Assembly (NCBI GenBank): GCA_938031175.1
Contig: CALHGZ010000005.1
Location: forward strand, 1-64,000
Reading direction: 5' to 3'
Length of the DNA: 64,000 nucleotides
Source of the DNA: Candidatus Kapaibacterium sp.
GTDB taxonomy: Bacteria > Bacteroidota > Ignavibacteria > Kapaibacteriales > UBA2268
Position 1 is the stretch's first letter; every line of letters begins with the position of its first letter. The translations under genes and the position numbers were made by a program. A model generated the notes under the pieces. It saw only the letters and a program-made list of their open reading frames with translations, was not told where the DNA came from and did not search any database. Of this stretch, positions 1-64,000 are shown piece by piece.

Positions 1-540
1 AGTGAAGCAATCTTTATCTTTTAATTCAAAAATGAGATCACTTCACTTCGTTCGTGATGACAAAATTACTTTTTAGTCAGCCCCATTAAAATTATTCTCT
101 AGACATCTCAGGCTTTAGCTTCATTTATCCAACCCTCAAAAACTCCTTGCTTTGTTCAGTCTGTTCCGCCAGAGGCGGACAGGTTTGGACAAGCCTACCT
201 TTCGGTAGGTAAACTCGCAGACGGCGTAATAGACTTCTTCACGCTCTTCTTGGGTTTCTGCCAGAGGCGGATCAGCCTTTGGCTGAAAGGCGAGTGCGTC
301 TGCAAATGCACCCCATCGGGAGAAGATTATGTAGTCGAGGGCTTTTCTCTCCGGCAGCGGGTTTGGCTTTTGTGTGCGGATTGGTTTGTCTTTTGCTAAA
401 ACCGAACTTATCATATTGTGAATTTGGTGCTCTAACGAAAAAATTTGTTATAATAAAAAAAATGTTTATTTTTGTACCAATCCAGTTCATCTGGAGGTGG
501 AAGGACGTATGTGCCTTTGCCCCGAGTAATCGGGGTTTTT
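1..540. repeat. Gene-free stretch with small palindromic repeats
   Basis: I see no convincing gene here. The stretch holds several short perfect or near-perfect palindromes: TCCGCCAGAGGCGGA at 165-179, CCTACC/GGTAGG at 194-209, TCAGCC/GGCTGA at 272-286, and a second GCCAGAGGCGG at 260-270. The first 60 bases also contain an ATCACTT...CGTTCGTGAT inverted repeat. Such elements are typical of dispersed intergenic repeats in Bacteroidota-related genomes; that is family knowledge, not something one window can prove. Open frames crossing them (136-414 minus, 279-557 plus) have no recognisable protein features and seem to arise from the GC-rich repeats. Confidence 0.55.
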
Positions 541-542
541 TT
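520..542 (+). terminator. Candidate rho-independent terminator
   Basis: A CCCCGA/TCGGGG stem with a GTAA loop (520-535) is followed by a run of seven T on the plus strand. No plus-strand gene is recognised upstream. It sits right at the 3' end of the minus-strand DUF3800 gene, so it may separate that gene from whatever lies to the left. Confidence 0.5.
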
Positions 543-1323
543 ATGGCAATAATTTAATTCCATATCCATCAATACCGGTTTTGCCTTTGTAATACTTAGC
601 TTCAATAATTTTGATAATTTCATCACCAAATGAAAAGCTTTTACCCTCATTTATACCAAATTTTCTAAACATAAATCGTCTTGAAGGATGAGCTATTAAA
701 TCAGCCAGTTGCAAACAAGCAATATTTAACATTTTAGGTTTTACTTTTAATTCTTTACTCGTTAACCTTTTTTGGAGCTTTTCTGCTTCTATAAATTGTG
801 TCCCGTTTTCATATATTCTTGTATAAGATTTTTTCAAACGCATATCCTCTTTACCACCACGAGACTCAACCATTACATCTCCAGTTGAATCAACTGATTG
901 CAGAAAAAAGAAAAATCTCTCTAACATAATCTCCATACAATAATGATATGGATCATACTTCCAGGTTTGATACTTTACTTTATGTTCCATTTTATCAATT
1001 AAGACAGAGACAACAACAAAATCCAATTTTTTTAATAGGTTTAAGAAATCCGCATTAAATTCTTCTTCAATCTTTTTGTTTTGCAATGTGTTGAATGGAT
1101 ATTTTTTATTAACTAGTTCTTTTCGGTGAAGTATTACAGGTTCATCCGGATGATAAGTGAAATATTTTTGTTTTAGATTTTCAACAGAAGGATTAACTAC
1201 ATCTTTAACATAATTTAATTCGAATATGATACCAGTAAGACTCAGATAACGGTGATTTGGATTTTCTGAACTTTCGAGATCATTGTTGCCAACTTCGTCA
1301 ATATATATTCTGTACTTTTTCAT
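541..1323 (-). CDS. DUF3800 domain protein
   Basis: A protein of about 260 residues with the DUF3800 pattern: an N-terminal YRIYIDEVGNND stretch (the family's acidic Y-x-D-E-S/V-G motif) and a C-terminal LQLADLIAHPSRR stretch. These acidic residues have led to a proposed RNase H-like nuclease fold, but the biochemical role is not established. The frame is open upstream, but I chose the ATG at 1323 because GAGGG lies about ten bases upstream and the family motif starts immediately after it. DUF3800 genes are common in defence and mobile regions. This one is downstream, on the same strand, of a type IIG restriction enzyme gene, which fits an accessory role. Confidence 0.8.
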   Translation of the reverse strand: MKKYRIYIDEVGNNDLESSENPNHRYLSLTGIIFELNYVKDVVNPSVENLKQKYFTYHPDEPVILHRKELVNKKYPFNTLQNKKIEEEFNADFLNLLKKLDFVVVSVLIDKMEHKVKYQTWKYDPYHYCMEIMLERFFFFLQSVDSTGDVMVESRGGKEDMRLKKSYTRIYENGTQFIEAEKLQKRLTSKELKVKPKMLNIACLQLADLIAHPSRRFMFRKFGINEGKSFSFGDEIIKIIEAKYYKGKTGIDGYGIKLLP

Positions 1324-1382
1324 CTTTATTCCCTCACACACTCCTTGTCTTGCATTTGTAGTTAAATTTTTCACCACAGATT

Positions 1383-1484
1383 TCACTGAGAATTATTTCC
1401 CTTTTTCAAGTATACCTTATCTCCGCCTATGCTAAAATCATAGAACTCATACACCAAAAGGTCTATTTTTCTTTCCTACTGGCT
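1383..1484 (-). pseudogene. Decayed C-terminal fragment of a type IIG RM enzyme
   Basis: Reading the minus strand, 1475-1383 encodes ERKIDLLVYEFYDFSIGG and then a stop at 1385-1383. This aligns without gaps to the C-terminal end of the intact downstream-reading enzyme at 1736-5629 (EREIDELVYQLYGLTKEE). The codon before the fragment is TAG (1478-1476) where the intact gene has TGG for Trp, so the tryptophan has become a stop. Upstream of this, similarity is lost. I read it as the relic of a second, related restriction-modification gene or of a partial duplication. The alignment is short, so the call rests on the shared motif and matching position of the stop. Confidence 0.6.
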
Positions 1485-1735
1485 GTTTTTTTAATTTCTT
1501 TTTTTTGCTATGATTTTTTACCATCTGTTTTTGTCAATAAAAGTTATTGATTTACAATTAGTTATGAAATTCCTTTTTTAATTGTTAATAAAAATTCAAG
1601 TTTTTTACCCCGTATTTTTGTCAATAAAATAGCTTCTGAATTTATTACCAATCTACTGTACCAACTAATTCCAATCAGGATTATTACCAATGAATAATCT
1701 TAAGGATTTTTTCTCAAATATCTGGTTTTCCATTC
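1485..1735. other. AT-rich non-coding stretch with a short direct repeat
   Basis: No gene is seen. The pattern TTTTTGTCAATAAAA occurs twice (about 1529 and 1615), roughly 85 bases apart. It may be further decay of the relic next to it. Nothing else is recognisable. Confidence 0.4.
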
Positions 1736-4700
1736 TTATTTTCTTCCTTCAATTATCCCTATCTCCTCCTTCGTAAGCCCATAGAGCTGATACACCAGCT
1801 CATCTATCTCTCGCTCCCAGTGCGTTGTATTTGCTTGTGGGCTGGATGCTGAGCTGTTCGATGAACTCACAGTAACACCTGTCGAAGCATTCGCTTCTAA
1901 TATCTTATCCACCAATTCCTCTATCTGACTTACAAGGGGCTGGTTTGCAGGAGTGATGGGAGGAAGGGGAATTTTTTCCATATTTTCTTTTGAACCATAG
2001 GTATAATTTTCTTCTGATGAAAATAAAAACTCTAAATATTTTCTAATAAGTTTAGAATTAAAAATAGCGCACCATAACTTGACATCACAATTTGTAATCA
2101 TAAAAACTGCATTATTAAAATATAATTTAGGTGGAAGTATTGTAAAACTATACTCAGCGTTGACAGGCGTCCACACCACCTTCTCCTTCTCAAACTCGGG
2201 GTAGTAGGCAATCTGGTCTTGGGTTTCGAACCATTTGTTGCCTGTTTTTTTGCGAGCATTAAATCCTAATTCTGGATATTTTTTGCCAGATTGTTCAAGT
2301 TGTCGTATATTAAAATTATCAAGAAAATATTTTTTTATTGCGGGATATTGCTCTATACCCAACTTTAAAGCTGGGAAGGTTCCAATCACCCACAGCCGTG
2401 CCCATTCGTAGTAGTACCGCTTTATATCCCTGCCCCGCAAAATGGGCTTGATGATGGCTTCGGTGCGATGGCGTTCGGCTTCGTCGCGGCAGTTTTCTAG
2501 TATTTCGTTGCGCTTTTCGGTGGTGATGATAAAGGCTTCGTTAAGTCCGGTCAATACACCTCGATAAATATTCACATCCCATTCTTTGAGGGGTTTGCCA
2601 ATGCGTTCAATTTTTTCTTTGAGGCGTTGCTCGGCACGGCTGCCTATAAACCAGGCATCTTTGGTGAGTTTTTCGAGCATAACGCTATTTTTTTCTACTT
2701 GCTCGTCTATGCTGTATTTATCGGTTTTTTGTAGTGTTACGGCTTTTAGTTTTTTGGGTGCCGGGCTTGCAGAGTTGTTGTTTTTTTGTATGAGCAGTAT
2801 GTTTGTATCTACTGTTGCATTTTCGAACACGCCGGGACCAAGGTCAATAAGTAAAAGGGGGTTGTGCTGTGTGAAAAACAGTCGGAGTTTTTCGCCATAA
2901 CCGGTACGCATCCATTTGTTAGAGGTAATGTAGCAAAGTAGCCCATTATTTTTTAATAATTGTATCCCTTTTTCGTAAAACAGACAGTAAATATCACCAT
3001 TCCTTTCAAAGGTTTTGTAGTTCTGGTCTTTGTATAAGTCAGCATATTTTAATTCACTTTTATCGCTAATCGATTTTTGCAGCTGAATGTATGGTGGGTT
3101 TCCGATAACGATATCGAAGCCAATAAAATTACCTTTGTCGTCAAGTATTTCTGGGAAATCGAATCTCCATTCAATAGCGTTTTTATCAATAGGATTTTCT
3201 TCTAAATTTTTTAATTCTTCTTCATATTTTTTAATTTCAAATGTTAATTTTTCAATTTCCTTTTCGATTTCTTTTTTTTCTTTTTTAGATTTTAAAGATT
3301 CGAACAAAGTATTATCAGCTCTTAATTGTAATAGTTTGCCTTTTGCTTTACTTAATTTTAGTGATATAATCGATCGATCGAGGATAAAACCTTTCAATTG
3401 ATTTTTGTAATTAGAAATATCATTTTTAGCTTTTTGTTTTTCATTATAATTTTTTGCTTTTTTATAAGCTTGAACCGCTTTTTTATAATCTGGTATAATT
3501 TTAGCATCCGTGATAGTCAAAGGACTTGAGTCCATAAGGTCGAATCTGCTTATTAGAGAGTTACCACATTTTATATTGATATCGAGATTGGGTAGTGTTT
3601 GTAATGCCTTATATTCATCTGGTATATAGAATGCATTTTTTAGAAGTTCAATCCATAATCTCAATTGTGCAATTTTAACTGAATTTGGATTAATATCCGC
3701 CCCAAAGAGGCAGTTTTCAATGAGTGATTGCTTTTCATAGAAAAGTATTTCCTGTAATTTTTGAATTTTTTGGCTAACAGGTTTCTGGTTTTTTATTTTA
3801 TATTCGATGAAATTGCCATTACGGTCAGTTATGTATAATTCGTCGTTGTTAATGGAGAATTCAAATTCGCTAATAACATTTCCCATTTTATCAGCAAGAA
3901 TTCCTAAATAGTATTTCATATAAATGAGATGGTTGAGAGCCGAAACAAGAAAATGCCCGCTTCCGACGGCTGGGTCGCATATACGTATGCTATTGAAAGC
4001 TTGGTTATATTCTAAAATTTTATTAGTATTTCGATCGCTCGAAGTGTAATTTCTAATATCTTCGATTGTGTTTGCATTCCAATTAAATTTTTTATTAAAA
4101 ATATCAATGAGAGCAATTTTAATGGATTCTTTTGTCATAAATTCAGTAATTGTAGCTGGAGTATAATAAGAACCATCGCGATATCCATTTATTTTTTCAA
4201 ATACTTTGCCTAATACAGAAGCATTGATTATAGGTTTATGTTCATCTTGAATTTGTTCAGTACCTTCGCTTGAAAAATCATAAGCATTTAGGAATCTGAG
4301 TAGATATTCGATAGTATTAAGCTTATTTTTACTTCTTCTTAGATTTTTTAGAACAGTTCTTCCATATAGATTCAAATTGAGGTCGCTATTAAGTTGGTTT
4401 ATCTTAATAGTTTGGGATTCAAGTTCACTTATTTCAAATAGAGAACTATTTAAATAAGGCAAATGGTTAAATTCACTTTCATAATTAGAGTTTCTTTGAT
4501 TGTAATTAACATTAAGAACATTGTGGAATAAATGGTATAGTATTCCGAAGTTTTTAATTTTATCGGGTGCAAGAAATTTATATCTGGAATCTCCCTGGTG
4601 ATATATTAATAGTTGTCCTTCGAGTAATTTAATAAATAAAATTCTGTTAATCCAAGTTATACATAATTCAAGTGCGATGTTGAAAATTTTTTCATCATCG

Positions 4701-5629
4701 ATTTTCCCATTGGTATATAAATTTAGTTTGTTTAAAATGCTAGGGTCAGCTTTTAGTTGTGAAATTGTAAGCTCAATTAATGAAGCCTTCTGACTATCCT
4801 TTTTTATTCTTCGGATAATCAAACGATTTTTTTGGGAAATTTCCTCAAGACCTAAAATATATAATAATTCATTATAAAAATTAAGATTAAGAGCAGTTGG
4901 GTCTTCATATCTTAACTTGAGTAAAAATTTTGGAGAAAATATTTTATACAAAGGTATAAGCTTATTTTCTTCTTCAAAAGAGTTATTTCGGATATTGGTC
5001 TCATATTCCATGATATTGAAGTATATGTATTCAAGTTGTAAATCCTCATCTTTTAGAATTCGTTCAATTTCTTCGTAAAAGAAGTTATTGTCTTTTCTTT
5101 CATCAATTTTATTTTTGTAAAGCTTTTTAATTTTTTCATTTCTGTAAATATGTTTATCAAATGTATTTGCATCGAAAATATACCATTGATAAAAATTGGT
5201 TATAATTAAATGTTTTAGTTCGTTATTTCTCTGGTTTTCTCTTTCATCAAAGTAATATAGAATTATTTCGAAGAGTGATTTAACTAAAGGTTTATTATGA
5301 GAAAACATTTCAGAAGTATTCGAGGGTCTTTTTGTTTCGATAATGACTCCGACATTGCTTTCAGAATCTCTGCCAAGATAAATAGCAAGGTCAATGTTAT
5401 CTTTTGTGTTAACAAGATACTCTGAACCATAATAAGTTTGCTTAAAAAAGTTAATGAGGTAATTTTTCAAATGCTCTTCTCTTTCTTCTTTTTGATTGGT
5501 TTCAAATTTTTTAACACTTTCGAGCATTGTGTTCAAATTTGTTTTAAAATTATCGAAATCTTGTCTTTTTATGTTTTCCTTCAAATATGGAGTCAGGGCT
5601 TTTTTAATATTAAGCTCGATGAATTGCAT
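1736..5629 (-). CDS. Type IIG restriction-modification enzyme (Eco57I-like, N6-adenine)
   Basis: A single 1297-residue polypeptide that should both cut and methylate DNA. The N-terminus carries a PD-(D/E)xK-like nuclease signature (D80 ... E98-T-K100, in VIIETKRP). A long helical region follows, then the SAM-binding motif DPAVGSGHF at 552-560 and the adenine-methyltransferase motif NPPY at 844-847. A Lys/Glu-rich coiled coil lies at about 745-812, between the two motifs. The C-terminal third is the TaqI-like target-recognition region and ends with the REIDELVYQLYGLT motif typical of Eco57I-type enzymes. A low-complexity Ser/Ala/Thr linker precedes that motif. Base composition is uneven: much of 1736-1960 and 2380-2560 is clearly GC-richer than the rest. 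The gene is probably horizontally acquired. PglX of BREX is an alternative, but the N-terminal nuclease motif and the absence of other BREX genes argue against it. Confidence 0.88.
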   Translation of the reverse strand: MQFIELNIKKALTPYLKENIKRQDFDNFKTNLNTMLESVKKFETNQKEEREEHLKNYLINFFKQTYYGSEYLVNTKDNIDLAIYLGRDSESNVGVIIETKRPSNTSEMFSHNKPLVKSLFEIILYYFDERENQRNNELKHLIITNFYQWYIFDANTFDKHIYRNEKIKKLYKNKIDERKDNNFFYEEIERILKDEDLQLEYIYFNIMEYETNIRNNSFEEENKLIPLYKIFSPKFLLKLRYEDPTALNLNFYNELLYILGLEEISQKNRLIIRRIKKDSQKASLIELTISQLKADPSILNKLNLYTNGKIDDEKIFNIALELCITWINRILFIKLLEGQLLIYHQGDSRYKFLAPDKIKNFGILYHLFHNVLNVNYNQRNSNYESEFNHLPYLNSSLFEISELESQTIKINQLNSDLNLNLYGRTVLKNLRRSKNKLNTIEYLLRFLNAYDFSSEGTEQIQDEHKPIINASVLGKVFEKINGYRDGSYYTPATITEFMTKESIKIALIDIFNKKFNWNANTIEDIRNYTSSDRNTNKILEYNQAFNSIRICDPAVGSGHFLVSALNHLIYMKYYLGILADKMGNVISEFEFSINNDELYITDRNGNFIEYKIKNQKPVSQKIQKLQEILFYEKQSLIENCLFGADINPNSVKIAQLRLWIELLKNAFYIPDEYKALQTLPNLDINIKCGNSLISRFDLMDSSPLTITDAKIIPDYKKAVQAYKKAKNYNEKQKAKNDISNYKNQLKGFILDRSIISLKLSKAKGKLLQLRADNTLFESLKSKKEKKEIEKEIEKLTFEIKKYEEELKNLEENPIDKNAIEWRFDFPEILDDKGNFIGFDIVIGNPPYIQLQKSISDKSELKYADLYKDQNYKTFERNGDIYCLFYEKGIQLLKNNGLLCYITSNKWMRTGYGEKLRLFFTQHNPLLLIDLGPGVFENATVDTNILLIQKNNNSASPAPKKLKAVTLQKTDKYSIDEQVEKNSVMLEKLTKDAWFIGSRAEQRLKEKIERIGKPLKEWDVNIYRGVLTGLNEAFIITTEKRNEILENCRDEAERHRTEAIIKPILRGRDIKRYYYEWARLWVIGTFPALKLGIEQYPAIKKYFLDNFNIRQLEQSGKKYPELGFNARKKTGNKWFETQDQIAYYPEFEKEKVVWTPVNAEYSFTILPPKLYFNNAVFMITNCDVKLWCAIFNSKLIRKYLEFLFSSEENYTYGSKENMEKIPLPPITPANQPLVSQIEELVDKILEANASTGVTVSSSNSSASSPQANTTHWEREIDELVYQLYGLTKEEIGIIEGRK

Positions 5630-5790
5630 AATTTTAGCAACTATATGTGAGATAATTTTGTGTAATTTAACAAATGTGAAGGGAAAATTATTAAAAAATT
5701 AAAATAAATGGATAGTAAATATGCATAATGAGTACAATTAATTAATTGCCAAATCAAAATTGGTAGAATGGGTAGAGTCAAAATAAATAG

Positions 5791-5872
5791 CGGTGGGCGA
5801 GGGACTCGAACCCCCACAGGCTGACGCCCGGCGGTTTTCAAGACCGCTGCAATACCATTATGCGAGCCCACC
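5791..5872 (-). tRNA. tRNA-Ser(UGA)
   Basis: The reverse complement folds into a class II tRNA. It has a GGTGGGC/GCCCACC acceptor stem, a GCGGT/ACCGC anticodon stem with loop CTTGAAA (anticodon TGA), an extra variable-arm hairpin (GGC GTCA GCC), and a T-arm with TTCGAGT loop closed by GGGGG/CCCTC including one G-T pair. The long variable arm and TGA anticodon give serine. CCA is not encoded. It lies in the 380-base gap between the RM gene and the SDR gene; otherwise that gap is AT-rich and I see nothing more in it. Its 3' end faces the RM gene. Confidence 0.95.
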
Positions 5873-6009
5873 TCACATAACTCAAACTACAAATTTAAAA
5901 AAATTATTGAACTTAATCAAATTTTTATTTTTTGATTTTGGTATAAATTTTATTTTTGATTGTATTTCGATAAATTATGATATTATTGTGAATATATGAT
6001 TAAAATACT

Positions 6010-6798
6010 ATGGAAGTAAAACTTAGCGGAAGAACTGCTTTAGTTTGTGGTGCATCCCAAGGCATAGGTAGGGCAATTGCCGAGCAATTAGCACTGTGTG
6101 GAGCTAATGTTATTGCAATAGCAAGAAATGAGGTTTTATTAAATGATTTGATTGCAAAGCTCAATAATGATGGTTTGCAAAATCATCTGTCAATTGTAGC
6201 TGATTTTTCAGAACCTGAAAATGCTTTTGATATTATAAAGAGAAATTTACAGTTTTTACCGGGGATAGATATATTAATAAATAACACAAGCGGACCACCA
6301 CCAGGGCTTGCATATATCTCGGATATCTCAGAATATCGTCGTGCTTTTGAGATGCATCTGATTTTTAGTCAACTGCTTACACAGTATGTAATACCTCAGA
6401 TGAAAGAAAAAAATTTCGGAAGAATAATAAATATTATTTCAATAGGAGCCAGACAGCCAATGGAGAATCTTGGGGTATCGAATACAATTCGTGGTGCAAT
6501 GATGGGTTGGTCAAAGACATTATCGCGAGAATTAGCTCAATATGGTATTACTGTAAATAATATTTTGCCTGGATATACAAGAACTCATCGTCTTGAATCT
6601 CTTATCAAAAATCGTGCAGAGAAAGAGAATAAATCTGTAGTTGAAATTGAAAATGAGATAATCAGTACAATACCGTCTAGAAGATTGGGACGACCCAATG
6701 AGATTGGATATTTAGCAGCTTTTTTAGCAAGTAATTTTGCTGATTATTTAAATGGAGTAAGTATTCAAGTAGATGGTGGATTTTTGAGTTGCATATGA
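6010..6798 (+). CDS. SDR-family protein lacking the canonical catalytic Tyr
   Basis: A 262-residue Rossmann-fold protein of the short-chain dehydrogenase/reductase superfamily. The cofactor motif GASQGIG is at 14-20, and the NNTSGPPPG stretch is where classical SDRs have NNAG. At the active site, where FabG-like enzymes have Y-x3-K, this protein reads LGVSNTIRGAMMGWSKTL, so Tyr is replaced. This matches a known divergent subgroup annotated as beta-ketoacyl-ACP-reductase-like, with an imperfect catalytic tetrad. The C-terminus has the usual VDGGFL ending. It stands alone ahead of ftsQ with about 220 bases between them. Oxidoreductase activity should not be assumed. Confidence 0.82.
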   Translation: MEVKLSGRTALVCGASQGIGRAIAEQLALCGANVIAIARNEVLLNDLIAKLNNDGLQNHLSIVADFSEPENAFDIIKRNLQFLPGIDILINNTSGPPPGLAYISDISEYRRAFEMHLIFSQLLTQYVIPQMKEKNFGRIINIISIGARQPMENLGVSNTIRGAMMGWSKTLSRELAQYGITVNNILPGYTRTHRLESLIKNRAEKENKSVVEIENEIISTIPSRRLGRPNEIGYLAAFLASNFADYLNGVSIQVDGGFLSCI

Positions 6799-7019
6799 AA
6801 AATAAAAATTTTTTTAAAATTTGCAAAATTTTACTTGATTTATTCAAAAAAGTCTATTAGATTTGTTATTAGCAGCTAAAGGGGGAGTAGCAAATCATCG
6901 ATATGCTCCCTTAGATGAAGAAAATATAATATTTATCGCAATTACAAGCGATTAATATACAAATTTAATGATAGGTAAAGTTCATTTGAATTATACCTGG
7001 ATCAAGGGGGGGAATATAA

Positions 7020-7778
7020 ATGGTTCTGAAGAGAACAGTAAATAAAGACTTAGTCAAAACCTCATCTGAAACAAGTAAATTCTTGCTTTCCCCTGTCCCA
7101 ATTATTTTGTCGTTGTTAGTTATTGTAATTATATACTATGCCAATAGTTGGAAAAGTGAGCAAAAAATTTATGATATAGTTATAAGCGGAATTAAAATTT
7201 CAGATTATAATCAAATTAAAAATATAGCAGAGGATTTAGCATTAAATAAACCCAAAAAGGAATTCGACGCTAATGCTTTAATTAATACTATTTCTAATTT
7301 GCCATACATTCATCGGGTTCATTTGAATCTAAGTTATAGCGGTCAACTATCCATATTAGTAGAAGAACGTGATATTGTTGCGATTCTTTATTCAAACGAT
7401 GGTAAACAATATTTCTTATCAACCGATGGGCTTATTCTCCCTTATAAATCCATTAAAACAGATGATTATTTACCAATAGTATCTGGAATATATAAGGTTG
7501 AAGATAAAGCTGATATTATTGTAATCTTGAATATATTAGATGAATTAGAGAAAAATCCCGGTAAATGGTTTCTGCCCTCAATCAAGCAAATCAATTACAG
7601 TTCCCTAAATCAATCTATTGAACTTGAATTGTTGAATAACACAAAAGTAATTATTGGTTCGCCAGATGATTTAAATGAAAAGCTCAGAAAGTTAGCTATA
7701 TATTTAAACTATCGTCAAAATCGAGCGATCGCAAAATTCATAGATTTGCGATGGTCAGACATTATTATTGAAAGTTAA
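7020..7778 (+). CDS. ftsQ: Cell division protein FtsQ
   Basis: A 252-residue bitopic membrane protein: a short cytoplasmic N-terminus, one transmembrane helix at about 24-41, and an extracytoplasmic domain with a POTRA-like region (DIVISGIKISDYNQI, then RVHLNLSYSGQLSILVEER) followed by the beta domain of FtsQ/DivIB. It links early and late divisome components. A strong AAGGGGGG ribosome site lies just before ATG 7020. FtsQ sequences are poorly conserved, so the assignment rests on topology, the VEER-type motif and the directly following ftsA and ftsZ genes. Confidence 0.88.
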   Translation: MVLKRTVNKDLVKTSSETSKFLLSPVPIILSLLVIVIIYYANSWKSEQKIYDIVISGIKISDYNQIKNIAEDLALNKPKKEFDANALINTISNLPYIHRVHLNLSYSGQLSILVEERDIVAILYSNDGKQYFLSTDGLILPYKSIKTDDYLPIVSGIYKVEDKADIIVILNILDELEKNPGKWFLPSIKQINYSSLNQSIELELLNNTKVIIGSPDDLNEKLRKLAIYLNYRQNRAIAKFIDLRWSDIIIES

Positions 7779-7794
7779 TTATACAGGGATATAT

Positions 7795-9093
7795 ATGTTT
7801 CCAATGTTAATAAATGAAAATATTAAAGCAATTAACACAAAATCAGATGTAATAGTCAGTCTAGATATTGGAACCTCAAAAATTTGTGTAGTAATCTGTT
7901 CACAGGATGATAAACCACGTTCATTGAAAATCCTTGGTATAGGAATTACAGAGAGTGAGGGTGTGAAAGGTGGTGTAATAGTAAATATAGAAAAGGCAGT
8001 CAGTTCGATAAAAGAAGCAATTCAACAGGCGGAACAACAATCAGGGATCAAGATCAAAGATGTAGTCATCGGTATAGCGGGAGATCATATTGAATCAACA
8101 CAAACTCGCTGTATAGTTGCAATATCAAATCCTAATGAAGAGATTACTTATTTAGATGTAGCAAGATTACTTGATGATGCCAAGAAGATACCCCTTCCCT
8201 TAGAGAGGAAAATAATTCATGTAATTCCTCAAGACTATATAATAGACGGACAAAATGGCATTCAGGATCCGATTGGTATGAGCGGTGTTAGGATGGAAGC
8301 TAATGTCCATATAGTTACTGGTCTGGCAACAGCAATTCAGAATATATATAAATCAGCCGAGCGACTGAATATTAAGGTAACTGATATTGTTTTACAATCT
8401 ATAGCAAGTAGCTGTGCTGTTTTGAGTGAAGAGGAGAAGGAAGTTGGAGTCGCTTTGATTGACATTGGAGGCGGAACCTCCGATATTGCTATTTATGAAG
8501 ATAATATATTGCGATGGACTTCGACTTTTTCGGTTGCCGGAAAGCATGTGACTGACGATATCAGATATGGTTTAGGTGTAATACTTTCCCAAGCCGAACG
8601 TGTGAAGAAAGAGTATGGGCATGCTTGTATATCAAGTATATCCAGTGATGATGTATTTATGATCCCCGGTATATCAGGTCGAAAGCCAATAGAATTAACT
8701 AAAAGTATTCTCTGCCAGATTATCGAGCCAAGAATGGAAGAGATATTCGAAATAGCATATAATACGATTAGAAAATCAGGGTATTCGAATAAACTAGGGG
8801 CAGGGATTGTATTAACCGGCGGTTGCTCTTTGCTAAGAGGTGCAGATGAATTAGCCAGCCAAGTTTTTGGTATGCCTGTAAAAATAGGAATTCCAGCTGG
8901 ATTTGTATATACGGGTCTTGGACCTGAGATAGAAAATCCAATTTACTCAACCGCTGTCGGTTTAGCTTTACATACAATCAAGAAATTTAATGAAAGTGAG
9001 ATGGTTAAAAATCCTCTGCAACAAAACATTAAAAGAAACGATAAAAAAAGTTCACTTTTTACTAAAATGAAGAAATTTATCCAAGAATTGTAA
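7795..9093 (+). CDS. ftsA: Cell division protein FtsA
   Basis: An actin-fold ATPase that tethers FtsZ filaments to the membrane. The phosphate-1 motif SLDIGTSKICVVI and phosphate-2 motif LIDIGGGTSDIAIY are present, as is an adenosine motif around GIVLTGGCSLLRG. The FtsA-specific 1C domain lies between the first two. The C-terminus ends in a basic, amphipathic MKKFIQEL stretch that would serve as the membrane-targeting helix. A TTG at 7768 would extend the protein into the end of ftsQ. I prefer ATG 7795, which lies 17 bases after the ftsQ stop with AGGG upstream. It is co-transcribed with ftsQ and ftsZ. Confidence 0.95.
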   Translation: MFPMLINENIKAINTKSDVIVSLDIGTSKICVVICSQDDKPRSLKILGIGITESEGVKGGVIVNIEKAVSSIKEAIQQAEQQSGIKIKDVVIGIAGDHIESTQTRCIVAISNPNEEITYLDVARLLDDAKKIPLPLERKIIHVIPQDYIIDGQNGIQDPIGMSGVRMEANVHIVTGLATAIQNIYKSAERLNIKVTDIVLQSIASSCAVLSEEEKEVGVALIDIGGGTSDIAIYEDNILRWTSTFSVAGKHVTDDIRYGLGVILSQAERVKKEYGHACISSISSDDVFMIPGISGRKPIELTKSILCQIIEPRMEEIFEIAYNTIRKSGYSNKLGAGIVLTGGCSLLRGADELASQVFGMPVKIGIPAGFVYTGLGPEIENPIYSTAVGLALHTIKKFNESEMVKNPLQQNIKRNDKKSSLFTKMKKFIQEL

Positions 9094-9121
9094 GTATTTA
9101 TAAATATTAAAGGAGAATCAT

Positions 9122-10393
9122 ATGATTGAATTAGCTCCGAATTTTAAAAGTGGTGCTGTAATAAAGGTCGTAGGAGTGGGTGGTGGTGGTGGGAATGCCA
9201 TAAACAATATGATTAGAAGAGGTTTAAATGGCGTTGATTTTATAGCAGTTAATACAGATGTCCAAGCATTAAACTACAGTCTCGCGGAAATAACCGTACA
9301 AATTGGCGTTAATATAACCCGAGGTTTGGGTGCTGGTGCAGATCCGGAAATTGGCAGGAAATCAGTCGAGGAAGCAATTGACAAGATAAAGGAAATTCTC
9401 CAAGGTAGCGATATGGTTTTCATTACCAGTGGTATGGGAGGTGGAACCGGTACAGGTGCAGCTCCAGTTATTGCTAAAGCTGCTATGGAATTAGGCATAT
9501 TAGTTGTTGGTATAGTAACAAAACCATTTCTGTGGGAGGGTAAAAAGCGCATTAAAATAGCTGAAGATGGAATAAACGAGCTGAGAAAATATGTTGATGC
9601 TCTTATTGTAATTCCGAATCAAAAACTACTCGATGTTATTGACGTAAAAACTACCTTTATGGAAGCATTTCAAAAAGTTGATGAAGTACTTTACAATGCA
9701 ACAAGAGGTATTTCAGATATCATTTCCCGCCACGGAGTCGTCAATGTCGATTTTGCTGATGTTCGCACAATTATGAAGGGAATGGGTGATGCTCTGATGG
9801 GAATTGGTAAGGCTAATGGTGAACATCGAGCTACTGAAGCTACACAAAATGCACTCAATTCACCTCTACTTGATGGTATTTCAATTTCCGGTGCCCAAGG
9901 TGTACTTGTTAATATCACTGGTGGAATTAATATGACTATGCACGAAATCGCAGAAGCTGTTCAAATTGTCGAGGAAGCATCAGGAGGTAATGCCCTCGTA
10001 ATTCACGGTGTAGTACAAGAAGAAGAGCCAACTGAAGATCTTATGGTTACTGTTGTCGCTACTGGATTCAAAAAGAAAGATGAAAAAATAACTCAGGATC
10101 GTGGGATTAAAATCAAGTTACCACCTAATATCGAAACCTTTGTACCTCCTACTGTTAATGGATTTCCTATTAAAAGAAATTTAAAGCATCAAGAGGAAGT
10201 TAAAGATGGCAATACAAAAAGTTTTGATATTGATTATACAAAGCCTGCTTTTGAGAGGAAAGGGATAAACATAATTAAAACACCAGGGCAAGCGAATGAA
10301 GCCGTTAAGGGAGAAAATCCAAAGCAAATTGAAGATGTTCCAATGTTTCAAGATTTAGAAAAACCTGCTTTTTTAAGAAAAATTATGGATTGA
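9122..10393 (+). CDS. ftsZ: Cell division GTPase FtsZ
   Basis: The tubulin homologue that forms the cytokinetic ring. The N-terminal nucleotide-binding GVGGGGGNAINNM and the tubulin signature GGGTGTG (106-112) are intact, and the T7 loop reads VNVDFADVRTIM. After the conserved core comes a variable linker, then a C-terminal peptide (LEKPAFLRKIMD) of the type that binds FtsA. Length 423 is normal for Bacteroidota-like FtsZ. AGGAGAATCAT places a good ribosome site before ATG 9122. It is the last gene of the ftsQAZ cluster and is followed by a hairpin terminator. Confidence 0.98.
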   Translation: MIELAPNFKSGAVIKVVGVGGGGGNAINNMIRRGLNGVDFIAVNTDVQALNYSLAEITVQIGVNITRGLGAGADPEIGRKSVEEAIDKIKEILQGSDMVFITSGMGGGTGTGAAPVIAKAAMELGILVVGIVTKPFLWEGKKRIKIAEDGINELRKYVDALIVIPNQKLLDVIDVKTTFMEAFQKVDEVLYNATRGISDIISRHGVVNVDFADVRTIMKGMGDALMGIGKANGEHRATEATQNALNSPLLDGISISGAQGVLVNITGGINMTMHEIAEAVQIVEEASGGNALVIHGVVQEEEPTEDLMVTVVATGFKKKDEKITQDRGIKIKLPPNIETFVPPTVNGFPIKRNLKHQEEVKDGNTKSFDIDYTKPAFERKGINIIKTPGQANEAVKGENPKQIEDVPMFQDLEKPAFLRKIMD

Positions 10394-10417
10394 GATAGGG
10401 TAGTTGAATGAAAAGTT

Positions 10418-10447
10418 GGGGCAGGGTATGACTGCCCCTTTATTTTT
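10418..10447. terminator. Terminator between ftsZ and the fibre operon
   Basis: GGGGCAG (10418-10424) pairs with CTGCCCC (10432-10438), followed by TTTATTTTTA on the plus strand. On the minus strand the same stem is followed by AACTTTT. It can therefore serve both the ftsZ transcript and the convergent usher operon. Confidence 0.8.
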
Positions 10448-10468
10448 ATAAATAAGATATGAAAAATG

Positions 10469-13400
10469 CTATTCAATAATTTTAATATCCAGCCGACGAT
10501 TCTTTTTTCTGCCTTCAGGAGTCATATTGCTTGCGATTGGGGAATTAGCACCTTCGCCTGAGGATATGATTTGGTTCGGGTTAACGCCTTTGCTTAAAAG
10601 ATACGAAGCCGCAGTATTAGCTCGTTGCTCCGATAATTCAAGCATATCATTAATACTGCCAAAGCTATCGGTATGTCCAGTAATCACAATTTTGCTTCTG
10701 GGATTTAATTTTAAGTATTCTACTGCTTTATCTAAGTAATCTCGCATACTTTTCGTTAATTGAAAGCTGCGGATATCATTGTATTGAAAAGTCTCAATTG
10801 ATTGTATCTCTACTTGCCGACTATGCTCGTCTGTCTGGATATTCGTTTGCAACTGATGGTTGCTGGGGATCTCCGGTTTATGCTGAGGCAGTTCATCAGG
10901 GATATTTGGCATGCGATTATCATCTAATCGGCGTAAACCATCCTCTTCTTGGTAGGGATATCTCATCAGCTGTAAATCTTCAATTTGCATATCGAATTTC
11001 GATAATGTAAAAATGATATCACTAACGAAATCGCCTCCTTCCTGAGATTTTATTGCTATTTGCCGATTCAATGGTTTACTCTTAAGCTTCAATATTGCCA
11101 ATTGTAAAGAATCTACGTAAGCAATATATTCGCCCGGCACCATACCTAATTTATAAAAACTGCCATCGGAAAATACAGGTACCGATACAATATCGCCGGT
11201 ACGTATGTTCATAAAATGGACTTTTACACCAGCTTGTCCGGTTGTTCGTTCGCCTTCGTCTCGAAGAACTTGTCCTTCAACTACTCCTGCGGGATAGCAT
11301 GGAACATCGATATTCTTGTATATATTTGGGTCGGCTATGAAGGAAAATTCTGTTATTTTCGGTACGATTGTCGGGTCTTTGATGGATTTTGAGTCTATGA
11401 ATACATTGTAACGAGTGTAGGGCGTCAAGTTATAAACTTGAGTCATTCCGCCAGCACGAAAGCTATTCACCGATGCTTGCGGCACTCCTATATTTACACC
11501 TTCTACTATTTGCTCGCCTTCGTCGTAACGCCCATTATCGTTCATATCAACAAATACTCGTATATTCGCTGCACCGGCTCCAAGGTTCGAATATGTTGTT
11601 GCATTACTAACAAGTAGTGTTTTAAGTGTCGAATTGTAGCCGATTACACCGCTTAATTGCTGAGAGAAATGATTCGATATGCCTGTTCGATTATGGCTTG
11701 TTTGCGAACGGAAATATGGTAAATCCATACGGATTTGAATAGAAGCGCCTAAATCTCGATTGCCGAGCAATTGCTTTTCAATCGTATAATCAACATACGA
11801 ATTATGCCATAATCCGTGGCTAATTCTGAAGTTTACGTTTTGTAATTGATGGTTCGTAATATCGTATCGGCTACCAAATCCTAAGCTTAAATTCTTCAAA
11901 AAGCTTATGCTTTTGAGGCTATATAAATAATAATTAGCATTGAAATTCACAGAATGCTGGATTTTATTCCACATCGGTTTACCATTCAATTCTCCAATTG
12001 CCCCATTATAGTAAAACATTAGCATCAAACCAGATATATTAAAAAATATGTTCGAAAAGAAATCCGTCGAGGCATAGCTTTGATATTCTGTACGGCGAAG
12101 ATTGAGATTCAAGCTGAACGGGAACCGATTCCAACGTGGCAATTGAATATATGCTTCCGTCATCGAATTTGCTAGTCGGAAATTAATTCTATTATCTTTA
12201 CTTGTAAAAACTGTGTGACGGAAACGATAGGTTCCCAGAATATCCGACCAATAGTTGATTTCTCCAGCCCAGAGATTATTAATTGCATATTCGAACTTTG
12301 CGTGGATATTACCTAAGATTCGAATTGAAGTAATATTATAAAAATCCAGATTTTTTGTTGTTAACAAATCTTTCGATTTAATTATTTCGCTCCATTCTCC
12401 GAGATCGTTTTTCATTAGCGAGAATGAGTTCGAAAGCCAATTGGTTAAACCAGTTGAGACTCTCAGCTCCGCTTGCTTCATTTGGCTGAACTCGTATTCG
12501 CCTATATTAAGAGTATAGCGTATTTCACCAGGTTTGAGAAAATCATTGGGAATTTGAATAATTTCCCGTTTTTCCATATATTGACCACGATTACCATAAA
12601 AACGTAGTTCAATATTTGAATTACCGTAATATATCGGAAGCTCAAATCTATAATAGCCTCGGGCATCGGTTACTTGACGAGAATGCAGATAGCCATTGCG
12701 GTAAATTTCTACCTCCCACCCAGCCTCGATATGGTCCTCGTAAACAAATGTAGAGTAAAATGGCGAAATGTTTGTTACTTCGTTTGTGATTTGTATGCCA
12801 CGAATATTAAGCGAAGGCAAATTAGTAAAGCGGGACCCAGAGCTCAATAAATATCCTAAATTAATTGCACTTAGCCAATTATTATCACCGAAGCCGAGAC
12901 GCCAACGCGGAACATTTCGATAGCGAAATAGCTTTGTAAAGTCATCGTAATTACCTGTTGAATTGACTTGCAAATCACCACCGAGGATTTGGATTCCCAA
13001 ATTCGTATTGTAACTATAATTAGCAAATTTACTACTATAATATGCACGCAAATCGTAGCTCAAAGTGCCTCCATTGAACATGCTATAGCTTTGACCATAG
13101 AGAAGTGGTTTGAATTCAAGACGGCTTTCCCAACTTTCTTGCAAAAATGAATAGCTTTTCAATCGTTTTTGCTCGATGACAACAGGCATATCTATTTTGC
13201 TTGTAGCATTTGCCATTAGCTTGCTCATTTGGATTTTTACTTCCAATTGGAAAAACTCCCAAAATATTTCGGGTAAGACATAAATATCGAGCGAGCTAAT
13301 AAGGTATTTCGAGGTATCTATATCGAGCGTTTGCCAAAAAGTTTTGCCTTTGCCGATGCGGAAGTCGAATGTGTATGCGCTATCAGGGCGATTTAAATAT

Positions 13401-13642
13401 CCTTTGATTATATGATTGCCGTAGTCATAATCATTGTAAATTTTTAGCCCGTTTAGTACTTCCAAAAATGGAATATACACCTGCCCTTTGTATAGATAAA
13501 CAAATATATCCCCCCTCGTACCATAATATGTGAATTGGAATGGTATTTCCTCGGCATCATCGGGCATTTGCCGACCGTGGAGCGTGGAAAGCCCTGCTGT
13601 TAGTGCTAAAAAAATTATGCAATATCGGGCGATATGGTACAT
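10469..13642 (-). CDS. Usher-like outer-membrane protein with C-terminal OmpA domain
   Basis: A 1057-residue protein with a signal peptide (about 1-24). The N-terminal part is beta-rich. The central part looks like a large barrel with the usher-type stretch GWEVEIYRNGYLHSRQVTD...GYYRFELPI, followed by an ELRFYGNRGQ segment, both characteristic of fimbrial usher middle/plug regions. A later VFVDMNDNGRYDEGE segment resembles the Ca-binding-like SdrB/usher C-terminal fold. Residues 948-1057 are an OmpA/MotB domain with TGHTDSFGS and NRRLDIKI, i.e. the Asp and Arg used to bind meso-diaminopimelate. Directly upstream lie a PapD-like chaperone gene and three pilin-like genes. I infer an outer-membrane assembly platform for a surface fibre that is anchored to peptidoglycan. 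OmpA is certain; usher function is inferred from sequence pattern and context. Confidence 0.75.
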   Translation of the reverse strand: MYHIARYCIIFLALTAGLSTLHGRQMPDDAEEIPFQFTYYGTRGDIFVYLYKGQVYIPFLEVLNGLKIYNDYDYGNHIIKGYLNRPDSAYTFDFRIGKGKTFWQTLDIDTSKYLISSLDIYVLPEIFWEFFQLEVKIQMSKLMANATSKIDMPVVIEQKRLKSYSFLQESWESRLEFKPLLYGQSYSMFNGGTLSYDLRAYYSSKFANYSYNTNLGIQILGGDLQVNSTGNYDDFTKLFRYRNVPRWRLGFGDNNWLSAINLGYLLSSGSRFTNLPSLNIRGIQITNEVTNISPFYSTFVYEDHIEAGWEVEIYRNGYLHSRQVTDARGYYRFELPIYYGNSNIELRFYGNRGQYMEKREIIQIPNDFLKPGEIRYTLNIGEYEFSQMKQAELRVSTGLTNWLSNSFSLMKNDLGEWSEIIKSKDLLTTKNLDFYNITSIRILGNIHAKFEYAINNLWAGEINYWSDILGTYRFRHTVFTSKDNRINFRLANSMTEAYIQLPRWNRFPFSLNLNLRRTEYQSYASTDFFSNIFFNISGLMLMFYYNGAIGELNGKPMWNKIQHSVNFNANYYLYSLKSISFLKNLSLGFGSRYDITNHQLQNVNFRISHGLWHNSYVDYTIEKQLLGNRDLGASIQIRMDLPYFRSQTSHNRTGISNHFSQQLSGVIGYNSTLKTLLVSNATTYSNLGAGAANIRVFVDMNDNGRYDEGEQIVEGVNIGVPQASVNSFRAGGMTQVYNLTPYTRYNVFIDSKSIKDPTIVPKITEFSFIADPNIYKNIDVPCYPAGVVEGQVLRDEGERTTGQAGVKVHFMNIRTGDIVSVPVFSDGSFYKLGMVPGEYIAYVDSLQLAILKLKSKPLNRQIAIKSQEGGDFVSDIIFTLSKFDMQIEDLQLMRYPYQEEDGLRRLDDNRMPNIPDELPQHKPEIPSNHQLQTNIQTDEHSRQVEIQSIETFQYNDIRSFQLTKSMRDYLDKAVEYLKLNPRSKIVITGHTDSFGSINDMLELSEQRANTAASYLLSKGVNPNQIISSGEGANSPIASNMTPEGRKKNRRLDIKIIE

Positions 13643-13652
13643 TGCATCGCAT

Positions 13653-14474
13653 CTAATTCAATGTGAAATCAAATGTTTTCGAAAAAGGCTTGAACGATTT
13701 CGAGTTGAACTCTTCTGGCACTTCATCGCGTTCGCCTGTTACAAATAAGTGAAGTTTATATTTACCCGGCTGAAGCTTGTCGGCTGGTAGGGAGACCTTT
13801 TGGACGCAATCGAAATAAATAGCAAGCCCCAAATCCTGCTCCAAAACGGTTTTACCGTCTTCGCTCAATATTTTCATATTAGCCATACCCCAAAATGGGG
13901 CGTTCCCTCCTCGCTTATGGCGTATCATTAAATTGACACCGTTTGTATCGCGAAATACTTTGTCTAGTTCCATATCTAATTTCGATTCATTTTGACCATT
14001 CATATAAGCGACAAGACCAATGATTTCCGAACGTAGCACAATCTGAGCCGTAACCATATCCTTACTAACTGTATCTATTTGTGGAATGATTGGATTTGCT
14101 CCAACTATAATTCGTGTCCAGTAAAATTGATTTTCGTTTGGAACATTACGAACTACTATTCGAACCACCTGAGAAGATTTTGGCGGAATCATCATCTTCG
14201 AGGGATATGCTTTGATATATGGCAAAAGTGAATATTTCTGCTCGGCTGTGTTATCGTCGAAACGGGTATAGCCATTGCCCAGGGAATCATAGGTAAAATA
14301 GCCAAATTTAAATATTACATCATATTCATTCATCTCTTCAGATGTATTGAAAACTTCCAGTGTGCCTGTTTTCGTTTTCGGGTCTATAAATAATGCAGTT
14401 GGATGAATTACAACTTGAGAAAATGCTGTTTGTAATACAAGTATTGAAATTATTATTAAAAATATCTTTTTCAT
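13653..14474 (-). CDS. PapD-like periplasmic pilus chaperone
   Basis: A 273-residue secreted protein (signal peptide about 1-19, ending in FSQ). The N-terminal Ig-like domain begins VVIHPTALFIDPKTKTGTLEVFN. It continues to a PSKMMIPPKSSQVVRIVVRN strand, the equivalent of the G1/F1 region of fimbrial chaperones, where alternating hydrophobic residues complete the fold of pilin subunits. A second beta domain follows. Such chaperones bind pilins in the periplasm and hand them to the usher. It lies 10 bases upstream of the usher-like gene and after three pilin-like genes on the same strand, which supports the role. The usual FGS chaperone lysine/arginine pair was not clearly identified by eye. 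Confidence 0.72.
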   Translation of the reverse strand: MKKIFLIIISILVLQTAFSQVVIHPTALFIDPKTKTGTLEVFNTSEEMNEYDVIFKFGYFTYDSLGNGYTRFDDNTAEQKYSLLPYIKAYPSKMMIPPKSSQVVRIVVRNVPNENQFYWTRIIVGANPIIPQIDTVSKDMVTAQIVLRSEIIGLVAYMNGQNESKLDMELDKVFRDTNGVNLMIRHKRGGNAPFWGMANMKILSEDGKTVLEQDLGLAIYFDCVQKVSLPADKLQPGKYKLHLFVTGERDEVPEEFNSKSFKPFSKTFDFTLN

Positions 14475-14511
14475 TTTATTTCAATCCATATTAATTGGAC
14501 ATAGTATTCAA

Positions 14512-15096
14512 TCACATATTTAAACAAGCGCTTACTGTTATAGTAAATTCGGGATTACCGGTGGCAGTATTACTGCTGACAAATAGCTTTTTTGCAGTAA
14601 TCCTGAATTTAGCATAAGCTCGGCAATGATTTACACCACGCGGCTTGTATAATCGCACGTTTGTGTAAGCACTTGTTCTATTTTCCGATGGGCTTCCATA
14701 AACCCCATTAGTAAAAAAATCGGCTTTTTCCCAACTCCAGTTAGTGATTTGAGCATAGCCCGAACCGAGATAAGAACGTAAATTCATCGAAAAAGAAAAG
14801 TCATATCTCTTTCTTGAATCGCCATAAAGAATGAATTCAATTTCATTGCCATTACCATCGGTAGAGGGCAAAGTGTATTCCATTCCGGTGAGGAAACTGC
14901 CCAGATAAACATTCCCATTGCAAATTTCAATTTCAATTGGGCAGCCCCAGCAATTAGTTCCGAGTTCGTCGTGCTCACGGCGACGCTCATCGCAGGCTAT
15001 TAAATCAATTTGAAGTATGAAAAATTTAAATATAGCTAAAACAAAAAAAAATAATCCTGTTCGAACGGGAATTATTTTTCCTCTTTGCTTATTCAT
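14512..15096 (-). CDS. Secreted pilin-like protein 3 of the fibre operon
   Basis: A protein of about 194 residues with an N-terminal hydrophobic segment ending LQIDLIAC. This could be a normal signal peptide or a lipobox (LIAC) that would make it a lipoprotein. The rest is predicted beta-rich, with a Cys-x-AYAKFRITAKKL block and a C-terminal PEFTITVSACLNM strand, both shared with the two upstream paralogues. It lacks their N-terminal GTFTA motif and has extra cysteines (CWGC, then EIEIC). It could be a tip, adaptor or base subunit. The frame is open to an ATG at 15147, but the signal sequence argues for ATG 15096. Confidence 0.6.
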   Translation of the reverse strand: MNKQRGKIIPVRTGLFFFVLAIFKFFILQIDLIACDERRREHDELGTNCWGCPIEIEICNGNVYLGSFLTGMEYTLPSTDGNGNEIEFILYGDSRKRYDFSFSMNLRSYLGSGYAQITNWSWEKADFFTNGVYGSPSENRTSAYTNVRLYKPRGVNHCRAYAKFRITAKKLFVSSNTATGNPEFTITVSACLNM

Positions 15097-15210
15097 TTGT
15101 AAAATTAACAAAAGAGCATTGCAATTTTCTGTCATTATATTTTGCATCTTATTATAATTATTAATTATATATTGGCGGCAGGGCTGGAAACCCCGCCGCC
15201 GTATTATTCG

Positions 15211-15801
15211 CTATATGTTACAGCTTGCAGATAGTGTAACCGGGAAATAATATGTAGCTGGATTAGCGTGTGGATAAATTGTTAATTTGATAGAACTTAT
15301 TCTGAACCACGCATAAGAAGTACAATTAGATGGTCCCGGTATGAGCCTTAGAAGTCCTCCTGTCCAATTTGTCGGTAATGGTCCTGTATAGTTACCAAAT
15401 CCTATAACATTATAACTTGCATCCCATTCATAGGTAATTAAAATTCCTGTTACGATATCACCAATGAATCCATAAGTTACAGAGGTTGTATAATTAATTG
15501 GATTACTTGAATTATCAACTGCTGGACCATTAATTTCCCACTTGAAAAAGTATGTTCCAACTGTGAAATTATGGTATTCTATCGTAGTCGGTTTAAAGTA
15601 ATTACCAAGAGATACAAGTGTAGAATTCGGTGGTATAGAACCAAAATTTGAACTGAAGAATAAATTTGGGCTACACAATACTGCAGCTGTAAATGTTCCG
15701 GTTTCGGCTGGCGAAGTCCATGTACCTGCCATAAGCCTCGCATTCACGGCTACTGCTATGAAGATTATCACAGCTGCGAGTATTTTGAGTCCTTTGTGCA
15801 T
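15211..15801 (-). CDS. Secreted pilin-like protein 2 of the fibre operon
   Basis: A 196-residue protein with a clear signal peptide (about 1-25). The mature N-terminus GTWTSPAETGTFTAAVLCSP closely matches that of the next upstream paralogue. The C-terminal half has CTSYAWFRISSIKL and ends YYFPVTLSASCNI. Alternating hydrophobic residues at both ends fit an Ig-like pilin that donates an N-terminal strand to its neighbour. GGAGCTAATT precedes ATG 15801. I do not recognise a named family; a spore-coat-U/CsuA-B-like pilin is the nearest idea, and it is an inference from operon context. Confidence 0.65.
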   Translation of the reverse strand: MHKGLKILAAVIIFIAVAVNARLMAGTWTSPAETGTFTAAVLCSPNLFFSSNFGSIPPNSTLVSLGNYFKPTTIEYHNFTVGTYFFKWEINGPAVDNSSNPINYTTSVTYGFIGDIVTGILITYEWDASYNVIGFGNYTGPLPTNWTGGLLRLIPGPSNCTSYAWFRISSIKLTIYPHANPATYYFPVTLSASCNI

Positions 15802-15832
15802 AATTAGCTCCTTTTTAATTTATGAAGCTGTA

Positions 15833-16288
15833 TTATATAGAAGCTGTTACTGATACTGTAACCGTAAATATATGGGAACCTGTAGAAGCATTTGAAAAGG
15901 TTATATCATTTAGTGCTGCTTCTAAATCAACACTTTGTGAACAGTCGTTTTGAAAACCTAAAAATGTTCCAGTATAAGCACCGTTGTGGCTGTATGATAC
16001 ATTCCATGTTGCTCCAGTACCTGAGGTAACTGTTCCAGTCATAGAAATACTATAACTAGCAGCCTCAGGTCCTGCTAAAGTCCAATTTAATATATCAGGT
16101 GCTCCTGTATAAGTATCTGTTTGGAAGAAATTACCGGCATTGAATGTATTAGTTCCAGCTACTAATGTTGGTTGGCAGTAAACTGTTGCAGTGAATGTTC
16201 CAGTATATGGACCTGAAGACCAGCTACCAGCGAATGATACAGAAGTAGCAATAACAGCGACTAAGAGTATTGCAAGAATCTTTTTCAT
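15833..16288 (-). CDS. Secreted pilin-like protein 1, first gene of the fibre operon
   Basis: A 151-residue protein with a signal peptide ending VSFAG and a mature start GSWSSGPYTGTFTATVYCQP. It is the shortest and most regular of the three paralogues, and is Gly/Thr/Ser-rich as major fibre subunits often are. A second cysteine (NDCSQ) lies at the position of the CTSYAW cysteine in paralogue 2, so one intramolecular disulfide is likely. The end IFTVTVSVTASI is a strongly alternating beta strand. As first gene of the operon, with GGAG in front of ATG 16288, it is the best candidate for the major subunit. That role is inference. Confidence 0.65.
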   Translation of the reverse strand: MKKILAILLVAVIATSVSFAGSWSSGPYTGTFTATVYCQPTLVAGTNTFNAGNFFQTDTYTGAPDILNWTLAGPEAASYSISMTGTVTSGTGATWNVSYSHNGAYTGTFLGFQNDCSQSVDLEAALNDITFSNASTGSHIFTVTVSVTASI

Positions 16289-16303
16289 TTTTAAACTCCG
16301 TTA

Positions 16304-16365
16304 AAGTGTTAAACAAAAAATAGTTACAAAAAAATTTAGAAACAATAAAACTTTGCTTAACACTT
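16304..16365 (-). promoter_or_regulatory. Inverted repeat in the leader of the fibre operon
   Basis: AAGTGTTAA (16304-16312) and its complement TTAACACTT (16357-16365) form 9-bp arms 44 bases apart, 16 to 77 bases upstream of the first pilin start codon. The spacer is A-rich. It could be a paired operator or a leader hairpin. The position is suggestive; the function is not known. Confidence 0.45.
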
Positions 16366-16787
16366 CTAAATATGTGGCTGAAAGTACCGATATATTAAGA
16401 AGTGTCGGTTCCTAAGCTAAAGGCTGAGGCTGTCGATGAGATTAGATGCAAGAGTGATTTAGGTTCGCTGATTGCATTGTCTCACATGCCAAAGCCTTTT
16501 TTGCTTTTGTGCATTCCGGTATTTTTTGCGTTTTATAGCGGTCTCACAATATTAATATTATTTGAATATCATCTGATTTGCCAACTTTTGGTTACAATTC
16601 TCCTAATGGTTTTGTTTTTTCAAGGGGCTTGAAGCCTTCTTTTTATGGAGTTTGGTACCTTTTGCCGTACAATTTTTGTTGATTATGTTCAAATATTGAG
16701 CTCGCTATTTTTTGCATTTGATTCCGGAAAGTAGCAAATTACGGAAATACTGAGTAGCTTAACTGACGCATTGCAGTGTTTCTACCC

Positions 16788-16921
16788 GTTGGCTTTAGGC
16801 ATTGGATTACGTTTTTCGTCTGAATCGAAACCCCCGATTCGAGTTCAGCACTTGACTTTAGACATGGGGGTCAAGTCGAAAGTCAATTTTTCGACGAAAT
16901 TTTCTGCCTAAGCCTTTCAAC
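16788..16921. other. Nested inverted-repeat element, possible structured RNA or relic MITE
   Basis: Outer arms GTTGGCTTTAGGCA (16788-16801) and TGCCTAAGCCTTTCAAC (16905-16921) are imperfect complements. Inside are GAATCG/CGATTC (16822-16840), CTTGAC/GTCAAG (16851-16875) and the overlapping alternative TTGACTTT/AAAGTCAA (16852-16886). The segment is also richer in GC than its surroundings. I cannot tell which strand would be transcribed, nor distinguish an RNA element from a small degenerate mobile element. Confidence 0.45.
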
Positions 16922-17081
16922 CCAATTTTCAAAGAGCGAACATTTTTTATTAAAATTTTTGTTTCATTGATGCAAATGGCTTCTCTAGATATTTTTTTCG
17001 TAGAGTTTCTTTATATAGCTAATAAAGATTAATTTTAGTCAAACCTAATAAAAAAATTATTAACAAACAATCCGTTAAAAG

Positions 17082-17128
17082 GCGTAGAAATGAAAAATAC
17101 CATGTTCTCGGTATATGCTACGCTTTTT
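17082..17128 (+). terminator. Hairpin with trailing T-run, terminator-like
   Basis: GCGTAG (17082-17087) pairs with CTACGC (17118-17123), with an inner TACC/GGTA stem, followed by TTTTT. On the plus strand this looks like a terminator or the 3' end of a small RNA, yet no plus-strand gene precedes it. Confidence 0.4.
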
Positions 17129-17451
17129 GGCTTATGTGATTTTAATAAATCATTGAAAATGATAAAATTACTTGTTCTGAAGTTTTTTATTTTATATAAT
17201 ATTTAGGTTCTTCTTTCATTTAAAATTTTATATTCTAAAATAAAAATCTAAGATTATTTTAAACAAAAATTGGACATACTAATTTTAATATGAATTATTA
17301 GAAAAAATTTGTTTCATAATATCTAATATGATAATTAATATTTGGATATTTAATATTAGCATAAACTAAAACATTAAAATAAATTAATTTAAAAAAATTT
17401 TATTTTTCTAACTTTATATTTATATTATACACATTAAAATCGTATATCTTG

Positions 17452-18102
17452 ATGGAAACAAAAATCATATTAGCGTTTAAGTGTAGGCTTTTATCAAATT
17501 ACCTGAAGGATGATATAACCATTAAGCATCCAGAATATGAGTCAACAATTGTTCGGGATAAAGCATCATTAATTGCCACCCTGGTTGATGATGCATCCAA
17601 TGTTTTGCTAGTGGATGAGTTTTTCGATCCAACAAATATTGTGGAGCTATTGGAAGAGATTAGAAAAAAATATTTGAAATTAATCATTATATTATTGATA
17701 AGCGAAAATAATACTATCAAGAATTTGCGAGTTGTGAATAAATACGTAAACGGTTTTTTAGCGAAAACACCCCAAATAAGCAATGAATTAAAAAATGCAC
17801 TGGAAACGATTCGTGAGGGTAAGAAGTATATCTGTTTGCAATCGCAAGGAATAATCCTTGAATTAATCCGAAACAAAAAATACTCTTTGGATCCGAAAAA
17901 AATAAATACAAGGATTACACCGCGGGAATATAAAATCGTAAAAATGATTTCACAGGGTTTGACCGATAAAGAGATAGCAAATAATTTAGGCTTAAGCTCC
18001 CGGACGATACAATCGCATCGGCGGAATATGATGAGAAAATTCGAAGCGAAAAATTCTCTACATTTGATTAAAATTTTATACGAACTTGATATATTACCTT
18101 AA
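17452..18102 (+). CDS. LuxR-type response-regulator-like transcription factor
   Basis: A 216-residue protein with an N-terminal receiver-like domain and a C-terminal LuxR/FixJ helix-turn-helix. The DNA-binding part is textbook: ITPREYKIVKMISQGLTDKEIA, then LGLSSRTIQSHRRNMMRKF. The receiver is degenerate: the N-terminal acidic pair is missing, although VLLVDEFFDP still offers an Asp near the phosphorylation position and LAKTP resembles the conserved Lys site. No kinase gene is adjacent. A TTG immediately precedes ATG 17452; I use the ATG. Divergent orientation next to the fibre operon makes it the leading candidate for that operon's regulator, by inference only. Confidence 0.85.
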   Translation: METKIILAFKCRLLSNYLKDDITIKHPEYESTIVRDKASLIATLVDDASNVLLVDEFFDPTNIVELLEEIRKKYLKLIIILLISENNTIKNLRVVNKYVNGFLAKTPQISNELKNALETIREGKKYICLQSQGIILELIRNKKYSLDPKKINTRITPREYKIVKMISQGLTDKEIANNLGLSSRTIQSHRRNMMRKFEAKNSLHLIKILYELDILP

Positions 18103-18371
18103 TACATTCCACAATATTATTTATACTTGATTTTATTAATTATTATCGGAATTTTATGGACGAGCTATGCCTTGACTCTGTATTTTAAGTAAATTTACGT
18201 CAGTTTAGGTTTATATTGAATTTGATAAAATAAATTCCAATTAGTCGAAAAGTATTTTTTGCCAATTTCAACTTTATTTTAAAATTTTTAGTAATTAAAT
18301 TGCTATTTTGAAACATAATTATTAATGGAATCGTATTTAATAGTTGTATTTTAAATAATTTGGATTAAACT

Positions 18372-20297
18372 ATGTCAGAACACTCAACACAACAACAGCA
18401 GCAATATCCACCATATTATACACATCGGAGAAAATCGAATTGGTGGATACCAATCGTAATAGTAGGAGTAATTATAATTTTGTTTTTTGCATTTTTTGCA
18501 TTAATAATCGGTTCGATCAGCAGCGTATTTAGTTTTAAAACAGAAGTAATAGAAGTCAAATCCAATTCAGTGCTCTATCTGACACTGGATGATGTTACAG
18601 AGAATACCGAGGAAAATCCTTTCGCATTTTTTACAGGGGCAACCTTTGGAACTCGTTATTATGATATGATTCGTGCCATAAAAATTGCTAAAAATGATGA
18701 TAGAATTAAAGGTATTTATTACAATGCAAAATTTTCTCCAATGATGGGATTCCCTCAAGCACAGGAACTACAGAGAGTTTTAAAAGATTTCAAAGAGAGC
18801 GGTAAATTTATTTATGCTTTTATTGAAACCGGACGGGAATTTGAATACTATAATGCGCTTTTGGCAGATAGCATATTTATGCCACGTGAAGGTATAATGG
18901 AAATGAATGGATTTGGAAGTACCAATTTATTTTTGAAGGGATTTTTAAACATGATAGGAATAGATTTTTACGTCCAGGGTTTCGAGGATTTTAAATCTGC
19001 AGGTGAATCTTTCAGTAGAAAAAATTACAGCGATTCTGCACGTTATCAGATACAGGTCATACTGCAACAGATCTATGATGAATTTACTAATGCAGTCAGT
19101 GAATATAGAAAATTAGACAAAAAGCTTGTTGAAGATATATTAGTTCGCGGTGTTTATTCAGCTGACTCATTAAAAGAACTAGGATTTATTGATGGATTCA
19201 TGACTGATGCTGAAGTTCGAGATTTCATTAAAGATAAAATCTTCGGTAAAGATAGAGATAAGAAAAAAGATAAGTTACAATTAGTACGTATATCGAGTTA
19301 TTTGAATTCTGATCCACCTATACAAAAGAAAGATATTGTAAAAGATAAGCAAATAGCAATTATTTATGCAGTTGGACCGATAGTTGACCAACCATCTGAG
19401 GGATTCAATCAATCTCAAGAAATTATAGCTTCAAAAGTAGTTAATTATCTTAAACAGGCACGTGAAAACAACGATATCAAAGCCATAATACTCCGTGTAG
19501 ATAGTCCCGGTGGCTCGGTGATTTCATCTGACGCAATTCAAGAAGAAATTCAAAAGACAAAATCAGTAAAGCCAGTTTACTCTTCTATGGGCAATGTTGC
19601 TGCCTCTGGTGGTTATTATATATCAATGTCCTGCGATACAATTATTGCCGATAAATTAAGCATCACAGGTTCAATCGGTGTAATAATGGCTATTCCTAAT
19701 CTTAGTGGAATGATTAATAAATTAAATATTACTGCTGATACAGTATCGACCGGTCCTGCTGCTAATTTCTTCAATGGATTTTATCCTTTTACCGATAAAG
19801 AAAAAGAAGTTTTATACAATATGGGTAAGAATATATACTATAGATTTGTTGAGAAAGTGGCTAAAAATCGTAATATGACATTTGAACAAGCTAGAAGCTA
19901 CGCAAAAGGTAGAGTATGGACTGGTTACGATGCACAAAAAATTGGTCTCGTTGATGTGATCGGTGGACTTGATGACGCAATTAAAATAGCAAAACGTAGA
20001 ATAGGTGTACCTGAAGATGTTCCCGTTAGAATACAAATTTATCCTCGACCAGCTGATCCTATGGAAATGATACTAAAATTGCTCGGGATAATTGACGAAA
20101 CTGATGATGAGGAAATTGTCAAAACAAAATCTGATTTAGCCAAAGTCCTTAACTTGTCCCCAAATGCTTTTGATCTGATTGTGAATGAATTACCAGAAAA
20201 TGCAAAAAATCAGATTTATTACAATTTGCAATTGCTCGCACTTTCCAGAAAAGAAAAAGTTATGCTTGCAATGCCATATTATATCCAAATACAATAA
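18372..20297 (+). CDS. sppA: Signal peptide peptidase SppA, long (67K) type
   Basis: A 641-residue membrane-bound serine protease that degrades signal peptides left after secretion. A Gln-rich N-terminus leads to one transmembrane helix at about 26-50. Two tandem S49 domains follow. The catalytic Lys is K208 in FEDFKSAGE of the first domain, and the nucleophile is S412 in NVAASGGYYIS of the second, closely matching the K209/S409 pair of the E. coli enzyme. Length and domain order are normal. It is monocistronic, with a terminator hairpin 25 bases after the stop. Confidence 0.96.
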   Translation: MSEHSTQQQQQYPPYYTHRRKSNWWIPIVIVGVIIILFFAFFALIIGSISSVFSFKTEVIEVKSNSVLYLTLDDVTENTEENPFAFFTGATFGTRYYDMIRAIKIAKNDDRIKGIYYNAKFSPMMGFPQAQELQRVLKDFKESGKFIYAFIETGREFEYYNALLADSIFMPREGIMEMNGFGSTNLFLKGFLNMIGIDFYVQGFEDFKSAGESFSRKNYSDSARYQIQVILQQIYDEFTNAVSEYRKLDKKLVEDILVRGVYSADSLKELGFIDGFMTDAEVRDFIKDKIFGKDRDKKKDKLQLVRISSYLNSDPPIQKKDIVKDKQIAIIYAVGPIVDQPSEGFNQSQEIIASKVVNYLKQARENNDIKAIILRVDSPGGSVISSDAIQEEIQKTKSVKPVYSSMGNVAASGGYYISMSCDTIIADKLSITGSIGVIMAIPNLSGMINKLNITADTVSTGPAANFFNGFYPFTDKEKEVLYNMGKNIYYRFVEKVAKNRNMTFEQARSYAKGRVWTGYDAQKIGLVDVIGGLDDAIKIAKRRIGVPEDVPVRIQIYPRPADPMEMILKLLGIIDETDDEEIVKTKSDLAKVLNLSPNAFDLIVNELPENAKNQIYYNLQLLALSRKEKVMLAMPYYIQIQ

Positions 20298-20321
20298 TAA
20301 TATCTAACATAAATTTTTATT

Positions 20322-20352
20322 AGGCGTGTTTTTAGCACGCCTTTTATATTTT
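20322..20352 (+). terminator. Terminator of sppA
   Basis: AGGCGTG and CACGCCT flank a TTTTTAG loop, followed by a TTTTATATTTTT run. It is well placed after the sppA stop at 20297. Confidence 0.8.
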
Positions 20353-20569
20353 TCCGGTGTCTAGAAATAAAAGGATATTTCAATAATCCATGCCTTTAAA
20401 AGAAGAGATAAGTTTGGCTATAATTGCATATCTAATTAATAGCAAAATTATTAAAATCCTAAATTAAAGCAGAAAATTTAACATAAAACCCATTTTTTAC
20501 CACATTTTCATTTGTTAATACTAAAAAAAATTATAATTTAATATTTTAAAAATTTTGTATAAATAATTA

Positions 20570-21868
20570 ATGAATTTTTTGTCAAGATATACTAGCTTGT
20601 TAATTTTAGCAGTTATTTTTGCATTCTTTTTAATTTATTATGTTTCTGAGTTCAGGGCTAACTATGATTCATTAGAAAATCAAATAGCAGACACCACAAA
20701 TAATGAGACAAATAAAGAACCTAATGTTGATGAGGAATTTCTAAAAGCAATAATACCTGATAGAGATACAAGTGAACGAGTAATCTATGTCAGCGAAAAA
20801 AAATATTTGGATATACCGCATAGTATTGATAAAAGTGCTGGTGCTTCATACAGACGTGTTTTTACTGGTAAAAGAATAAATATTGCAATAATTGGAGTTG
20901 ATTCACGCTTGGGTTCAAGGTATAAACACGCCGACGCTAATCATATACTTTCAATACTAATTGAGCAAGGTAAAATAGAAATTACCTCAATACCACGAGA
21001 TACACCAGCTGATGCAGGATTCGACGATACCACAGGTCAGAATAAATTAACAGTTATGTATGCATCACGTGGCAAAAAAGCATATTTTGATGAAATTGCA
21101 TCAATAGCAGGATTAGATAAGATACATTATTTTATCGAAATTGGATTTTCACAAGCAATGGGCATTCTTGAATGGTTCGGCTATGAAGACCCCGGCTCTA
21201 CTTTGCAAATTCTACGCTCACGTACAGCATTAGGTGGTGATGATTATCAACGCGTTTACAACCAGGCTCAATTCATTAAACAAATGATTTTGAAACATTT
21301 TGATAAATTCTCAAGCTTATTCGGTAAAATGTTGATCAGGGGAGGGCTATTATTTGTTAATACCAATCTTTCAGTAAGCGAAGCTGAATCAATTTACGAA
21401 CAATTAAGATTAGCTAATTTCCCGAGCTCAAGCGATGATATTTTGATACGAATACGCCCGCCAATTCCAATAGAATATAAAATTTATGATTTTGCTGATA
21501 AACAAGTTATAGCTTCCCTTGTAAATAGAATTTCTTCTTATAACTCAAAAAAGCTGTATTCAGATAATTCTGAATCTGTCGATAATTTAGCCATAAAAAT
21601 ATTGGATCAAGCTATACAGAAAGCTAAATCTGATTCTTCGAGAAATCCAAACGCTGTAATTAATAATCTTTCTGTATATTTTGAACAACGTGCTTGGATG
21701 CAAATTAAAGATAAAGAATTGAGAAAATTATTTCGTGATGAAATTGCACATTTGTTAATTAATGCCTACGAAAAAAAGAAGCAATTAAACAATGTAAAAA
21801 TGATTCGTGATATTATTGATGCTGAAAAAGTTCTATTCAATGAAAAGAATGTTGAAAATATTCAATAA
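20570..21868 (+). CDS. LytR-CpsA-Psr (LCP) family protein
   Basis: A 432-residue protein with an uncleaved N-terminal signal anchor (about 8-25) and an LCP domain: INIAIIGVDSRLGSRYKHADANHIL, then ITSIPRDTPAD with the conserved Arg-Asp. LCP enzymes move polyprenyl-phosphate-linked glycans onto cell-wall or envelope acceptors; the specific acceptor in this Gram-negative context is unknown. After the LCP domain comes a C-terminal helical region of about 100 residues ending in a charged segment. The stop is seven bases ahead of the sixA start, so the two are probably one transcript. Confidence 0.85.
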   Translation: MNFLSRYTSLLILAVIFAFFLIYYVSEFRANYDSLENQIADTTNNETNKEPNVDEEFLKAIIPDRDTSERVIYVSEKKYLDIPHSIDKSAGASYRRVFTGKRINIAIIGVDSRLGSRYKHADANHILSILIEQGKIEITSIPRDTPADAGFDDTTGQNKLTVMYASRGKKAYFDEIASIAGLDKIHYFIEIGFSQAMGILEWFGYEDPGSTLQILRSRTALGGDDYQRVYNQAQFIKQMILKHFDKFSSLFGKMLIRGGLLFVNTNLSVSEAESIYEQLRLANFPSSSDDILIRIRPPIPIEYKIYDFADKQVIASLVNRISSYNSKKLYSDNSESVDNLAIKILDQAIQKAKSDSSRNPNAVINNLSVYFEQRAWMQIKDKELRKLFRDEIAHLLINAYEKKKQLNNVKMIRDIIDAEKVLFNEKNVENIQ

Positions 21869-21874
21869 ATTCTT

Positions 21875-22369
21875 ATGAAATCTGTAATCTTTGTACGCCA
21901 TGCAAAATCCAGCTGGGACAATCCGGATTTAAGTGATTTCGACCGTCCGCTTAACAAAAGGGGATTGAAAGATGCACCATTTATGGCTCAAGTTTTAGCA
22001 CAAATGAATATTAAACCTGATAAGATTATTTCGAGCCCTGCTATTCGTGCATTAACTACAGCGCGACATTTCGCTGAAAAGTTAGATTATCCAATTAATG
22101 ATATAAGTACACATAATGATATTTACGAAAAAGGTGCTAATGCTATTATCAATATCATTACTAATTTAGATAATAATTTGAATTGTATAATGCTATTTGG
22201 GCATAATCCTGATTTACATCATTTGGTTACTTATCTTAGCGATTTAACTATTGATAACTTACCTACTTGTGGCATTGTATGTATTGATTTTAATGTTGCT
22301 AGTTGGTCGGATATTAAAAATAGTAAGGGTGTTATAAGATTTTTTGAATACCCTAAGAAATATGCATAA
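21875..22369 (+). CDS. sixA: Phosphohistidine phosphatase SixA
   Basis: A 164-residue histidine phosphatase. The family RHG site appears as FVRHAKSSW, followed by the SixA-type DFDRPLNKRG motif, and the second catalytic His is in MLFGHNPDLHHL. SixA removes phosphate from histidines, classically on HPt domains or the phosphotransferase system. An HPt protein and a hybrid kinase occur elsewhere in this window, but nothing links them directly. It is the second gene behind the LCP gene. Confidence 0.92.
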   Translation: MKSVIFVRHAKSSWDNPDLSDFDRPLNKRGLKDAPFMAQVLAQMNIKPDKIISSPAIRALTTARHFAEKLDYPINDISTHNDIYEKGANAIINIITNLDNNLNCIMLFGHNPDLHHLVTYLSDLTIDNLPTCGIVCIDFNVASWSDIKNSKGVIRFFEYPKKYA

Positions 22370-22375
22370 TAAAAA

Positions 22376-22398
22376 TCCCGCTAATTTATTTAGCGGGA
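22376..22398 (-). terminator. Terminator of rplU-rpmA (convergent with sixA)
   Basis: TCCCGCTAA (22376-22384) pairs with TTAGCGGGA (22390-22398). Read on the minus strand it is followed by TTTTTATT, so it serves the ribosomal protein operon best. On the plus strand it is 7 bases after the sixA stop but has a weak T-run. Confidence 0.75.
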
Positions 22399-22434
22399 TA
22401 TATTGCAAGTAGAGAGGTGATAAAATGAAAAACA

Positions 22435-22689
22435 TTAATTTGGGTAAACTGATACTTTAATACGCTTTTTATCTTTTCTTTCAAATTTAACATGACCATC
22501 GATTAAAGCAAAAATAGTATAATCGCGACCGAGACCGACATTTTCTCCCGGATGAATCTTTGTACCACATTGGCGTATGATTATATTGCCAGCTTTCACA
22601 AGCTCACCGCCGAATTTTTTTACTCCCCTTCGCTTAGAATTAGAATCCCGGCCATTTTTTGTTGAGCCTCCACCTTTTTTATGAGCCAT
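22435..22689 (-). CDS. rpmA: 50S ribosomal protein L27
   Basis: An 84-residue L27 protein. The N-terminal [16 protein letters not shown] start is the conserved tail reaching towards the peptidyl-transferase centre. There is no Firmicutes-type N-terminal extension. It contains the usual [18 protein letters not shown] and [13 protein letters not shown] segments. It follows rplU by 10 bases, the standard L21-L27 pair. Confidence 0.99.
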
Positions 22690-22699
22690 AATTTACTCC

Positions 22700-22999
22700 T
22701 TAATCTATGTTTATTTCCAGAATTTTTATTTTTGAATATCTTTGACGATGTCCTTTTAAACGTCTGTAACCCTTACGTCGTTTTTTCTTGAAAACAATTA
22801 CTTTTTTATCTTTCCAATTTTCAAGTAATTCAGCTTTAACAGTTCCGGGTAAGAAAGGTGTACCAATTTTGTCACCTGATAGCAATATTTTATCGAATAC
22901 GAGCTGCTCACCGCTCTCAGCATCGAGTAATGGTACATTTACTACATCACCGGGCTGTACAGTAAATTGCATTCCTGCTATTTCTACAACTGTTAACAT
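22700..22999 (-). CDS. rplU: 50S ribosomal protein L21
   Basis: A 99-residue L21 protein that binds 23S rRNA domain V. It starts MLTVVEIAGMQFTVQPGD and ends with the Lys/Arg-rich KKKRRKGYRRLKGHRQRYSK block typical of the family. An in-frame TTG at 23011 would add four residues. ATG 22999 fits the family start better. First gene of the rplU-rpmA operon. Confidence 0.98.
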   Translation of the reverse strand: MLTVVEIAGMQFTVQPGDVVNVPLLDAESGEQLVFDKILLSGDKIGTPFLPGTVKAELLENWKDKKVIVFKKKRRKGYRRLKGHRQRYSKIKILEINID

Positions 23000-23066
23000 A
23001 ACTTCGACCAAATTTTTTTATTAAGATTTGCAATTTAATCATTAATTTTCAAAAAATCAAGAAATT

Positions 23067-24332
23067 TTATGCATATTTGGCTTTTCTATTTACTGAAGTT
23101 TCGTAAATTGGTTCTGTGTTATTTAGGATGCATTCTTTGGTAATGGTGCATTTTCCAACGTCATCCATGTCGGGCAATTTATACATAATTGGTAGCATAA
23201 TTTCTTCCACTATTGCTCTTAGTGCCCTTGCACCGGTTTTCTTAATTTTGGCTTTTTCAACAATCGCTTTTAGTGCAGAATCTTCAAATTCGAGTTCAAC
23301 ACCTTCGAATTTAAACAATTTCTGATACTGCTTGATAATTGCATTCTTAGGCTCTATCAAGATCGAATATAGTGCTTCATCGCTTAGATGTTCAAGTGGA
23401 GCAATTACAGGTAAACGTCCGATTAACTCAGGAATAAAACCGAATTTTAATAAATCTTCAGGTTCAATTTGTTTTATTAACTCATAATTTTCTTCAGCTT
23501 TTTCTAATGTTTCAGCTGTGAAACCTATTGTACTTGTATTTAGACGCTGAGCAATTATCTTTTCAATTCCCTCAAAAGCTCCACCACAAATAAATAATAT
23601 ATTTCTTGTGTCGAGCCAAATTAAAGGTTGTTCTGGATGCTTTCGTCCACCCTTAGGGGGAATACCAGCTTTAGTCCCTTCCAATATTTTTAGCAATGCC
23701 TGTTGCACACCCTCTCCTGATACATCCCGAGTTATACTTGTTGATTCACTTTTGCGGCTGATTTTATCTATTTCGTCAATATATACAATTCCACGCTCAG
23801 CAGCTTTTTCATTATAATCTGCATTTTGCAATAAATGAACCAAAACTGTTTCAACATCATCCCCGACATAACCTGCTTCAGTAATTGTGGTTGCATCTGC
23901 TATGGCAAATGGAACTTTCAGCAACTTAGCCAATGTACGAGCTAATAATGTTTTACCGGTGCCAGTTGGACCAATTAATAAAATATTACTCTTTTCTATT
24001 TCGACATCATCGCGTTGAGCGTCGTAGTTAGAAAAGATTCGTTTATAATGGTTATAAACAGCAACCGATAGCACCATCTTAGCATGTTCTTGACCAATTA
24101 TATATTCATCAAGTCCTTTTTTGATTTCAGAGGGTTTTGGTAATTTATTTCCAAATCTGCTTCGAAAATGATAATTCTCGTTGCGTTTTATTACCTCTAA
24201 TGAGCGTTGAACACATTGGTCACAGATATAGACATAATTAGGTCCCTCAATTAATGTATTAACCTCGTTGCCTGTTTTGGAACAAAAAGAGCATTTAGGA
24301 ATGTTATAGTTATGCTTTTCGTATTTACCCAT
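23067..24332 (-). CDS. clpX: ATP-dependent protease ATPase subunit ClpX
   Basis: A 421-residue AAA+ unfoldase that feeds substrates into ClpP. The N-terminal zinc-binding domain has Cys at 14, 17, 37 and 40. The Walker A motif is [10 protein letters not shown] and Walker B is [10 protein letters not shown]. Pore loop and sensor regions are present, and an IGF-type ClpP-docking loop can be seen as [14 protein letters not shown]. It is 9 bases downstream of clpP, same operon. Confidence 0.98.
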
Positions 24333-24341
24333 TTTTTTATC

Positions 24342-24977
24342 CTAAATATCTGATTTTTCCTCTGATTTACTCTCAGTTTCTGTCTTTTCTGGTGCTTTTT
24401 CAAGTATTTTATCAATAATTCCATAAGCGAGGGCCTCTTCGGCAGACATATAATTATCCCTATCAGCATCTTTACGTATCGTTTTTATGTCTTTGCCGGT
24501 ATGTTTTGCTATTATGCCAAAAAGCACATCGCGAATTCTCAGCATCTCTTTCGTGTAAATCTCAATGTCGGTCGCCTGTCCCTGTGCACCACCCATTGGT
24601 TGATGCATCAATATACGTGAGTTTGGCAGAGCATAGCGTTTACCTTTTGCACCTGCACAAAGCAGTACTTGGGCCATAGACGCAGCCATACCGATACATA
24701 TCGTGCTAACATCAGGTTTTACAAACTGCATAGTATCGTAAATAGCCAAACCCGCACTTACGCTACCTCCAGGTGAATTAATATATAGATAAATATCTTT
24801 GTTAGGATCTTCGCTGGATAAAAATAGCATCTGAGCAATGACAAGGCTCGATACATGGTCATCTATCGGCGAGCCGATGAATATAATTCGCTCCTTTAAA
24901 AGCCTCGAAAAAATATCATAAGAACGTTCGCCTCGGCTAGTTTGCTCGATTACTATTGGTACTAACTGATTATGCAT
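24342..24977 (-). CDS. clpP: ATP-dependent Clp protease proteolytic subunit ClpP
   Basis: A 211-residue serine peptidase forming the chamber of ClpXP. The catalytic triad is Ser100 ([11 protein letters not shown]), His125 (LMHQPMGG) and Asp174 (DADRDNYMS). An in-frame TTG at 24998 gives a longer form. I prefer ATG 24977, preceded by TTAGGTAG and giving the usual [14 protein letters not shown] start. The C-terminal tail is charged. First gene of clpP-clpX. Confidence 0.97.
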
Positions 24978-25207
24978 ATATCTACCTAAATTTGTCAAAA
25001 TAAAGTTTAGTTATAAACGAAAAACCATGCTTTTTGTTTTTATTATAGTAAAATATGAATTGTCAAGGATTTGAAGTCGTGGATAGGAATTTAGCTGATA
25101 TAACTTTTTATTGTGTGTTTTTTCGAGCTGTGGCTGTTACAAGCAGTTGCAATTATATGCTATGATGTGGAAACACTATTTTATTAATGTATGTTAAGAT
25201 AAGATTA

Positions 25208-25459
25208 TTAATCAAGATTATTAATTTTTTCAATCAATTTTTTTTCTCTGACTAATAATAAAGAGTATTTGAGCCTGTTTTCTAAGTTACCAATGATATT
25301 GTATGCTTCAGTTATTTCCTGAAATTTTTTTAGAGAAGCGGGGTCTTTATTAATATCAGGGTGATAAATTTTAGCTAATCTTGTATAAGCAGCTTTTATT
25401 TGTCTTGACGAAGCAGTTCTTTCGACACCTAAAATTTTATAATAATCCTTGATTTTCAT
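25208..25459 (-). CDS. Stand-alone J-domain protein
   Basis: An 83-residue protein that is almost entirely a J domain. It has DYYKILGVERTASSRQIKAAY, the HPD motif at 33-35, and helix III/IV residues KFQEITEAYNII. It lacks the Gly/Phe region, zinc finger and substrate-binding domains of DnaJ. J domains stimulate Hsp70 ATPase, so this may be a co-chaperone for a particular client. GGAGTTAGGAA precedes the ATG. It lies about 100 bases downstream of flhA on the same strand and could be read through from the flagellar operon. Confidence 0.85.
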   Translation of the reverse strand: MKIKDYYKILGVERTASSRQIKAAYTRLAKIYHPDINKDPASLKKFQEITEAYNIIGNLENRLKYSLLLVREKKLIEKINNLD

Positions 25460-25561
25460 TTCCTAACTCCATAGATTTTAATTCAAAGGCAATTTAAATT
25501 CAAATTTATCATTGTAGAATCAGTATTCTTACTGAATTTAAGTGTTTTTTGGTCCAAATTT

Positions 25562-27685
25562 TTACTCATTTAATTTGATATTAGAGTGAATTTCAATATC
25601 GGTATCAGCTGGTAGTTCGCTATAACTAATTACATTAACCATAGGAAAAGTAGTATGAATCATACGGTAAAAGTATGGTCTTATTTGAGCAGAACATATC
25701 ACAACAGGCATGAATCCTGCCAAAGTTATTTCATCGATTGCTTCACTTAGCGAAGAATGAATTTTCCTTATCATATCAGGCGGCAAACCTAAAGTTGGGG
25801 AAAGAGATGCCTGAGTACTTGTTTGAAGGGCAGTTGTCAAAGTTTGCTCTAATTCAGGTGCAACGGCAATTGCATGAATAACTCCTTTACTATCCTCATA
25901 TAATCTTTTTATTGTTTCAGATAAATTATGTCTTACATATTCGGTGAGTACATCTGTATTTGTTGTTATTTTATAGTATTCAAGCAAAGATTCGAGTATA
26001 AGTGGCATATCTCTGATAGGAATTCCTTCCCGGAGTAAATTTTGTAGGACTCTTTGAATAATAGCAGCTGGTAGTTTTTCGGGTGTAATTTCTTCGACTA
26101 AAGCGGGATAATCTTCTTTCAAATTGTCAATTATATGTTTAACATCCTGTCTGGTTAGTAATTTATCAGCATTTCGTCTTAATAGCTCAGTTAGATGAGT
26201 TGTCAATACGGTAGCTGATTCAACCACTGTGTAGCCCAAAATTTCAGCATTTTCTCTTTCACTAGATTGAATCCAAATAGCTGGCAATCCAAATACAGGT
26301 TCAGTAACATTTCTTCCTGTTAATTCGCCTTCCGCAGTACCAGGATTCATAGCTAAAAGCATATTAGGATATAATTTATTTCTTGCCAATTCATTGCCAC
26401 GAATTTTTATAACATATTCTTCAGGTTCAAGTTGTAAATTATCGCGTATTCTGACAGGAGGTAATATTATTCCTAATTCGGTAGCTAATTGTCTGCGAAC
26501 GTTACCAATGCGTTTGAATACATCACCACCTTGTGATTCATCAACAAGGGCAATAAGGCTATATCCCAATTCGATCTCAACAGGGTCAACTTTTAATAGT
26601 TCTTCAACTGGCTGTTCTTCTGGTTTACGTTCTTTTTCAGCTTCCAATAATTCTCTTTGTAATTCCTTTTCAGCTTTTAATTTATTAAATTTGTTTGTCA
26701 AATATGCTAAACCGCCAATAGTTCCAGATAAGAGGAAAAATGGTATCATCGGGAAGCCCGGTACTAAAGCAATAATAAATAATGCCACTGATGCTACAAA
26801 CATTGCTTTAGGTTTTGCTCCGAATTGTTTACCGAGTTCGATATCAAGTTTTTCTTTTGAACCAGAGCGGGTTACCACAATACCGCCAGCTACTGAGATA
26901 AGTAAGGATGGGATTTGAGAGACGAGACCATCACCTATAGTTAGAATTGTATAAGTTGAAAGGGCATCAGTGACAGTCATTCCTTTTTGTACTATTCCTA
27001 TTGTAAAACCTCCGATAATATTGATAGCGGTAATAACAAGTCCAGCAATGGCATCTCCTTTTATAAATTTAGCAGCACCATCCATAGCTCCATAGAAATC
27101 GGATTCCTGAGTAAGCATCTCCCTCCTTCTTTTGGCTTCTTGCTCATCTATATATCCTGCATTCAAATCTGCATCAATACTCATTTGTTTACCAGGGAGA
27201 GCGTCTAATGTAAAACGAGCAGCTACCTCAGCAATTCGGGTAGAACCTTTAATTATAACAATAAAGTTAATAACTAGTAGTATTATAAATATTATTAATC
27301 CGACTACATAATTTCCTTTGATGACGAAAGTTCCAAATGCATAAATTATTTCACCGGCTTGTGCTTCGCCTAAAATCAGGCGTGTTGAAGCTACATTCAA
27401 ACCTAAACGATACAAGGTAACAATTAGTAGTATGGTCGGGAATGCTGAGAATTCCAAAGGACTTACTAAATAAACTGCTACAAGTAGTATTAGCACAGAT
27501 ATAGCTATACTTGTTGCCAAAAATATATCGAGGGCAAATGGTGGAAGGGGTAAAATCAATAATGCTAAGATTAGTAAAACCCCACCAGCTAGGGCAATAT
27601 CGGGATTATTAGTAAAATATGGTAGAATTCTGCTGGTTAAACCAGCTTCATTACTCAATTGATTAGATGTTAAATTTTTTGCCAT
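25562..27685 (-). CDS. flhA: Flagellar export gate protein FlhA
   Basis: A 707-residue inner-membrane protein. The N-terminal half has about eight transmembrane helices and the FHIPEP-family core (SPLEFSAFPTILLIVTLYRLGLNVASTRLIL, here across 76-106). The C-terminal half is the cytosolic domain that forms a nonameric ring and docks chaperone-substrate complexes. A charged linker (KERKPEEQP) joins the halves. It is the last of five export gate genes transcribed fliP-fliQ-fliR-flhB-flhA. Injectisome homologues are possible in principle, but the flagellins in the window and the gene order support the flagellar role. Confidence 0.97.
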   Translation of the reverse strand: MAKNLTSNQLSNEAGLTSRILPYFTNNPDIALAGGVLLILALLILPLPPFALDIFLATSIAISVLILLVAVYLVSPLEFSAFPTILLIVTLYRLGLNVASTRLILGEAQAGEIIYAFGTFVIKGNYVVGLIIFIILLVINFIVIIKGSTRIAEVAARFTLDALPGKQMSIDADLNAGYIDEQEAKRRREMLTQESDFYGAMDGAAKFIKGDAIAGLVITAINIIGGFTIGIVQKGMTVTDALSTYTILTIGDGLVSQIPSLLISVAGGIVVTRSGSKEKLDIELGKQFGAKPKAMFVASVALFIIALVPGFPMIPFFLLSGTIGGLAYLTNKFNKLKAEKELQRELLEAEKERKPEEQPVEELLKVDPVEIELGYSLIALVDESQGGDVFKRIGNVRRQLATELGIILPPVRIRDNLQLEPEEYVIKIRGNELARNKLYPNMLLAMNPGTAEGELTGRNVTEPVFGLPAIWIQSSERENAEILGYTVVESATVLTTHLTELLRRNADKLLTRQDVKHIIDNLKEDYPALVEEITPEKLPAAIIQRVLQNLLREGIPIRDMPLILESLLEYYKITTNTDVLTEYVRHNLSETIKRLYEDSKGVIHAIAVAPELEQTLTTALQTSTQASLSPTLGLPPDMIRKIHSSLSEAIDEITLAGFMPVVICSAQIRPYFYRMIHTTFPMVNVISYSELPADTDIEIHSNIKLNE

Positions 27686-27696
27686 TTCAATTTATT

Positions 27697-28794
27697 TTAT
27701 TTTGCACTATGAGTAATTTTTTTCCTTTTCAGTTTATAAACATATGCTAAAATCTGTGCGACAGCTTTAAATAGTTTTTCGGGTATTTCATTGCCAATAT
27801 CAACAGAGTAATAAAGGGTACGGGCTAATGGCGGTTCTTCGATAATAGGGACATCGTTTCTTTTAGCAATTTCCTTAATTTGCTCAGCCAAATAATCAAC
27901 TCCTTTAGCTGTAACAATTGGTGCTGAATTTTTTGGAGGTTTATATTCCAAAGCAACTGCGTAATGTGTTGGGTTTGTAACAACAACGTCAGCCTGCTGG
28001 ACTTTTTTTAACATAAATTTTCGCATTCGCTGACGCATTAATTGCTTTAATCTGGCTTTAATTTTAGGATCACCTTCTGCTTGTTTATATTCTTCCTTTA
28101 CTTCTTGTTTGGTCATTTTCATATCTTCCTTAAAACGATATTTCTGATAGAAATGGTCGATGGCTGCAATAAAAATGTAAAATCCAGCTACTTTATATAA
28201 TAATTCGAAACTAACTGATACCATAAATGATGCGATATCAGCAAAAGGCATTTCCATTAATTTAATGGCTTCCTCTGAGCGACTGCTTAAAACCCAGTAT
28301 ACAACTAATCCAAGCAAAAAAACTTTGACAAGACTTTTAGCAAGTTCAAAAATAGAGCGACCTGAAAAAAATATTCTTTTTAAACCTTTTAGTGGATTGA
28401 ACACTTGTTTAAGCATCAAGCCTTCAGTAAATTTTTTGGTGGCAATTTTTAAACCAACTTGACTTACTTCCGAAATAAAAGCAATTATAAAAACCGAGAC
28501 AAGTATTGGTAGTAGTGAAGTTGCGAGGAAAAAGATTAATTTATTATAAATCAAAACCGACTCGTTCGTTGTAATATCGAATAAAGTTAAATTGTGAAAT
28601 AAATATTGCATAAAATTCCGGTGATTATTAATTAAATTGTTCCCCAGAATATAAATTGCTAGTCCACCGAACAGCAATATAGAAGCTGTAGTAATATCAA
28701 TACTTTTTGAAACCTGTCCCCTCATTCTTGCCTCTTGAAGCCTTTTATGGGTCGCAGGTTCAGTTTTTTCTTGTCCATCCGGTGTTTCTGGCAT
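27697..28794 (-). CDS. flhB: Flagellar export switch protein FlhB
   Basis: A 365-residue protein that switches export from rod/hook to filament substrates. It has four transmembrane helices and a cytosolic domain with the autocleavage motif NPTH at 274-277 (VVVTNPTHYAVALEYKPP). The N-terminus TEPATHKRLQEARMRGQVSKS is the conserved FlhB start. It is 11 bases ahead of flhA and 16 bases after fliR. Confidence 0.97.
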   Translation of the reverse strand: MPETPDGQEKTEPATHKRLQEARMRGQVSKSIDITTASILLFGGLAIYILGNNLINNHRNFMQYLFHNLTLFDITTNESVLIYNKLIFFLATSLLPILVSVFIIAFISEVSQVGLKIATKKFTEGLMLKQVFNPLKGLKRIFFSGRSIFELAKSLVKVFLLGLVVYWVLSSRSEEAIKLMEMPFADIASFMVSVSFELLYKVAGFYIFIAAIDHFYQKYRFKEDMKMTKQEVKEEYKQAEGDPKIKARLKQLMRQRMRKFMLKKVQQADVVVTNPTHYAVALEYKPPKNSAPIVTAKGVDYLAEQIKEIAKRNDVPIIEEPPLARTLYYSVDIGNEIPEKLFKAVAQILAYVYKLKRKKITHSAK

Positions 28795-28810
28795 ATAATT
28801 ACTCCATAAT

Positions 28811-29608
28811 TCAGACGCGTGCTGGGTTTAAAGACATAATTAATTTCAACGTTTCATTTTGAAATAGAGTTAGTCCATATTTGGCTAACATAACCATCAA
28901 TGGAATAGAAATCATCATAATAAGCAATCCTACAGTGATTTTGAGTGTAAAGCTCAAAATGAATATGTTTGTTTGAGGAGCGATTTTGGCTAATAATGCA
29001 AGCGCCATATTAGTTAAAAAAATTGATACAAGAACCGGTGCAGCCATTTTAACAGCTATGATTGAAACTGTGGTTATAAGCTTGATCAAAAGAATAAATG
29101 AGCTTTCAGTAATGACGAAGCTATTGATAGGTACTGCTCTTACACTTGCGTAAAGACTCTCAATGACAAAGTGGTGACCGTTTAAAAATAGAAATAACAT
29201 TAAAATAATTGAGGATTTTAATTCTCCAACTATGCTCGGTGTAGTGGATTCAATGTCAAATAAAGCAGAGGTATGATATCCCATTTCAAAATCAATCATA
29301 CCGCCGGCATAGCGGCCTGCTTGCAAAATCAAGTCAAGAGCATAACCTATAATCGCTCCAGTTAAAAATTCCTTAAATGATAATAAAGCAATATTCCACA
29401 AATGAAAATCAATTGATGATACTTCATTTGCAAATGCAGATGTGAGCATGAATGAGAGAATGGCTGTAATAAATATTTTAACGGGAATTGGTATAGCAGG
29501 GGAACGGAATATGGGCGATGCAACTACGATCCCACTTATTCTGATGAAAAATAGTAATCCGATGATGAATTTCCCGCTTAATTCATTTATGACAAGGTCG
29601 TCAAGCAT
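28811..29608 (-). CDS. fliR: Flagellar export gate protein FliR
   Basis: A 265-residue, highly hydrophobic protein with about six transmembrane segments. It contributes one copy to the FliP5Q4R1 export gate. The family-typical stretch GRYAGGMIDFEMGYHTSALFD is present in the middle. It lies 11 bases downstream of fliQ and 16 bases upstream of flhB. Confidence 0.95.
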   Translation of the reverse strand: MLDDLVINELSGKFIIGLLFFIRISGIVVASPIFRSPAIPIPVKIFITAILSFMLTSAFANEVSSIDFHLWNIALLSFKEFLTGAIIGYALDLILQAGRYAGGMIDFEMGYHTSALFDIESTTPSIVGELKSSIILMLFLFLNGHHFVIESLYASVRAVPINSFVITESSFILLIKLITTVSIIAVKMAAPVLVSIFLTNMALALLAKIAPQTNIFILSFTLKITVGLLIMMISIPLMVMLAKYGLTLFQNETLKLIMSLNPARV

Positions 29609-29619
29609 TGTACATCTAA

Positions 29620-29886
29620 TTATTGTAATCCTGGAATCATATTAATTAGTTCTATTGTAAATTTTTTAATATTGGCAATCATAAAAGGAAGCATTAAAAC
29701 AGTTACAGTAAAAACAGCAATTATTTTAGGTACAAATGTTAATGTTTGCTCGGAAATTGAAGTAGCTGCCTGAAAAATAGAAATCATTAATCCAACTACA
29801 AGAGAGGTTAGAAGAAGCGGTCCACAAATAATTAATACATAATAAAATGCTTCTCTTACAATCGATATAACCATTTGTTCAGTCAT
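29620..29886 (-). CDS. fliQ: Flagellar export gate protein FliQ
   Basis: An 88-residue two-helix membrane protein, the usual FliQ length. The GLMISIFQAATSISEQTLTF region between the helices is the conserved loop that packs around FliP and FliR. It is in order between fliP and fliR. Confidence 0.96.
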   Translation of the reverse strand: MTEQMVISIVREAFYYVLIICGPLLLTSLVVGLMISIFQAATSISEQTLTFVPKIIAVFTVTVLMLPFMIANIKKFTIELINMIPGLQ

Positions 29887-29906
29887 TTAATTACTCCTGT
29901 GAATAC

Positions 29907-30665
29907 TTATTGAATAATACTTCTCATTAATGAGTCTATAACTAAATACCAGCCATCCACAAGTATAAAAAGCAAAATTTTTATTGGTAGTGAAATCAAT
30001 TGTGGAGGCAAAAGGAACATACCCAAAGACATTAAAGTGCTAGCAATTATCATATCGAGCACAAGGAATGGAATGAAAATTAAAAAACCTATTTGGAACG
30101 CTTTTCTCAGCTCGCTGATTGCAAAGGCAGGTATTATAGTCCAGGTGGATACTTCATCAATACTTTTTGGTTTTTCGCCAGTACTTAATTTTATGAACAA
30201 TCCAAGGTCTTCTTCACGTGTATGTTTCAACATAAACATTCTAAAGGGCTTCACCATATTATCTATTGCTTCTTGTTGGGTAATTTCTTCTCTTATATAT
30301 GGTTGTAAACCTTGTTCATTTGCTTGATTTAATACCGGCTGCATTACGAAAAAAGTTAGAAATAATGCCAAACCGGTCAAAAGTTGATTAGGTGGTTGGG
30401 TTGCAGTTCCAAGTGCTACTTTAAGGAAATGAAAAACAACGATAATACGTGTAAAACAAGTCATCATAACCAGTATGGATGGGGCTAGGGTAAGGACTGT
30501 CATTAATGCAATAATCTGTAAGGTCAGCACAAGGTCATTAGGATTTTCGCCAGGTTTGACTCCAATTGTTACCTGAGGCAATTGAATCTGTTGTTGTGAA
30601 TAAGAATCAAAGCCTCCAATAATAAATAGTAATGATATCAATATTATGTATGCTTTTAACTTTAT
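29907..30665 (-). CDS. fliP: Flagellar export gate protein FliP, probable AUA start
   Basis: A protein of about 253 residues with four transmembrane segments in a typical FliP pattern (VMMTCFTRIIVVFHFLKVALGT, here 22 residues split around F-T-R; later GLALFLTFFVMQPV). FliP usually begins with a cleaved signal peptide. In-frame with the gene, an AGGAGG ribosome site (30674-30679) sits eight bases before an ATA codon at 30665, and translation from there gives a perfect signal peptide, MKLKAYIILISLLF...SYSQ. The only other options are CTG 30671 (too close to the ribosome site) and TTG 30641, which lacks a ribosome site and cuts off the basic N-terminus. First gene of the export gate operon. No fliO is seen. 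Confidence 0.93.
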   Translation of the reverse strand: MKLKAYIILISLLFIIGGFDSYSQQQIQLPQVTIGVKPGENPNDLVLTLQIIALMTVLTLAPSILVMMTCFTRIIVVFHFLKVALGTATQPPNQLLTGLALFLTFFVMQPVLNQANEQGLQPYIREEITQQEAIDNMVKPFRMFMLKHTREEDLGLFIKLSTGEKPKSIDEVSTWTIIPAFAISELRKAFQIGFLIFIPFLVLDMIIASTLMSLGMFLLPPQLISLPIKILLFILVDGWYLVIDSLMRSIIQ

Positions 30666-30872
30666 GTTCAGGACCTCCTGTCTTTACAATCCGATAATTA
30701 CATTACAAGAGGTGTGCCAAAGGTTTTTTAGTTTGAATTATATTGTATTTGCAATGTTTTAGTGTAATAATAGGAAGTGGTGCTTTGAATTTGATTAATG
30801 AAAATGTGGAGAATATCCTACAAATGGTTAAAATTGGAAAATATGGGAAATGCTGAAAAATTTATAGAGATT

Positions 30873-31595
30873 TTAAAAACGTGAGCCTAAACTCAAAGAT
30901 AGGAAAACTCCACCAAAATTATAAATAGGGCTGTTTCTTATGCTTTCGAGTCCATTTCCTCCAAAAGGAATGTAATAATATTTAATATTGAGGCTTAATA
31001 CGGTCGATGCTACACTACTCAATTCAGCACCAGCACCAACAGAAGCACCGAATCGGGTGTAAAATTGGGCATAGCCAAAAGCATTAAAAAATTCTCTTTG
31101 ATATGGTGTAGCAATTATAAAAGTAGGTCCGACTCCAAGATTGAGAAATGGTTTAAAACTTTCAACTAATTCATCTGCAAAAATATAATGCTGAAGTCCA
31201 ATTGTAAATGGGAACATATAAAGGCGATTAACTTTATTAGGGACAAATTCTTCGATTCTCCCTGTATTATAATTGTAATATCGTACTTCGAATTCATCTG
31301 TATTTCTTGCGCCGGAAATGAGTAAGTTGGTGTATAATAGCAAATTAGGGTTGAAGAATTTTTGCCAGAAAAAACCAATTCCGAATCCACTATTAGAAAA
31401 AACTAGATCAAAACCAAGTCCTTGGGTACTTCCATCAGGTGTTATTAATGTTTTAATTAGAGGGCGTGGGGAATAAAAAATAAACACTGTATCAGGATTA
31501 AATGTTCCATTCTCTGGTGGTAATTCCCCCTTTTGGGAAAATAACAATGATGGGAAGATTAGTAATGCCAATATGTATTTGATTGAATTTTTCAT
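30873..31595 (-). CDS. Secreted outer-membrane beta-barrel protein
   Basis: A 240-residue protein with a signal peptide ending LLFSQ and a beta-barrel pattern of alternating hydrophobic residues with GxG turns. It ends on the aromatic strand FLSLSLGSRF, the C-terminal Phe being typical of outer-membrane proteins recognised by BamA. The family is not recognised beyond an outer-membrane beta-barrel. ATG 31595 is used; a TTG at 31604 is also open. It is about 230 bases upstream of fliP on the same strand, probably independent of it. Confidence 0.75.
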   Translation of the reverse strand: MKNSIKYILALLIFPSLLFSQKGELPPENGTFNPDTVFIFYSPRPLIKTLITPDGSTQGLGFDLVFSNSGFGIGFFWQKFFNPNLLLYTNLLISGARNTDEFEVRYYNYNTGRIEEFVPNKVNRLYMFPFTIGLQHYIFADELVESFKPFLNLGVGPTFIIATPYQREFFNAFGYAQFYTRFGASVGAGAELSSVASTVLSLNIKYYYIPFGGNGLESIRNSPIYNFGGVFLSLSLGSRF

Positions 31596-31748
31596 AAATT
31601 TCAATTAATTTTTTGCTTTAAATTTTTAAACGAATTTGCATTAGTTAAAATTGTATATTATCTGAAACTTTTGTAATTTGCACAAAGATTTTTAAAGACA
31701 ATTATATTTGCTTTTAAAAATAAGCAATTTTTGTTCAAATCATTAATA

Positions 31749-32597
31749 ATGAAAATAGATAGATTAATTGAAATACTAAAACAAGAATTTCCTGAAGATA
31801 CAGCTATCGAGAAAGATAAAGTAGGATTACAAGTCTATACTGGAGGTGAGGAAATAAACCGAATTTTAATTTCGATGGAATTAAACACAAATGTAATTGA
31901 TGAAGCCTTTGAGAAACATTGCAATTGTATAATAGCCTTCCATCCATTAATTTACAAGCCACTTGAGACAATAACGATTCAAGATAGAGTTGGGAAAATT
32001 CTATTTAAATTAATTAAATCAAATATTTCACTATTCATTGTCCATACAAATTTTGATTCCTATCCCAAAGGTACAAATTACATTTTTGCATCCAAATTGG
32101 GTTTGAAACCTAATAAAATATTATATCCAAATGATAGAATAAATGGTTATGGATTAGGTTTAATTTCACAAAGCGAAAAGCCACTTTCACGAGATGAACT
32201 ATTAGAAATTATCTCAAATGTTTGTAATTCACCATTGAAATACTGTAATGGTAATAAATCAGATGGAATTGTCAATGTTGGAATTATCTGCGGTAGTGGT
32301 AGTTCACTATTAAAGGACGAATTTGCAGAAGATTGTGATGCATTCATCACAGCAGATATCAATTATCACACATTTCATCGTTTTGAAGGTAAAATGATGC
32401 TTATTGATCCTGGTCATTATGAAATGGAACAGTTTGTACCTGAAGCATTAGTTGAAAGTTTATTGAGTAGATATTCCGATGAAATACCGGAGCTTGTTCT
32501 CTCAAATGTTTATACAAATCCAGTGAAATATTATCCAGATACTTACGAATATATAAATCGGCAAATAAATTATAGGTTAATAAATAAATGGGAATGA
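31749..32597 (+). CDS. NIF3-like dinuclear metal centre protein
   Basis: A 282-residue protein of the NIF3/YbgI family, which forms hexameric toroids with a two-metal site. Metal ligands are visible in CIIAFHPLIYKP, in LFIVHTNFDSYPKGTN, and near the C-terminus in MLIDPGHYEMEQF. It resembles the insert-free short type. The enzymatic role of the family is unsettled (a GTP cyclohydrolase-like hydrolase has been proposed). ATG 31749 is preferred over TTG 31731. The following zinc-ribbon gene starts 4 bases after the stop; this NIF3 plus zinc-ribbon pairing is common in bacteria. Confidence 0.93.
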   Translation: MKIDRLIEILKQEFPEDTAIEKDKVGLQVYTGGEEINRILISMELNTNVIDEAFEKHCNCIIAFHPLIYKPLETITIQDRVGKILFKLIKSNISLFIVHTNFDSYPKGTNYIFASKLGLKPNKILYPNDRINGYGLGLISQSEKPLSRDELLEIISNVCNSPLKYCNGNKSDGIVNVGIICGSGSSLLKDEFAEDCDAFITADINYHTFHRFEGKMMLIDPGHYEMEQFVPEALVESLLSRYSDEIPELVLSNVYTNPVKYYPDTYEYINRQINYRLINKWE

Positions 32598-32601
32598 ATT
32601 T

Positions 32602-33339
32602 ATGTTTCATCAATTGCAATATCTTGCGGCTCTCTCTTTTGTTGATAAAAGACTTGATGAGCTTGAAGAGGATTATGGTGACCTACCTGTAATTGTAAAA
32701 CAATTACAGGAAAAATTGAAAACTCAAAAAGCAATGGTCGAAGAAACTTCAGCATTATTATCCGAAATAAAACAATTCTGTGCAAGCTCAAAAATCACAC
32801 TCATCGAATTAAAAAACAAAGAAGAAAAATTATCAAAACAACAATTCCTCGTTAGAAACAACAAAGAATTTGATGCAATTACAAAAGAAATCAATTATTT
32901 ACGTGAAGAACATACACGTTTAACTGATCGACTAAGAACAGAAGCTGTCAAGGAAGAAAATCTTATAAAAATCTTAGATGCACAACAAAAGGAGTTAGCC
33001 GAAATAGAAGAAGAGCTTGCAGAAAAACAAGAAGAAATGGAATTTGTAGCAAGTGATCAGAATGATGAATTGATTCAACTCAAAAACAAAAGAGCTCAAT
33101 TAGTAAGTTTTCTCAATAAGAATTCTCTTATGCAATACGAGAGAATTCGAATGTTTCATAAGGATGCTGTTGTTAAAATTATTAGGAATAGTTGTTCAGG
33201 TTGTTTTAGTTCGATTCCACCTCAAAAAATTGTTGAAATCAGAAACAATCTAGACCATTTATTTTTCTGTGAAAGCTGCGGTCGTATCTTATATCCGGAG
33301 GATATGATAGTCGAAGAAAAAAAATTAATTAGTGTATAA
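32602..33339 (+). CDS. Zinc-ribbon coiled-coil protein (COG1579/DUF164 type)
   Basis: A 245-residue protein. Residues about 20-170 form a long coiled coil rich in Glu, Lys and Leu. The C-terminus is a C4 zinc ribbon with CSGCFSSIPP and later FFCESCGRILY, the second CxxC. The family is widely conserved and is thought to act with the NIF3-like partner, but its molecular role is not well defined. It is in an operon with the NIF3-like gene. The next gene in the same direction is the RNase P RNA. Confidence 0.92.
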   Translation: MFHQLQYLAALSFVDKRLDELEEDYGDLPVIVKQLQEKLKTQKAMVEETSALLSEIKQFCASSKITLIELKNKEEKLSKQQFLVRNNKEFDAITKEINYLREEHTRLTDRLRTEAVKEENLIKILDAQQKELAEIEEELAEKQEEMEFVASDQNDELIQLKNKRAQLVSFLNKNSLMQYERIRMFHKDAVVKIIRNSCSGCFSSIPPQKIVEIRNNLDHLFFCESCGRILYPEDMIVEEKKLISV

Positions 33340-33440
33340 GCCATCTTAAATTAGAAATTTAAAAGACTTTACCTCAGGATTTTAATTCCTATTACTTTCA
33401 TCAAGATTGAATATTTTAATCCAATTATCGTCATTAATTT

Positions 33441-33868
<428 letters not shown>

Positions 33869-33949
33869 TTTTATTTTGAATTTTTTGAATTTTTTCATTA
33901 AGTTTAATTTCGAAATATTTTAATGTTATGCTTTTTGAAAGGATAACTC

Positions 33950-34252
33950 GTGAAATTACCACAGGATGCTTTTATAAGGGAACTACTACCAGAATTTGTG
34001 GATTCCTGGATTAATGATATTAAAAATCAATTTGAAGATTTTATTGTAAATGGTAAATTTGATGACTTATATCGTATGGCTCATACAATTAAAGGTTCCT
34101 GTTTTCAATTTGGGCTCGATGAAATTGCTGAATTAGGAATTAAACTTATGGAATATGCGAAAAATAGAGATGTTCAAAATGCCGTACAAATGAAAGATAA
34201 AATTATTGGTCTATTTTATGAAGCTAAGGAATTTTTGCAAAACAATAAATGA
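33950..34252 (+). CDS. HPt domain phosphotransfer protein
   Basis: A 100-residue single-domain histidine phosphotransfer protein. The phosphorylatable His is H45 in MAHTIKGSCFQFG, the canonical HPt motif. Four to five amphipathic helices make up the rest. It starts with GTG and has AAAGGATAA just ahead. It would relay phosphate between a hybrid kinase and a response regulator. No partner is adjacent, although a receiver-kinase hybrid lies 2.7 kb away and a SixA phosphatase lies upstream. Confidence 0.88.
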   Translation: MKLPQDAFIRELLPEFVDSWINDIKNQFEDFIVNGKFDDLYRMAHTIKGSCFQFGLDEIAELGIKLMEYAKNRDVQNAVQMKDKIIGLFYEAKEFLQNNK

Positions 34253-34282
34253 AAGCTAGGTACAATAAGCAATAGATGTAAA

Positions 34283-34786
34283 ATGAAAAAATTAAATCTG
34301 CTTTTAGTTATTTTTATGTTCATTACTTTAGCTACATCTAATTTACACACTCAGATTAGAATAGCTTTTTTCCCTTTTCAGAATAAAGACGGGGATATGA
34401 GATTTCAGCACTGGTGCTATGAATTACAAGATTCTCTCTTCAAAGCATTTATGGAACAGGATCCTGACGGTCAATATTATCAAATTGTACCACCAGATTC
34501 TGTAGAATTTTTACTAACCGAAATGAATATGGATCCAGCGAATCCGCAATATGAAACAGATATGTGGACAGCTGCTAAAAAATTAAATGCAAAAAAAGTA
34601 ATAACAGGTAATTTCAATTATCAGGCAGAGCGATATTTAATAAATGCCTATATTTACGATGTAAGAACAAAGTTGGCACATCCACAATTCCAAGCTCGGG
34701 ATATTTTTAAAAGTGAAGAGAGAATTTACGAATCAATAACTGAAATTATAGAGACATTATTACCGTTCTTTAAACAGAACAATTAA
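34283..34786 (+). CDS. Secreted TolB-N/LpoB-like protein
   Basis: A 167-residue protein with a signal peptide (about 1-23). The mature part begins IRIAFFPFQNKDGD and includes DSLFKAF, DSVEFLL, KKVITGNF and AYIYDVRT. That order resembles the TolB-amino-terminal, FlgO and LpoB alpha/beta fold, in which a periplasmic protein detects or scaffolds envelope complexes. No lipobox is visible. The function is unknown. It is 30 bases after the HPt gene. Confidence 0.6.
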   Translation: MKKLNLLLVIFMFITLATSNLHTQIRIAFFPFQNKDGDMRFQHWCYELQDSLFKAFMEQDPDGQYYQIVPPDSVEFLLTEMNMDPANPQYETDMWTAAKKLNAKKVITGNFNYQAERYLINAYIYDVRTKLAHPQFQARDIFKSEERIYESITEIIETLLPFFKQNN

Positions 34787-34790
34787 AATA

Positions 34791-35882
34791 TCATCTTTTT
34801 TTATTAAAATGAGGAGAATCGCCCCATTCATTGTATGCAATGGGGCGATTTATTGATTTAATTCTATTGATAATGCAATCATAGCATTCTGAGCTAAACT
34901 CATCAATACAGGGTTTACCATTATACAATTGATATTGACTTCGGACATAAGTCGGAGTGAGCAAAGGCATGATAACATTTGCACCGAATAATAAGCCCAT
35001 TTCTCTACCAACTGGATACATAGCCTGTAAAGCAGTTGTCGAGGCAATATTGACATCCTTTAGATAAATTCTTGCACATGCAATCATCAACAAAGATAGT
35101 TCATAAATTCTACGTTTTTCTATGTCATAAGTATCGTACATCTTTTGGTAAATCGTATCGGAATGTATTATGAAAGGTCCCATACCAATCATATCAGCAT
35201 CAATTATCCTAAAAAACTCCAAATCATTTGCCAGATCTTCAATCGTTTGCCCGGGTATTCCAATCATAACACCAGTACCAAGTTGGAAACCAGCTTCTTT
35301 GATCAAATGTAAACATTCCACGCGTCTTTCATATGTTTGTTTGGGTGGATGTATTTTTTTGAATAATTCAGGGTTTGTTGTTTCGATTCTTAATAAGTAT
35401 CTATGTGCACCAGCCTCAAAAAGTTTTCTATAAGTTTTGTATGATTGCTCTCCAATGCAAAGCGTTATACCCAATCCATTTGGAAGTGTGTCTGATATTG
35501 TTTTATCTTTTATTTCTTTTATAATATCTACTAATTTATTAATGAATTGTTCATCATTTCTTTCGCCGGATTGCAGAACAATTGAACCATATCCATTTTC
35601 AGCAGCCCATAAAGCAGATTCAAGTATTTCTTCATTTGTAAGTGTATATCTTTTAATATTATTATTACTTTTACGAATACCACAGTAAAAACAGTCATTT
35701 ACACAAATGTTCGAAAACTCAATTAATCCACGAAGATATACTTTCTCGCCGACATATTTTAGCATCAAATTATATGCTTTCAAGCGTACTTTTTCAATGG
35801 ATTCATAATCTTTGAGATTTAACAGGATGCAGATATCATCTTTGTTAATTTTTTCCTTATTCAGAATATTATTTAAATTCAT
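34791..35882 (-). CDS. hydE: [FeFe]-hydrogenase maturase HydE (radical SAM)
   Basis: A 363-residue radical SAM enzyme. The 4Fe-4S motif is C60-x3-C64-x2-C67 in FSNICVNDCFYCGIR. The surrounding RGLIEFSN and later LQSGERND, GTGVMIGIPGQT and DADMIGMGPFI segments are characteristic of HydE rather than BioB or PylB. HydE helps build the dithiolate bridge of the hydrogenase H-cluster. No hydF, hydG or hydrogenase gene is in the window, so its partners must lie elsewhere, or it has a different role. PylB-like paralogues remain a minor alternative. Confidence 0.85.
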   Translation of the reverse strand: MNLNNILNKEKINKDDICILLNLKDYESIEKVRLKAYNLMLKYVGEKVYLRGLIEFSNICVNDCFYCGIRKSNNNIKRYTLTNEEILESALWAAENGYGSIVLQSGERNDEQFINKLVDIIKEIKDKTISDTLPNGLGITLCIGEQSYKTYRKLFEAGAHRYLLRIETTNPELFKKIHPPKQTYERRVECLHLIKEAGFQLGTGVMIGIPGQTIEDLANDLEFFRIIDADMIGMGPFIIHSDTIYQKMYDTYDIEKRRIYELSLLMIACARIYLKDVNIASTTALQAMYPVGREMGLLFGANVIMPLLTPTYVRSQYQLYNGKPCIDEFSSECYDCIINRIKSINRPIAYNEWGDSPHFNKKR

Positions 35883-35954
35883 ATAAATATATTTTTAGTA
35901 GAATCTAAATTTTAAATTTAGTGATTGGAATAATTGGTAAATAAAATAATTGAA

Positions 35955-36308
35955 TTATTCTTCTTGCTTATTTTTAAATTTTTCTATGATGTCCGGCAAA
36001 TTCTCCATAACTGATTCAATAATTGTATTTTTCCCAATGCTCAATAATTGAATAGTATCACCTTTGGCGACTAAGAATGCAACGGGTACAATATTAATAC
36101 CACCACCAATACCACTTCCAGATCCTTTACCCTGTTTTTGAGCTTCCCCACTGCCACCTCCACTACCAAATCCTAAATTAATTTTAACAACTGGAACACA
36201 AGTGAAGTCTCCGATATTAAAGTGCTGACCAATTACTGTTTCACTTTTAGCGATTGTTTTGAGTTGTTCTAGAACTTTTGTGGTCAAATCTTCAAATCCT
36301 AAGTTCAT
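35955..36308 (-). CDS. GerW/YtfJ family protein
   Basis: A 117-residue protein with the GerW pattern: an N-terminal TTKVLEQLKTI helix, the metal/ligand stretch IGDFTCVPVVKINLGFG, a Gly/Ser-rich loop, then GIGGGINIVPVAFLV and the helical C-terminus ESVMENLPDIIEKF. In Bacillus the family is linked to spore germination, but homologues are common in non-spore-formers, where function is unknown. A good ribosome site (TTAGGAGG) precedes the ATG. The DUF2953 gene ends two bases upstream, as in the Bacillus ytfI-ytfJ pair. Confidence 0.9.
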   Translation of the reverse strand: MNLGFEDLTTKVLEQLKTIAKSETVIGQHFNIGDFTCVPVVKINLGFGSGGGSGEAQKQGKGSGSGIGGGINIVPVAFLVAKGDTIQLLSIGKNTIIESVMENLPDIIEKFKNKQEE

Positions 36309-36310
36309 AA

Positions 36311-36853
36311 TTACCTCCTAATTAGTATGATAAATAATTTAATGATATAAAAAAACACAGGGAAAATTATATAAATAAATCTATTTCTTAATTCGAAATA
36401 AATACTATTAATTCCAATAAAATTTACTGCGACATTTATGTTCCCCTTTGAAATCGTAGTTATAATAGGTATAAGCATCGCATTCAGGGGATAATCTCCG
36501 GTGTCAAAATAAATTGATAAATTTTTGAGATTGAAACTTCTCAAAATTTGTTTCAAAAAACTTTTTGATTCGACTAGTACCTCCTTAACCTTCCACGAAT
36601 TAAATTTAATTTTCTTTTTTCTTTTAATTTGTTTTTTTCTTTTCACAATTGATGTCGTTTTTTTTATGTGAAATGTTTTAATCGGTGTTTTCAGATATGT
36701 TTTTAAAGTGAAATCAACTAAAATGATTTGCAATGAGACTAAACCGCCGTAGCTGAATTTTAGTAAACGTTTATCACTATCCAGCACAATTGATATTGGA
36801 ATAATTAATAGAACAAGGAATATAACAAGTGATATAATTAAAATTAATTGCAT
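36311..36853 (-). CDS. DUF2953/YtfI-like membrane protein
   Basis: A 180-residue protein. It has one N-terminal transmembrane helix (about 2-22), a beta-rich segment (KRLLKFSYGGLVSLQIILVDF), a very basic stretch KRKKQIKRKKKIKF, an amphipathic middle and a hydrophobic C-terminus (about 150-178) that could be a second membrane helix. This layout matches DUF2953, and the location immediately upstream of the gerW-like gene is the same as in ytfI-ytfJ. Sequence identity to the family cannot be checked here, so context carries much of the weight. Confidence 0.65.
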   Translation of the reverse strand: MQLILIISLVIFLVLLIIPISIVLDSDKRLLKFSYGGLVSLQIILVDFTLKTYLKTPIKTFHIKKTTSIVKRKKQIKRKKKIKFNSWKVKEVLVESKSFLKQILRSFNLKNLSIYFDTGDYPLNAMLIPIITTISKGNINVAVNFIGINSIYFELRNRFIYIIFPVFFYIIKLFIILIRR

Positions 36854-36931
36854 ATATCTAAATTTAACAAATTATTTGACAAATAATAAAATGGATTTAA
36901 ATTTAGGTATTTTAAATTTAATGGATGGTTT

Positions 36932-38071
36932 TTACTCGTTATCTTTAGCACAAGGTAAGCTAAAAGTAACAGATGTACCTTTACCTTCCTCACTTAGTAT
37001 TCCAAAATTACCGTCATGTAATTCTATCAGTCTTTTGGCAATTATTAAACCAAGACCGATTCCTTGTTGCTCATAGATAGATCTTTCGAACTGGACATAA
37101 GCCCCTACTTGGTTAATTTGTTCTTGGGACATTCCACGTCCATAATCAGCAATAGTTACAAATAAGAAGTTATTGGCTTTCCACATTCTAATTTTTACAG
37201 GTGTTCCCATTAAAGAAAAAGAAAATGCATTGTCAATTAATTCAGTTGCAATTTTGTGAAAATTTTGAGAGGATATTTCGACCGATAGATTTTCGACATA
37301 GTCATCAATGATGAGATCTTTCGATCTATTATATTTCATAGCAATATTATCAGCTATATCAGCTAATACTGCTCCTGGTTCATAAGTTTTGAAATTTCGT
37401 AATCTTTTCCTTTGTTCTTCATTTGAAGCAATAGATTCAATTTGAACATAAATCAGGAAATTTTCTGTGATTTTCATTAATCTTTCACTGGAAGATATAA
37501 TGTCAAAAGCTATTTCTTTTGCTTCATCTGGCTTTAGTTCATCAGCATTATTTTGCAAAAATTTAGCTGAGCCAACCACTTGATTTAATACAGTTCTGAA
37601 TTCATGAGGTAAAGCGTAAGTTATGTTTTTGCCTACCTGCTCAACTTTTTTTAATACTTGTTTTTCAATTAGTTTATGTTTATTCCATTGGGCATTTATG
37701 GCTGCAATTAGTTCATCTCTTGTATAAGGCTTAATCAGAAAGTCATCGGCACCACGTTCCATACCGGCACGCATATTTGCTTTTTCTGTAAATGCTGTGA
37801 GGAAAATAAATGGTACTGTAGCTGTTTCAGGGGTATTTCTAATTTTTTCCAAAACACCGTATCCATCTATTCCGGGCATAGAAATATCGCAAAGTACAAG
37901 GTCAGGCTTATAAGTCAATGCTAAGTCTATACCTGTATTACCATCAACGGCAGTATAAACTTCGTAACCTTCGAATTTTAATAAGGTTGATGTACTTTCC
38001 AAAATAAAATCAGCATCATCTATGATTAATATTTTCTTTTTCTCGATTGTATTTAATTTCTTGTTATTCAA
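36932..38071 (-). CDS. Hybrid receiver-histidine kinase
   Basis: A 379-residue cytosolic protein: an N-terminal receiver domain with acidic pair D18-D19, phospho-acceptor D62 (LVLCDISMPGIDG) and LIKPYT lysine. A HisKA-like dimerisation domain with H156 (LPHEFRTVLNQ) follows, then a HATPase domain with ELIDNAFSFS (N box), DYGRGM (G1) and GIGLGLIIAKRL (G2). There is no membrane segment. It probably relays or integrates signals rather than sensing them directly. The start is TTG 38071, with GGTGG five bases upstream; no later ATG precedes the receiver. Confidence 0.92.
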   Translation of the reverse strand: MNNKKLNTIEKKKILIIDDADFILESTSTLLKFEGYEVYTAVDGNTGIDLALTYKPDLVLCDISMPGIDGYGVLEKIRNTPETATVPFIFLTAFTEKANMRAGMERGADDFLIKPYTRDELIAAINAQWNKHKLIEKQVLKKVEQVGKNITYALPHEFRTVLNQVVGSAKFLQNNADELKPDEAKEIAFDIISSSERLMKITENFLIYVQIESIASNEEQRKRLRNFKTYEPGAVLADIADNIAMKYNRSKDLIIDDYVENLSVEISSQNFHKIATELIDNAFSFSLMGTPVKIRMWKANNFLFVTIADYGRGMSQEQINQVGAYVQFERSIYEQQGIGLGLIIAKRLIELHDGNFGILSEEGKGTSVTFSLPCAKDNE

Positions 38072-38290
38072 TTATCCACCAGTTATAATAATTTTCAAAT
38101 ATAATAAATTGGAATAGAATAATGAAATATTTTTAATAATTATTTGCTTTTTTGTATAAATTTATGATTATCCGTTAGCATACATATCTGGATAATGTTT
38201 TTAAAAAATGTTAACAATTCAATACTTTTTTATTATAAAATTGTACAAGTTATTTTATCGTCAAAATGAAATTAAACTAAAGGTATAGAT

Positions 38291-39763
38291 ATGGCTAAAA
38301 GAATAACAGCTAAACAATTGAGAAATTCTGATTCTTTGAAAATAGAGCAATCTAGCGATTATTTGGGTTTGATTGGTAATAAGATGCCACCATTTTCTGA
38401 AGAGGCTGAGATATCGGTTCTTGGTGCAATGCTTTTGGATAGGTATGCAATCAGCAAAGCACGAGAATTACTAAAACCGGAAAGTTTTTATATTCAGAAG
38501 CATAGATTAATTTTCGAGGCTATTCTTGAACTAAATGAGCCAAATATAGGTGTTGATATTGTTACTCTATCAGAAAAATTGCGTAGCCAAGGACAATTGG
38601 AATTTATAGGCGGTACCTTGTTTCTAGTTGAATTAATGACAAAAACACCAACAGCAGCAAACATTGAGCATCATGCAAATATTGTTCAAGAAAAGTATTT
38701 AAAGCGACAGATGATTCAATTGGCAGGATCAATTTTGAATAATTGTTACGATGAGACAAGCGATGCTCTTGAGGAAATTGATAAAGCGGAAGCAAAAATA
38801 ATTGAAATTGCAGAACAAAGAATAAAGAAAAGTTATCTACCACTTAAAAGTTTAGCACATCAGGCTTATAGCTTGATAGAGCAATTGAGAGAAAAAAGTG
38901 AACCGGGGCTGACTGGTATTCCGAGCGGATATCATGACCTGGATAAAATCACTGGTGGCTTTCAGAAATCAGATTTAATTATATTAGCTGGTCGTCCCTC
39001 AATGGGTAAAACTGCTTTAGCATTGTCAATAGCACGCAACGTCGCTAAGGAATATAAGATACCAGTTGCTTTTTTCTCAATTGAAATGTCGGCTATTCAA
39101 CTTGTAATAAGATTAATAAGCGCAGAAGCCAAAATTGATCAGCAAAAGATCCGAACAGGTAAAATAAATAATCGGGATACAGATTTAATACTAAAAGCAT
39201 TAGGTAAGCTATCAGGAGCACCATTAATAATTGATGATAGCCCAATGTTAAATATAATGGAATTAAAGGCAAAATGCCGTCGAATGCAAGTGGATTATGG
39301 TATTCAGCTAGTGATTGTTGATTATTTGCAATTAATGCATCCACCTAAAGCAGAAAGCCGTGAACGAGAAATTTCTATAATATCCCGATCGCTCAAGCAA
39401 TTAGCGAAAGATTTGGAAATACCCGTGATAGCTTTGGCACAGCTCAATCGTTCAGTAGAATCGCGTTCCGATAAAAGGCCACTCCTTTCTGATTTAAGAG
39501 AATCAGGCAGTATTGAACAAGATGCAGACGTTGTATTATTTGTTCACAGGCCTGAGGTATATGGAATACAAACATATGATGACAATTCCTCAACCGAAGG
39601 CACTGCCGAAATTATCATTGGCAAGCAAAGAAATGGACCTACAGGTATAGCAAAATTAGCTTATCTGAAGGATTATGCCCGATTTGAAAATTTATCATAT
39701 TATGTGCCCCCGGAATATATTAATGAAGTCGTCAATGATACAGATAACGAACCGGGCTTTTGA
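38291..39763 (+). CDS. dnaB: Replicative DNA helicase DnaB
   Basis: A 490-residue hexameric helicase. The N-terminal domain begins around PPFSEEAEISVLGAMLLD. The RecA-like domain has Walker A at 234-241 (GRPSMGKT), Walker B as VIVDYLQLM, and the arginine-finger region RESGSIEQDADVVLF. No intein or insertion is seen. The N-terminus has a 30-residue basic extension compared with E. coli. Transcribed alone, divergently from the hybrid kinase. Confidence 0.97.
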   Translation: MAKRITAKQLRNSDSLKIEQSSDYLGLIGNKMPPFSEEAEISVLGAMLLDRYAISKARELLKPESFYIQKHRLIFEAILELNEPNIGVDIVTLSEKLRSQGQLEFIGGTLFLVELMTKTPTAANIEHHANIVQEKYLKRQMIQLAGSILNNCYDETSDALEEIDKAEAKIIEIAEQRIKKSYLPLKSLAHQAYSLIEQLREKSEPGLTGIPSGYHDLDKITGGFQKSDLIILAGRPSMGKTALALSIARNVAKEYKIPVAFFSIEMSAIQLVIRLISAEAKIDQQKIRTGKINNRDTDLILKALGKLSGAPLIIDDSPMLNIMELKAKCRRMQVDYGIQLVIVDYLQLMHPPKAESREREISIISRSLKQLAKDLEIPVIALAQLNRSVESRSDKRPLLSDLRESGSIEQDADVVLFVHRPEVYGIQTYDDNSSTEGTAEIIIGKQRNGPTGIAKLAYLKDYARFENLSYYVPPEYINEVVNDTDNEPGF

Positions 39764-39903
39764 TCTTAAATTAATATTACCCAAATTACTTTTATCCCTT
39801 TTTTAAACGATATAGTGAGCATATTTTTAACCAAAAATGGTTAATTTTTTATAAATTTACAGATTATCAAGTAATCGAATGTAAAAAATTAAAGAGGAAT
39901 TCA

Positions 39904-40662
39904 ATGTCTGGACATAGTAAATGGGCTAATATCAAGCATAAAAAGAGTAGGCAAGATGCCAAGCGTGGGAAAATTTTTACCCGCATAGCAAAAGAAATAA
40001 CTATCGCAGCACGAGAAGGCGGAGGTGACCCATCAGCTAATCCACGTTTAAGACTGGCTATTATGAACGCTCGTTCAGTAAATATGCCTTCAGAAAACAT
40101 ACAACGTGCTATAAAAAGAGGTACCGGCGAAATCGAAGGTGCTAACTACGAAGAGATAACATACGAAGGCTTTGCTCCATTTGGAGTAGCTGTCATTTTA
40201 GAAGCAGTTACAGACAATAAGAATAGAACTGTAGCTGAGATCCGCTCACAATTCAGCAAATTAGGTGGAAATCTCGGCGAAACTAATTCAGTTGCATGGA
40301 ATTTTGAGCGCAAAGGAGTGATCACAATAAAAACTAACAATGTTACAGAAGAAGAAATGCTCGAACACGTACTTGAAGCAAATGCTGAAGATATGGATTT
40401 TGACACAGAGACAACACGTATTATCTGCCCTATGGAAAATTTTAATATATGCAATAAATATTTTGAAGAAAAGGATTTTGAAATAGTTGAAAGGAAGTTA
40501 GAATATATTCCTAAAACCACAGTCAAAATTGAAAATATAAATGATGCAAAGAAAGTAATTAAATTCATAGAAACTATCGAAGAGCACGATGATGTACAAA
40601 ATGTCTTCACTAATTTTGAAATTGATGATGAGTTAATGGAGGCTATTGAGTCTGAAAGTTAA
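39904..40662 (+). CDS. YebC/PmpR family protein
   Basis: A 252-residue protein of the YebC family. It starts with the signature SGHSKWANIKHKKSRQDAKR and contains the usual AIKRGTGE and YEGFAPFGVAVI segments. The family was described as DNA-binding regulators (PmpR), and more recently several members have been shown to help ribosomes through stalled sequences. The role here is undecided. It begins after a clear AGAGGAATTCA ribosome site and is 30 bases from ruvC, the same neighbourhood as in many bacteria. Confidence 0.95.
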   Translation: MSGHSKWANIKHKKSRQDAKRGKIFTRIAKEITIAAREGGGDPSANPRLRLAIMNARSVNMPSENIQRAIKRGTGEIEGANYEEITYEGFAPFGVAVILEAVTDNKNRTVAEIRSQFSKLGGNLGETNSVAWNFERKGVITIKTNNVTEEEMLEHVLEANAEDMDFDTETTRIICPMENFNICNKYFEEKDFEIVERKLEYIPKTTVKIENINDAKKVIKFIETIEEHDDVQNVFTNFEIDDELMEAIESES

Positions 40663-40692
40663 ATTAAATACTAATATTAGGTAGGCAAAAAT

Positions 40693-41235
40693 TTGAAAAT
40701 ATTAGGAATAGATCCCGGTTCATTAGTATGTGGATACGGTGTAATAAACAGCAGAGGGAAATCTTTGTCAGTTTTAGAATATGGTATTGTAAAAGTTAGT
40801 TTAAAAAACAATTCCCTCGAATATAGAATAAAAGAAATTTTTGAAAGATTGACACATGTAATTTCAAGAAATACTCCCGATGCAGCTGCGTTCGAAACGA
40901 TCTTTTATTCAAAGAATGCCAAATCACTCATAAAATTGTCACATGCACGTGCTTCAGCAATGTTAGCCGTTGTTATGGCAGGTATTCCAATTTTTGAATA
41001 TAGTCCGCGTGAAGTGAAGCAATCTGTTACAGGACGTGGAAATGCCTCGAAAGAGCAAGTGCAGTTTATGGTAAAAAAATTACTTTCGATCGAAGAAACA
41101 TTGGATTTGTTTGATATAACAGATGCTCTTGGTGTAGCAATTTGTCATAGTTTTAGGTATAAGCAAAAAACTGATAAAATCTTAAGCTGGAATGATTATA
41201 TAAAAGCTAACCCCGACAAAATTATTAAAATTTAA
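40693..41235 (+). CDS. ruvC: Holliday junction resolvase RuvC
   Basis: A 180-residue endonuclease that cuts four-way junctions. The acidic catalytic residues are seen as D7 (LGIDPGS), the Glu of AAFETIFYSKN, and the pair in DITDALGVAICH. It starts with TTG 40693, which is supported by AGGTAGG in front and by the conserved MKILGIDPGS start. It is followed after 3 bases by ruvA. Confidence 0.96.
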   Translation: MKILGIDPGSLVCGYGVINSRGKSLSVLEYGIVKVSLKNNSLEYRIKEIFERLTHVISRNTPDAAAFETIFYSKNAKSLIKLSHARASAMLAVVMAGIPIFEYSPREVKQSVTGRGNASKEQVQFMVKKLLSIEETLDLFDITDALGVAICHSFRYKQKTDKILSWNDYIKANPDKIIKI

Positions 41236-41238
41236 AAT

Positions 41239-41835
41239 ATGATAGCTCATTTAAACGGAAAATTAATATCAAAGTCTTCAACAGAGGCAATAATTGAATG
41301 TGGTGGAGTTGGATATGGAGTTTTTATTTCGGTTAATACCTCAATGGCATTACCCGAAGTCGGAGAAAATGCAAAAATTTATACATTTTTAATTACAAAG
41401 GATGAAAGCACCAATCTTTTCGGTTTTGCAACCGAATCGGAGCGGGAGGCTTTTAAATTGTTAATTTCAATTTCAGGCATTGGACCAAAAACAGCTATTG
41501 CTATATTATCTTCATTGACTGTTGAAGATTTACAATCATTTATTATAACCGGTAACATAATTCAGTTAAGTAAGTTGCCAAATATCGGGAAAAAAACAGC
41601 TGAAAGATTAGTATTGGAGTTAAAAGATAAAATTGATAAACTATTAATAAGTAAAGAAAGGGTAGATTCATCGCTTAATTTGATTAAACTCGAGGCAGTT
41701 TCTGCGCTTTTAACTCTTGGTTTCAATAAATCTATTGCAGAAAATGCAGTTAATATGGCTCTTAAAGATTTGAAAGAAGATAAATTCACAGCTGAGGATT
41801 TAATAAAAATATCTTTAAAATTTGTAATGAGATAG
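41239..41835 (+). CDS. ruvA: Holliday junction DNA helicase subunit RuvA
   Basis: A 198-residue protein with the three RuvA domains. They are the N-terminal OB fold (MIAHLNGKLISKSSTEAIIECGG, here up to about 65), the two helix-hairpin-helix motifs (LISISGIGPKTAIAIL and LSKLPNIGKKTAERLV), and a C-terminal domain that contacts RuvB. RuvB is not in the window. Four bases after its stop begins the HisA-like gene. Confidence 0.96.
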   Translation: MIAHLNGKLISKSSTEAIIECGGVGYGVFISVNTSMALPEVGENAKIYTFLITKDESTNLFGFATESEREAFKLLISISGIGPKTAIAILSSLTVEDLQSFIITGNIIQLSKLPNIGKKTAERLVLELKDKIDKLLISKERVDSSLNLIKLEAVSALLTLGFNKSIAENAVNMALKDLKEDKFTAEDLIKISLKFVMR

Positions 41836-41838
41836 GCA

Positions 41839-42555
41839 ATGTTTCTTGTGATTCCTGAAATTGGATTAGTTGGGGGTATATCAAAATATTGCATAGTAGG
41901 TGAATCAGGTACGGAAAAAAGGTATAAAAATCTTTGTGAAAATCCTACTGAATTAGCAAAACTATGGAGACGAGAAAATGCTAAATCATTATTTATCACC
42001 GATTACGATTCTTTTCTTGATTCTCATATAAATGATGAACTAATCATACAAATTGCAAATTCAATTGATATTCCAATTCAGCTTTTTTACAATTTTAGGG
42101 ATTATAATTATTGTTCTCATTTTCTAAATAATAACATTTATCGGGTTGTAATTGACTGTAATCATGTAAATGCAAAAAATTATGCGGCTAAAATTTTAGA
42201 TGATTACTATCATTCCAAAGTATCAATTTATTATAAGATTGAAACTCTAAATCAATTTTTAGAAGATAAAAAGTTAATGGACTTCATCGACATAGGTATA
42301 AAACGATTTGTAATTAATGTTGACAAAATCATTTTAGCAGAAGATAATCTTTCAAGAATTTCTTCATTTGCTTTAAAAAATGAAATTAAATTGTCCATCT
42401 ATAGAGTTATTTTGAGTGCCGAGCAACTTTGGCAGTTACAAGCATATCGACAAAGAAATATTGATTCTGCAATTATAAGTAAATCATTATATGAAAATGC
42501 TTTTCCCTGTCAGAAAATCTGGAGAAAAATTGAAGCAAAATTAGAAGAGATTTGA
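41839..42555 (+). CDS. HisA-like TIM-barrel protein lacking catalytic residues
   Basis: A 238-residue protein that follows the HisA layout closely. FLVIPEIGLVGGISKYCIVGE mirrors the HisA start (IPAIDL...G), ENPTELAKLWRRENAKSLFITDYDSF mirrors its second strand, DIPIQLFYNFRDY its GGGIR segment, YRVVI the next strand, and SKSLYENAF the GxALYEG end. The catalytic Asp of IPAID is Gly here, the phosphate-binding GGG is replaced, and the second Asp region (usually S-x-D) reads IYYKIET. I therefore expect a non-catalytic barrel. It is joined to ruvA with 3 bases between them. Function unknown; a misidentified degenerate gene is less likely because the frame is intact and the length is full. Confidence 0.68.
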   Translation: MFLVIPEIGLVGGISKYCIVGESGTEKRYKNLCENPTELAKLWRRENAKSLFITDYDSFLDSHINDELIIQIANSIDIPIQLFYNFRDYNYCSHFLNNNIYRVVIDCNHVNAKNYAAKILDDYYHSKVSIYYKIETLNQFLEDKKLMDFIDIGIKRFVINVDKIILAEDNLSRISSFALKNEIKLSIYRVILSAEQLWQLQAYRQRNIDSAIISKSLYENAFPCQKIWRKIEAKLEEI

Positions 42556-42638
42556 ATTTTGAGTTAATTAACTAGGTTTTTTATTTATTTAAAAATTCGT
42601 AATTTTAAAAATTGTATTTTTTATTTTGGATTCAAATT

Positions 42639-44405
42639 ATGGTTCATATAACTATAGATGGAATAACTTTAGAAGCCACCGAAGGTAAAACAATTATTGA
42701 AACAGCTTTTGAAAATGGGATACAAATACCACATTTTTGTTGGCATCCTGAATTATCAATTTCAGGTAATTGCAGGATGTGCCTGGTTGAAGTTGGTTTT
42801 CCCAAAAAATTATCTGATGGTAATCTGGAACGCAATTCTGATGGAGATTTAGTTATCAATTACTTCCCCAAATTGCAAATAGCTTGTGCAACTTTTGTCA
42901 GTGAAGGAATGCATGTCAGACTAAATAGTCCAAAGGTAATTGAGGCACAAGAAGCAGTTATGGAATTTTTACTTATTAATCATCCACTGGACTGTCCGAT
43001 ATGCGATGAAGCCGGTCAATGTAAATTACAAGAATATGCTTTTTTGCATTCAAAAGGTGAAAGCCGATTTATCGAAATGAAAAATCATAAAGATAAGCGT
43101 GTACCATGGGGACCAAATGTCCTTTTTGATGCAGAGAGATGCATTTCATGTTCTAGGTGTATCCGATTTGCGAAAGAGATCGCAAAACAGGACGTATTAA
43201 CATTTGTTCAGCGTGGAGACCACGTAACGATAGAATTGTTTGAAGGTACAAAATTTGATAATCCGTATTCGATGAATGTAATAGATATATGCCCAGTTGG
43301 TGCTTTAACAAGCCCTGATTTCCGCTTTAAATCAAGGGTCTGGGATATGAGTTTCAATGATTCTATCTGTCCGGGCTGCGGTAGAGGATGTAATATTAAA
43401 ATTGGTGTAAGAAATAATGAAATACTTAGATTAGAACCTCGTACTAATCTATTTGTAAATAAATACTGGATGTGTGATTGGGGTAGGTTAACTCAATATA
43501 CATTTGTTAATAAAAACAGAATAACAGAACCGATGATTAAAAATAATGATCAATTAAAAATTGTAGATTGGAAAGAAGCAATTGAATTTACTGTACAAAG
43601 ACTTAGGCAATACAAACCTAACGAGATAATGTTCATTGCATCGCCAAAAGCAACGAATGAAGATAATTTTATATTGAAAAAATTTGCAAATGAAATAATT
43701 AACACAAACAACATTGATTTTTTGAAACATATCGATGAATCATTCGAAGATGACTTACTGCGCGTAAAGAGTAAGACCCCAAACGAAAGAGGTTGTGAGA
43801 TTATTTTCAAGGATATTCAAAGCTTAAAAGCAATAGAATTAGCTGAAAATATTCAAAATGGGAAAATAAAAGTTGTATATGCAATGGAAGAAGACTTTGC
43901 AGATTACCCTATGATACTTGAATCTATGAAAAATCTTGAATTTCTTGTTGTGCATACATATAATAACAATGAAATCAGTTTATTAGCAAATGTAATCTTC
44001 CCTGCTTCTACTTATGCAGAGGCTGAAGGTACTTATGTAAATATAAACGGTCGAGTTCAACATTTTACTCCAGCACTTGTTACAAGGGAGAATTTTAGGT
44101 TTATGGGAATGAAAATGAGTCGTCTTGATAAATTTGGAGCAGATAATGACCGATGGACTTATCATGAGCAAAGGAATTGCAAGCAAAGCTGGAAGATACT
44201 TCAAATGTTAGCCCGAGCTTTATCCTTTGATTGGAACTATAGGAATTCCTCAGAAATATTTAGTTTGATAGCTGGAGAATTTTCTGAATTCAAAAGTATG
44301 ACTTATGAATTGCTTGATAAATTTGATGGAATAATTGTTGGTAAAGCAGATTCACCCGAATCAGTAAAATATAAATATGAATCACATTATATGAAACCAA
44401 ATTGA
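42639..44405 (+). CDS. nuoG: NADH-quinone oxidoreductase subunit G-like
   Basis: A 588-residue iron-sulfur protein. The N-terminal 2Fe-2S ferredoxin domain has CWHPELSISGNCRMC and a later Cys in IACATF. The His-Cys cluster site is HPLDCPICDEAGQC, followed by a 4Fe-4S site CISCSRCIRF with CPVG. A third CPGCGRGC...CDWGR block begins the molybdopterin-oxidoreductase-like domain. That domain is shorter than in proteobacterial NuoG. ATG 42639 is used; the frame is open from TTG 42612, but the ferredoxin fold begins at MVHITIDG. First of nuoG-H-I. Confidence 0.93.
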   Translation: MVHITIDGITLEATEGKTIIETAFENGIQIPHFCWHPELSISGNCRMCLVEVGFPKKLSDGNLERNSDGDLVINYFPKLQIACATFVSEGMHVRLNSPKVIEAQEAVMEFLLINHPLDCPICDEAGQCKLQEYAFLHSKGESRFIEMKNHKDKRVPWGPNVLFDAERCISCSRCIRFAKEIAKQDVLTFVQRGDHVTIELFEGTKFDNPYSMNVIDICPVGALTSPDFRFKSRVWDMSFNDSICPGCGRGCNIKIGVRNNEILRLEPRTNLFVNKYWMCDWGRLTQYTFVNKNRITEPMIKNNDQLKIVDWKEAIEFTVQRLRQYKPNEIMFIASPKATNEDNFILKKFANEIINTNNIDFLKHIDESFEDDLLRVKSKTPNERGCEIIFKDIQSLKAIELAENIQNGKIKVVYAMEEDFADYPMILESMKNLEFLVVHTYNNNEISLLANVIFPASTYAEAEGTYVNINGRVQHFTPALVTRENFRFMGMKMSRLDKFGADNDRWTYHEQRNCKQSWKILQMLARALSFDWNYRNSSEIFSLIAGEFSEFKSMTYELLDKFDGIIVGKADSPESVKYKYESHYMKPN

Positions 44406-44425
44406 AAAATATAAATTGAGATTTT

Positions 44426-45469
44426 ATGAATGAAATAAGCTGGATATTAATTGAAGCAGGAGTAAAAGCACTGATTATAATTGGTATGATGCTTTTAGTA
44501 GCGGCAGCATCTGTATATGTAGAAAGAAAAGTATCTGCATTTATTCAATTGCGAATCGGACCTAATCGAGTAGGTCCCTTTGGTCTTCTTCAACCTTTTG
44601 CAGATGTATTCAAGTTATTTCTCAAAGAAGATATAATACCAGCAGCTGCCGATAGATGGTTCCATAGAATAGCTCCTGTCATTTCATTAGGAGTAGCTTT
44701 CGCTGTATATGCTGTAATTCCATTTGCTGATTACATAGTAATTGATGATAAGATAATTCAATTCGGTATAGCTCCTGATGTTAATATCGGAATTTTATTT
44801 ATTCTTGCTCTCACTTCAGTTGGTGTTTATGGTATAACACTTGCAGGTTGGTCATCGAATAACAAATATTCTTTACTTGGTGGTTTGCGTTCGTCTGCCC
44901 AAATGATTTCATACGAGCTTTCAATGGGACTTGCTTTAGTTTCTGTGATTTTGATTACAGGTTCATTATCACTAACGGACATTGTTCGTGACCAGGCTGG
45001 TTGGCGGTGGAATATATTTATTCAACCACTTGGATTTATCATATTCTTGGTTTCTTCGTTTGCTGAAACAAATCGTGCTCCATTCGATTTACCCGAAGCA
45101 GAACCTGAGCTTGTTGGTGGATTTAACACTGAATACAGTGGAATGAAATTTGGGATGTTTTTCCTTGCTGAATATGCAAATATGGCAACTGCATCGGCAT
45201 TAATTGCTATGTTATATTTAGGAGGTTGGCAACTGCCCTTTCCACCAGAATGGTTAGGATTGCAACCTCACACCTTGGCAATGGCATTAGCTCAATTTGC
45301 ATTTCTTGTAATTAAAGTAGCCGTTTTAATCTTTTTCTTTATATGGGTACGTTGGTCAATTCCAAGGTTCAGGTATGATCAGTTGATGAATCTAGGTTGG
45401 AAAGTTTTATTGCCATTAGCAATTGTAAATATTTTAATTACGGCGGTGGTACTTTATATATTAAAATGA
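44426..45469 (+). CDS. nuoH: NADH-quinone oxidoreductase subunit H
   Basis: A 347-residue membrane subunit with about eight transmembrane helices, lying at the quinone site of complex I. Conserved segments include ASVYVERKVSAFIQLRIGPNRVG, ADVFKLFLKEDIIP and the charged loop SSFAETNRAPFDLPEAEPELVGGF, which forms the quinone cavity. The length is standard. It is 20 bases after nuoG. Confidence 0.98.
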   Translation: MNEISWILIEAGVKALIIIGMMLLVAAASVYVERKVSAFIQLRIGPNRVGPFGLLQPFADVFKLFLKEDIIPAAADRWFHRIAPVISLGVAFAVYAVIPFADYIVIDDKIIQFGIAPDVNIGILFILALTSVGVYGITLAGWSSNNKYSLLGGLRSSAQMISYELSMGLALVSVILITGSLSLTDIVRDQAGWRWNIFIQPLGFIIFLVSSFAETNRAPFDLPEAEPELVGGFNTEYSGMKFGMFFLAEYANMATASALIAMLYLGGWQLPFPPEWLGLQPHTLAMALAQFAFLVIKVAVLIFFFIWVRWSIPRFRYDQLMNLGWKVLLPLAIVNILITAVVLYILK

Positions 45470-45528
45470 TTTTACTCTATCAGCGTCAAAAATTTAATTA
45501 GCATTGTCAACGAATAAAAAAAATAAAT

Positions 45529-46026
45529 ATGAATAGAAGAAAAAATTCAGAAGCTGAACGATTGAATTTCTGGGAAAAATTATATATACCAGAAATAGCA
45601 AAGGGATTGGGGCTTACATTCAGTTACATGTTTAGACCAAAATTCACCCGTCAATATCCAGAAGAAAGATTTGAGCCGACTGGTTCTTATAGAGGTAGGC
45701 CGGTGCTTGTACTTGAAGAAGATGGCGAACGCTGTGTTGCTTGTGGTTTATGCTCTCGGGTTTGTCCTGCATTAGCAATCGAAGTCCAAGCTGCTGAGAC
45801 TGAAAAAGAAAAAGAGCGATATCCCGAAAAATTTGAAATAAATATGTTGAGATGCATATTCTGTGGTTTTTGTGAAGAAGTGTGTCCCGAAGAGGCTATA
45901 GTAATGAGTAAAGACTATGATTTAGTTTTCGAAACAAAAAAGGATGCCATTTACGGCAAAGACAAATTACTTGTTCCAATTGCTGAATTGCAGGATAGAT
46001 TAGAATTTTTAAGGCAATACAAATAA
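45529..46026 (+). CDS. nuoI: NADH-quinone oxidoreductase subunit I
   Basis: A 165-residue 4Fe-4S protein carrying clusters N6a and N6b. Two motifs are clear: [12 protein letters not shown] and [12 protein letters not shown]. The N-terminal part has the usual hydrophobic [21 protein letters not shown] stretch and the C-terminus ends near LEFLRQ. The gene is followed by a hairpin terminator rather than by nuoJ, so the complex I genes are split. Confidence 0.97.
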
Positions 46027-46045
46027 GGAAAATATTTATATTACA

Positions 46046-46080
46046 AATCTCTCAAAATTAAATTTTGAGAGATTATTTTA
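46046..46080 (+). terminator. Terminator of nuoGHI
   Basis: AATCTCTCAAAATT (46046-46059) pairs with AATTTTGAGAGATT (46061-46074), followed by ATTTTATTT. It closes the nuoGHI transcript and is a strong hairpin with a near-zero loop. Confidence 0.8.
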
Positions 46081-46141
46081 TTTGTGAAAATATAATGCTT
46101 AATTTTTCAATGTCTCATAAATAATTCTGGGAGTTAATCTT

Positions 46142-47869
46142 ATGAAAAGTATTTTTAGTTCATTATTGATTTTATCATTAATAGCCACATTATTTTTATC
46201 AAATTGCGATAGGCAAGATATGAGAGTTTCTGAAGAAGATATTAAGAAGAAAGAAGCAGAATTTAAGGAATTTGCAACTGAATTGCAGGAAAAATTAGCA
46301 AAAACATACACAGCTTATGCTTTGGCATACTGGGATGCTTCAATTTCAGGTAAAGATGAAGATTTCAAACGAAGTGCAGAACTGGAAATTAAGTTTAATG
46401 AATTATTATCTAATAAAGAAGATTTTAATAAAATTAAATATTATTATGATTCAGTTAAATTTGAGGACCCACTTATAAAAAGAGAATTGCTGGTACTATA
46501 CAATACATTTCTTGCTTATCAAGTGGATACAGCAAAATTAAATGCTATGACACTTCTGCAAAATGAAATTGCAAAAAAATTCCAGACATTTCGTGCAAAA
46601 GTAGGTAAAAAGGAACTTACTGATAATGAAGTCGAGGAAATTTTGAAAACTTCGAAAGATTCCAAGAAATTAAAGGAAACCTGGTTGGCACATAAGCAGA
46701 TTGGAACACTTGTTGCAGATGACATAAAAAGACTTGTAAAAATGAGAAATGAAGTTGCTCAGGAGTTAGGATTTAAAAATTATCACGATATGAGCTTAAG
46801 GTTATCTGATCAAGATCCTGAGGAAATCAGCAAAATTTTTGATGAATTAGATGAATTGACACGCGATACATTTGCAAAATTAAAGTCCGAGATGGATGCT
46901 GTGCTGGCAAACCAGCTCAAAATTAAGCCCGAGGACTTGATGCCATGGCATTATCAAAATCGCTATTTCCAGGAAGCTCCATCTATTTACGAAATTGACC
47001 TTGATGTTTATTATAAAAATTACAAGAAAGAGGATATTGTCGAATTGACAAGGAAATACTTTGCCAGTTTGAATATGCCGATTGATGATATTATCGAAAA
47101 AAGCGATTTATTCGAAAAACCGGGTAAAAATCAACACGCTTATTGTATTGATATAGATAGAGTTGCAAAAGATATTCGAGTTCTATGCAATGTAAAGCCA
47201 AATTATAATTGGATGAATACGATGCTACACGAGTTTGGTCACGCTGTATATTTTAAGTATCAGGATAACAGTTTACCCTGGGTTTTGAATACACCTGCAC
47301 ATACATTTACCACTGAAGCAATAGCAATGCTGTTCGGTAGATTTGCATCTAAACCACAATGGTTACAAGATATGATTGGCATTAATGATGAAGAAAAAAA
47401 TAAAATTGCTGAAACTGCATATAAAATACTAAAACTTGAACAATTAGTATTTAGTCGCTGGTCACAAGTGATGTACAGATTTGAAAAGAGTTTATATGAA
47501 AATCCTGATCAAGATTTAAACAAATTATGGTGGGATCTAGTTGAAAAATATCAAATGATTAAGCGTCCACCAGAGCGGGATATGCCAGATTGGTCAACAA
47601 AAATTCATATTGCCACTTCGCCTTGCTATTATCATAATTACCATTTAGGCGAACTTCTTGCATCACAATTATATCATTACATTAATACAAATGTCTTAAA
47701 GTTAGCCGAAGGACAGGAAAGTAGCTTTATGAACAAAGAAGAAGTTGGAAAATATTTAATAGAAAATGTGTTTAAACCAGGTGCAAAATATCATTGGAAT
47801 GACATGATAAAAATGGCTACCGGTGAAACTTTAACAGCAAAATATTATGCTAATCAATTTGTAAATTAG
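46142..47869 (+). CDS. M2-type zinc metallopeptidase, probable lipoprotein
   Basis: A 575-residue peptidase related to angiotensin-converting enzyme. The zinc site is HEFGH (363-367), and the third ligand is probably E392 in TTEAIAMLFGRF, 25 residues further on. The fold is mostly helical. An N-terminal signal sequence ends LFLSNC, so Cys22 is a plausible but slightly atypical lipidation site. It probably trims peptides in the periplasm or at the outer membrane. M3 family peptidases share the fold and are the main alternative. Transcribed alone with its own terminator. Confidence 0.82.
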   Translation: MKSIFSSLLILSLIATLFLSNCDRQDMRVSEEDIKKKEAEFKEFATELQEKLAKTYTAYALAYWDASISGKDEDFKRSAELEIKFNELLSNKEDFNKIKYYYDSVKFEDPLIKRELLVLYNTFLAYQVDTAKLNAMTLLQNEIAKKFQTFRAKVGKKELTDNEVEEILKTSKDSKKLKETWLAHKQIGTLVADDIKRLVKMRNEVAQELGFKNYHDMSLRLSDQDPEEISKIFDELDELTRDTFAKLKSEMDAVLANQLKIKPEDLMPWHYQNRYFQEAPSIYEIDLDVYYKNYKKEDIVELTRKYFASLNMPIDDIIEKSDLFEKPGKNQHAYCIDIDRVAKDIRVLCNVKPNYNWMNTMLHEFGHAVYFKYQDNSLPWVLNTPAHTFTTEAIAMLFGRFASKPQWLQDMIGINDEEKNKIAETAYKILKLEQLVFSRWSQVMYRFEKSLYENPDQDLNKLWWDLVEKYQMIKRPPERDMPDWSTKIHIATSPCYYHNYHLGELLASQLYHYINTNVLKLAEGQESSFMNKEEVGKYLIENVFKPGAKYHWNDMIKMATGETLTAKYYANQFVN

Positions 47870-47884
47870 AAATCATTAATTTTT

Positions 47885-47916
47885 AAAAGGGTAGGCTTAT
47901 GCCTGCCCTTTTTTAT
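47885..47916 (+). terminator. Terminator of the M2 peptidase gene
   Basis: AAAGGG-T-AGGC pairs with GCCT-G-CCCTTT around a TTAT loop (T-G at the bulge), followed by TTTTTATTT. It begins 16 bases after the stop codon. Confidence 0.85.
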
Positions 47917-48352
47917 TTGATATAAACTAATTTTGTCGTGGAAATAAGCTATTTTGGTATTTAAAAGACCTGAAGTTATAGAGAATTGAATGAATCTTAA
48001 ATCTTAATCTTCTGCAGTCCAGAAGTTTACATCTCTTAATTACAAATTTTTTTTCAAAATTATTTTTGAAACTTATCTGGCTAAAATTAGCCATTCACTT
48101 TTGATTGATTATTATTAGTCGTCATTCCTGAAAATTTTATTAATAAATCATACCTATCAAGTCAATCAGTCATCCAATTTCAAATTGCCTAAAATATCGA
48201 TGGATTCAGGACTGTAGGCAAAATTATATGACAGCTTCACATAATTAAAAATTTTTTGGCAAGCAAATTTCATAATTATAAAATGAATTTTTAAAACCCG
48301 TTTACAGTTCATAATGAATCGGGTAAAATTGACAAACTATTAATAAAAAAAA

Positions 48353-48418
48353 GCGGCTAGGCAATCAAATAACAGGGGATGTTATTGAAAAATTAAGGAG
48401 CTTGATTGCTAATGCCGC
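48353..48418 (+). promoter_or_regulatory. Structured leader upstream of the first flagellin
   Basis: GCGGC and GCAATCAA (48353-48368) pair with TTGATTGC and GCCGC (48402-48418), leaving only a small internal loop (TAG opposite TAAT). Inside, AATAAC/GTTATT (48368-48386) forms a second hairpin with an AGGGGAT loop. The element ends 57 bases before the start codon. It looks like a folded 5' untranslated region, perhaps affecting mRNA stability or bound by a regulator. No known riboswitch class is recognised. Confidence 0.5.
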
Positions 48419-48475
48419 AGATATAATTGAAAATTAGCAAATAATTATATTATTCAGAACACATGGAGGTGTAGG

Positions 48476-49414
48476 ATGCCATTTGCCATTGGAGGGAATT
48501 CGCGCATCAGAACTAATATACCTGCAGAAAATGCATATAATGCACTTGAAACATCCAATCGGAATATTTCATTAAGACAATTAAGGCTTTCGACAGGTAA
48601 AAGAATCAATAACGCAGCTGATGATGTTGCCGGGTATATTACATCCCGTGCTTTGATTGCACGCGGTTCAGCATTAAAGGCAGCCTTACGAACAGTTGGC
48701 GACGCCACAAATGTTGCTAATATAGCAATGGATGCTTTAGATAATATTTACTCAATTTTAAATCAAATTAAGGAAGCTGCCTCCTATGCTGCTTCAGGTG
48801 CGCAGGGAACTGCAGAAAAAATTGCCTTAGCCAAGGGAGCCTATCGGTTAGCCCAACAAATTCAGACTGTAGTAGAATCAACCGTATTTGGCGGCAGACA
48901 ATTGCTTGATGGAACTTTTTGTGCTGACTTTATAATTGGTACTAATGCAACTCATAGTTTACTTACATTGACGCTCGATTTAACATCTTTGAATCAAGAC
49001 TATAACGTCCAAAGTAGTTCATTTAATTTAAATGCGATGAGTGTTAGTAGTTTTGGCGGTGTATGTGGATTGGATTTAAGAGAGTTAAACAATGTTTCAA
49101 ATAATGACCAGGGTATATTTCATAATGATGTATTACATTTAACCTTGAAAAGTTTATCGGAGGCTATCGATAATGTCAATAAGGTTGCATCTTATGTTGG
49201 TGGAGTAGTATTTAGGCTCAATTCTCAGGAAGATTTATTAAAAAGCCAGATAACTAATTATAATGCAGCTATATCCCGAATTGAAGATGCAGATGTTGCA
49301 ATGGAACAATTGGAGTTAATCAAAGCGCAATTTTTACAGCAAGCTTCTCTGGCATCGCTTGCTCAAGCTAATTTAAATCCGCAGGCATTCCTGCAATTAA
49401 TTAGAGGAACTTAA
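48476..49414 (+). CDS. Flagellin A
   Basis: A 312-residue flagellin. The N-terminal helical D0/D1 part is clear (NAYNALETSNRNISLRQLRL, STGKRINNAADDVAGYITSRAL). The C-terminal part (AISRIEDADVAMEQLELIKA, QFLQQASLASLAQANLNPQ) completes the coiled core. The variable D2/D3 centre is small, so filaments should be thin or smooth. A strong GGAGGT site precedes ATG 48476. It contains two Cys residues (FCADF and GVCGL), unusual for flagellin and absent from its tandem copy. It has no signal peptide because it leaves through the flagellar export gate. Confidence 0.95.
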   Translation: MPFAIGGNSRIRTNIPAENAYNALETSNRNISLRQLRLSTGKRINNAADDVAGYITSRALIARGSALKAALRTVGDATNVANIAMDALDNIYSILNQIKEAASYAASGAQGTAEKIALAKGAYRLAQQIQTVVESTVFGGRQLLDGTFCADFIIGTNATHSLLTLTLDLTSLNQDYNVQSSSFNLNAMSVSSFGGVCGLDLRELNNVSNNDQGIFHNDVLHLTLKSLSEAIDNVNKVASYVGGVVFRLNSQEDLLKSQITNYNAAISRIEDADVAMEQLELIKAQFLQQASLASLAQANLNPQAFLQLIRGT

Positions 49415-49442
49415 AATTTTATTAATATATTAGAGGTGTAAA

Positions 49443-50378
49443 ATGCCATACGTTACAGGTGGTCAATCAAGAATCCGAACAAATACTCCAGCAGAAAATG
49501 CTTATAATGCATTAGAGGCATCAAACAGAATAATTTCCCAAAAACAGTTGAGATTATCAACAGGGAAGCGCATAAACAGTGCTGCTGATGATGTTGCTGG
49601 CTATATTACATCAAGAGCATTGGCAGCAAGGAATGGTGCATTGAAGTCAGCATTGAGGACAGTTGGAGATGCGTTGAATCTTACGAGTATTGCTCAAGAC
49701 GCACTAGATAATATCAACACATTAATCACAACAATTAAGGATTCTGCTGCTTCTGCATCATCGGGTGCTTTAGGTACTGATGAAAAAGTTGCTCTTGCTA
49801 AAGCAGCATACAGATTAGCTCAGCAGATTCAAACTGTAGTTGATTCAACTGTTTTTGGCGGTCAACAATTGTTGAGCGGCGCTTTTACCGGTGAATTTGT
49901 TGTTGGTTTCAATGCTGCTAATACTTTATTAACTTTTTTGATTGATTTATCAACTTCCAATGTGGATTATAATATCACAAGCAATAATTTCAATATCAAT
50001 GCAATGTCAACAACTAATTTTGCAGGTGTAACAGGCTTAGACCTGACAAGTTTAGATGCAGTAAGTTCATCTGATTTAGGAATTTTCTCGAATGCTTTTA
50101 TAAGCACAACTCTAACGAGCATTGCAGAAGCCATAAATAACATCAATAAAGTAGCTTCCTATGTTGGAGGCATTACAAACAGGTTGACATCGCAAGAGGA
50201 GTTATTAAAAGGACAGATAGTAAATTATAATGCAGCTATAAGTAGATTAGAAGACGCAGATGTGGCACTCGAACAATTGGAGCTAATCAAAGCACAATTT
50301 TTACAGCAAGCTTCGCTAATATCGCTAGCTCAAGCTAATCAGAACCCAACCAATTATTTGCAATTGTTAAGAGGTTGA
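49443..50378 (+). CDS. Flagellin B, tandem paralogue
   Basis: A 311-residue flagellin very similar to the previous gene in both terminal regions (PAENAYNALEASNRIISQKQ; AISRLEDADVALEQLELIKA). The two differ most in the central 150-200 region. It lacks cysteine. AGAGGTGTAAA precedes ATG 49443, and the gap from flagellin A is 28 bases, so the two are probably co-transcribed. A terminator follows. Two flagellins may form different parts of the filament or be made in different amounts. Confidence 0.95.
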   Translation: MPYVTGGQSRIRTNTPAENAYNALEASNRIISQKQLRLSTGKRINSAADDVAGYITSRALAARNGALKSALRTVGDALNLTSIAQDALDNINTLITTIKDSAASASSGALGTDEKVALAKAAYRLAQQIQTVVDSTVFGGQQLLSGAFTGEFVVGFNAANTLLTFLIDLSTSNVDYNITSNNFNINAMSTTNFAGVTGLDLTSLDAVSSSDLGIFSNAFISTTLTSIAEAINNINKVASYVGGITNRLTSQEELLKGQIVNYNAAISRLEDADVALEQLELIKAQFLQQASLISLAQANQNPTNYLQLLRG

Positions 50379-50383
50379 TAAAT

Positions 50384-50411
50384 AAGCCCGGTCAAAAGCC
50401 GGGCTTTTTTA
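50384..50411. terminator. Bidirectional terminator between flagellin B and polA
   Basis: AAGCCCGG (50384-50391) pairs with CCGGGCTT (50399-50406), with TTTTTT on the plus strand after it. On the minus strand the last codon of polA overlaps it, and a TTATTTATC run follows. Confidence 0.85.
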
Positions 50412-53228
50412 GTGAGCTTCGAACCAATTTTTGCCAAATCCTGTATCAACAATCACTGGAACTTCGCCCAAATTCAATGCATTTTGCATTTTTTCGACAA
50501 CGATTTCACTTAATATTTTGATCTCATTTTCAGGAACTTCGAATAGCAGTTCATCGTGAATTTGGAGAATCATCATAGCATTTAATTTATTATCTCTTAT
50601 TTTTTTATCAATTTCAATCATAGCTGATTTCATCATGTCTGAGGCAGTTCCTTGTATAGGCATATTTATCGCAGCACGTTCGTCAGCTTGTCTTAAATTT
50701 TTATTTTTGCTATTAATATTTGGGAAATATCTTTTCCTACCTAAAAGGGTTTCTGCATAACCTTTCTCTTGAGTGCTTTTTATAACCTTTTCAATATATT
50801 TTTTTATGCCTGGATAGTTTTTAAAATAATTATCAATAATTTTTTGTGCTTCCGTTTTGCTCAGTCCAATTCTTTGAGATAAACCAAAGCTGCCCAGACC
50901 ATACATTATACCGAAATTTACAGTTTTAGCAACTCGTCGCATATCTTGATTTACTTTTTCTAAGGGTATATTGAAAAGTTTCGATGCTGTATCGGCGTGT
51001 ATATCAATTCCTTTACTAAAAGCTTTAATTAGTTGTTCATCGCCTGATATATATGCCATTATACGTAATTCAATCTGTGAATAATCAGCGGAGAATAAAT
51101 ACCAATCAGGATTTTGTGGAACAAAAGCTTTACGCACTTCCTTTCCTAAATCGCTTCTTATAGGGATATTTTGAAGATTGGGATCTGTTGAAGACAATCT
51201 TCCAGTTGCAGTGATAGTTTGATTGAATGTAGTATGAATGCGCCCAGTTTGTTTATTTACAAGGCTTGGTAAAACATCTACATATGTGGTTTTTAGTTTC
51301 ACAAGCTGACGATATTCGAGTACTTTTTGGGCTATTGGATATGTTTCAGCCAATTGGTTTAATACCTGAATATCTGTACTAAAACCGGTTTTGCCACTTT
51401 TTATGGGGGGTATCATTAGTTTTTCAAATAAGATATGTGCCAATTGTTTGGGTGAATCTATATTAAATTCAATTCCTGCTTCTTTATAAATTTCAATAGT
51501 TAGTTTTCTAATTTCATTATCTATGATACTCGATGTCTTCCTTAAAGCGTCAATATCTATTGCTACTCCGTGGAATTCCATCCTCGTTAAAACCTCAATA
51601 AGAGGAAATTCTATTTTTTCGGCTAAATTGATTAAGCTCTCATTTTCTAATTTTTCTTTTAATACTAGAGTTAATTGTAATGCTAAATCAGCATCTTCGC
51701 AAGCATATATATATATATCGTGTGGGTCTTTATCTTTCATTGATTTTTGTTTAGATTTTTTATCGCCAATGATTGTCTCAATTGCAATTGGCTTATAGCC
51801 AAGCCATTTTTGTGCTAATGCTTCTAAATTGTGTTGTTCATCTGGATTTAGTAGGTATGAAGCAATCATTGTGTCAAATTTGATAGGGCTGAGATTTATA
51901 CCATATCTTTTCAGGATAAATGAATCAAATTTGCAATTTTGACCATATTTTGCAATTGTTTGCTCTTCAAGTATTGGTTTAAGTTTATTAAGGACTTGCC
52001 TTGCTGGAAGACTACTTTCAAAGGGTTTATTTACGGATGAATTTAGAGTAAATAAATTTAATTCATGTATGGATGAATTTTCTTTGTATTCATAATCTTT
52101 GCTTTCATCTAATGGAATATAGTATGCTGAATCAGGCGTATAGCTAAAGGAAATACCGACAATTGAACATTGCATTTTATCGAGTGAACTTGTTTCTGTA
52201 TCAATTGCGAAATATTTTACTTCAGAGAGCTCTTTGATTAGTTTATCTAGTTTATCGTAACTATCTATTAATTGATAATTTTTATTGAATTTATCATAAC
52301 ATTTTAATTCGGAAGTTTTGCTATTATCTTCGTTTTTTAATTCGATACCATACTCAATTGCTTTATTTTTCCATTTTTCTCTTATGGAGTTGAAGCCTAA
52401 ATTTTTAAAAAAATTATCTAAAGATTCGAAATTTGGTCTTTCCCATTTCAAGTTTTCAATTTTGAAATCCAATTGCAAATCAGTTTTTATTTTGATTAAT
52501 TCTTTGGATAAAAAAGCACTTTCTTTTCCTTCAATTAGTTTTTCCTTTAATTTTGTATTTTCAATTTGATCTAAATTCTGATAAAGGTTCTCTAATGAGC
52601 CAAATTTTTGAATAAGAGGAATAGCAGTTTTTTCTCCAACTCCTTTTACGCCAGGTATGTTATCACTTGCATCTCCAATTAATGCAAGGACATCAATTAC
52701 TTGTTCTGGCGATCCACCAAATTTTTCTTTTACTTTTTCGAGATCGATAATTTCGAAATCACCATTTTTCCCTGATGGTTTGATGAGTTTTACATTTTCA
52801 GAAACTAATTGATAAAAATCTTTATCAGAAGTCAGGCAATAAGTTTCGAAGTTTGAAGAACTTGCAATGTTGGCAATTGTACCAGCAATGTCATCCGCTT
52901 CAAAAGTTGGAATTTCAATTCTTGGTATAGCGAGATGATCAAGCAATTCTTTAATTTTTTCGAGTTGAGGAGCTAATTCCTCAGGAAATGCGTCACGATT
53001 TGCTTTGTAAGCAGGATAAATTTCGTGCCTAAAGGTAGGCTCGCTTCTATCGAAAAGTACTGCTAAATATTCAGGTTTTTCTTTTTCTATGAAAGATGTA
53101 ATAATATTTGTAAATCCGAATATTGCACTCGATGGTTCGCCTCTAGGGGTTTTTAAATTTGTCCTTTGCATTGCGTGGTATGCCCTGAATACAAGAGACA
53201 TACCGTCTATTAAATAAATTTTTGGCAT
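50409..53228 (-). CDS. polA: DNA polymerase I
   Basis: A 939-residue polymerase with all three activities. The N-terminal 5' nuclease domain begins KIYLIDGMSLVFRAYHAMQ, and the GVKGVGEKTA motif is present. Proofreading residues look intact (FAIDTETSSLD, NCKFDSF, YACEDAD). Polymerase motifs are DYSQIELRIMAYISGD (A), RRVAKTVNFGIMYGLG (B, O helix) and QIHDELLFEVP (C). The O-helix Phe is conserved. It is transcribed alone towards the flagellins. Confidence 0.98.
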   Translation of the reverse strand: MPKIYLIDGMSLVFRAYHAMQRTNLKTPRGEPSSAIFGFTNIITSFIEKEKPEYLAVLFDRSEPTFRHEIYPAYKANRDAFPEELAPQLEKIKELLDHLAIPRIEIPTFEADDIAGTIANIASSSNFETYCLTSDKDFYQLVSENVKLIKPSGKNGDFEIIDLEKVKEKFGGSPEQVIDVLALIGDASDNIPGVKGVGEKTAIPLIQKFGSLENLYQNLDQIENTKLKEKLIEGKESAFLSKELIKIKTDLQLDFKIENLKWERPNFESLDNFFKNLGFNSIREKWKNKAIEYGIELKNEDNSKTSELKCYDKFNKNYQLIDSYDKLDKLIKELSEVKYFAIDTETSSLDKMQCSIVGISFSYTPDSAYYIPLDESKDYEYKENSSIHELNLFTLNSSVNKPFESSLPARQVLNKLKPILEEQTIAKYGQNCKFDSFILKRYGINLSPIKFDTMIASYLLNPDEQHNLEALAQKWLGYKPIAIETIIGDKKSKQKSMKDKDPHDIYIYACEDADLALQLTLVLKEKLENESLINLAEKIEFPLIEVLTRMEFHGVAIDIDALRKTSSIIDNEIRKLTIEIYKEAGIEFNIDSPKQLAHILFEKLMIPPIKSGKTGFSTDIQVLNQLAETYPIAQKVLEYRQLVKLKTTYVDVLPSLVNKQTGRIHTTFNQTITATGRLSSTDPNLQNIPIRSDLGKEVRKAFVPQNPDWYLFSADYSQIELRIMAYISGDEQLIKAFSKGIDIHADTASKLFNIPLEKVNQDMRRVAKTVNFGIMYGLGSFGLSQRIGLSKTEAQKIIDNYFKNYPGIKKYIEKVIKSTQEKGYAETLLGRKRYFPNINSKNKNLRQADERAAINMPIQGTASDMMKSAMIEIDKKIRDNKLNAMMILQIHDELLFEVPENEIKILSEIVVEKMQNALNLGEVPVIVDTGFGKNWFEAH

Positions 53229-53301
53229 AAATTCTTGTCCGATTATTTATATTTGAAATCAAAATTTAATAATTTTTTCGCTACTCACTGTTAGAGATTT
53301 T

Positions 53302-53901
53302 ATGTCAAAATTAATGTTGGGTTTTATGGCATCCCATTCGGGAACAAATATGCAGGCGATAATTGACGCAATAAAAGAAGGTAAATTGAACGCTCAAGCC
53401 TGTGCCGTAATTTCGAATAATTCAAATTCATTGGCATTAGAAAGAGCAAGAATTGAGGGGATACCAGCCTATCATATAAGTTCAAAAAAATATCCTGACG
53501 AAGAAGAATTAGCTCAAGCTATTATTAATGCTTTTAAAGAGAATGGTGTTGATACTGTTGTTCTTGCTGGTTATATGAAAAAGCTCTCTCCTAATGTAAT
53601 TCATGCCTTTAAAGGAAGGGTATTAAACATTCATCCAGCTCTTCTACCAAAATTTGGTGGCAAAGGACTTTATGGTATGTATGTTCATGAAGCTGTTATT
53701 CGGGCTGGTGAAAAGATTTCTGGTGCAACAGTGCATCTAGTTGATGAACATTACGACCACGGGAAAATACTCAATCAAAAAACTGTAGATGTTAGCCCTG
53801 AGGATACACCTGAATCATTAGCTCAAAAAGTGCTTAAAATCGAACATCAATTATATGTCGAAACTCTGCAAAAAATTGCTTCGGGTGAAATTGTTATTTA
53901 A
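53302..53901 (+). CDS. purN: Phosphoribosylglycinamide formyltransferase PurN
   Basis: A 199-residue folate-dependent GAR transformylase of purine synthesis. The phosphate-binding SHSGTN is at 11-16 and the catalytic region is VLNIHPALLPKF (Asn, His), with the catalytic Asp in VDEHYDHGKIL. The motif SGATVHLVDE is typical. No other purine gene is adjacent. It is divergent from polA, 73 bases away, and ends 3 bases before the convergent subtilase stop. Confidence 0.95.
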   Translation: MSKLMLGFMASHSGTNMQAIIDAIKEGKLNAQACAVISNNSNSLALERARIEGIPAYHISSKKYPDEEELAQAIINAFKENGVDTVVLAGYMKKLSPNVIHAFKGRVLNIHPALLPKFGGKGLYGMYVHEAVIRAGEKISGATVHLVDEHYDHGKILNQKTVDVSPEDTPESLAQKVLKIEHQLYVETLQKIASGEIVI

Positions 53902-53903
53902 GT

Positions 53904-56900
53904 TCATTCAATTTTTATGAATTTTTCTATGTAGCAAGATTTATTCATAAATAATTTAATATTATAAATCCCATTAGATAAGTGATTTATAGGTATTATT
54001 ATGATTTTATCGGAAAATTTAGGGTGATCAAAATCTGCAACAAGCTTACCAAAAATATCAAGTATCTCTATTCTTACTTGTGATTCATTAGCTATAGGTG
54101 CTTTTATATTAATATAATCTTTAGCAGGTATAGGATAAAGATGAATTAAATTATCATTCATTTCTTCATGTTCAACAGATATCGTCTCATCTTTCCCATA
54201 TCCGATTAAATTAATATTCAAAGGTAAGCCCTCTGCAATTCCAGTAAATTTTAAAATAGCAGTTCTGATTCCTTCCTTAATAGGGGTAAATTTTATTCTG
54301 TATTTCTGACTTTTATTTGGATAAATTGTTTTTACAGGTGCGATGAAAAATTGAAATTCAGACAGCTCTGTATCGTTTTGGGGCAAAATTTCAATATTGC
54401 TGAATTCGATTTGTACTTCGCCGGTGTTTTTTATTTCGATATTTTCGGATTTACTATTATTGATCATCACCGTATCGAAGTTCAATGTGCTATCTGTGAT
54501 CAAAATTATTTGTCTTTTAGCGTCAGCTGGAATACTTTGGAATTCAAGGTACTCGAAATTTGTTGAAGATTGCCAGACACGAACAAAAAACTGTTCACCG
54601 AACGAACTGGAACCAGTGGTTGCACCTTGGGATTGTTGAGATAAGACAGCACTCCAAGTTCTGCCGAGGTTTTGAGTTTTATAAATTTGTCCGCCTGAAC
54701 ATAACACAAAAATTTCATTTGAGCGAGGAGGTGAGAATAGATGTACAGCATCGGGAGCAAGTTTAGAGAATTCGTAAACAGATGTTTTCCAGGTTTTGCC
54801 ACCATCTTGAGTTGAAGCTACATATCTGGGGCTCGATGGGTCGAATTGTGTTGAATAAATTGCTATTCCATCGTTTTCGTTTATGAAAAAGATTTTCAAA
54901 ATGGGATTGCCAGAAATAACAGTAAATGCTTGCCAAGTATTACCTCTATCTGTTGTTTTGAATACTCTTCCAATTGTAGTACCGAACCAACCGGTATTTT
55001 CTATCCAATGGGATGAACCAGCTATTCCATTCTCTGTTCCTATTGGGGAATTACTTATAGAAATTTGAGTCCAACTCTGGCCAGCGTCTGTTGTTTTGGC
55101 TATACCCCATTTGTTAGATTTGGGATCGCCTAATATAATTCCATTCTGAGTATCGAAAAAATGAATGTCGTTAACGAAACCCGTTATACCTCCGATACTT
55201 TGTTGAGACCAATTTAGACCAGCATTTGTTGTTTTATAGATAATGGAATTTCCAGAACTATTCGCAGTACCAGTACCGATATAGGCAGTGCTAGCATCGA
55301 AGGCAAAAATTGCTGTTAATGGGTCAGCTCCGAAGAAATCGTTTTTACCACCTCCGGGACCGCCAACACGAATAGCAGTACCTCCGAAGATAGTTCTACC
55401 GGCACACCAGTATGTATTATAATCAGGAGTAACTGAAGCAAACCAGGTTGGATTTGCCCAGTCGGGAACATTATATTTAATTGCAAAAATATTTGGAGAT
55501 TCAATTTTAATAGGTATTTTTAATAGATCATAATCAATATAATCTCCACTTTCGTAGGTCAGAAGAATTCTGGCAAAACCACTAAACCAAGGGTTATTAT
55601 CAAGAAGTTTTACGGTAAAATCAAAATTTTTATTTTGGTCAGTTTTTAGCAAACCAGCCGGAAAATTGTTAAGCGAAACCGAAATGAAATTGTCAAGTGG
55701 GGTGATTTTTACATTTAAGTCTGTTACGTCTGCAAGATAATTTGTAAGTGTAAGATTAATGTATGTCTGTTTAAAATCGGAGAGATGGTCTTTCCCTTCT
55801 ATTGTAAATCTTGAGACAGTAACGCCTGGTACTTTAAGATCGGGGAAACCAGGTGTGTTATATGTAACTGCTTTGTATGCATTGATTCTGCCATATAATA
55901 TTGGACGGAGTTTGGGGTCTGTTGTCATAACGTTGTCCGATGTACTTCGTATTTGTCTTAGAATTTTATGTGGCGTATAATCTTTCATTACTGATTTAAT
56001 TAATCCACAAACGCCAGCAGCGATTGGGGAAGCCATTGAGGTTCCTGATTGATTCGCATATTGATTATTGGGCATTGTGGCGTAAATATTATGACCAGGG
56101 GCGTAAACGGTTATATTATGTCCATAGTTTGAAAAGCTTGATCGTTGATTATTATTGTTAGATGAGCCAACATTCATTATATTTACATAATTAGCCGGGT
56201 ACATATTATCAATGTCTAAATTCAGGGATTCATTACCAGCCGAAGTTATCACAAGTGAACCCATTTCAAATACTTGATTTATTATGTCTTGATGTACTGG
56301 ACTGTATCCAGGACCTCCCCAGCTACAGTTAATAAAATGGGCACCTAATGATGCAGCATAGAGAATACCTTCATATCCACGGAATATACCTCTAACGCTA
56401 CCATCATCAGCAGCACATTTAATTGGTATTATTCGACAATTAAACCCTGTACCGGCTATACCTATCCCATTATTTGTTACAGCTGAAGCACAACCTGCAG
56501 TATGTGTACCGTGTGAATTGTTAGTGTATTTAGGTCTAGGATTGTTATTTTCCTGATACTGACCTGCTAAAGCTTGATTTTGATTAATATCACCAACAAA
56601 ATCCCAGCCTGAAACATCATCTATTTTCCCGTTTCCATCATCATCAATACCATTATCGGGTATTTCTTTTGGATTTATCCAAAGATTTGCCTTGAGATCT
56701 GTATGTTCTGTATCAGTACCGGTATCTACAATTGCAATTAATACATTTTTATTGCCTTTAGTGATTTCCCAAGCTTTGGGGAGTTGAATATTGTTAACCG
56801 CCCATTGACTTGAAATCATTGGGTCGTTTGGTATGAAATCATTGGGGTAGTAAATGAATACTGGTGTGGCATATTCAATTTCTGGATTTTTGACTAATTC

Positions 56901-57368
56901 CTTACATATATCATAAGGATCAATTGGTGTTGAATATTCGATTTCATATATTCGGTTAATACCAAATTTATCTACTGATTGAATGCCATCACTTGTATAG
57001 GAATTAAAAGGGGTTCGAATTGACTTTATCTTAATACCACTCAAGGATGATTGAATAGTGGATGATGGGAATCCCTTATCGTATTTATCTATATAATATA
57101 ACTTTTTAGTTTTTATATAAATTTTTGATGGCATATAATACTTTTGATCCAATTTGTACATTTTAATGATTTGTGCAGGTGTGAATTTGTTAGGTTCAAC
57201 TTCTTTTCCTGCAATAATTATCTCGTAGCCATTGAATGCAGGTTGGAGGAAAGGTGTAGCCGAAAATTCACTATTTTGTATTTGGCTTCCATATTGAAGA
57301 TATGTTGCACTAAAAAGTGGTTTTACGCTGATTAAATAGATGATAAATATTATGTAGAAGTATCTCAT
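53904..57368 (-). CDS. T9SS-secreted subtilisin-like protease with Ycf48-like repeats
   Basis: A 1154-residue exported protease. A signal peptide (about 1-20) is followed by a prodomain, then an S8 domain with D215 (IVDTGTDTEH), H286 (NSHGTHTAG) and S444 (SGTSMASP). After about residue 640, five Asp-box-like motifs occur (TTNAGLNWS, TTDAGQSWT, TTDRGNTWQ, TQDGGKTWK, TQNLGRTWS), which suggests a beta-propeller of the Ycf48/BNR kind. An ASH/Hydin-like Ig domain follows (about 955-1065). The end is a T9SS type A sorting domain (LYPIPAKDYINIKA ... GIYNIKLF). Inferred to be cleaved and anchored or released at the cell surface. Transcribed after the DUF4397 gene. Confidence 0.92.
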   Translation of the reverse strand: MRYFYIIFIIYLISVKPLFSATYLQYGSQIQNSEFSATPFLQPAFNGYEIIIAGKEVEPNKFTPAQIIKMYKLDQKYYMPSKIYIKTKKLYYIDKYDKGFPSSTIQSSLSGIKIKSIRTPFNSYTSDGIQSVDKFGINRIYEIEYSTPIDPYDICKELVKNPEIEYATPVFIYYPNDFIPNDPMISSQWAVNNIQLPKAWEITKGNKNVLIAIVDTGTDTEHTDLKANLWINPKEIPDNGIDDDGNGKIDDVSGWDFVGDINQNQALAGQYQENNNPRPKYTNNSHGTHTAGCASAVTNNGIGIAGTGFNCRIIPIKCAADDGSVRGIFRGYEGILYAASLGAHFINCSWGGPGYSPVHQDIINQVFEMGSLVITSAGNESLNLDIDNMYPANYVNIMNVGSSNNNNQRSSFSNYGHNITVYAPGHNIYATMPNNQYANQSGTSMASPIAAGVCGLIKSVMKDYTPHKILRQIRSTSDNVMTTDPKLRPILYGRINAYKAVTYNTPGFPDLKVPGVTVSRFTIEGKDHLSDFKQTYINLTLTNYLADVTDLNVKITPLDNFISVSLNNFPAGLLKTDQNKNFDFTVKLLDNNPWFSGFARILLTYESGDYIDYDLLKIPIKIESPNIFAIKYNVPDWANPTWFASVTPDYNTYWCAGRTIFGGTAIRVGGPGGGKNDFFGADPLTAIFAFDASTAYIGTGTANSSGNSIIYKTTNAGLNWSQQSIGGITGFVNDIHFFDTQNGIILGDPKSNKWGIAKTTDAGQSWTQISISNSPIGTENGIAGSSHWIENTGWFGTTIGRVFKTTDRGNTWQAFTVISGNPILKIFFINENDGIAIYSTQFDPSSPRYVASTQDGGKTWKTSVYEFSKLAPDAVHLFSPPRSNEIFVLCSGGQIYKTQNLGRTWSAVLSQQSQGATTGSSSFGEQFFVRVWQSSTNFEYLEFQSIPADAKRQIILITDSTLNFDTVMINNSKSENIEIKNTGEVQIEFSNIEILPQNDTELSEFQFFIAPVKTIYPNKSQKYRIKFTPIKEGIRTAILKFTGIAEGLPLNINLIGYGKDETISVEHEEMNDNLIHLYPIPAKDYINIKAPIANESQVRIEILDIFGKLVADFDHPKFSDKIIIIPINHLSNGIYNIKLFMNKSCYIEKFIKIE

Positions 57369-57392
57369 ATTTTAACCTTGTGTTTTAATTAG

Positions 57393-59366
57393 TTAATATT
57401 CTTGTTGAACTATTACAGTTGTATCGACACCAGCTTTAGCAGTGAAAATAAATGTATAATTAGTACCTATTACTTGTAATAAATCGTCAATTCTGAACAA
57501 AATTTTATTATTAGCTGAGTTTAGGAAATATAAACTTACTTTTCTTTCTTTATTTAATGTAATTACAGAAGAAGCCTTTCCGTATTCCAAATACTCGATT
57601 ATAGGTGGTTTGGTTGTATCATCAGAAATAGTGATTGCTGGATAATCTCTTGAAGCATTAATGAACCGCCTGCGGTAATCGTAAGCTGTTGCGCCCATAC
57701 TGGGGTTTATAAAATCCAATATCTCAATGTTATCAGCTTCGCCGGTTGCAATTAATAATAACCTTTGATTTTTGTCTAAGTTAAGATTTATGGATTTATT
57801 AGAAAGTGTAATGGTATTTGAACCTGTTGGAAGTATTGTCGCAATTGAAACTGAATATGCCATTATTGCATTTTGCAAAATATTCCCAGTCGATATTTTA
57901 AGAGAATTAAAATTTGGGATAGCATTTACTATTTGGACAAAAACTCCCTCAGTAAGAGATTGAATTTGTTTATTTTCATCATTTTCTTCTATTAACGTTA
58001 ATCTGAATTGATTTAATTCATCGGCTTTTACAACTAAGATGTAATCTTTGCCTGGTAAGGTTTGAAATAATCCACTTGTAATGTAATTTGTCGGTTGAGA
58101 TGAACTAAATACTGTTATTGGTAAGATACCGGATTTGATAATATTGATGTTTGAAGTTTTGAAGTATAAAAGATTAGAAGCAATAATCTCACCTGTGGAA
58201 TAATTATTAGTTACATTTTCGACAAATCTTGCTCCTAAGGATATGTTTAATCCATAACTAGCATTAACTGCACTAAAAGCCCTTATGCTGATATCATTTG
58301 ATTCTTTTGCAAATGTTGCTAGCGGTTCGCTAATATATATTTTTTTTGATGGAGGATTATCCGAATCGAAAATGAATAATGAATAATATTGTAAAACTTC
58401 AAGTGAAATGCTATCGACAGCTAATAGTTCCTGTGTTATTGGGTTTATAATTTCAAAAATATCTTTTGTTAAAGTACCACAGGCAGTGATATCTATATAG
58501 AAACTAATTGAATTAGGTTCGAATAACCCCAAGTTTGTACCATCCGGTTTTTTATTTATGGCAACTGTTGAGTTGGTAAAGTTTATAATTCTAATATGAG
58601 CATATCTATCAATTAAAATTTTAGCAGGCTTTAGTGCAGAAGTTGATTTATCAGATTGTTCAATAACTGATAATTCCTCTTTTCCATTATCGTCAGCATG
58701 CAAAACCAATAAATACTGAGATGCTCTTTGAAAATTAAATTCATATAAAGCGATGATATTTTCACCATTTAAATCGTTTCTAAGCAGAGTCATAGCGACT
58801 GTACCTGAACGAATTGGAATATTGGGGCTTTGATTTTTATAAGATTGTGGTTGAATTTTAATTTCGCCATTTGGACAACCAAATCTAAAGTAATAATTAG
58901 CACTCGAATCCGGGTAAGCATTGAAAAATTTTATGTAAGAATCGAGGGTTTTAGAAGGGATTGTGTTGATAGTTTGAGCATATAATAATGTATCAACAGG
59001 ACGATGCTTTGAGGCACCAAAATGAGTAGGTAAAGCAATAAAAGTATAAGTTATACCAGGGGCAAAGTTTAATTTTTTGTTGATTGTAATTTCCTCTTTT
59101 CCATCAGCTGTTAAAATAGAGACAAATCCCGAATCTAAAGGTGGATTAATTGCTTGAGATACAGATTTATAAGGTGTTTTGCCTGAATTTTTCCCATCGA
59201 TTGAAATTATACGTTCTTGCTTGTCTGAGGCAAGATTTAAAAGGCGAATATGAACTGTTCCTGCTTGTGAGGGTGGATTAACAAGATTCGGATTTTCCTC
59301 TGCACAGGAAAAAAAAATTAAAATCAGAGAAAAAAATAAATATTTAAATCTTTTTAATTTCGTCAT
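57393..59366 (-). CDS. DUF4397 repeat lipoprotein
   Basis: A 657-residue envelope protein. The signal sequence ends LIFFSCAEE, so Cys21 is a likely lipidation site. The mature part contains repeated DUF4397-like modules, seen by the recurring (V/I)R(L/I)(I/L)N or FINAS starts (VHIRLLNLASD, IKFFNAYPDS, AHIRIINFTNS, IRAFSAVNAS, VQIVNAIPNF, RRFINASRDYPA) and YTFIAL- or YLLVLH-type strands. DUF4397 is a beta-rich domain of unknown function. It is 24 bases upstream of the T9SS protease on the same strand, and the two may be expressed together. Confidence 0.82.
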   Translation of the reverse strand: MTKLKRFKYLFFSLILIFFSCAEENPNLVNPPSQAGTVHIRLLNLASDKQERIISIDGKNSGKTPYKSVSQAINPPLDSGFVSILTADGKEEITINKKLNFAPGITYTFIALPTHFGASKHRPVDTLLYAQTINTIPSKTLDSYIKFFNAYPDSSANYYFRFGCPNGEIKIQPQSYKNQSPNIPIRSGTVAMTLLRNDLNGENIIALYEFNFQRASQYLLVLHADDNGKEELSVIEQSDKSTSALKPAKILIDRYAHIRIINFTNSTVAINKKPDGTNLGLFEPNSISFYIDITACGTLTKDIFEIINPITQELLAVDSISLEVLQYYSLFIFDSDNPPSKKIYISEPLATFAKESNDISIRAFSAVNASYGLNISLGARFVENVTNNYSTGEIIASNLLYFKTSNINIIKSGILPITVFSSSQPTNYITSGLFQTLPGKDYILVVKADELNQFRLTLIEENDENKQIQSLTEGVFVQIVNAIPNFNSLKISTGNILQNAIMAYSVSIATILPTGSNTITLSNKSINLNLDKNQRLLLIATGEADNIEILDFINPSMGATAYDYRRRFINASRDYPAITISDDTTKPPIIEYLEYGKASSVITLNKERKVSLYFLNSANNKILFRIDDLLQVIGTNYTFIFTAKAGVDTTVIVQQEY

Positions 59367-59482
59367 AGTTTTTTTGATAAATTAAAAATTAATCTTTGTT
59401 TTGTTACAAAGTTTAAATTTAATATCTACTGCATTAATAACCATCAAATAAAAATATTAGTAACAAAATTCTAGAATTTAAA

Positions 59483-60565
59483 ATGAGAGAGAAATTAGAA
59501 AAAATAATAGCAAAATACGAACAGCTTGGTGAGAAACTAAATTCTCCAGATGTAGTTAACGATTTATCTAAATATAAATCAATATCAAGGGAAAGGAAAC
59601 AACTTCAGGAATTGGTTGAAGTTGCAAAAATTTATTTAAAAATACTCCATGATATTGACCAAAATAAAGAGTTAATAAATGATCCGACAGTTGATAATGA
59701 ATTGAAAGAGTTAGTACATCAGGACAATGAGGAATTAATAAAAAAACTCGGTCAGGTTGAGGAGAGATTAAAAATTCTTCTGATACCACGTGATCCGAAT
59801 GATTCCAAAAATTGTATTGTTGAAATAAGAGCAGGCACTGGTGGCGATGAAGCAGGCATTTTTGTGGGCGATTTATTCAAAATGTATCAAAGGTATGCAG
59901 AACGAAATAATTGGGAAATTGAAATCATTTCATTCAATGAAAGTGAAATGGGGGGATTTAAAGAAATTATTTTCTCAATGTCAGGTGAAGATGTTTATGG
60001 AAAAATGAAATTTGAAAGTGGAGTTCATCGAGTCCAAAGAGTTCCGGAAACGGAAGCAAGCGGTAGAATACATACATCGGCAGCAACCGTTGCTGTTTTA
60101 CCTGAAGCTGAAGAAGTAGATATAAATATTAATGAAGATGATTTGAGAATTGATATATTTCGCTCTGGTGGTAAGGGGGGGCAAAATGTTAATAAAGTTG
60201 AGACAGCGGTAAGAATAACTCATATTCCGACAGGTATAGTCGTTAGCTGTCAGGAAGAACGTTCGCAATTAAAGAATAGACAAAAGGCAATGAAAGTGCT
60301 CAGAACAAGATTGTACGAGATTGAATTGCAGAAACAACAGGAGGAAATATCATCTACAAGGAGGTCAATGGTTAAGACCGGCGACCGTTCAGAGAAAATA
60401 AGAACTTATAATTATCCTCAAAACAGAGTTACTGACCATCGGCTACAGGGGGAAATCAAGAATTATTCACTACGTGATGTAATTGACGGTGAACTTGACC
60501 CGTTAATTGAAAATTTGAAAATATTAGAGCGAACGGAAAAACTAAATGAAGAAATTCAGATTTAG
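59483..60565 (+). CDS. prfA: Peptide chain release factor 1
   Basis: A 360-residue factor that reads UAA and UAG. The stop-codon recognition tripeptide is P-E-T at 188-190 (PxT, as in RF1 and not the SPF of RF2). The GGQ motif is at 232-234 ([12 protein letters not shown]). The [11 protein letters not shown] stretch is also typical. It overlaps the convergent lipoprotein gene by four bases at the 3' end. Confidence 0.98.
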
Positions 60566-61257
60566 TCAAGATAGAATCTTACGATACCTTCCAGACGGAA
60601 CGTTTGTAAATTACTTTGTTTAGGTAAATCGGACCAGATATTTGCTTCAATGTATCTTTGGGTTAAAAGTGTTCCATTCATATCTCTTACAAGTTGAATT
60701 GATTGATATATGGAAATTCTGACTCTTGAAGTGTAGTGCGAAAACATTATAGTGTCATTTTCTGATACTACTCTATAAAGTAATTGAGACCACCTTCCAC
60801 TTGTTAGATCACCATTTAATAGATATTCTTGTTTTGTTGCTGAAAGGGAAGGATCAAAAGTAAGTGAATCAACAAGAATTTTAAGAGCAATAATTCTGTC
60901 ATTTCGATTAATATAAGCTCGGTCGGGTAGAGAATTGGCAAATTTCATATCGAGCCAAATAGCCCAGTTACTATTGCTTGTATCCATTTTTGCCTTGATG
61001 GAATACTTATCAATATTCCAGGGAATCATAAAGGCAACTAAAGTATCTCTTCCAATTGGACGTAATTTATAAAATTCATAAAACTTATATTCAATATTTT
61101 TAAAAATGACCAGCTTTTGCAGTGGTGGAGGTGTAATTATTGTATCGTCTGAGATTAATCTTTTTGTATAATTTTTTTCAATACCAAATGAATCTTCGCA
61201 GGAAATATTAAAAAGAGTAATTAAACTCAAAATGCCAAGTATGTAAATTCTATTCAT
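60562..61257 (-). CDS. Uncharacterised lipoprotein of the ECF operon
   Basis: A 231-residue protein with a signal sequence ending LFNISC, so Cys20 is a probable lipidation site. The rest is predicted beta-rich with no recognised family. The central part has repeated polar strands ([36 protein letters not shown]). It is the third gene after the sigma and anti-sigma-like genes, separated by 10 bases, so it may be a target or partner of that regulatory pair. Function is unknown. Confidence 0.7.
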
Positions 61258-61267
61258 ATCATTTTCT

Positions 61268-62410
61268 TTATAATTTTAATTTGATGCCGTAGATAAAGCC
61301 ATATTTATTGGATAGATACCAATTCTTCTGCTCCTTGAATGCTAAATTGGAAAATTCGAAACCTATAACAAAAGTTGAGAAACTGTATGGGAAAATTTCA
61401 GTTCCCAGCATCAAGGCGCCCACGTATCCAACTTCATTAAATCCAACATTTAGTTCGGAAATGGGTTTAAAATGCTCGAGTATTATAATATCTGGTTGAT
61501 ATTGAAACGTCAACAATATGTTATTGAAATTAGGTTGTTGGGTAATTTCGTAAGTTTTGTTATTTTCTGTTATTCTGAAATTTTGTAAATAATTATCTCT
61601 TCTATAAGTTAGACCTAAAACAACTTCATTGCTTAAATTATATAGTAATCCAATTGATAGATTATTGAAATTCTGATATTTTTCGGGGTGTATAATTGTT
61701 TTTGTATTATACCAATTAGTGTGTCCATTGATTTGGATTGTGAATCCTAAGGTTTGGTCATTTTTCATTAATTCAGGCTTAATAAGTTCATTTCTAATAA
61801 GACTATTATCGGAATTTAGAGTAAATATATGAGATATTGGAATGTTTTTTAATACAGGTTCAATATTTTTATGAATACTTTCGTTGTATTCTTCTTTTTC
61901 AATATTATCAACATTATGCTGGTTTACATCAACACTATTATTAGTTGTTTTAAAGAGGTCTTTAATTGTATTTTGTGTGAATTGTGGTATATCGGATATA
62001 TATTTTTTTTCAATGTAGATAGTATCGACTTTTGTTGCAATTGATTGTAGATTTGGATTTTTATCATCCCTTGGTATTATCATCATCAGAATTGCAGTGG
62101 TTAATGCTGCTAAAAATCCAACAGAGAGATAACCGGATAATTTATTCCAAGTCAAGATTCTTTTTTGTGGAATTGGAATTGATGATGATTGATTGAGTGT
62201 AAAACCGAGTGAACTAAAGATTTTGTTTTCTGATTCCTTTGAAGGCTGGAAAGCAGAAAAATCAGATTTGACAGCAGTTTTAATAGCAACCATCTGTTTT
62301 AATTCTCTCCTCAATTCATCATTCGATGCAAGAGCTATGAAAAGTTGCTGTTCATTCTGTTGTTCTAATGAACCATCAAGAAAATCATGTAATAATTGAT
62401 TGTAATCCAT
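61268..62410 (-). CDS. Anti-sigma-like one-pass protein with C-terminal barrel-like domain
   Basis: A 380-residue protein. The first 85 residues are helical and polar (YNQLLHDFLDGSLEQQNEQQ, LRRELKQMVAIKT), like the sigma-binding part of anti-sigma factors but without a zinc motif. A single transmembrane helix lies at about 92-112. A periplasmic linker of some 100 residues follows. The last 150 or so residues show alternating amphipathic strands resembling a small outer-membrane barrel and end GFIYGIKLKL. It directly follows the ECF sigma gene (4 bases). I infer it controls that sigma factor; the barrel domain is a pattern-based suggestion. Confidence 0.68.
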   Translation of the reverse strand: MDYNQLLHDFLDGSLEQQNEQQLFIALASNDELRRELKQMVAIKTAVKSDFSAFQPSKESENKIFSSLGFTLNQSSSIPIPQKRILTWNKLSGYLSVGFLAALTTAILMMIIPRDDKNPNLQSIATKVDTIYIEKKYISDIPQFTQNTIKDLFKTTNNSVDVNQHNVDNIEKEEYNESIHKNIEPVLKNIPISHIFTLNSDNSLIRNELIKPELMKNDQTLGFTIQINGHTNWYNTKTIIHPEKYQNFNNLSIGLLYNLSNEVVLGLTYRRDNYLQNFRITENNKTYEITQQPNFNNILLTFQYQPDIIILEHFKPISELNVGFNEVGYVGALMLGTEIFPYSFSTFVIGFEFSNLAFKEQKNWYLSNKYGFIYGIKLKL

Positions 62411-62414
62411 TTTA

Positions 62415-62990
62415 TTACCTTTGTTTAGATTCCGTTATTTCTTTTAAATATGGAGATAAAATATTTTTAATTTTTTGTTTAGCTCTAAATACGCGTGTTT
62501 TTGCATTGATCTCAGAAATATTACAGATTTCAGCAATCTCAGGATAAGATAAATCGTTGTATTCTCTCAAAATAAAAGCTTCGCGATAATCAAATTCAAT
62601 TAAATTAAGAGCGAGATTAATCAATTCGAGTAATTCTTTACGTTCATAATTTTGATTCGCCTGGACATTAATTTGATAATTTTCTATCGGCAGAAATTCT
62701 TTGCGATTCCTTTTTTGATTTAAGCATAAATTCCTGGCTATTTTCAACAGAAATCCAAGAATATTGTTAGAATTGTGATCAGGTTTGACATTTTTGTAAA
62801 ACCTAATGAATGTTTCCTGGAAAACGTCTTCAGCATCTTGTTTATTGTTAAGCACCTTCATACAATAAGCATTAACGATAGGTGAATATCTTTTATATAT
62901 TACATTAAATGCTGATTCAGCTTGTTTTTGATTTTCTCTCAAAAGCTTTACTAAATCACTATCCGGCATTGATTCGTAATTATTATCCAT
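62415..62990 (-). CDS. ECF-type RNA polymerase sigma factor
   Basis: A 191-residue sigma-70 family protein with only regions 2 and 4. Region 2 includes VLNNKQDAEDVFQETFIRFYKN, and region 4 includes REAFILREYNDLSYPEIAEI with a helix-turn-helix ending SEINAKTRVFRAKQKI. It is the first gene of a three-gene operon with its likely anti-sigma factor and a lipoprotein. It would respond to envelope conditions, as most paired ECF factors do. Confidence 0.93.
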   Translation of the reverse strand: MDNNYESMPDSDLVKLLRENQKQAESAFNVIYKRYSPIVNAYCMKVLNNKQDAEDVFQETFIRFYKNVKPDHNSNNILGFLLKIARNLCLNQKRNRKEFLPIENYQINVQANQNYERKELLELINLALNLIEFDYREAFILREYNDLSYPEIAEICNISEINAKTRVFRAKQKIKNILSPYLKEITESKQR

Positions 62991-63181
62991 TATTACAGCT
63001 TATTACTTTAATCTCAAATAATATACACATTAAATGAAATTTTGATGCAAATATTCTTGAACTGAATTTTTAGTTGCAACCTTAGGAATTTTTATGTGTA
63101 TATTCAATTGGAACAAAAATCAATTTTGAAATCGGTGCCAAAAAATAAAAATTAATTATTAACAAAATTTATGGTGTTATT

Positions 63182-64000
63182 ATGAAAAAATCCAAATTAA
63201 AATTAGGGTCGGTATTGCTTTTCTTAATATTGAATTTAATCCTTGATTCAACCGCCTTCTCACGGGACAAAATCGAAATTATAAGTGTTGACTATCCCAA
63301 TGACAGATTGAAAATTGAGTTTAACTATCATGGTAAAATTGAAGATATAGAAGGACTGCAATTTTATTTATCGAGCGGCATAAGCAATGACCTCAGCGAA
63401 TTTAAGCTGATTGCAGATATCAAAATTAATAACGATTCAATAATATTATTCAAAAACAACAAATCCTATGTTATCTCAATCAAGTTTCAAAATATTGATT
63501 TAGAAACGGGTGTCTATACTTTATTTATGCAAAGTTATATTGGCAGGGCTATAATAGGTACATCTAATTACTTTGTCTTCAGATCAAGCAAACAAAGTAA
63601 CAAAACTGTTAAATTTATATCTACACCTGATAAATATGCCTATGTTGGCGAGGAGTATGTTTACACAGCACGTGCTGAGTCTGAAAATAATGAACTTATA
63701 ATTTATGAACTTGTTCATAGTGATGCCAAGGTTGATTTTGACAGAAATACCGGTGTTTTTAAATGGATACCAGAAGATATTGGAAGATATAGATTTGTAA
63801 TTAGAGCATTTGTGCCAAATAAACCGAGCAATTCAGTAATCCAAGATTTCGAAATAATTGTATTTTACTGCAATGAACCTGCAACACTTAATCTTAAAGT
63901 ATATAACAATTTAGACAAACCTGTTGAAACCGCCTTCGCTCAGTTATTCTCAGTGGATAATTCCTCAAATAAATTTAGAAAAATTATTTATGACGCAATA
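63182..64000 (+). CDS. Secreted Ig-like domain protein, 3' end outside window
   Basis: An open frame runs from ATG 63182 to the window edge, giving 273 codons without a stop. It starts MKKSKLKLGSVLLFLILNL, a signal peptide ending near TAFS. Residues about 145-210 resemble a cadherin-like or putative-Ig (He_PIG) module: FISTPDKYAYVGEEYVYTA, then VDFDRNTGVFKWIPEDIGRY. It is probably a large surface or secreted protein, possibly with a T9SS tail beyond the edge. It is divergent from the ECF operon with about 190 bases between them. Confidence 0.75.
   Translation, partial: MKKSKLKLGSVLLFLILNLILDSTAFSRDKIEIISVDYPNDRLKIEFNYHGKIEDIEGLQFYLSSGISNDLSEFKLIADIKINNDSIILFKNNKSYVISIKFQNIDLETGVYTLFMQSYIGRAIIGTSNYFVFRSSKQSNKTVKFISTPDKYAYVGEEYVYTARAESENNELIIYELVHSDAKVDFDRNTGVFKWIPEDIGRYRFVIRAFVPNKPSNSVIQDFEIIVFYCNEPATLNLKVYNNLDKPVETAFAQLFSVDNSSNKFRKIIYDAI

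Follow-up and report, generated by a model that had tools for sequence, protein, structure and literature searches.

Five genes at positions 10469-16288 of the window, i.e. the whole 64,000-nucleotide stretch of Candidatus Kapaibacterium sp. DNA that was analysed, likely encode a chaperone-usher-type fibre system belonging to a clade outside current usher models. The usher fold, the OmpA domain fused to it, the conservation of the chaperone-usher gene pair and the profile kinship of chaperone and subunits are shown by computation; the fibre itself is inferred. We confirmed five minus-strand ORFs of 151, 196, 211, 273 and 1057 aa, with intergenic gaps of 31, 63, 37 and 10 bp, whose products are three small exported beta proteins, an inferred PapD-like chaperone and a barrel protein (Table 1), in the order that an earlier note, made without database searches, had claimed. 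The N termini of the operon proteins resemble signal peptides when judged by eye and, judged by size only, none of the five genes encodes a large two-domain tip adhesin. The terminator-like hairpin is weak evidence, because nine such sites were found compared to 5.0 +/- 2.0 in shuffles. A sigma-70 promoter scan was uninformative (29 sites vs 28.8 in shuffles) and Rfam gave 0 matches in 10000-18500.

Table 1. Features of the chaperone-usher-like operon (window coordinates)
Feature	Position	Strand	Remarks
P0003, 151 aa, putative major pilin	15833..16288	-	signal peptide, donor-strand-like segment, six predicted strands
P0004, 196 aa, putative minor pilin	15211..15801	-	donor-like segment similar to that of P0003
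P0005, 211 aa, putative tip/terminal subunit	14512..15147	-	tip role inferred
P0002, 273 aa, PapD-like periplasmic chaperone (inferred)	13653..14474	-	profile links, conserved P91
P0002 motif Y118-W-T-R121	14112..14123	-	replaces YR motif of sister-clade/archaic-type chaperones
P0001, 1057 aa, usher fused to OmpA domain	10469..13642	-	Pfam, hhalign, predicted structure
P0001 residues 31-170, N-terminal domain(s)	13133..13552	-	no match to FimD N-terminal domain
P0001 residues 189-670, beta-barrel (6 strands, plug, 18-19 strands)	11633..13078	-	
P0001 residues 295-349, plug domain inserted after sixth barrel strand	12596..12760	-	
P0001 residues 690-882, two C-terminal beta-sandwich domains (SdrD_B / CarboxypepD_reg-like)	10997..11575	-	
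P0001 residues 949-1056, OmpA peptidoglycan-binding domain	10475..10798	-	D992 and R1007 conserved
Terminator-like hairpin	10418..10438	.	between ends of 9122-10393 gene and usher gene; weak

The availability of an AlphaFold model of P0001 (pLDDT 84) allowed us to assess its fold. Foldseek ranks 1-16 were all FimD or PapC (best E 7.5e-31), and residues 182-880 aligned with FimD 132-833 over 606 positions covering the barrel, the plug and the C-terminal domains (VIA Z 24.0), while the barrel alone matched 3ohn_A with Z 22.6 (358 aligned, 3.8 A). A profile of the usher family matched four E. coli ushers at 97.9% (hhalign, E 3e-13), compared to 0.7% for the reversed-sequence control. These computations identify P0001 as an usher, with the barrel, the plug and the C-terminal domains in place. 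Sequence identity in the structural alignments with known ushers was only 10-13%, a search of PDB sequences with the usher profile gave partial-domain matches only, and the Pfam model Usher (PF00577) did not match P0001, was weakly matched by 2 of 35 relatives (best 3.2e-4) and exceeded its cut-off in none of 198 same-phylum genomes. The N-terminal domain of FimD is known to recruit the chaperone; residues 31-170 of P0001 could not be matched to it, in a region barely covered by the structural alignment, and Cu_amine_oxidN1 was matched there at E<=0.1 in 10 of the 35 relatives. The extra domain at the C-terminus is shown, again by computation, to be an OmpA peptidoglycan-binding domain (PF00691, 2.4e-21; structural match Z 18.4), with D992 and R1007 invariant in nine aligned sequences. 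In OmpA-type domains the conserved Asp and Arg serve peptidoglycan binding; anchoring of P0001 to the wall is itself an inference.

For the chaperone no fold was predicted, and we infer P0002 to be PapD-like from sequence alone, by transitive profile homology through its relatives. Pfam found no PapD_N in P0002 itself or anywhere in its own genome, while 10 of 33 family members matched PapD_N at E<=0.1. The family profile matched six chaperones of DUF4402 operons at 99.5% (reversed control 0.1%), and three of these six exceed the PapD_N cut-off. Similarity to E. coli chaperones was moderate once signal peptides had been removed (58%), and low to one archaic chaperone, L246 (25%). P91 aligns with the TPP proline of E. 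coli chaperones and is present in 115 of 116 chaperone rows (108 distinct sequences); an invariant chaperone proline is a feature of chaperone-usher systems (PMC4654587). At the position of CsuC Arg89, P0002 carries Trp119, with Arg121 two residues further, as judged by sequence alignment only. Searching PDB sequences with the chaperone profile returned chance matches only and was also fruitless for one further chaperone (L070), and a contig scan with the chaperone alone gave 591 pattern matches and zero confirmed relatives.

The small proteins are divergent relatives of DUF4402 proteins by profile kinship. P0003 contains an N-terminal donor-strand-like segment (TGTFTATVYC) and Cys38/Cys116, and stops at its last predicted strand; P0004 contains a similar segment (TGTFTAAVLC), and P0005, whose real start may be Met18 of the 211-aa ORF, lacks a hydrophobic donor-like segment downstream of its signal peptide. 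In the alignment, P0003 shares 36% identity with P0004 and 21% with P0005, and the kinship of the three rests mostly on intermediates, with ORFs of a related locus (L136) matching all of them. The predicted six-strand fold of P0003 matches pilins only weakly: pilus chains rank top (best Foldseek E 0.013), with a VIA Z of 6.2 that is nearly tied with other Ig folds (integrin 6.1, antibody domains 5.5). Pfam gave no match for P0003-P0005 at E<=10, and among 12 window-type subunits found neither SCPU nor, even at E<=1, DUF4402 (PF14352). With signal peptides trimmed, window-type and DUF4402-type subunits matched at 84.9% in hhalign (reversed control 0.2%); the untrimmed value (97.5%) was set aside as inflated by signal peptides. 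The trimming was heuristic and cut deep into the protein in one short row (L132:73-480), and one subunit profile iteration, used only for picking candidate subunits, had strayed to chaperones when its final round was reached. Against one SCPU pilin, the alignment with the window subunits scored 0.3% and a second alignment 3.7%.

In 30 of 36 phylum loci and in all 20 order-level loci examined, the chaperone gene shares the strand of the usher gene and lies upstream of it, the latter loci taken from 28 non-own matches and the former being part of the matches only. One order locus (L119) has a small repeat-like ORF between the two genes and in another (L122) the usher is truncated by the contig end. 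A scan with the usher alone, covering at least 79 loci (several of which share contigs with the order-level set), found the same arrangement in 69 of 79, with six contig edges and four loci without it; DUF4402-like subunits were present at 52. Since loci were chosen by homology to window proteins and matches were partly sampled, it is adjacency and not presence that is informative, and this adjacency exceeds chance. Besides Bacteroidota-type genomes, the pair occurs in Gemmatimonadota, Acidobacteriota, Elusimicrobiota, Proteobacteria and others. Named strains with such a locus include Geothrix fermentans DSM 14018 (L230) and Fodinibius salsisoli (L179), whereas the nearest named hosts, Candidatus Kapaibacterium, are metagenome-assembled. 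In usher trees, the clade of P0001 is separate from four E. coli ushers and one archaic (SCPU) usher, these five known-type ushers falling on one side of a branch with SH-aLRT 95. The trees were quick, used selected rows (61 and 33) and a single archaic usher, and contain long branches (EcpC, L246).

Most claims of the earlier note held. A structure search showing no usher barrel or plug in the 1057-residue protein and a chaperone of a different Ig family would have refuted it; the search found barrel, plug and C-terminal domains, so that refutation failed for the usher, while the PapD-like chaperone holds by sequence profile only and the part on its fold is unanswered by structure. Three related secreted beta-strand proteins were likewise upheld, within the limits given above for their kinship and signal peptides, as were the extra domain of the platform, now identified as OmpA, and the placement outside known types, given that no window protein matches PF00577, PF00345 or SCPU in Pfam and that the usher clade stands apart. 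Of the gene order that the note proposed to look for in related genomes, the chaperone and usher part recurs. The subunits, which the note could match to no family it recognised, have profile kinship to DUF4402 below Pfam detection. A correction is required, in that the system is not an isolated oddity and belongs to a widespread class with DUF4402-like subunits, missed by standard models and found in Proteobacteria too; chaperone-usher systems have been given for Proteobacteria, Cyanobacteria and Deinococcus-Thermus (PMC4654587).

A close arrangement is found in unstudied operons on plasmids of Polaromonas, Pseudoalteromonas and Sphingopyxis, with genes annotated DUF4402, molecular chaperone and ‘carboxypeptidase regulatory-like’, and at a Geothrix fermentans locus, all in the same gene order. 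In the plasmid operons the usher (100%) is homologous to the window family by profile, as is the chaperone at the value given above, and in G. fermentans both are matched (chaperone E 1e-41, usher E 4e-139). Unlike in the window clade, where the Arg is at 121, the chaperones of these operons carry it at position 119. A Pfam scan of five ushers returned no OmpA domain, though separate genes with SPOR domains occur at the Pseudoalteromonas locus. Type 1 and P pili (FimCD, PapDC) share with the window the usher barrel, the inserted plug, the two C-terminal domains, a chaperone gene adjoining the usher gene and small beta subunits. The window system differs in its OmpA tail and in having no PF00577 or PF00345 match, and its usher N-terminal domain could not be matched to theirs. 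The archaic (sigma) pili, e.g. Csu (PMC4654587), are alike in gene order, the conserved proline and an Arg on the corresponding strand of the chaperone, but differ in SCPU subunits, a PF00577 usher, the position of that Arg and their tree branch. Type V fimbriae (Mfa1, Porphyromonas) are beta-sandwich surface fibres from the same broad bacterial group; for those of P. gingivalis no chaperone or usher genes have been described and maturation proceeds by Rgp protease cleavage (PMC5789003).

The mechanism we propose is inferred at every step. Sec would deliver P0003-P0005 to the periplasm, where P0002 would lend a strand to each incomplete Ig-like subunit and bind its C-terminal carboxylate. The OmpA-fused usher would then take up chaperone-subunit complexes, open its plug and thread subunits outward, the N-terminal segment of each subunit displacing the chaperone strand of the preceding one by donor-strand exchange. 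The product would be a thin fibre with P0003 as shaft and P0005 as tip, and the OmpA domain would fix the usher to peptidoglycan as a mechanical anchor for the loaded fibre.

It remains possible that the machinery is of the chaperone-usher type but makes an amorphous or capsule-like coat, as Caf1 does, rather than a discrete pilus. All three subunits are small, the operon lacks a large two-domain adhesin, and nothing in the PDB was significant for the DUF4402-type subunit profile, its best hit being Caf1 (E 0.43). No present data separate coat from pilus, although we infer that a wall anchor better suits a load-bearing fibre. We consider a diverged archaic system unlikely. The gene order resembles that of archaic operons, and in the chaperones of DUF4402 operons inspection by eye shows an aromatic-Arg motif resembling that of L246, which they match at 83.5%. 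However, the usher of L246 belongs to the PF00577 type, with a Pfam match of 4e-32 and hhalign values of 99.2% against E. coli ushers and 1.7% against the window family, known-type ushers split from the window clade with the branch support given above, and the window lacks SCPU subunits and has its chaperone Arg displaced by two residues. This comparison relies on one system with a long branch, and the single-sequence chaperone test is weak (E. coli chaperones vs L246, 11%).

The least likely alternative, which we regard as very improbable, is that the small proteins are secreted as monomers and that the barrel is either an export pore or an OmpA-type porin that stabilises the envelope. The OmpA domain would fit, and the barrel also resembles Occ porins (Z about 16), but known ushers match well above these (Z 20-24) and with lower rmsd for the barrel alone (3.8 A vs about 7 A), P0001 has a plug and C-terminal domains, and its gene is conserved together with chaperone and pilin-like genes. 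A porin or plain OmpA protein, an archaic pilus and a type V fimbria were all considered and rejected.

If the class is real, surface fibres of Bacteroidota, Acidobacteriota, Gemmatimonadota and others are hidden under ‘DUF4402’ and ‘carboxypeptidase regulatory-like’, and DUF4402 would gain a function and the field a searchable usher profile. The shift of the Arg by two residues and the OmpA fusion would then offer natural tests of the chaperone's grip on its subunit and of whether an usher needs a wall anchor.

In Balneolaceae-type relatives, a label based on named relatives, the operon runs on into genes for FliG-domain, TPR, MotA-like and MotB-like proteins, and 11 of 14 genomes had no flagellin match. 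A bolder reading, which we put forward only as one possible joint claim, is that of a separate, mostly overlooked chaperone-usher class over many phyla, whose pilins are DUF4402-like and whose usher escapes PF00577 and often carries an envelope-fixing module (OmpA, SPOR or TPR) at its C-terminus. On this reading, the class is coupled in Balneolaceae-type lineages, within one operon, to a module derived from the flagellar motor (FliG-domain membrane protein, MotA and MotB), through which ion flow may turn, pull or tension the fibre. We rate this reading slightly lower because the FliG-type protein is also found away from ushers. The FliG/MotAB-linked operons nevertheless pose a testable question, namely whether there are powered chaperone-usher fibres.

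The protein that closes the operon, P0001, has an usher fold according to its predicted model. With 38 aligned natural sequences (A5) as input, AlphaFold2 gave a model of mean pLDDT 84, for which FimD and PapC took every one of ranks 1-16 in a Foldseek search of the PDB (best 3rfz_B, E 7.5e-31). VIA-align matched 606 residues to FimD 9fw9_D (Z 24.0; rmsd 9.3, several domains being spanned); the barrel taken by itself reached Z 22.6 against 3ohn_A (358 residues, 3.8 A), and unrelated porins scored below the ushers (Z about 16, rmsd near 7 A). Furthermore, the usher profile matched four E. coli ushers (FimD, EcpC, HtrE and YehB) at 97.9% (E 3e-13), a match of 504 columns that spans residues 188-758 and includes the plug; a reversed-sequence control gave 0.7%. 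The earlier note had proposed that a structure search finding no usher barrel or plug in this 1057-residue protein, together with a chaperone matching a different Ig family, would refute a chaperone-usher reading; this refutation fails, as barrel and plug are both present by fold and profile, the chaperone half being answered from sequence only. Residues 31-170 showed no match to the FimD N-terminal domain in the structural comparison, which barely covered this region.

Genes of the operon, segments of the P0001 model and post-usher modules of two related loci
Feature	Position	Strand	Description
P0003, putative subunit	16288-15833	minus	151 aa, first in transcriptional order
P0004, putative subunit	15801-15211	minus	196 aa, second in transcriptional order
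P0005, putative subunit	15147-14512	minus	211 aa, third in transcriptional order
P0002, putative chaperone	14474-13653	minus	273 aa, fourth in transcriptional order
P0001, usher	13642-10469	minus	1057 aa, last in transcriptional order
P0001 model	residues 189-286		six strands, ahead of inserted domain
P0001 model	residues 295-349		small inserted beta domain
P0001 model	to residue 670		18-19 strands, after inserted domain
P0001 model	residues 690-882		two beta-sandwich domains
P0001 model	residues 885-942		disordered linker
P0001 model	residues 949-1056		OmpA domain
Post-usher module	L054:11081-15001		same strand, short gaps
Post-usher module	L064:14502-18772		same strand, short gaps

The five genes are separated by gaps of 31, 63, 37 and 10 bp from P0003 to P0001. 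The end of the gene at 9122-10393, which we take to be FtsZ from our reading of the sequence, faces the end of the operon, with a weak terminator-like hairpin between the two. A LuxR/GerE-type regulator gene (17449-18102, plus strand) lies divergent from the operon; a link between them is doubtful, since no more than 3 of 135 loci gave a homologue of the regulator at 1e-5.

The kinship of the putative chaperone P0002 to PapD-like chaperones is likely and rests on profile links through its relatives, its fold not having been predicted. P0002 alone has no match to PapD_N in Pfam, and its only hits were below threshold (Cep192_D6 in Pfam, 0.013; the fimbrial chaperone StbB in NCBIfam, 0.02). Within its family, 10 of 33 members match PapD_N at E<=0.1 (best 6.7e-4). 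Compared directly with six E. coli chaperones, the family profile scored 91.3% (58% without signal peptides, 0.8% reversed). Its score was 99.5% (E 2.7e-22; 0.1% reversed), over 215 columns extending into the second domain, against six chaperones from DUF4402 operons; proteobacterial plasmids supplied four of them and same-phylum genomes (family f20) two. Three of these six (L141, L157 and L158) pass the PapD_N cut-off and the other three fail.

One proline has been called invariant across the whole chaperone-usher superfamily (PMC4654587); it corresponds to P91 of P0002; 115 of 116 rows keep it, and the one that does not is truncated. In archaic CsuC, Arg89 anchors the carboxylate (PMC4654587), whereas sequence alignment places W119 of P0002 at this position. 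Arg or Lys occurs at 121 in 70 of the 116 rows, Arg at 119 in 32 and neither in 14 (63, 32 and 13 of 108 distinct sequences). The residue sits at 121 on the side of Bacteroidota, Gemmatimonadota and Zixibacteria and at 119 in Proteobacteria, Acidobacteriota, Eisenbacteria and f20, and the Elusimicrobia chaperones are among those with neither. Saprospirales chaperones (L196, L197) carry a YRSH motif, the Arg-119 pattern of the proteobacterial side; the tree nonetheless places the L196 usher, on a long branch, with the Bacteroidota side. Genomes of f20 (at L138-L140, L142, L143, L145 and L148) also have another kind of PapD_N protein, with a GQIAVSPSMFEL-like N terminus, which appears distinct from the chaperones analysed here.

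For the putative subunits P0003-P0005 Pfam returned nothing, and NCBIfam matched P0003 and P0004 only below threshold, at their signal-peptide ends. Relatives of the operon have DUF4402 (PF14352) proteins upstream of the chaperone, above the cut-off in L070 (1.3e-26) and L131 (1.5e-10) and below it for two L057 proteins (7.4e-4). None of 12 window-type subunits matched DUF4402 in Pfam at E<=1; profiles of the window-type and DUF4402-type subunits, with signal peptides trimmed, matched at 84.9% (E 6e-6, 153 columns; 0.2% reversed, 0.3% against chaperones). By eye, the proteins in a 37-row subunit alignment stop within a few residues of a common last beta-like segment; chaperone-usher pilins likewise end at their last beta segment. 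From this alignment, AlphaFold2 modelled P0003 (pLDDT 82) with six strands at 41-150, while the N-terminal region past the signal peptide has no secondary structure, a prediction that could suit an incomplete Ig fold whose donor segment is free. In Foldseek, ranks 1-6 and eight of the top ten places went to chains from chaperone-usher pilus entries, with a best E of only 0.013; rank 7 was an archaeal cannula protein and rank 9 a CLIPPER domain. Against FimG with its donor strand VIA gave Z 6.2, tied with an integrin domain (6.1) and followed by antibody domains (5.5). The likeness of the predicted fold to pilins is thus suggestive and no proof. An alternating hydrophobic segment lies where the donor strand would sit in P0003 (TGTFTATVYC) and P0004 (TGTFTAAVLC); because the segment at this place in P0005 is charged, we guess, from sequence alone, that P0005 might be the tip subunit.

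Taken with the usher fold, the kinship of the other parts makes it likely that the operon follows chaperone-usher logic. Subunits would be exported, captured by the chaperone through strand donation and secreted via the plugged pore of the usher, which would catalyse strand exchange; this exchange, polymerisation and the tip role of P0005 are inferred.

The usher class to which P0001 belongs is probably separate from the known types tested. In a tree of 61 ushers, 57 of this kind, with P0001 among Kapabacteria-type ushers, split from the four E. coli ushers (SH-aLRT 86). We added an archaic control locus, L246 (SCPU pilin, PapD_N chaperone and PF00577 usher at 4e-32), and the five known-type ushers and 28 sampled rows of this class fell on opposite sides of a branch (SH-aLRT 95); by profile comparison the L246 usher scored 99.2% to E. 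coli ushers versus 1.7% to the class of P0001. As EcpC and L246 are long branches, we claim only the separation and no exact branching order. In the open-access literature searched (subscription literature was outside the scope), no title or abstract opening examined described such a class, and there was nothing on DUF4402/PF14352 or on a 'carboxypeptidase regulatory-like domain' with an usher; its unrecognised status probably holds, for that literature only. Archaic systems are described as proteobacterial, cyanobacterial and Deinococcus-Thermus (PMC4654587), P. gingivalis is without described chaperones or ushers (PMC5789003), and one genome survey omitted chaperone-usher systems (PMC4793230).

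In a sample of the phylum, 31 of 198 genomes, including this one, had P0002 homologues and 13, all f20, had a PapD_N match over the cut-off; the Pfam Usher model reached its cut-off in none of the 198 (one match at E<=0.001). Within the taxonomic order, the chaperone was found in 22 of 123 genomes, again including this one. It adjoins the usher in 20/20 fetched order loci and 30/36 fetched phylum loci, the other six being two split frames, a contig end, a neighbouring chaperone missed by phmmer, a weak distant pair and one locus without. Scanning named genomes with the usher alignment yielded at least 79 loci, with a chaperone upstream in 69 (contig edge in 6, none in 4) and a DUF4402-like subunit, by profile, in 52. 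Among the hosts were Candidatus Kapaibacterium, Ignavibacteria, Balneolaceae (Fodinibius salsisoli), Bacteroidales, Saprospirales, Gemmatimonadota, Zixibacteria, Eisenbacteria, Latescibacterota, Elusimicrobia, Holophagae (Geothrix fermentans), Alphaproteobacteria, Marinobacter and Oligoflexia; PF00577 was absent from all ten of these genomes searched whole. Four plasmid records (two Polaromonas, Pseudoalteromonas and Sphingopyxis) have the order DUF4402, chaperone position, usher position, annotated at the chaperone position as 'molecular chaperone', 'fimbria/pilus periplasmic chaperone' or 'hypothetical protein' and at the usher position as 'carboxypeptidase regulatory-like' or '-like regulatory domain-containing protein'. 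Six Holophagae (Geothrix) loci (L217, L218, L224, L230, L232 and L235) encode one more DUF4402-like protein after the usher; at 311-327 aa it resembles, in size and place, a 333-aa protein behind the archaic usher of L246.

The suggestion in the earlier note that the platform carries an extra domain held: it is a C-terminal OmpA domain (PF00691, 2.4e-21), the only domain Pfam recognised in the operon. An SdrD_B stretch and DUF3862 fell below the Pfam cut-off, and NCBIfam OmpA-domain models stayed under theirs. The domain matches Pal and OmpA structures (Z about 18), including bound A. baumannii OmpA, and its D992 and R1007, which all nine sequences of A10 share, are spaced like the residue pair with which A. 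baumannii OmpA binds diaminopimelate. OmpA tails occur in 16 of 54 ushers compared, 15 of them from the same order, counting a second copy in this genome. That copy belongs to a chaperone-usher pair of the same kind (L051:6018-10211; contig 5, 183.0-187.2 kb), upstream of which lie two proteins that Pfam does not match (283 and 223 aa). At E<=0.1, SPOR matches 14 and TPR_2 13 of the 35 ushers in alignment A2, and SPOR and TPR structures match the A2 profile behind the C-terminal domains. SPOR is another peptidoglycan-binding domain. Two different wall-binding domains at the usher C terminus suggest that these modules may have been selected for anchoring, an inference tempered by several ushers having no tail whatever. 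The OmpA tail might tie the usher to the cell wall, which is inferred from the domain without binding data; an usher so tied would serve a load-bearing fibre.

In all 13 loci inspected (L054, L064, L055, L056, L058, L060, L071, L072, L075 and L077-L080; one is of family f25, the others of f26), the usher is followed on the same strand by proteins of 608-690, 154-185 and 240-272 aa with gaps of up to 77 bp, and in 12 by a further ORF. Domain scans, done in L054 and L064 only, identified FliG-domain, MotA_ExbB and MotB_plug/OmpA proteins, and a small protein between the first two gave a TPR match (scanned once). A hydrophobic helix lies near residue 220-295 in all three FliG-domain proteins checked. 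Homologues of the FliG-type protein occur at 19 of 135 loci, including named Balneolaceae and Balneolales contigs. Among 14 genomes with a FliG_C match at the usher locus, 11 have no flagellin match (reference set: 49 genomes with one), and eight carry another FliG_C protein, about 610-650 aa long, away from the usher; in three other genomes (G093, G120 and G143) such a protein is found only away from an usher. A tight link between FliG and usher is weakened by these distant copies. From gene order and domains, it is conceivable that a motor-like module works with the chaperone-usher fibre in some lineages, perhaps as an engine derived from the flagellar motor. No such module was seen at either chaperone-usher locus of the window's genome. 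Two flagellin N-terminal domain matches lie elsewhere in the window (48506-48916 and 49473-49889), from which, on sequence alone, we infer that this organism probably has flagella too.
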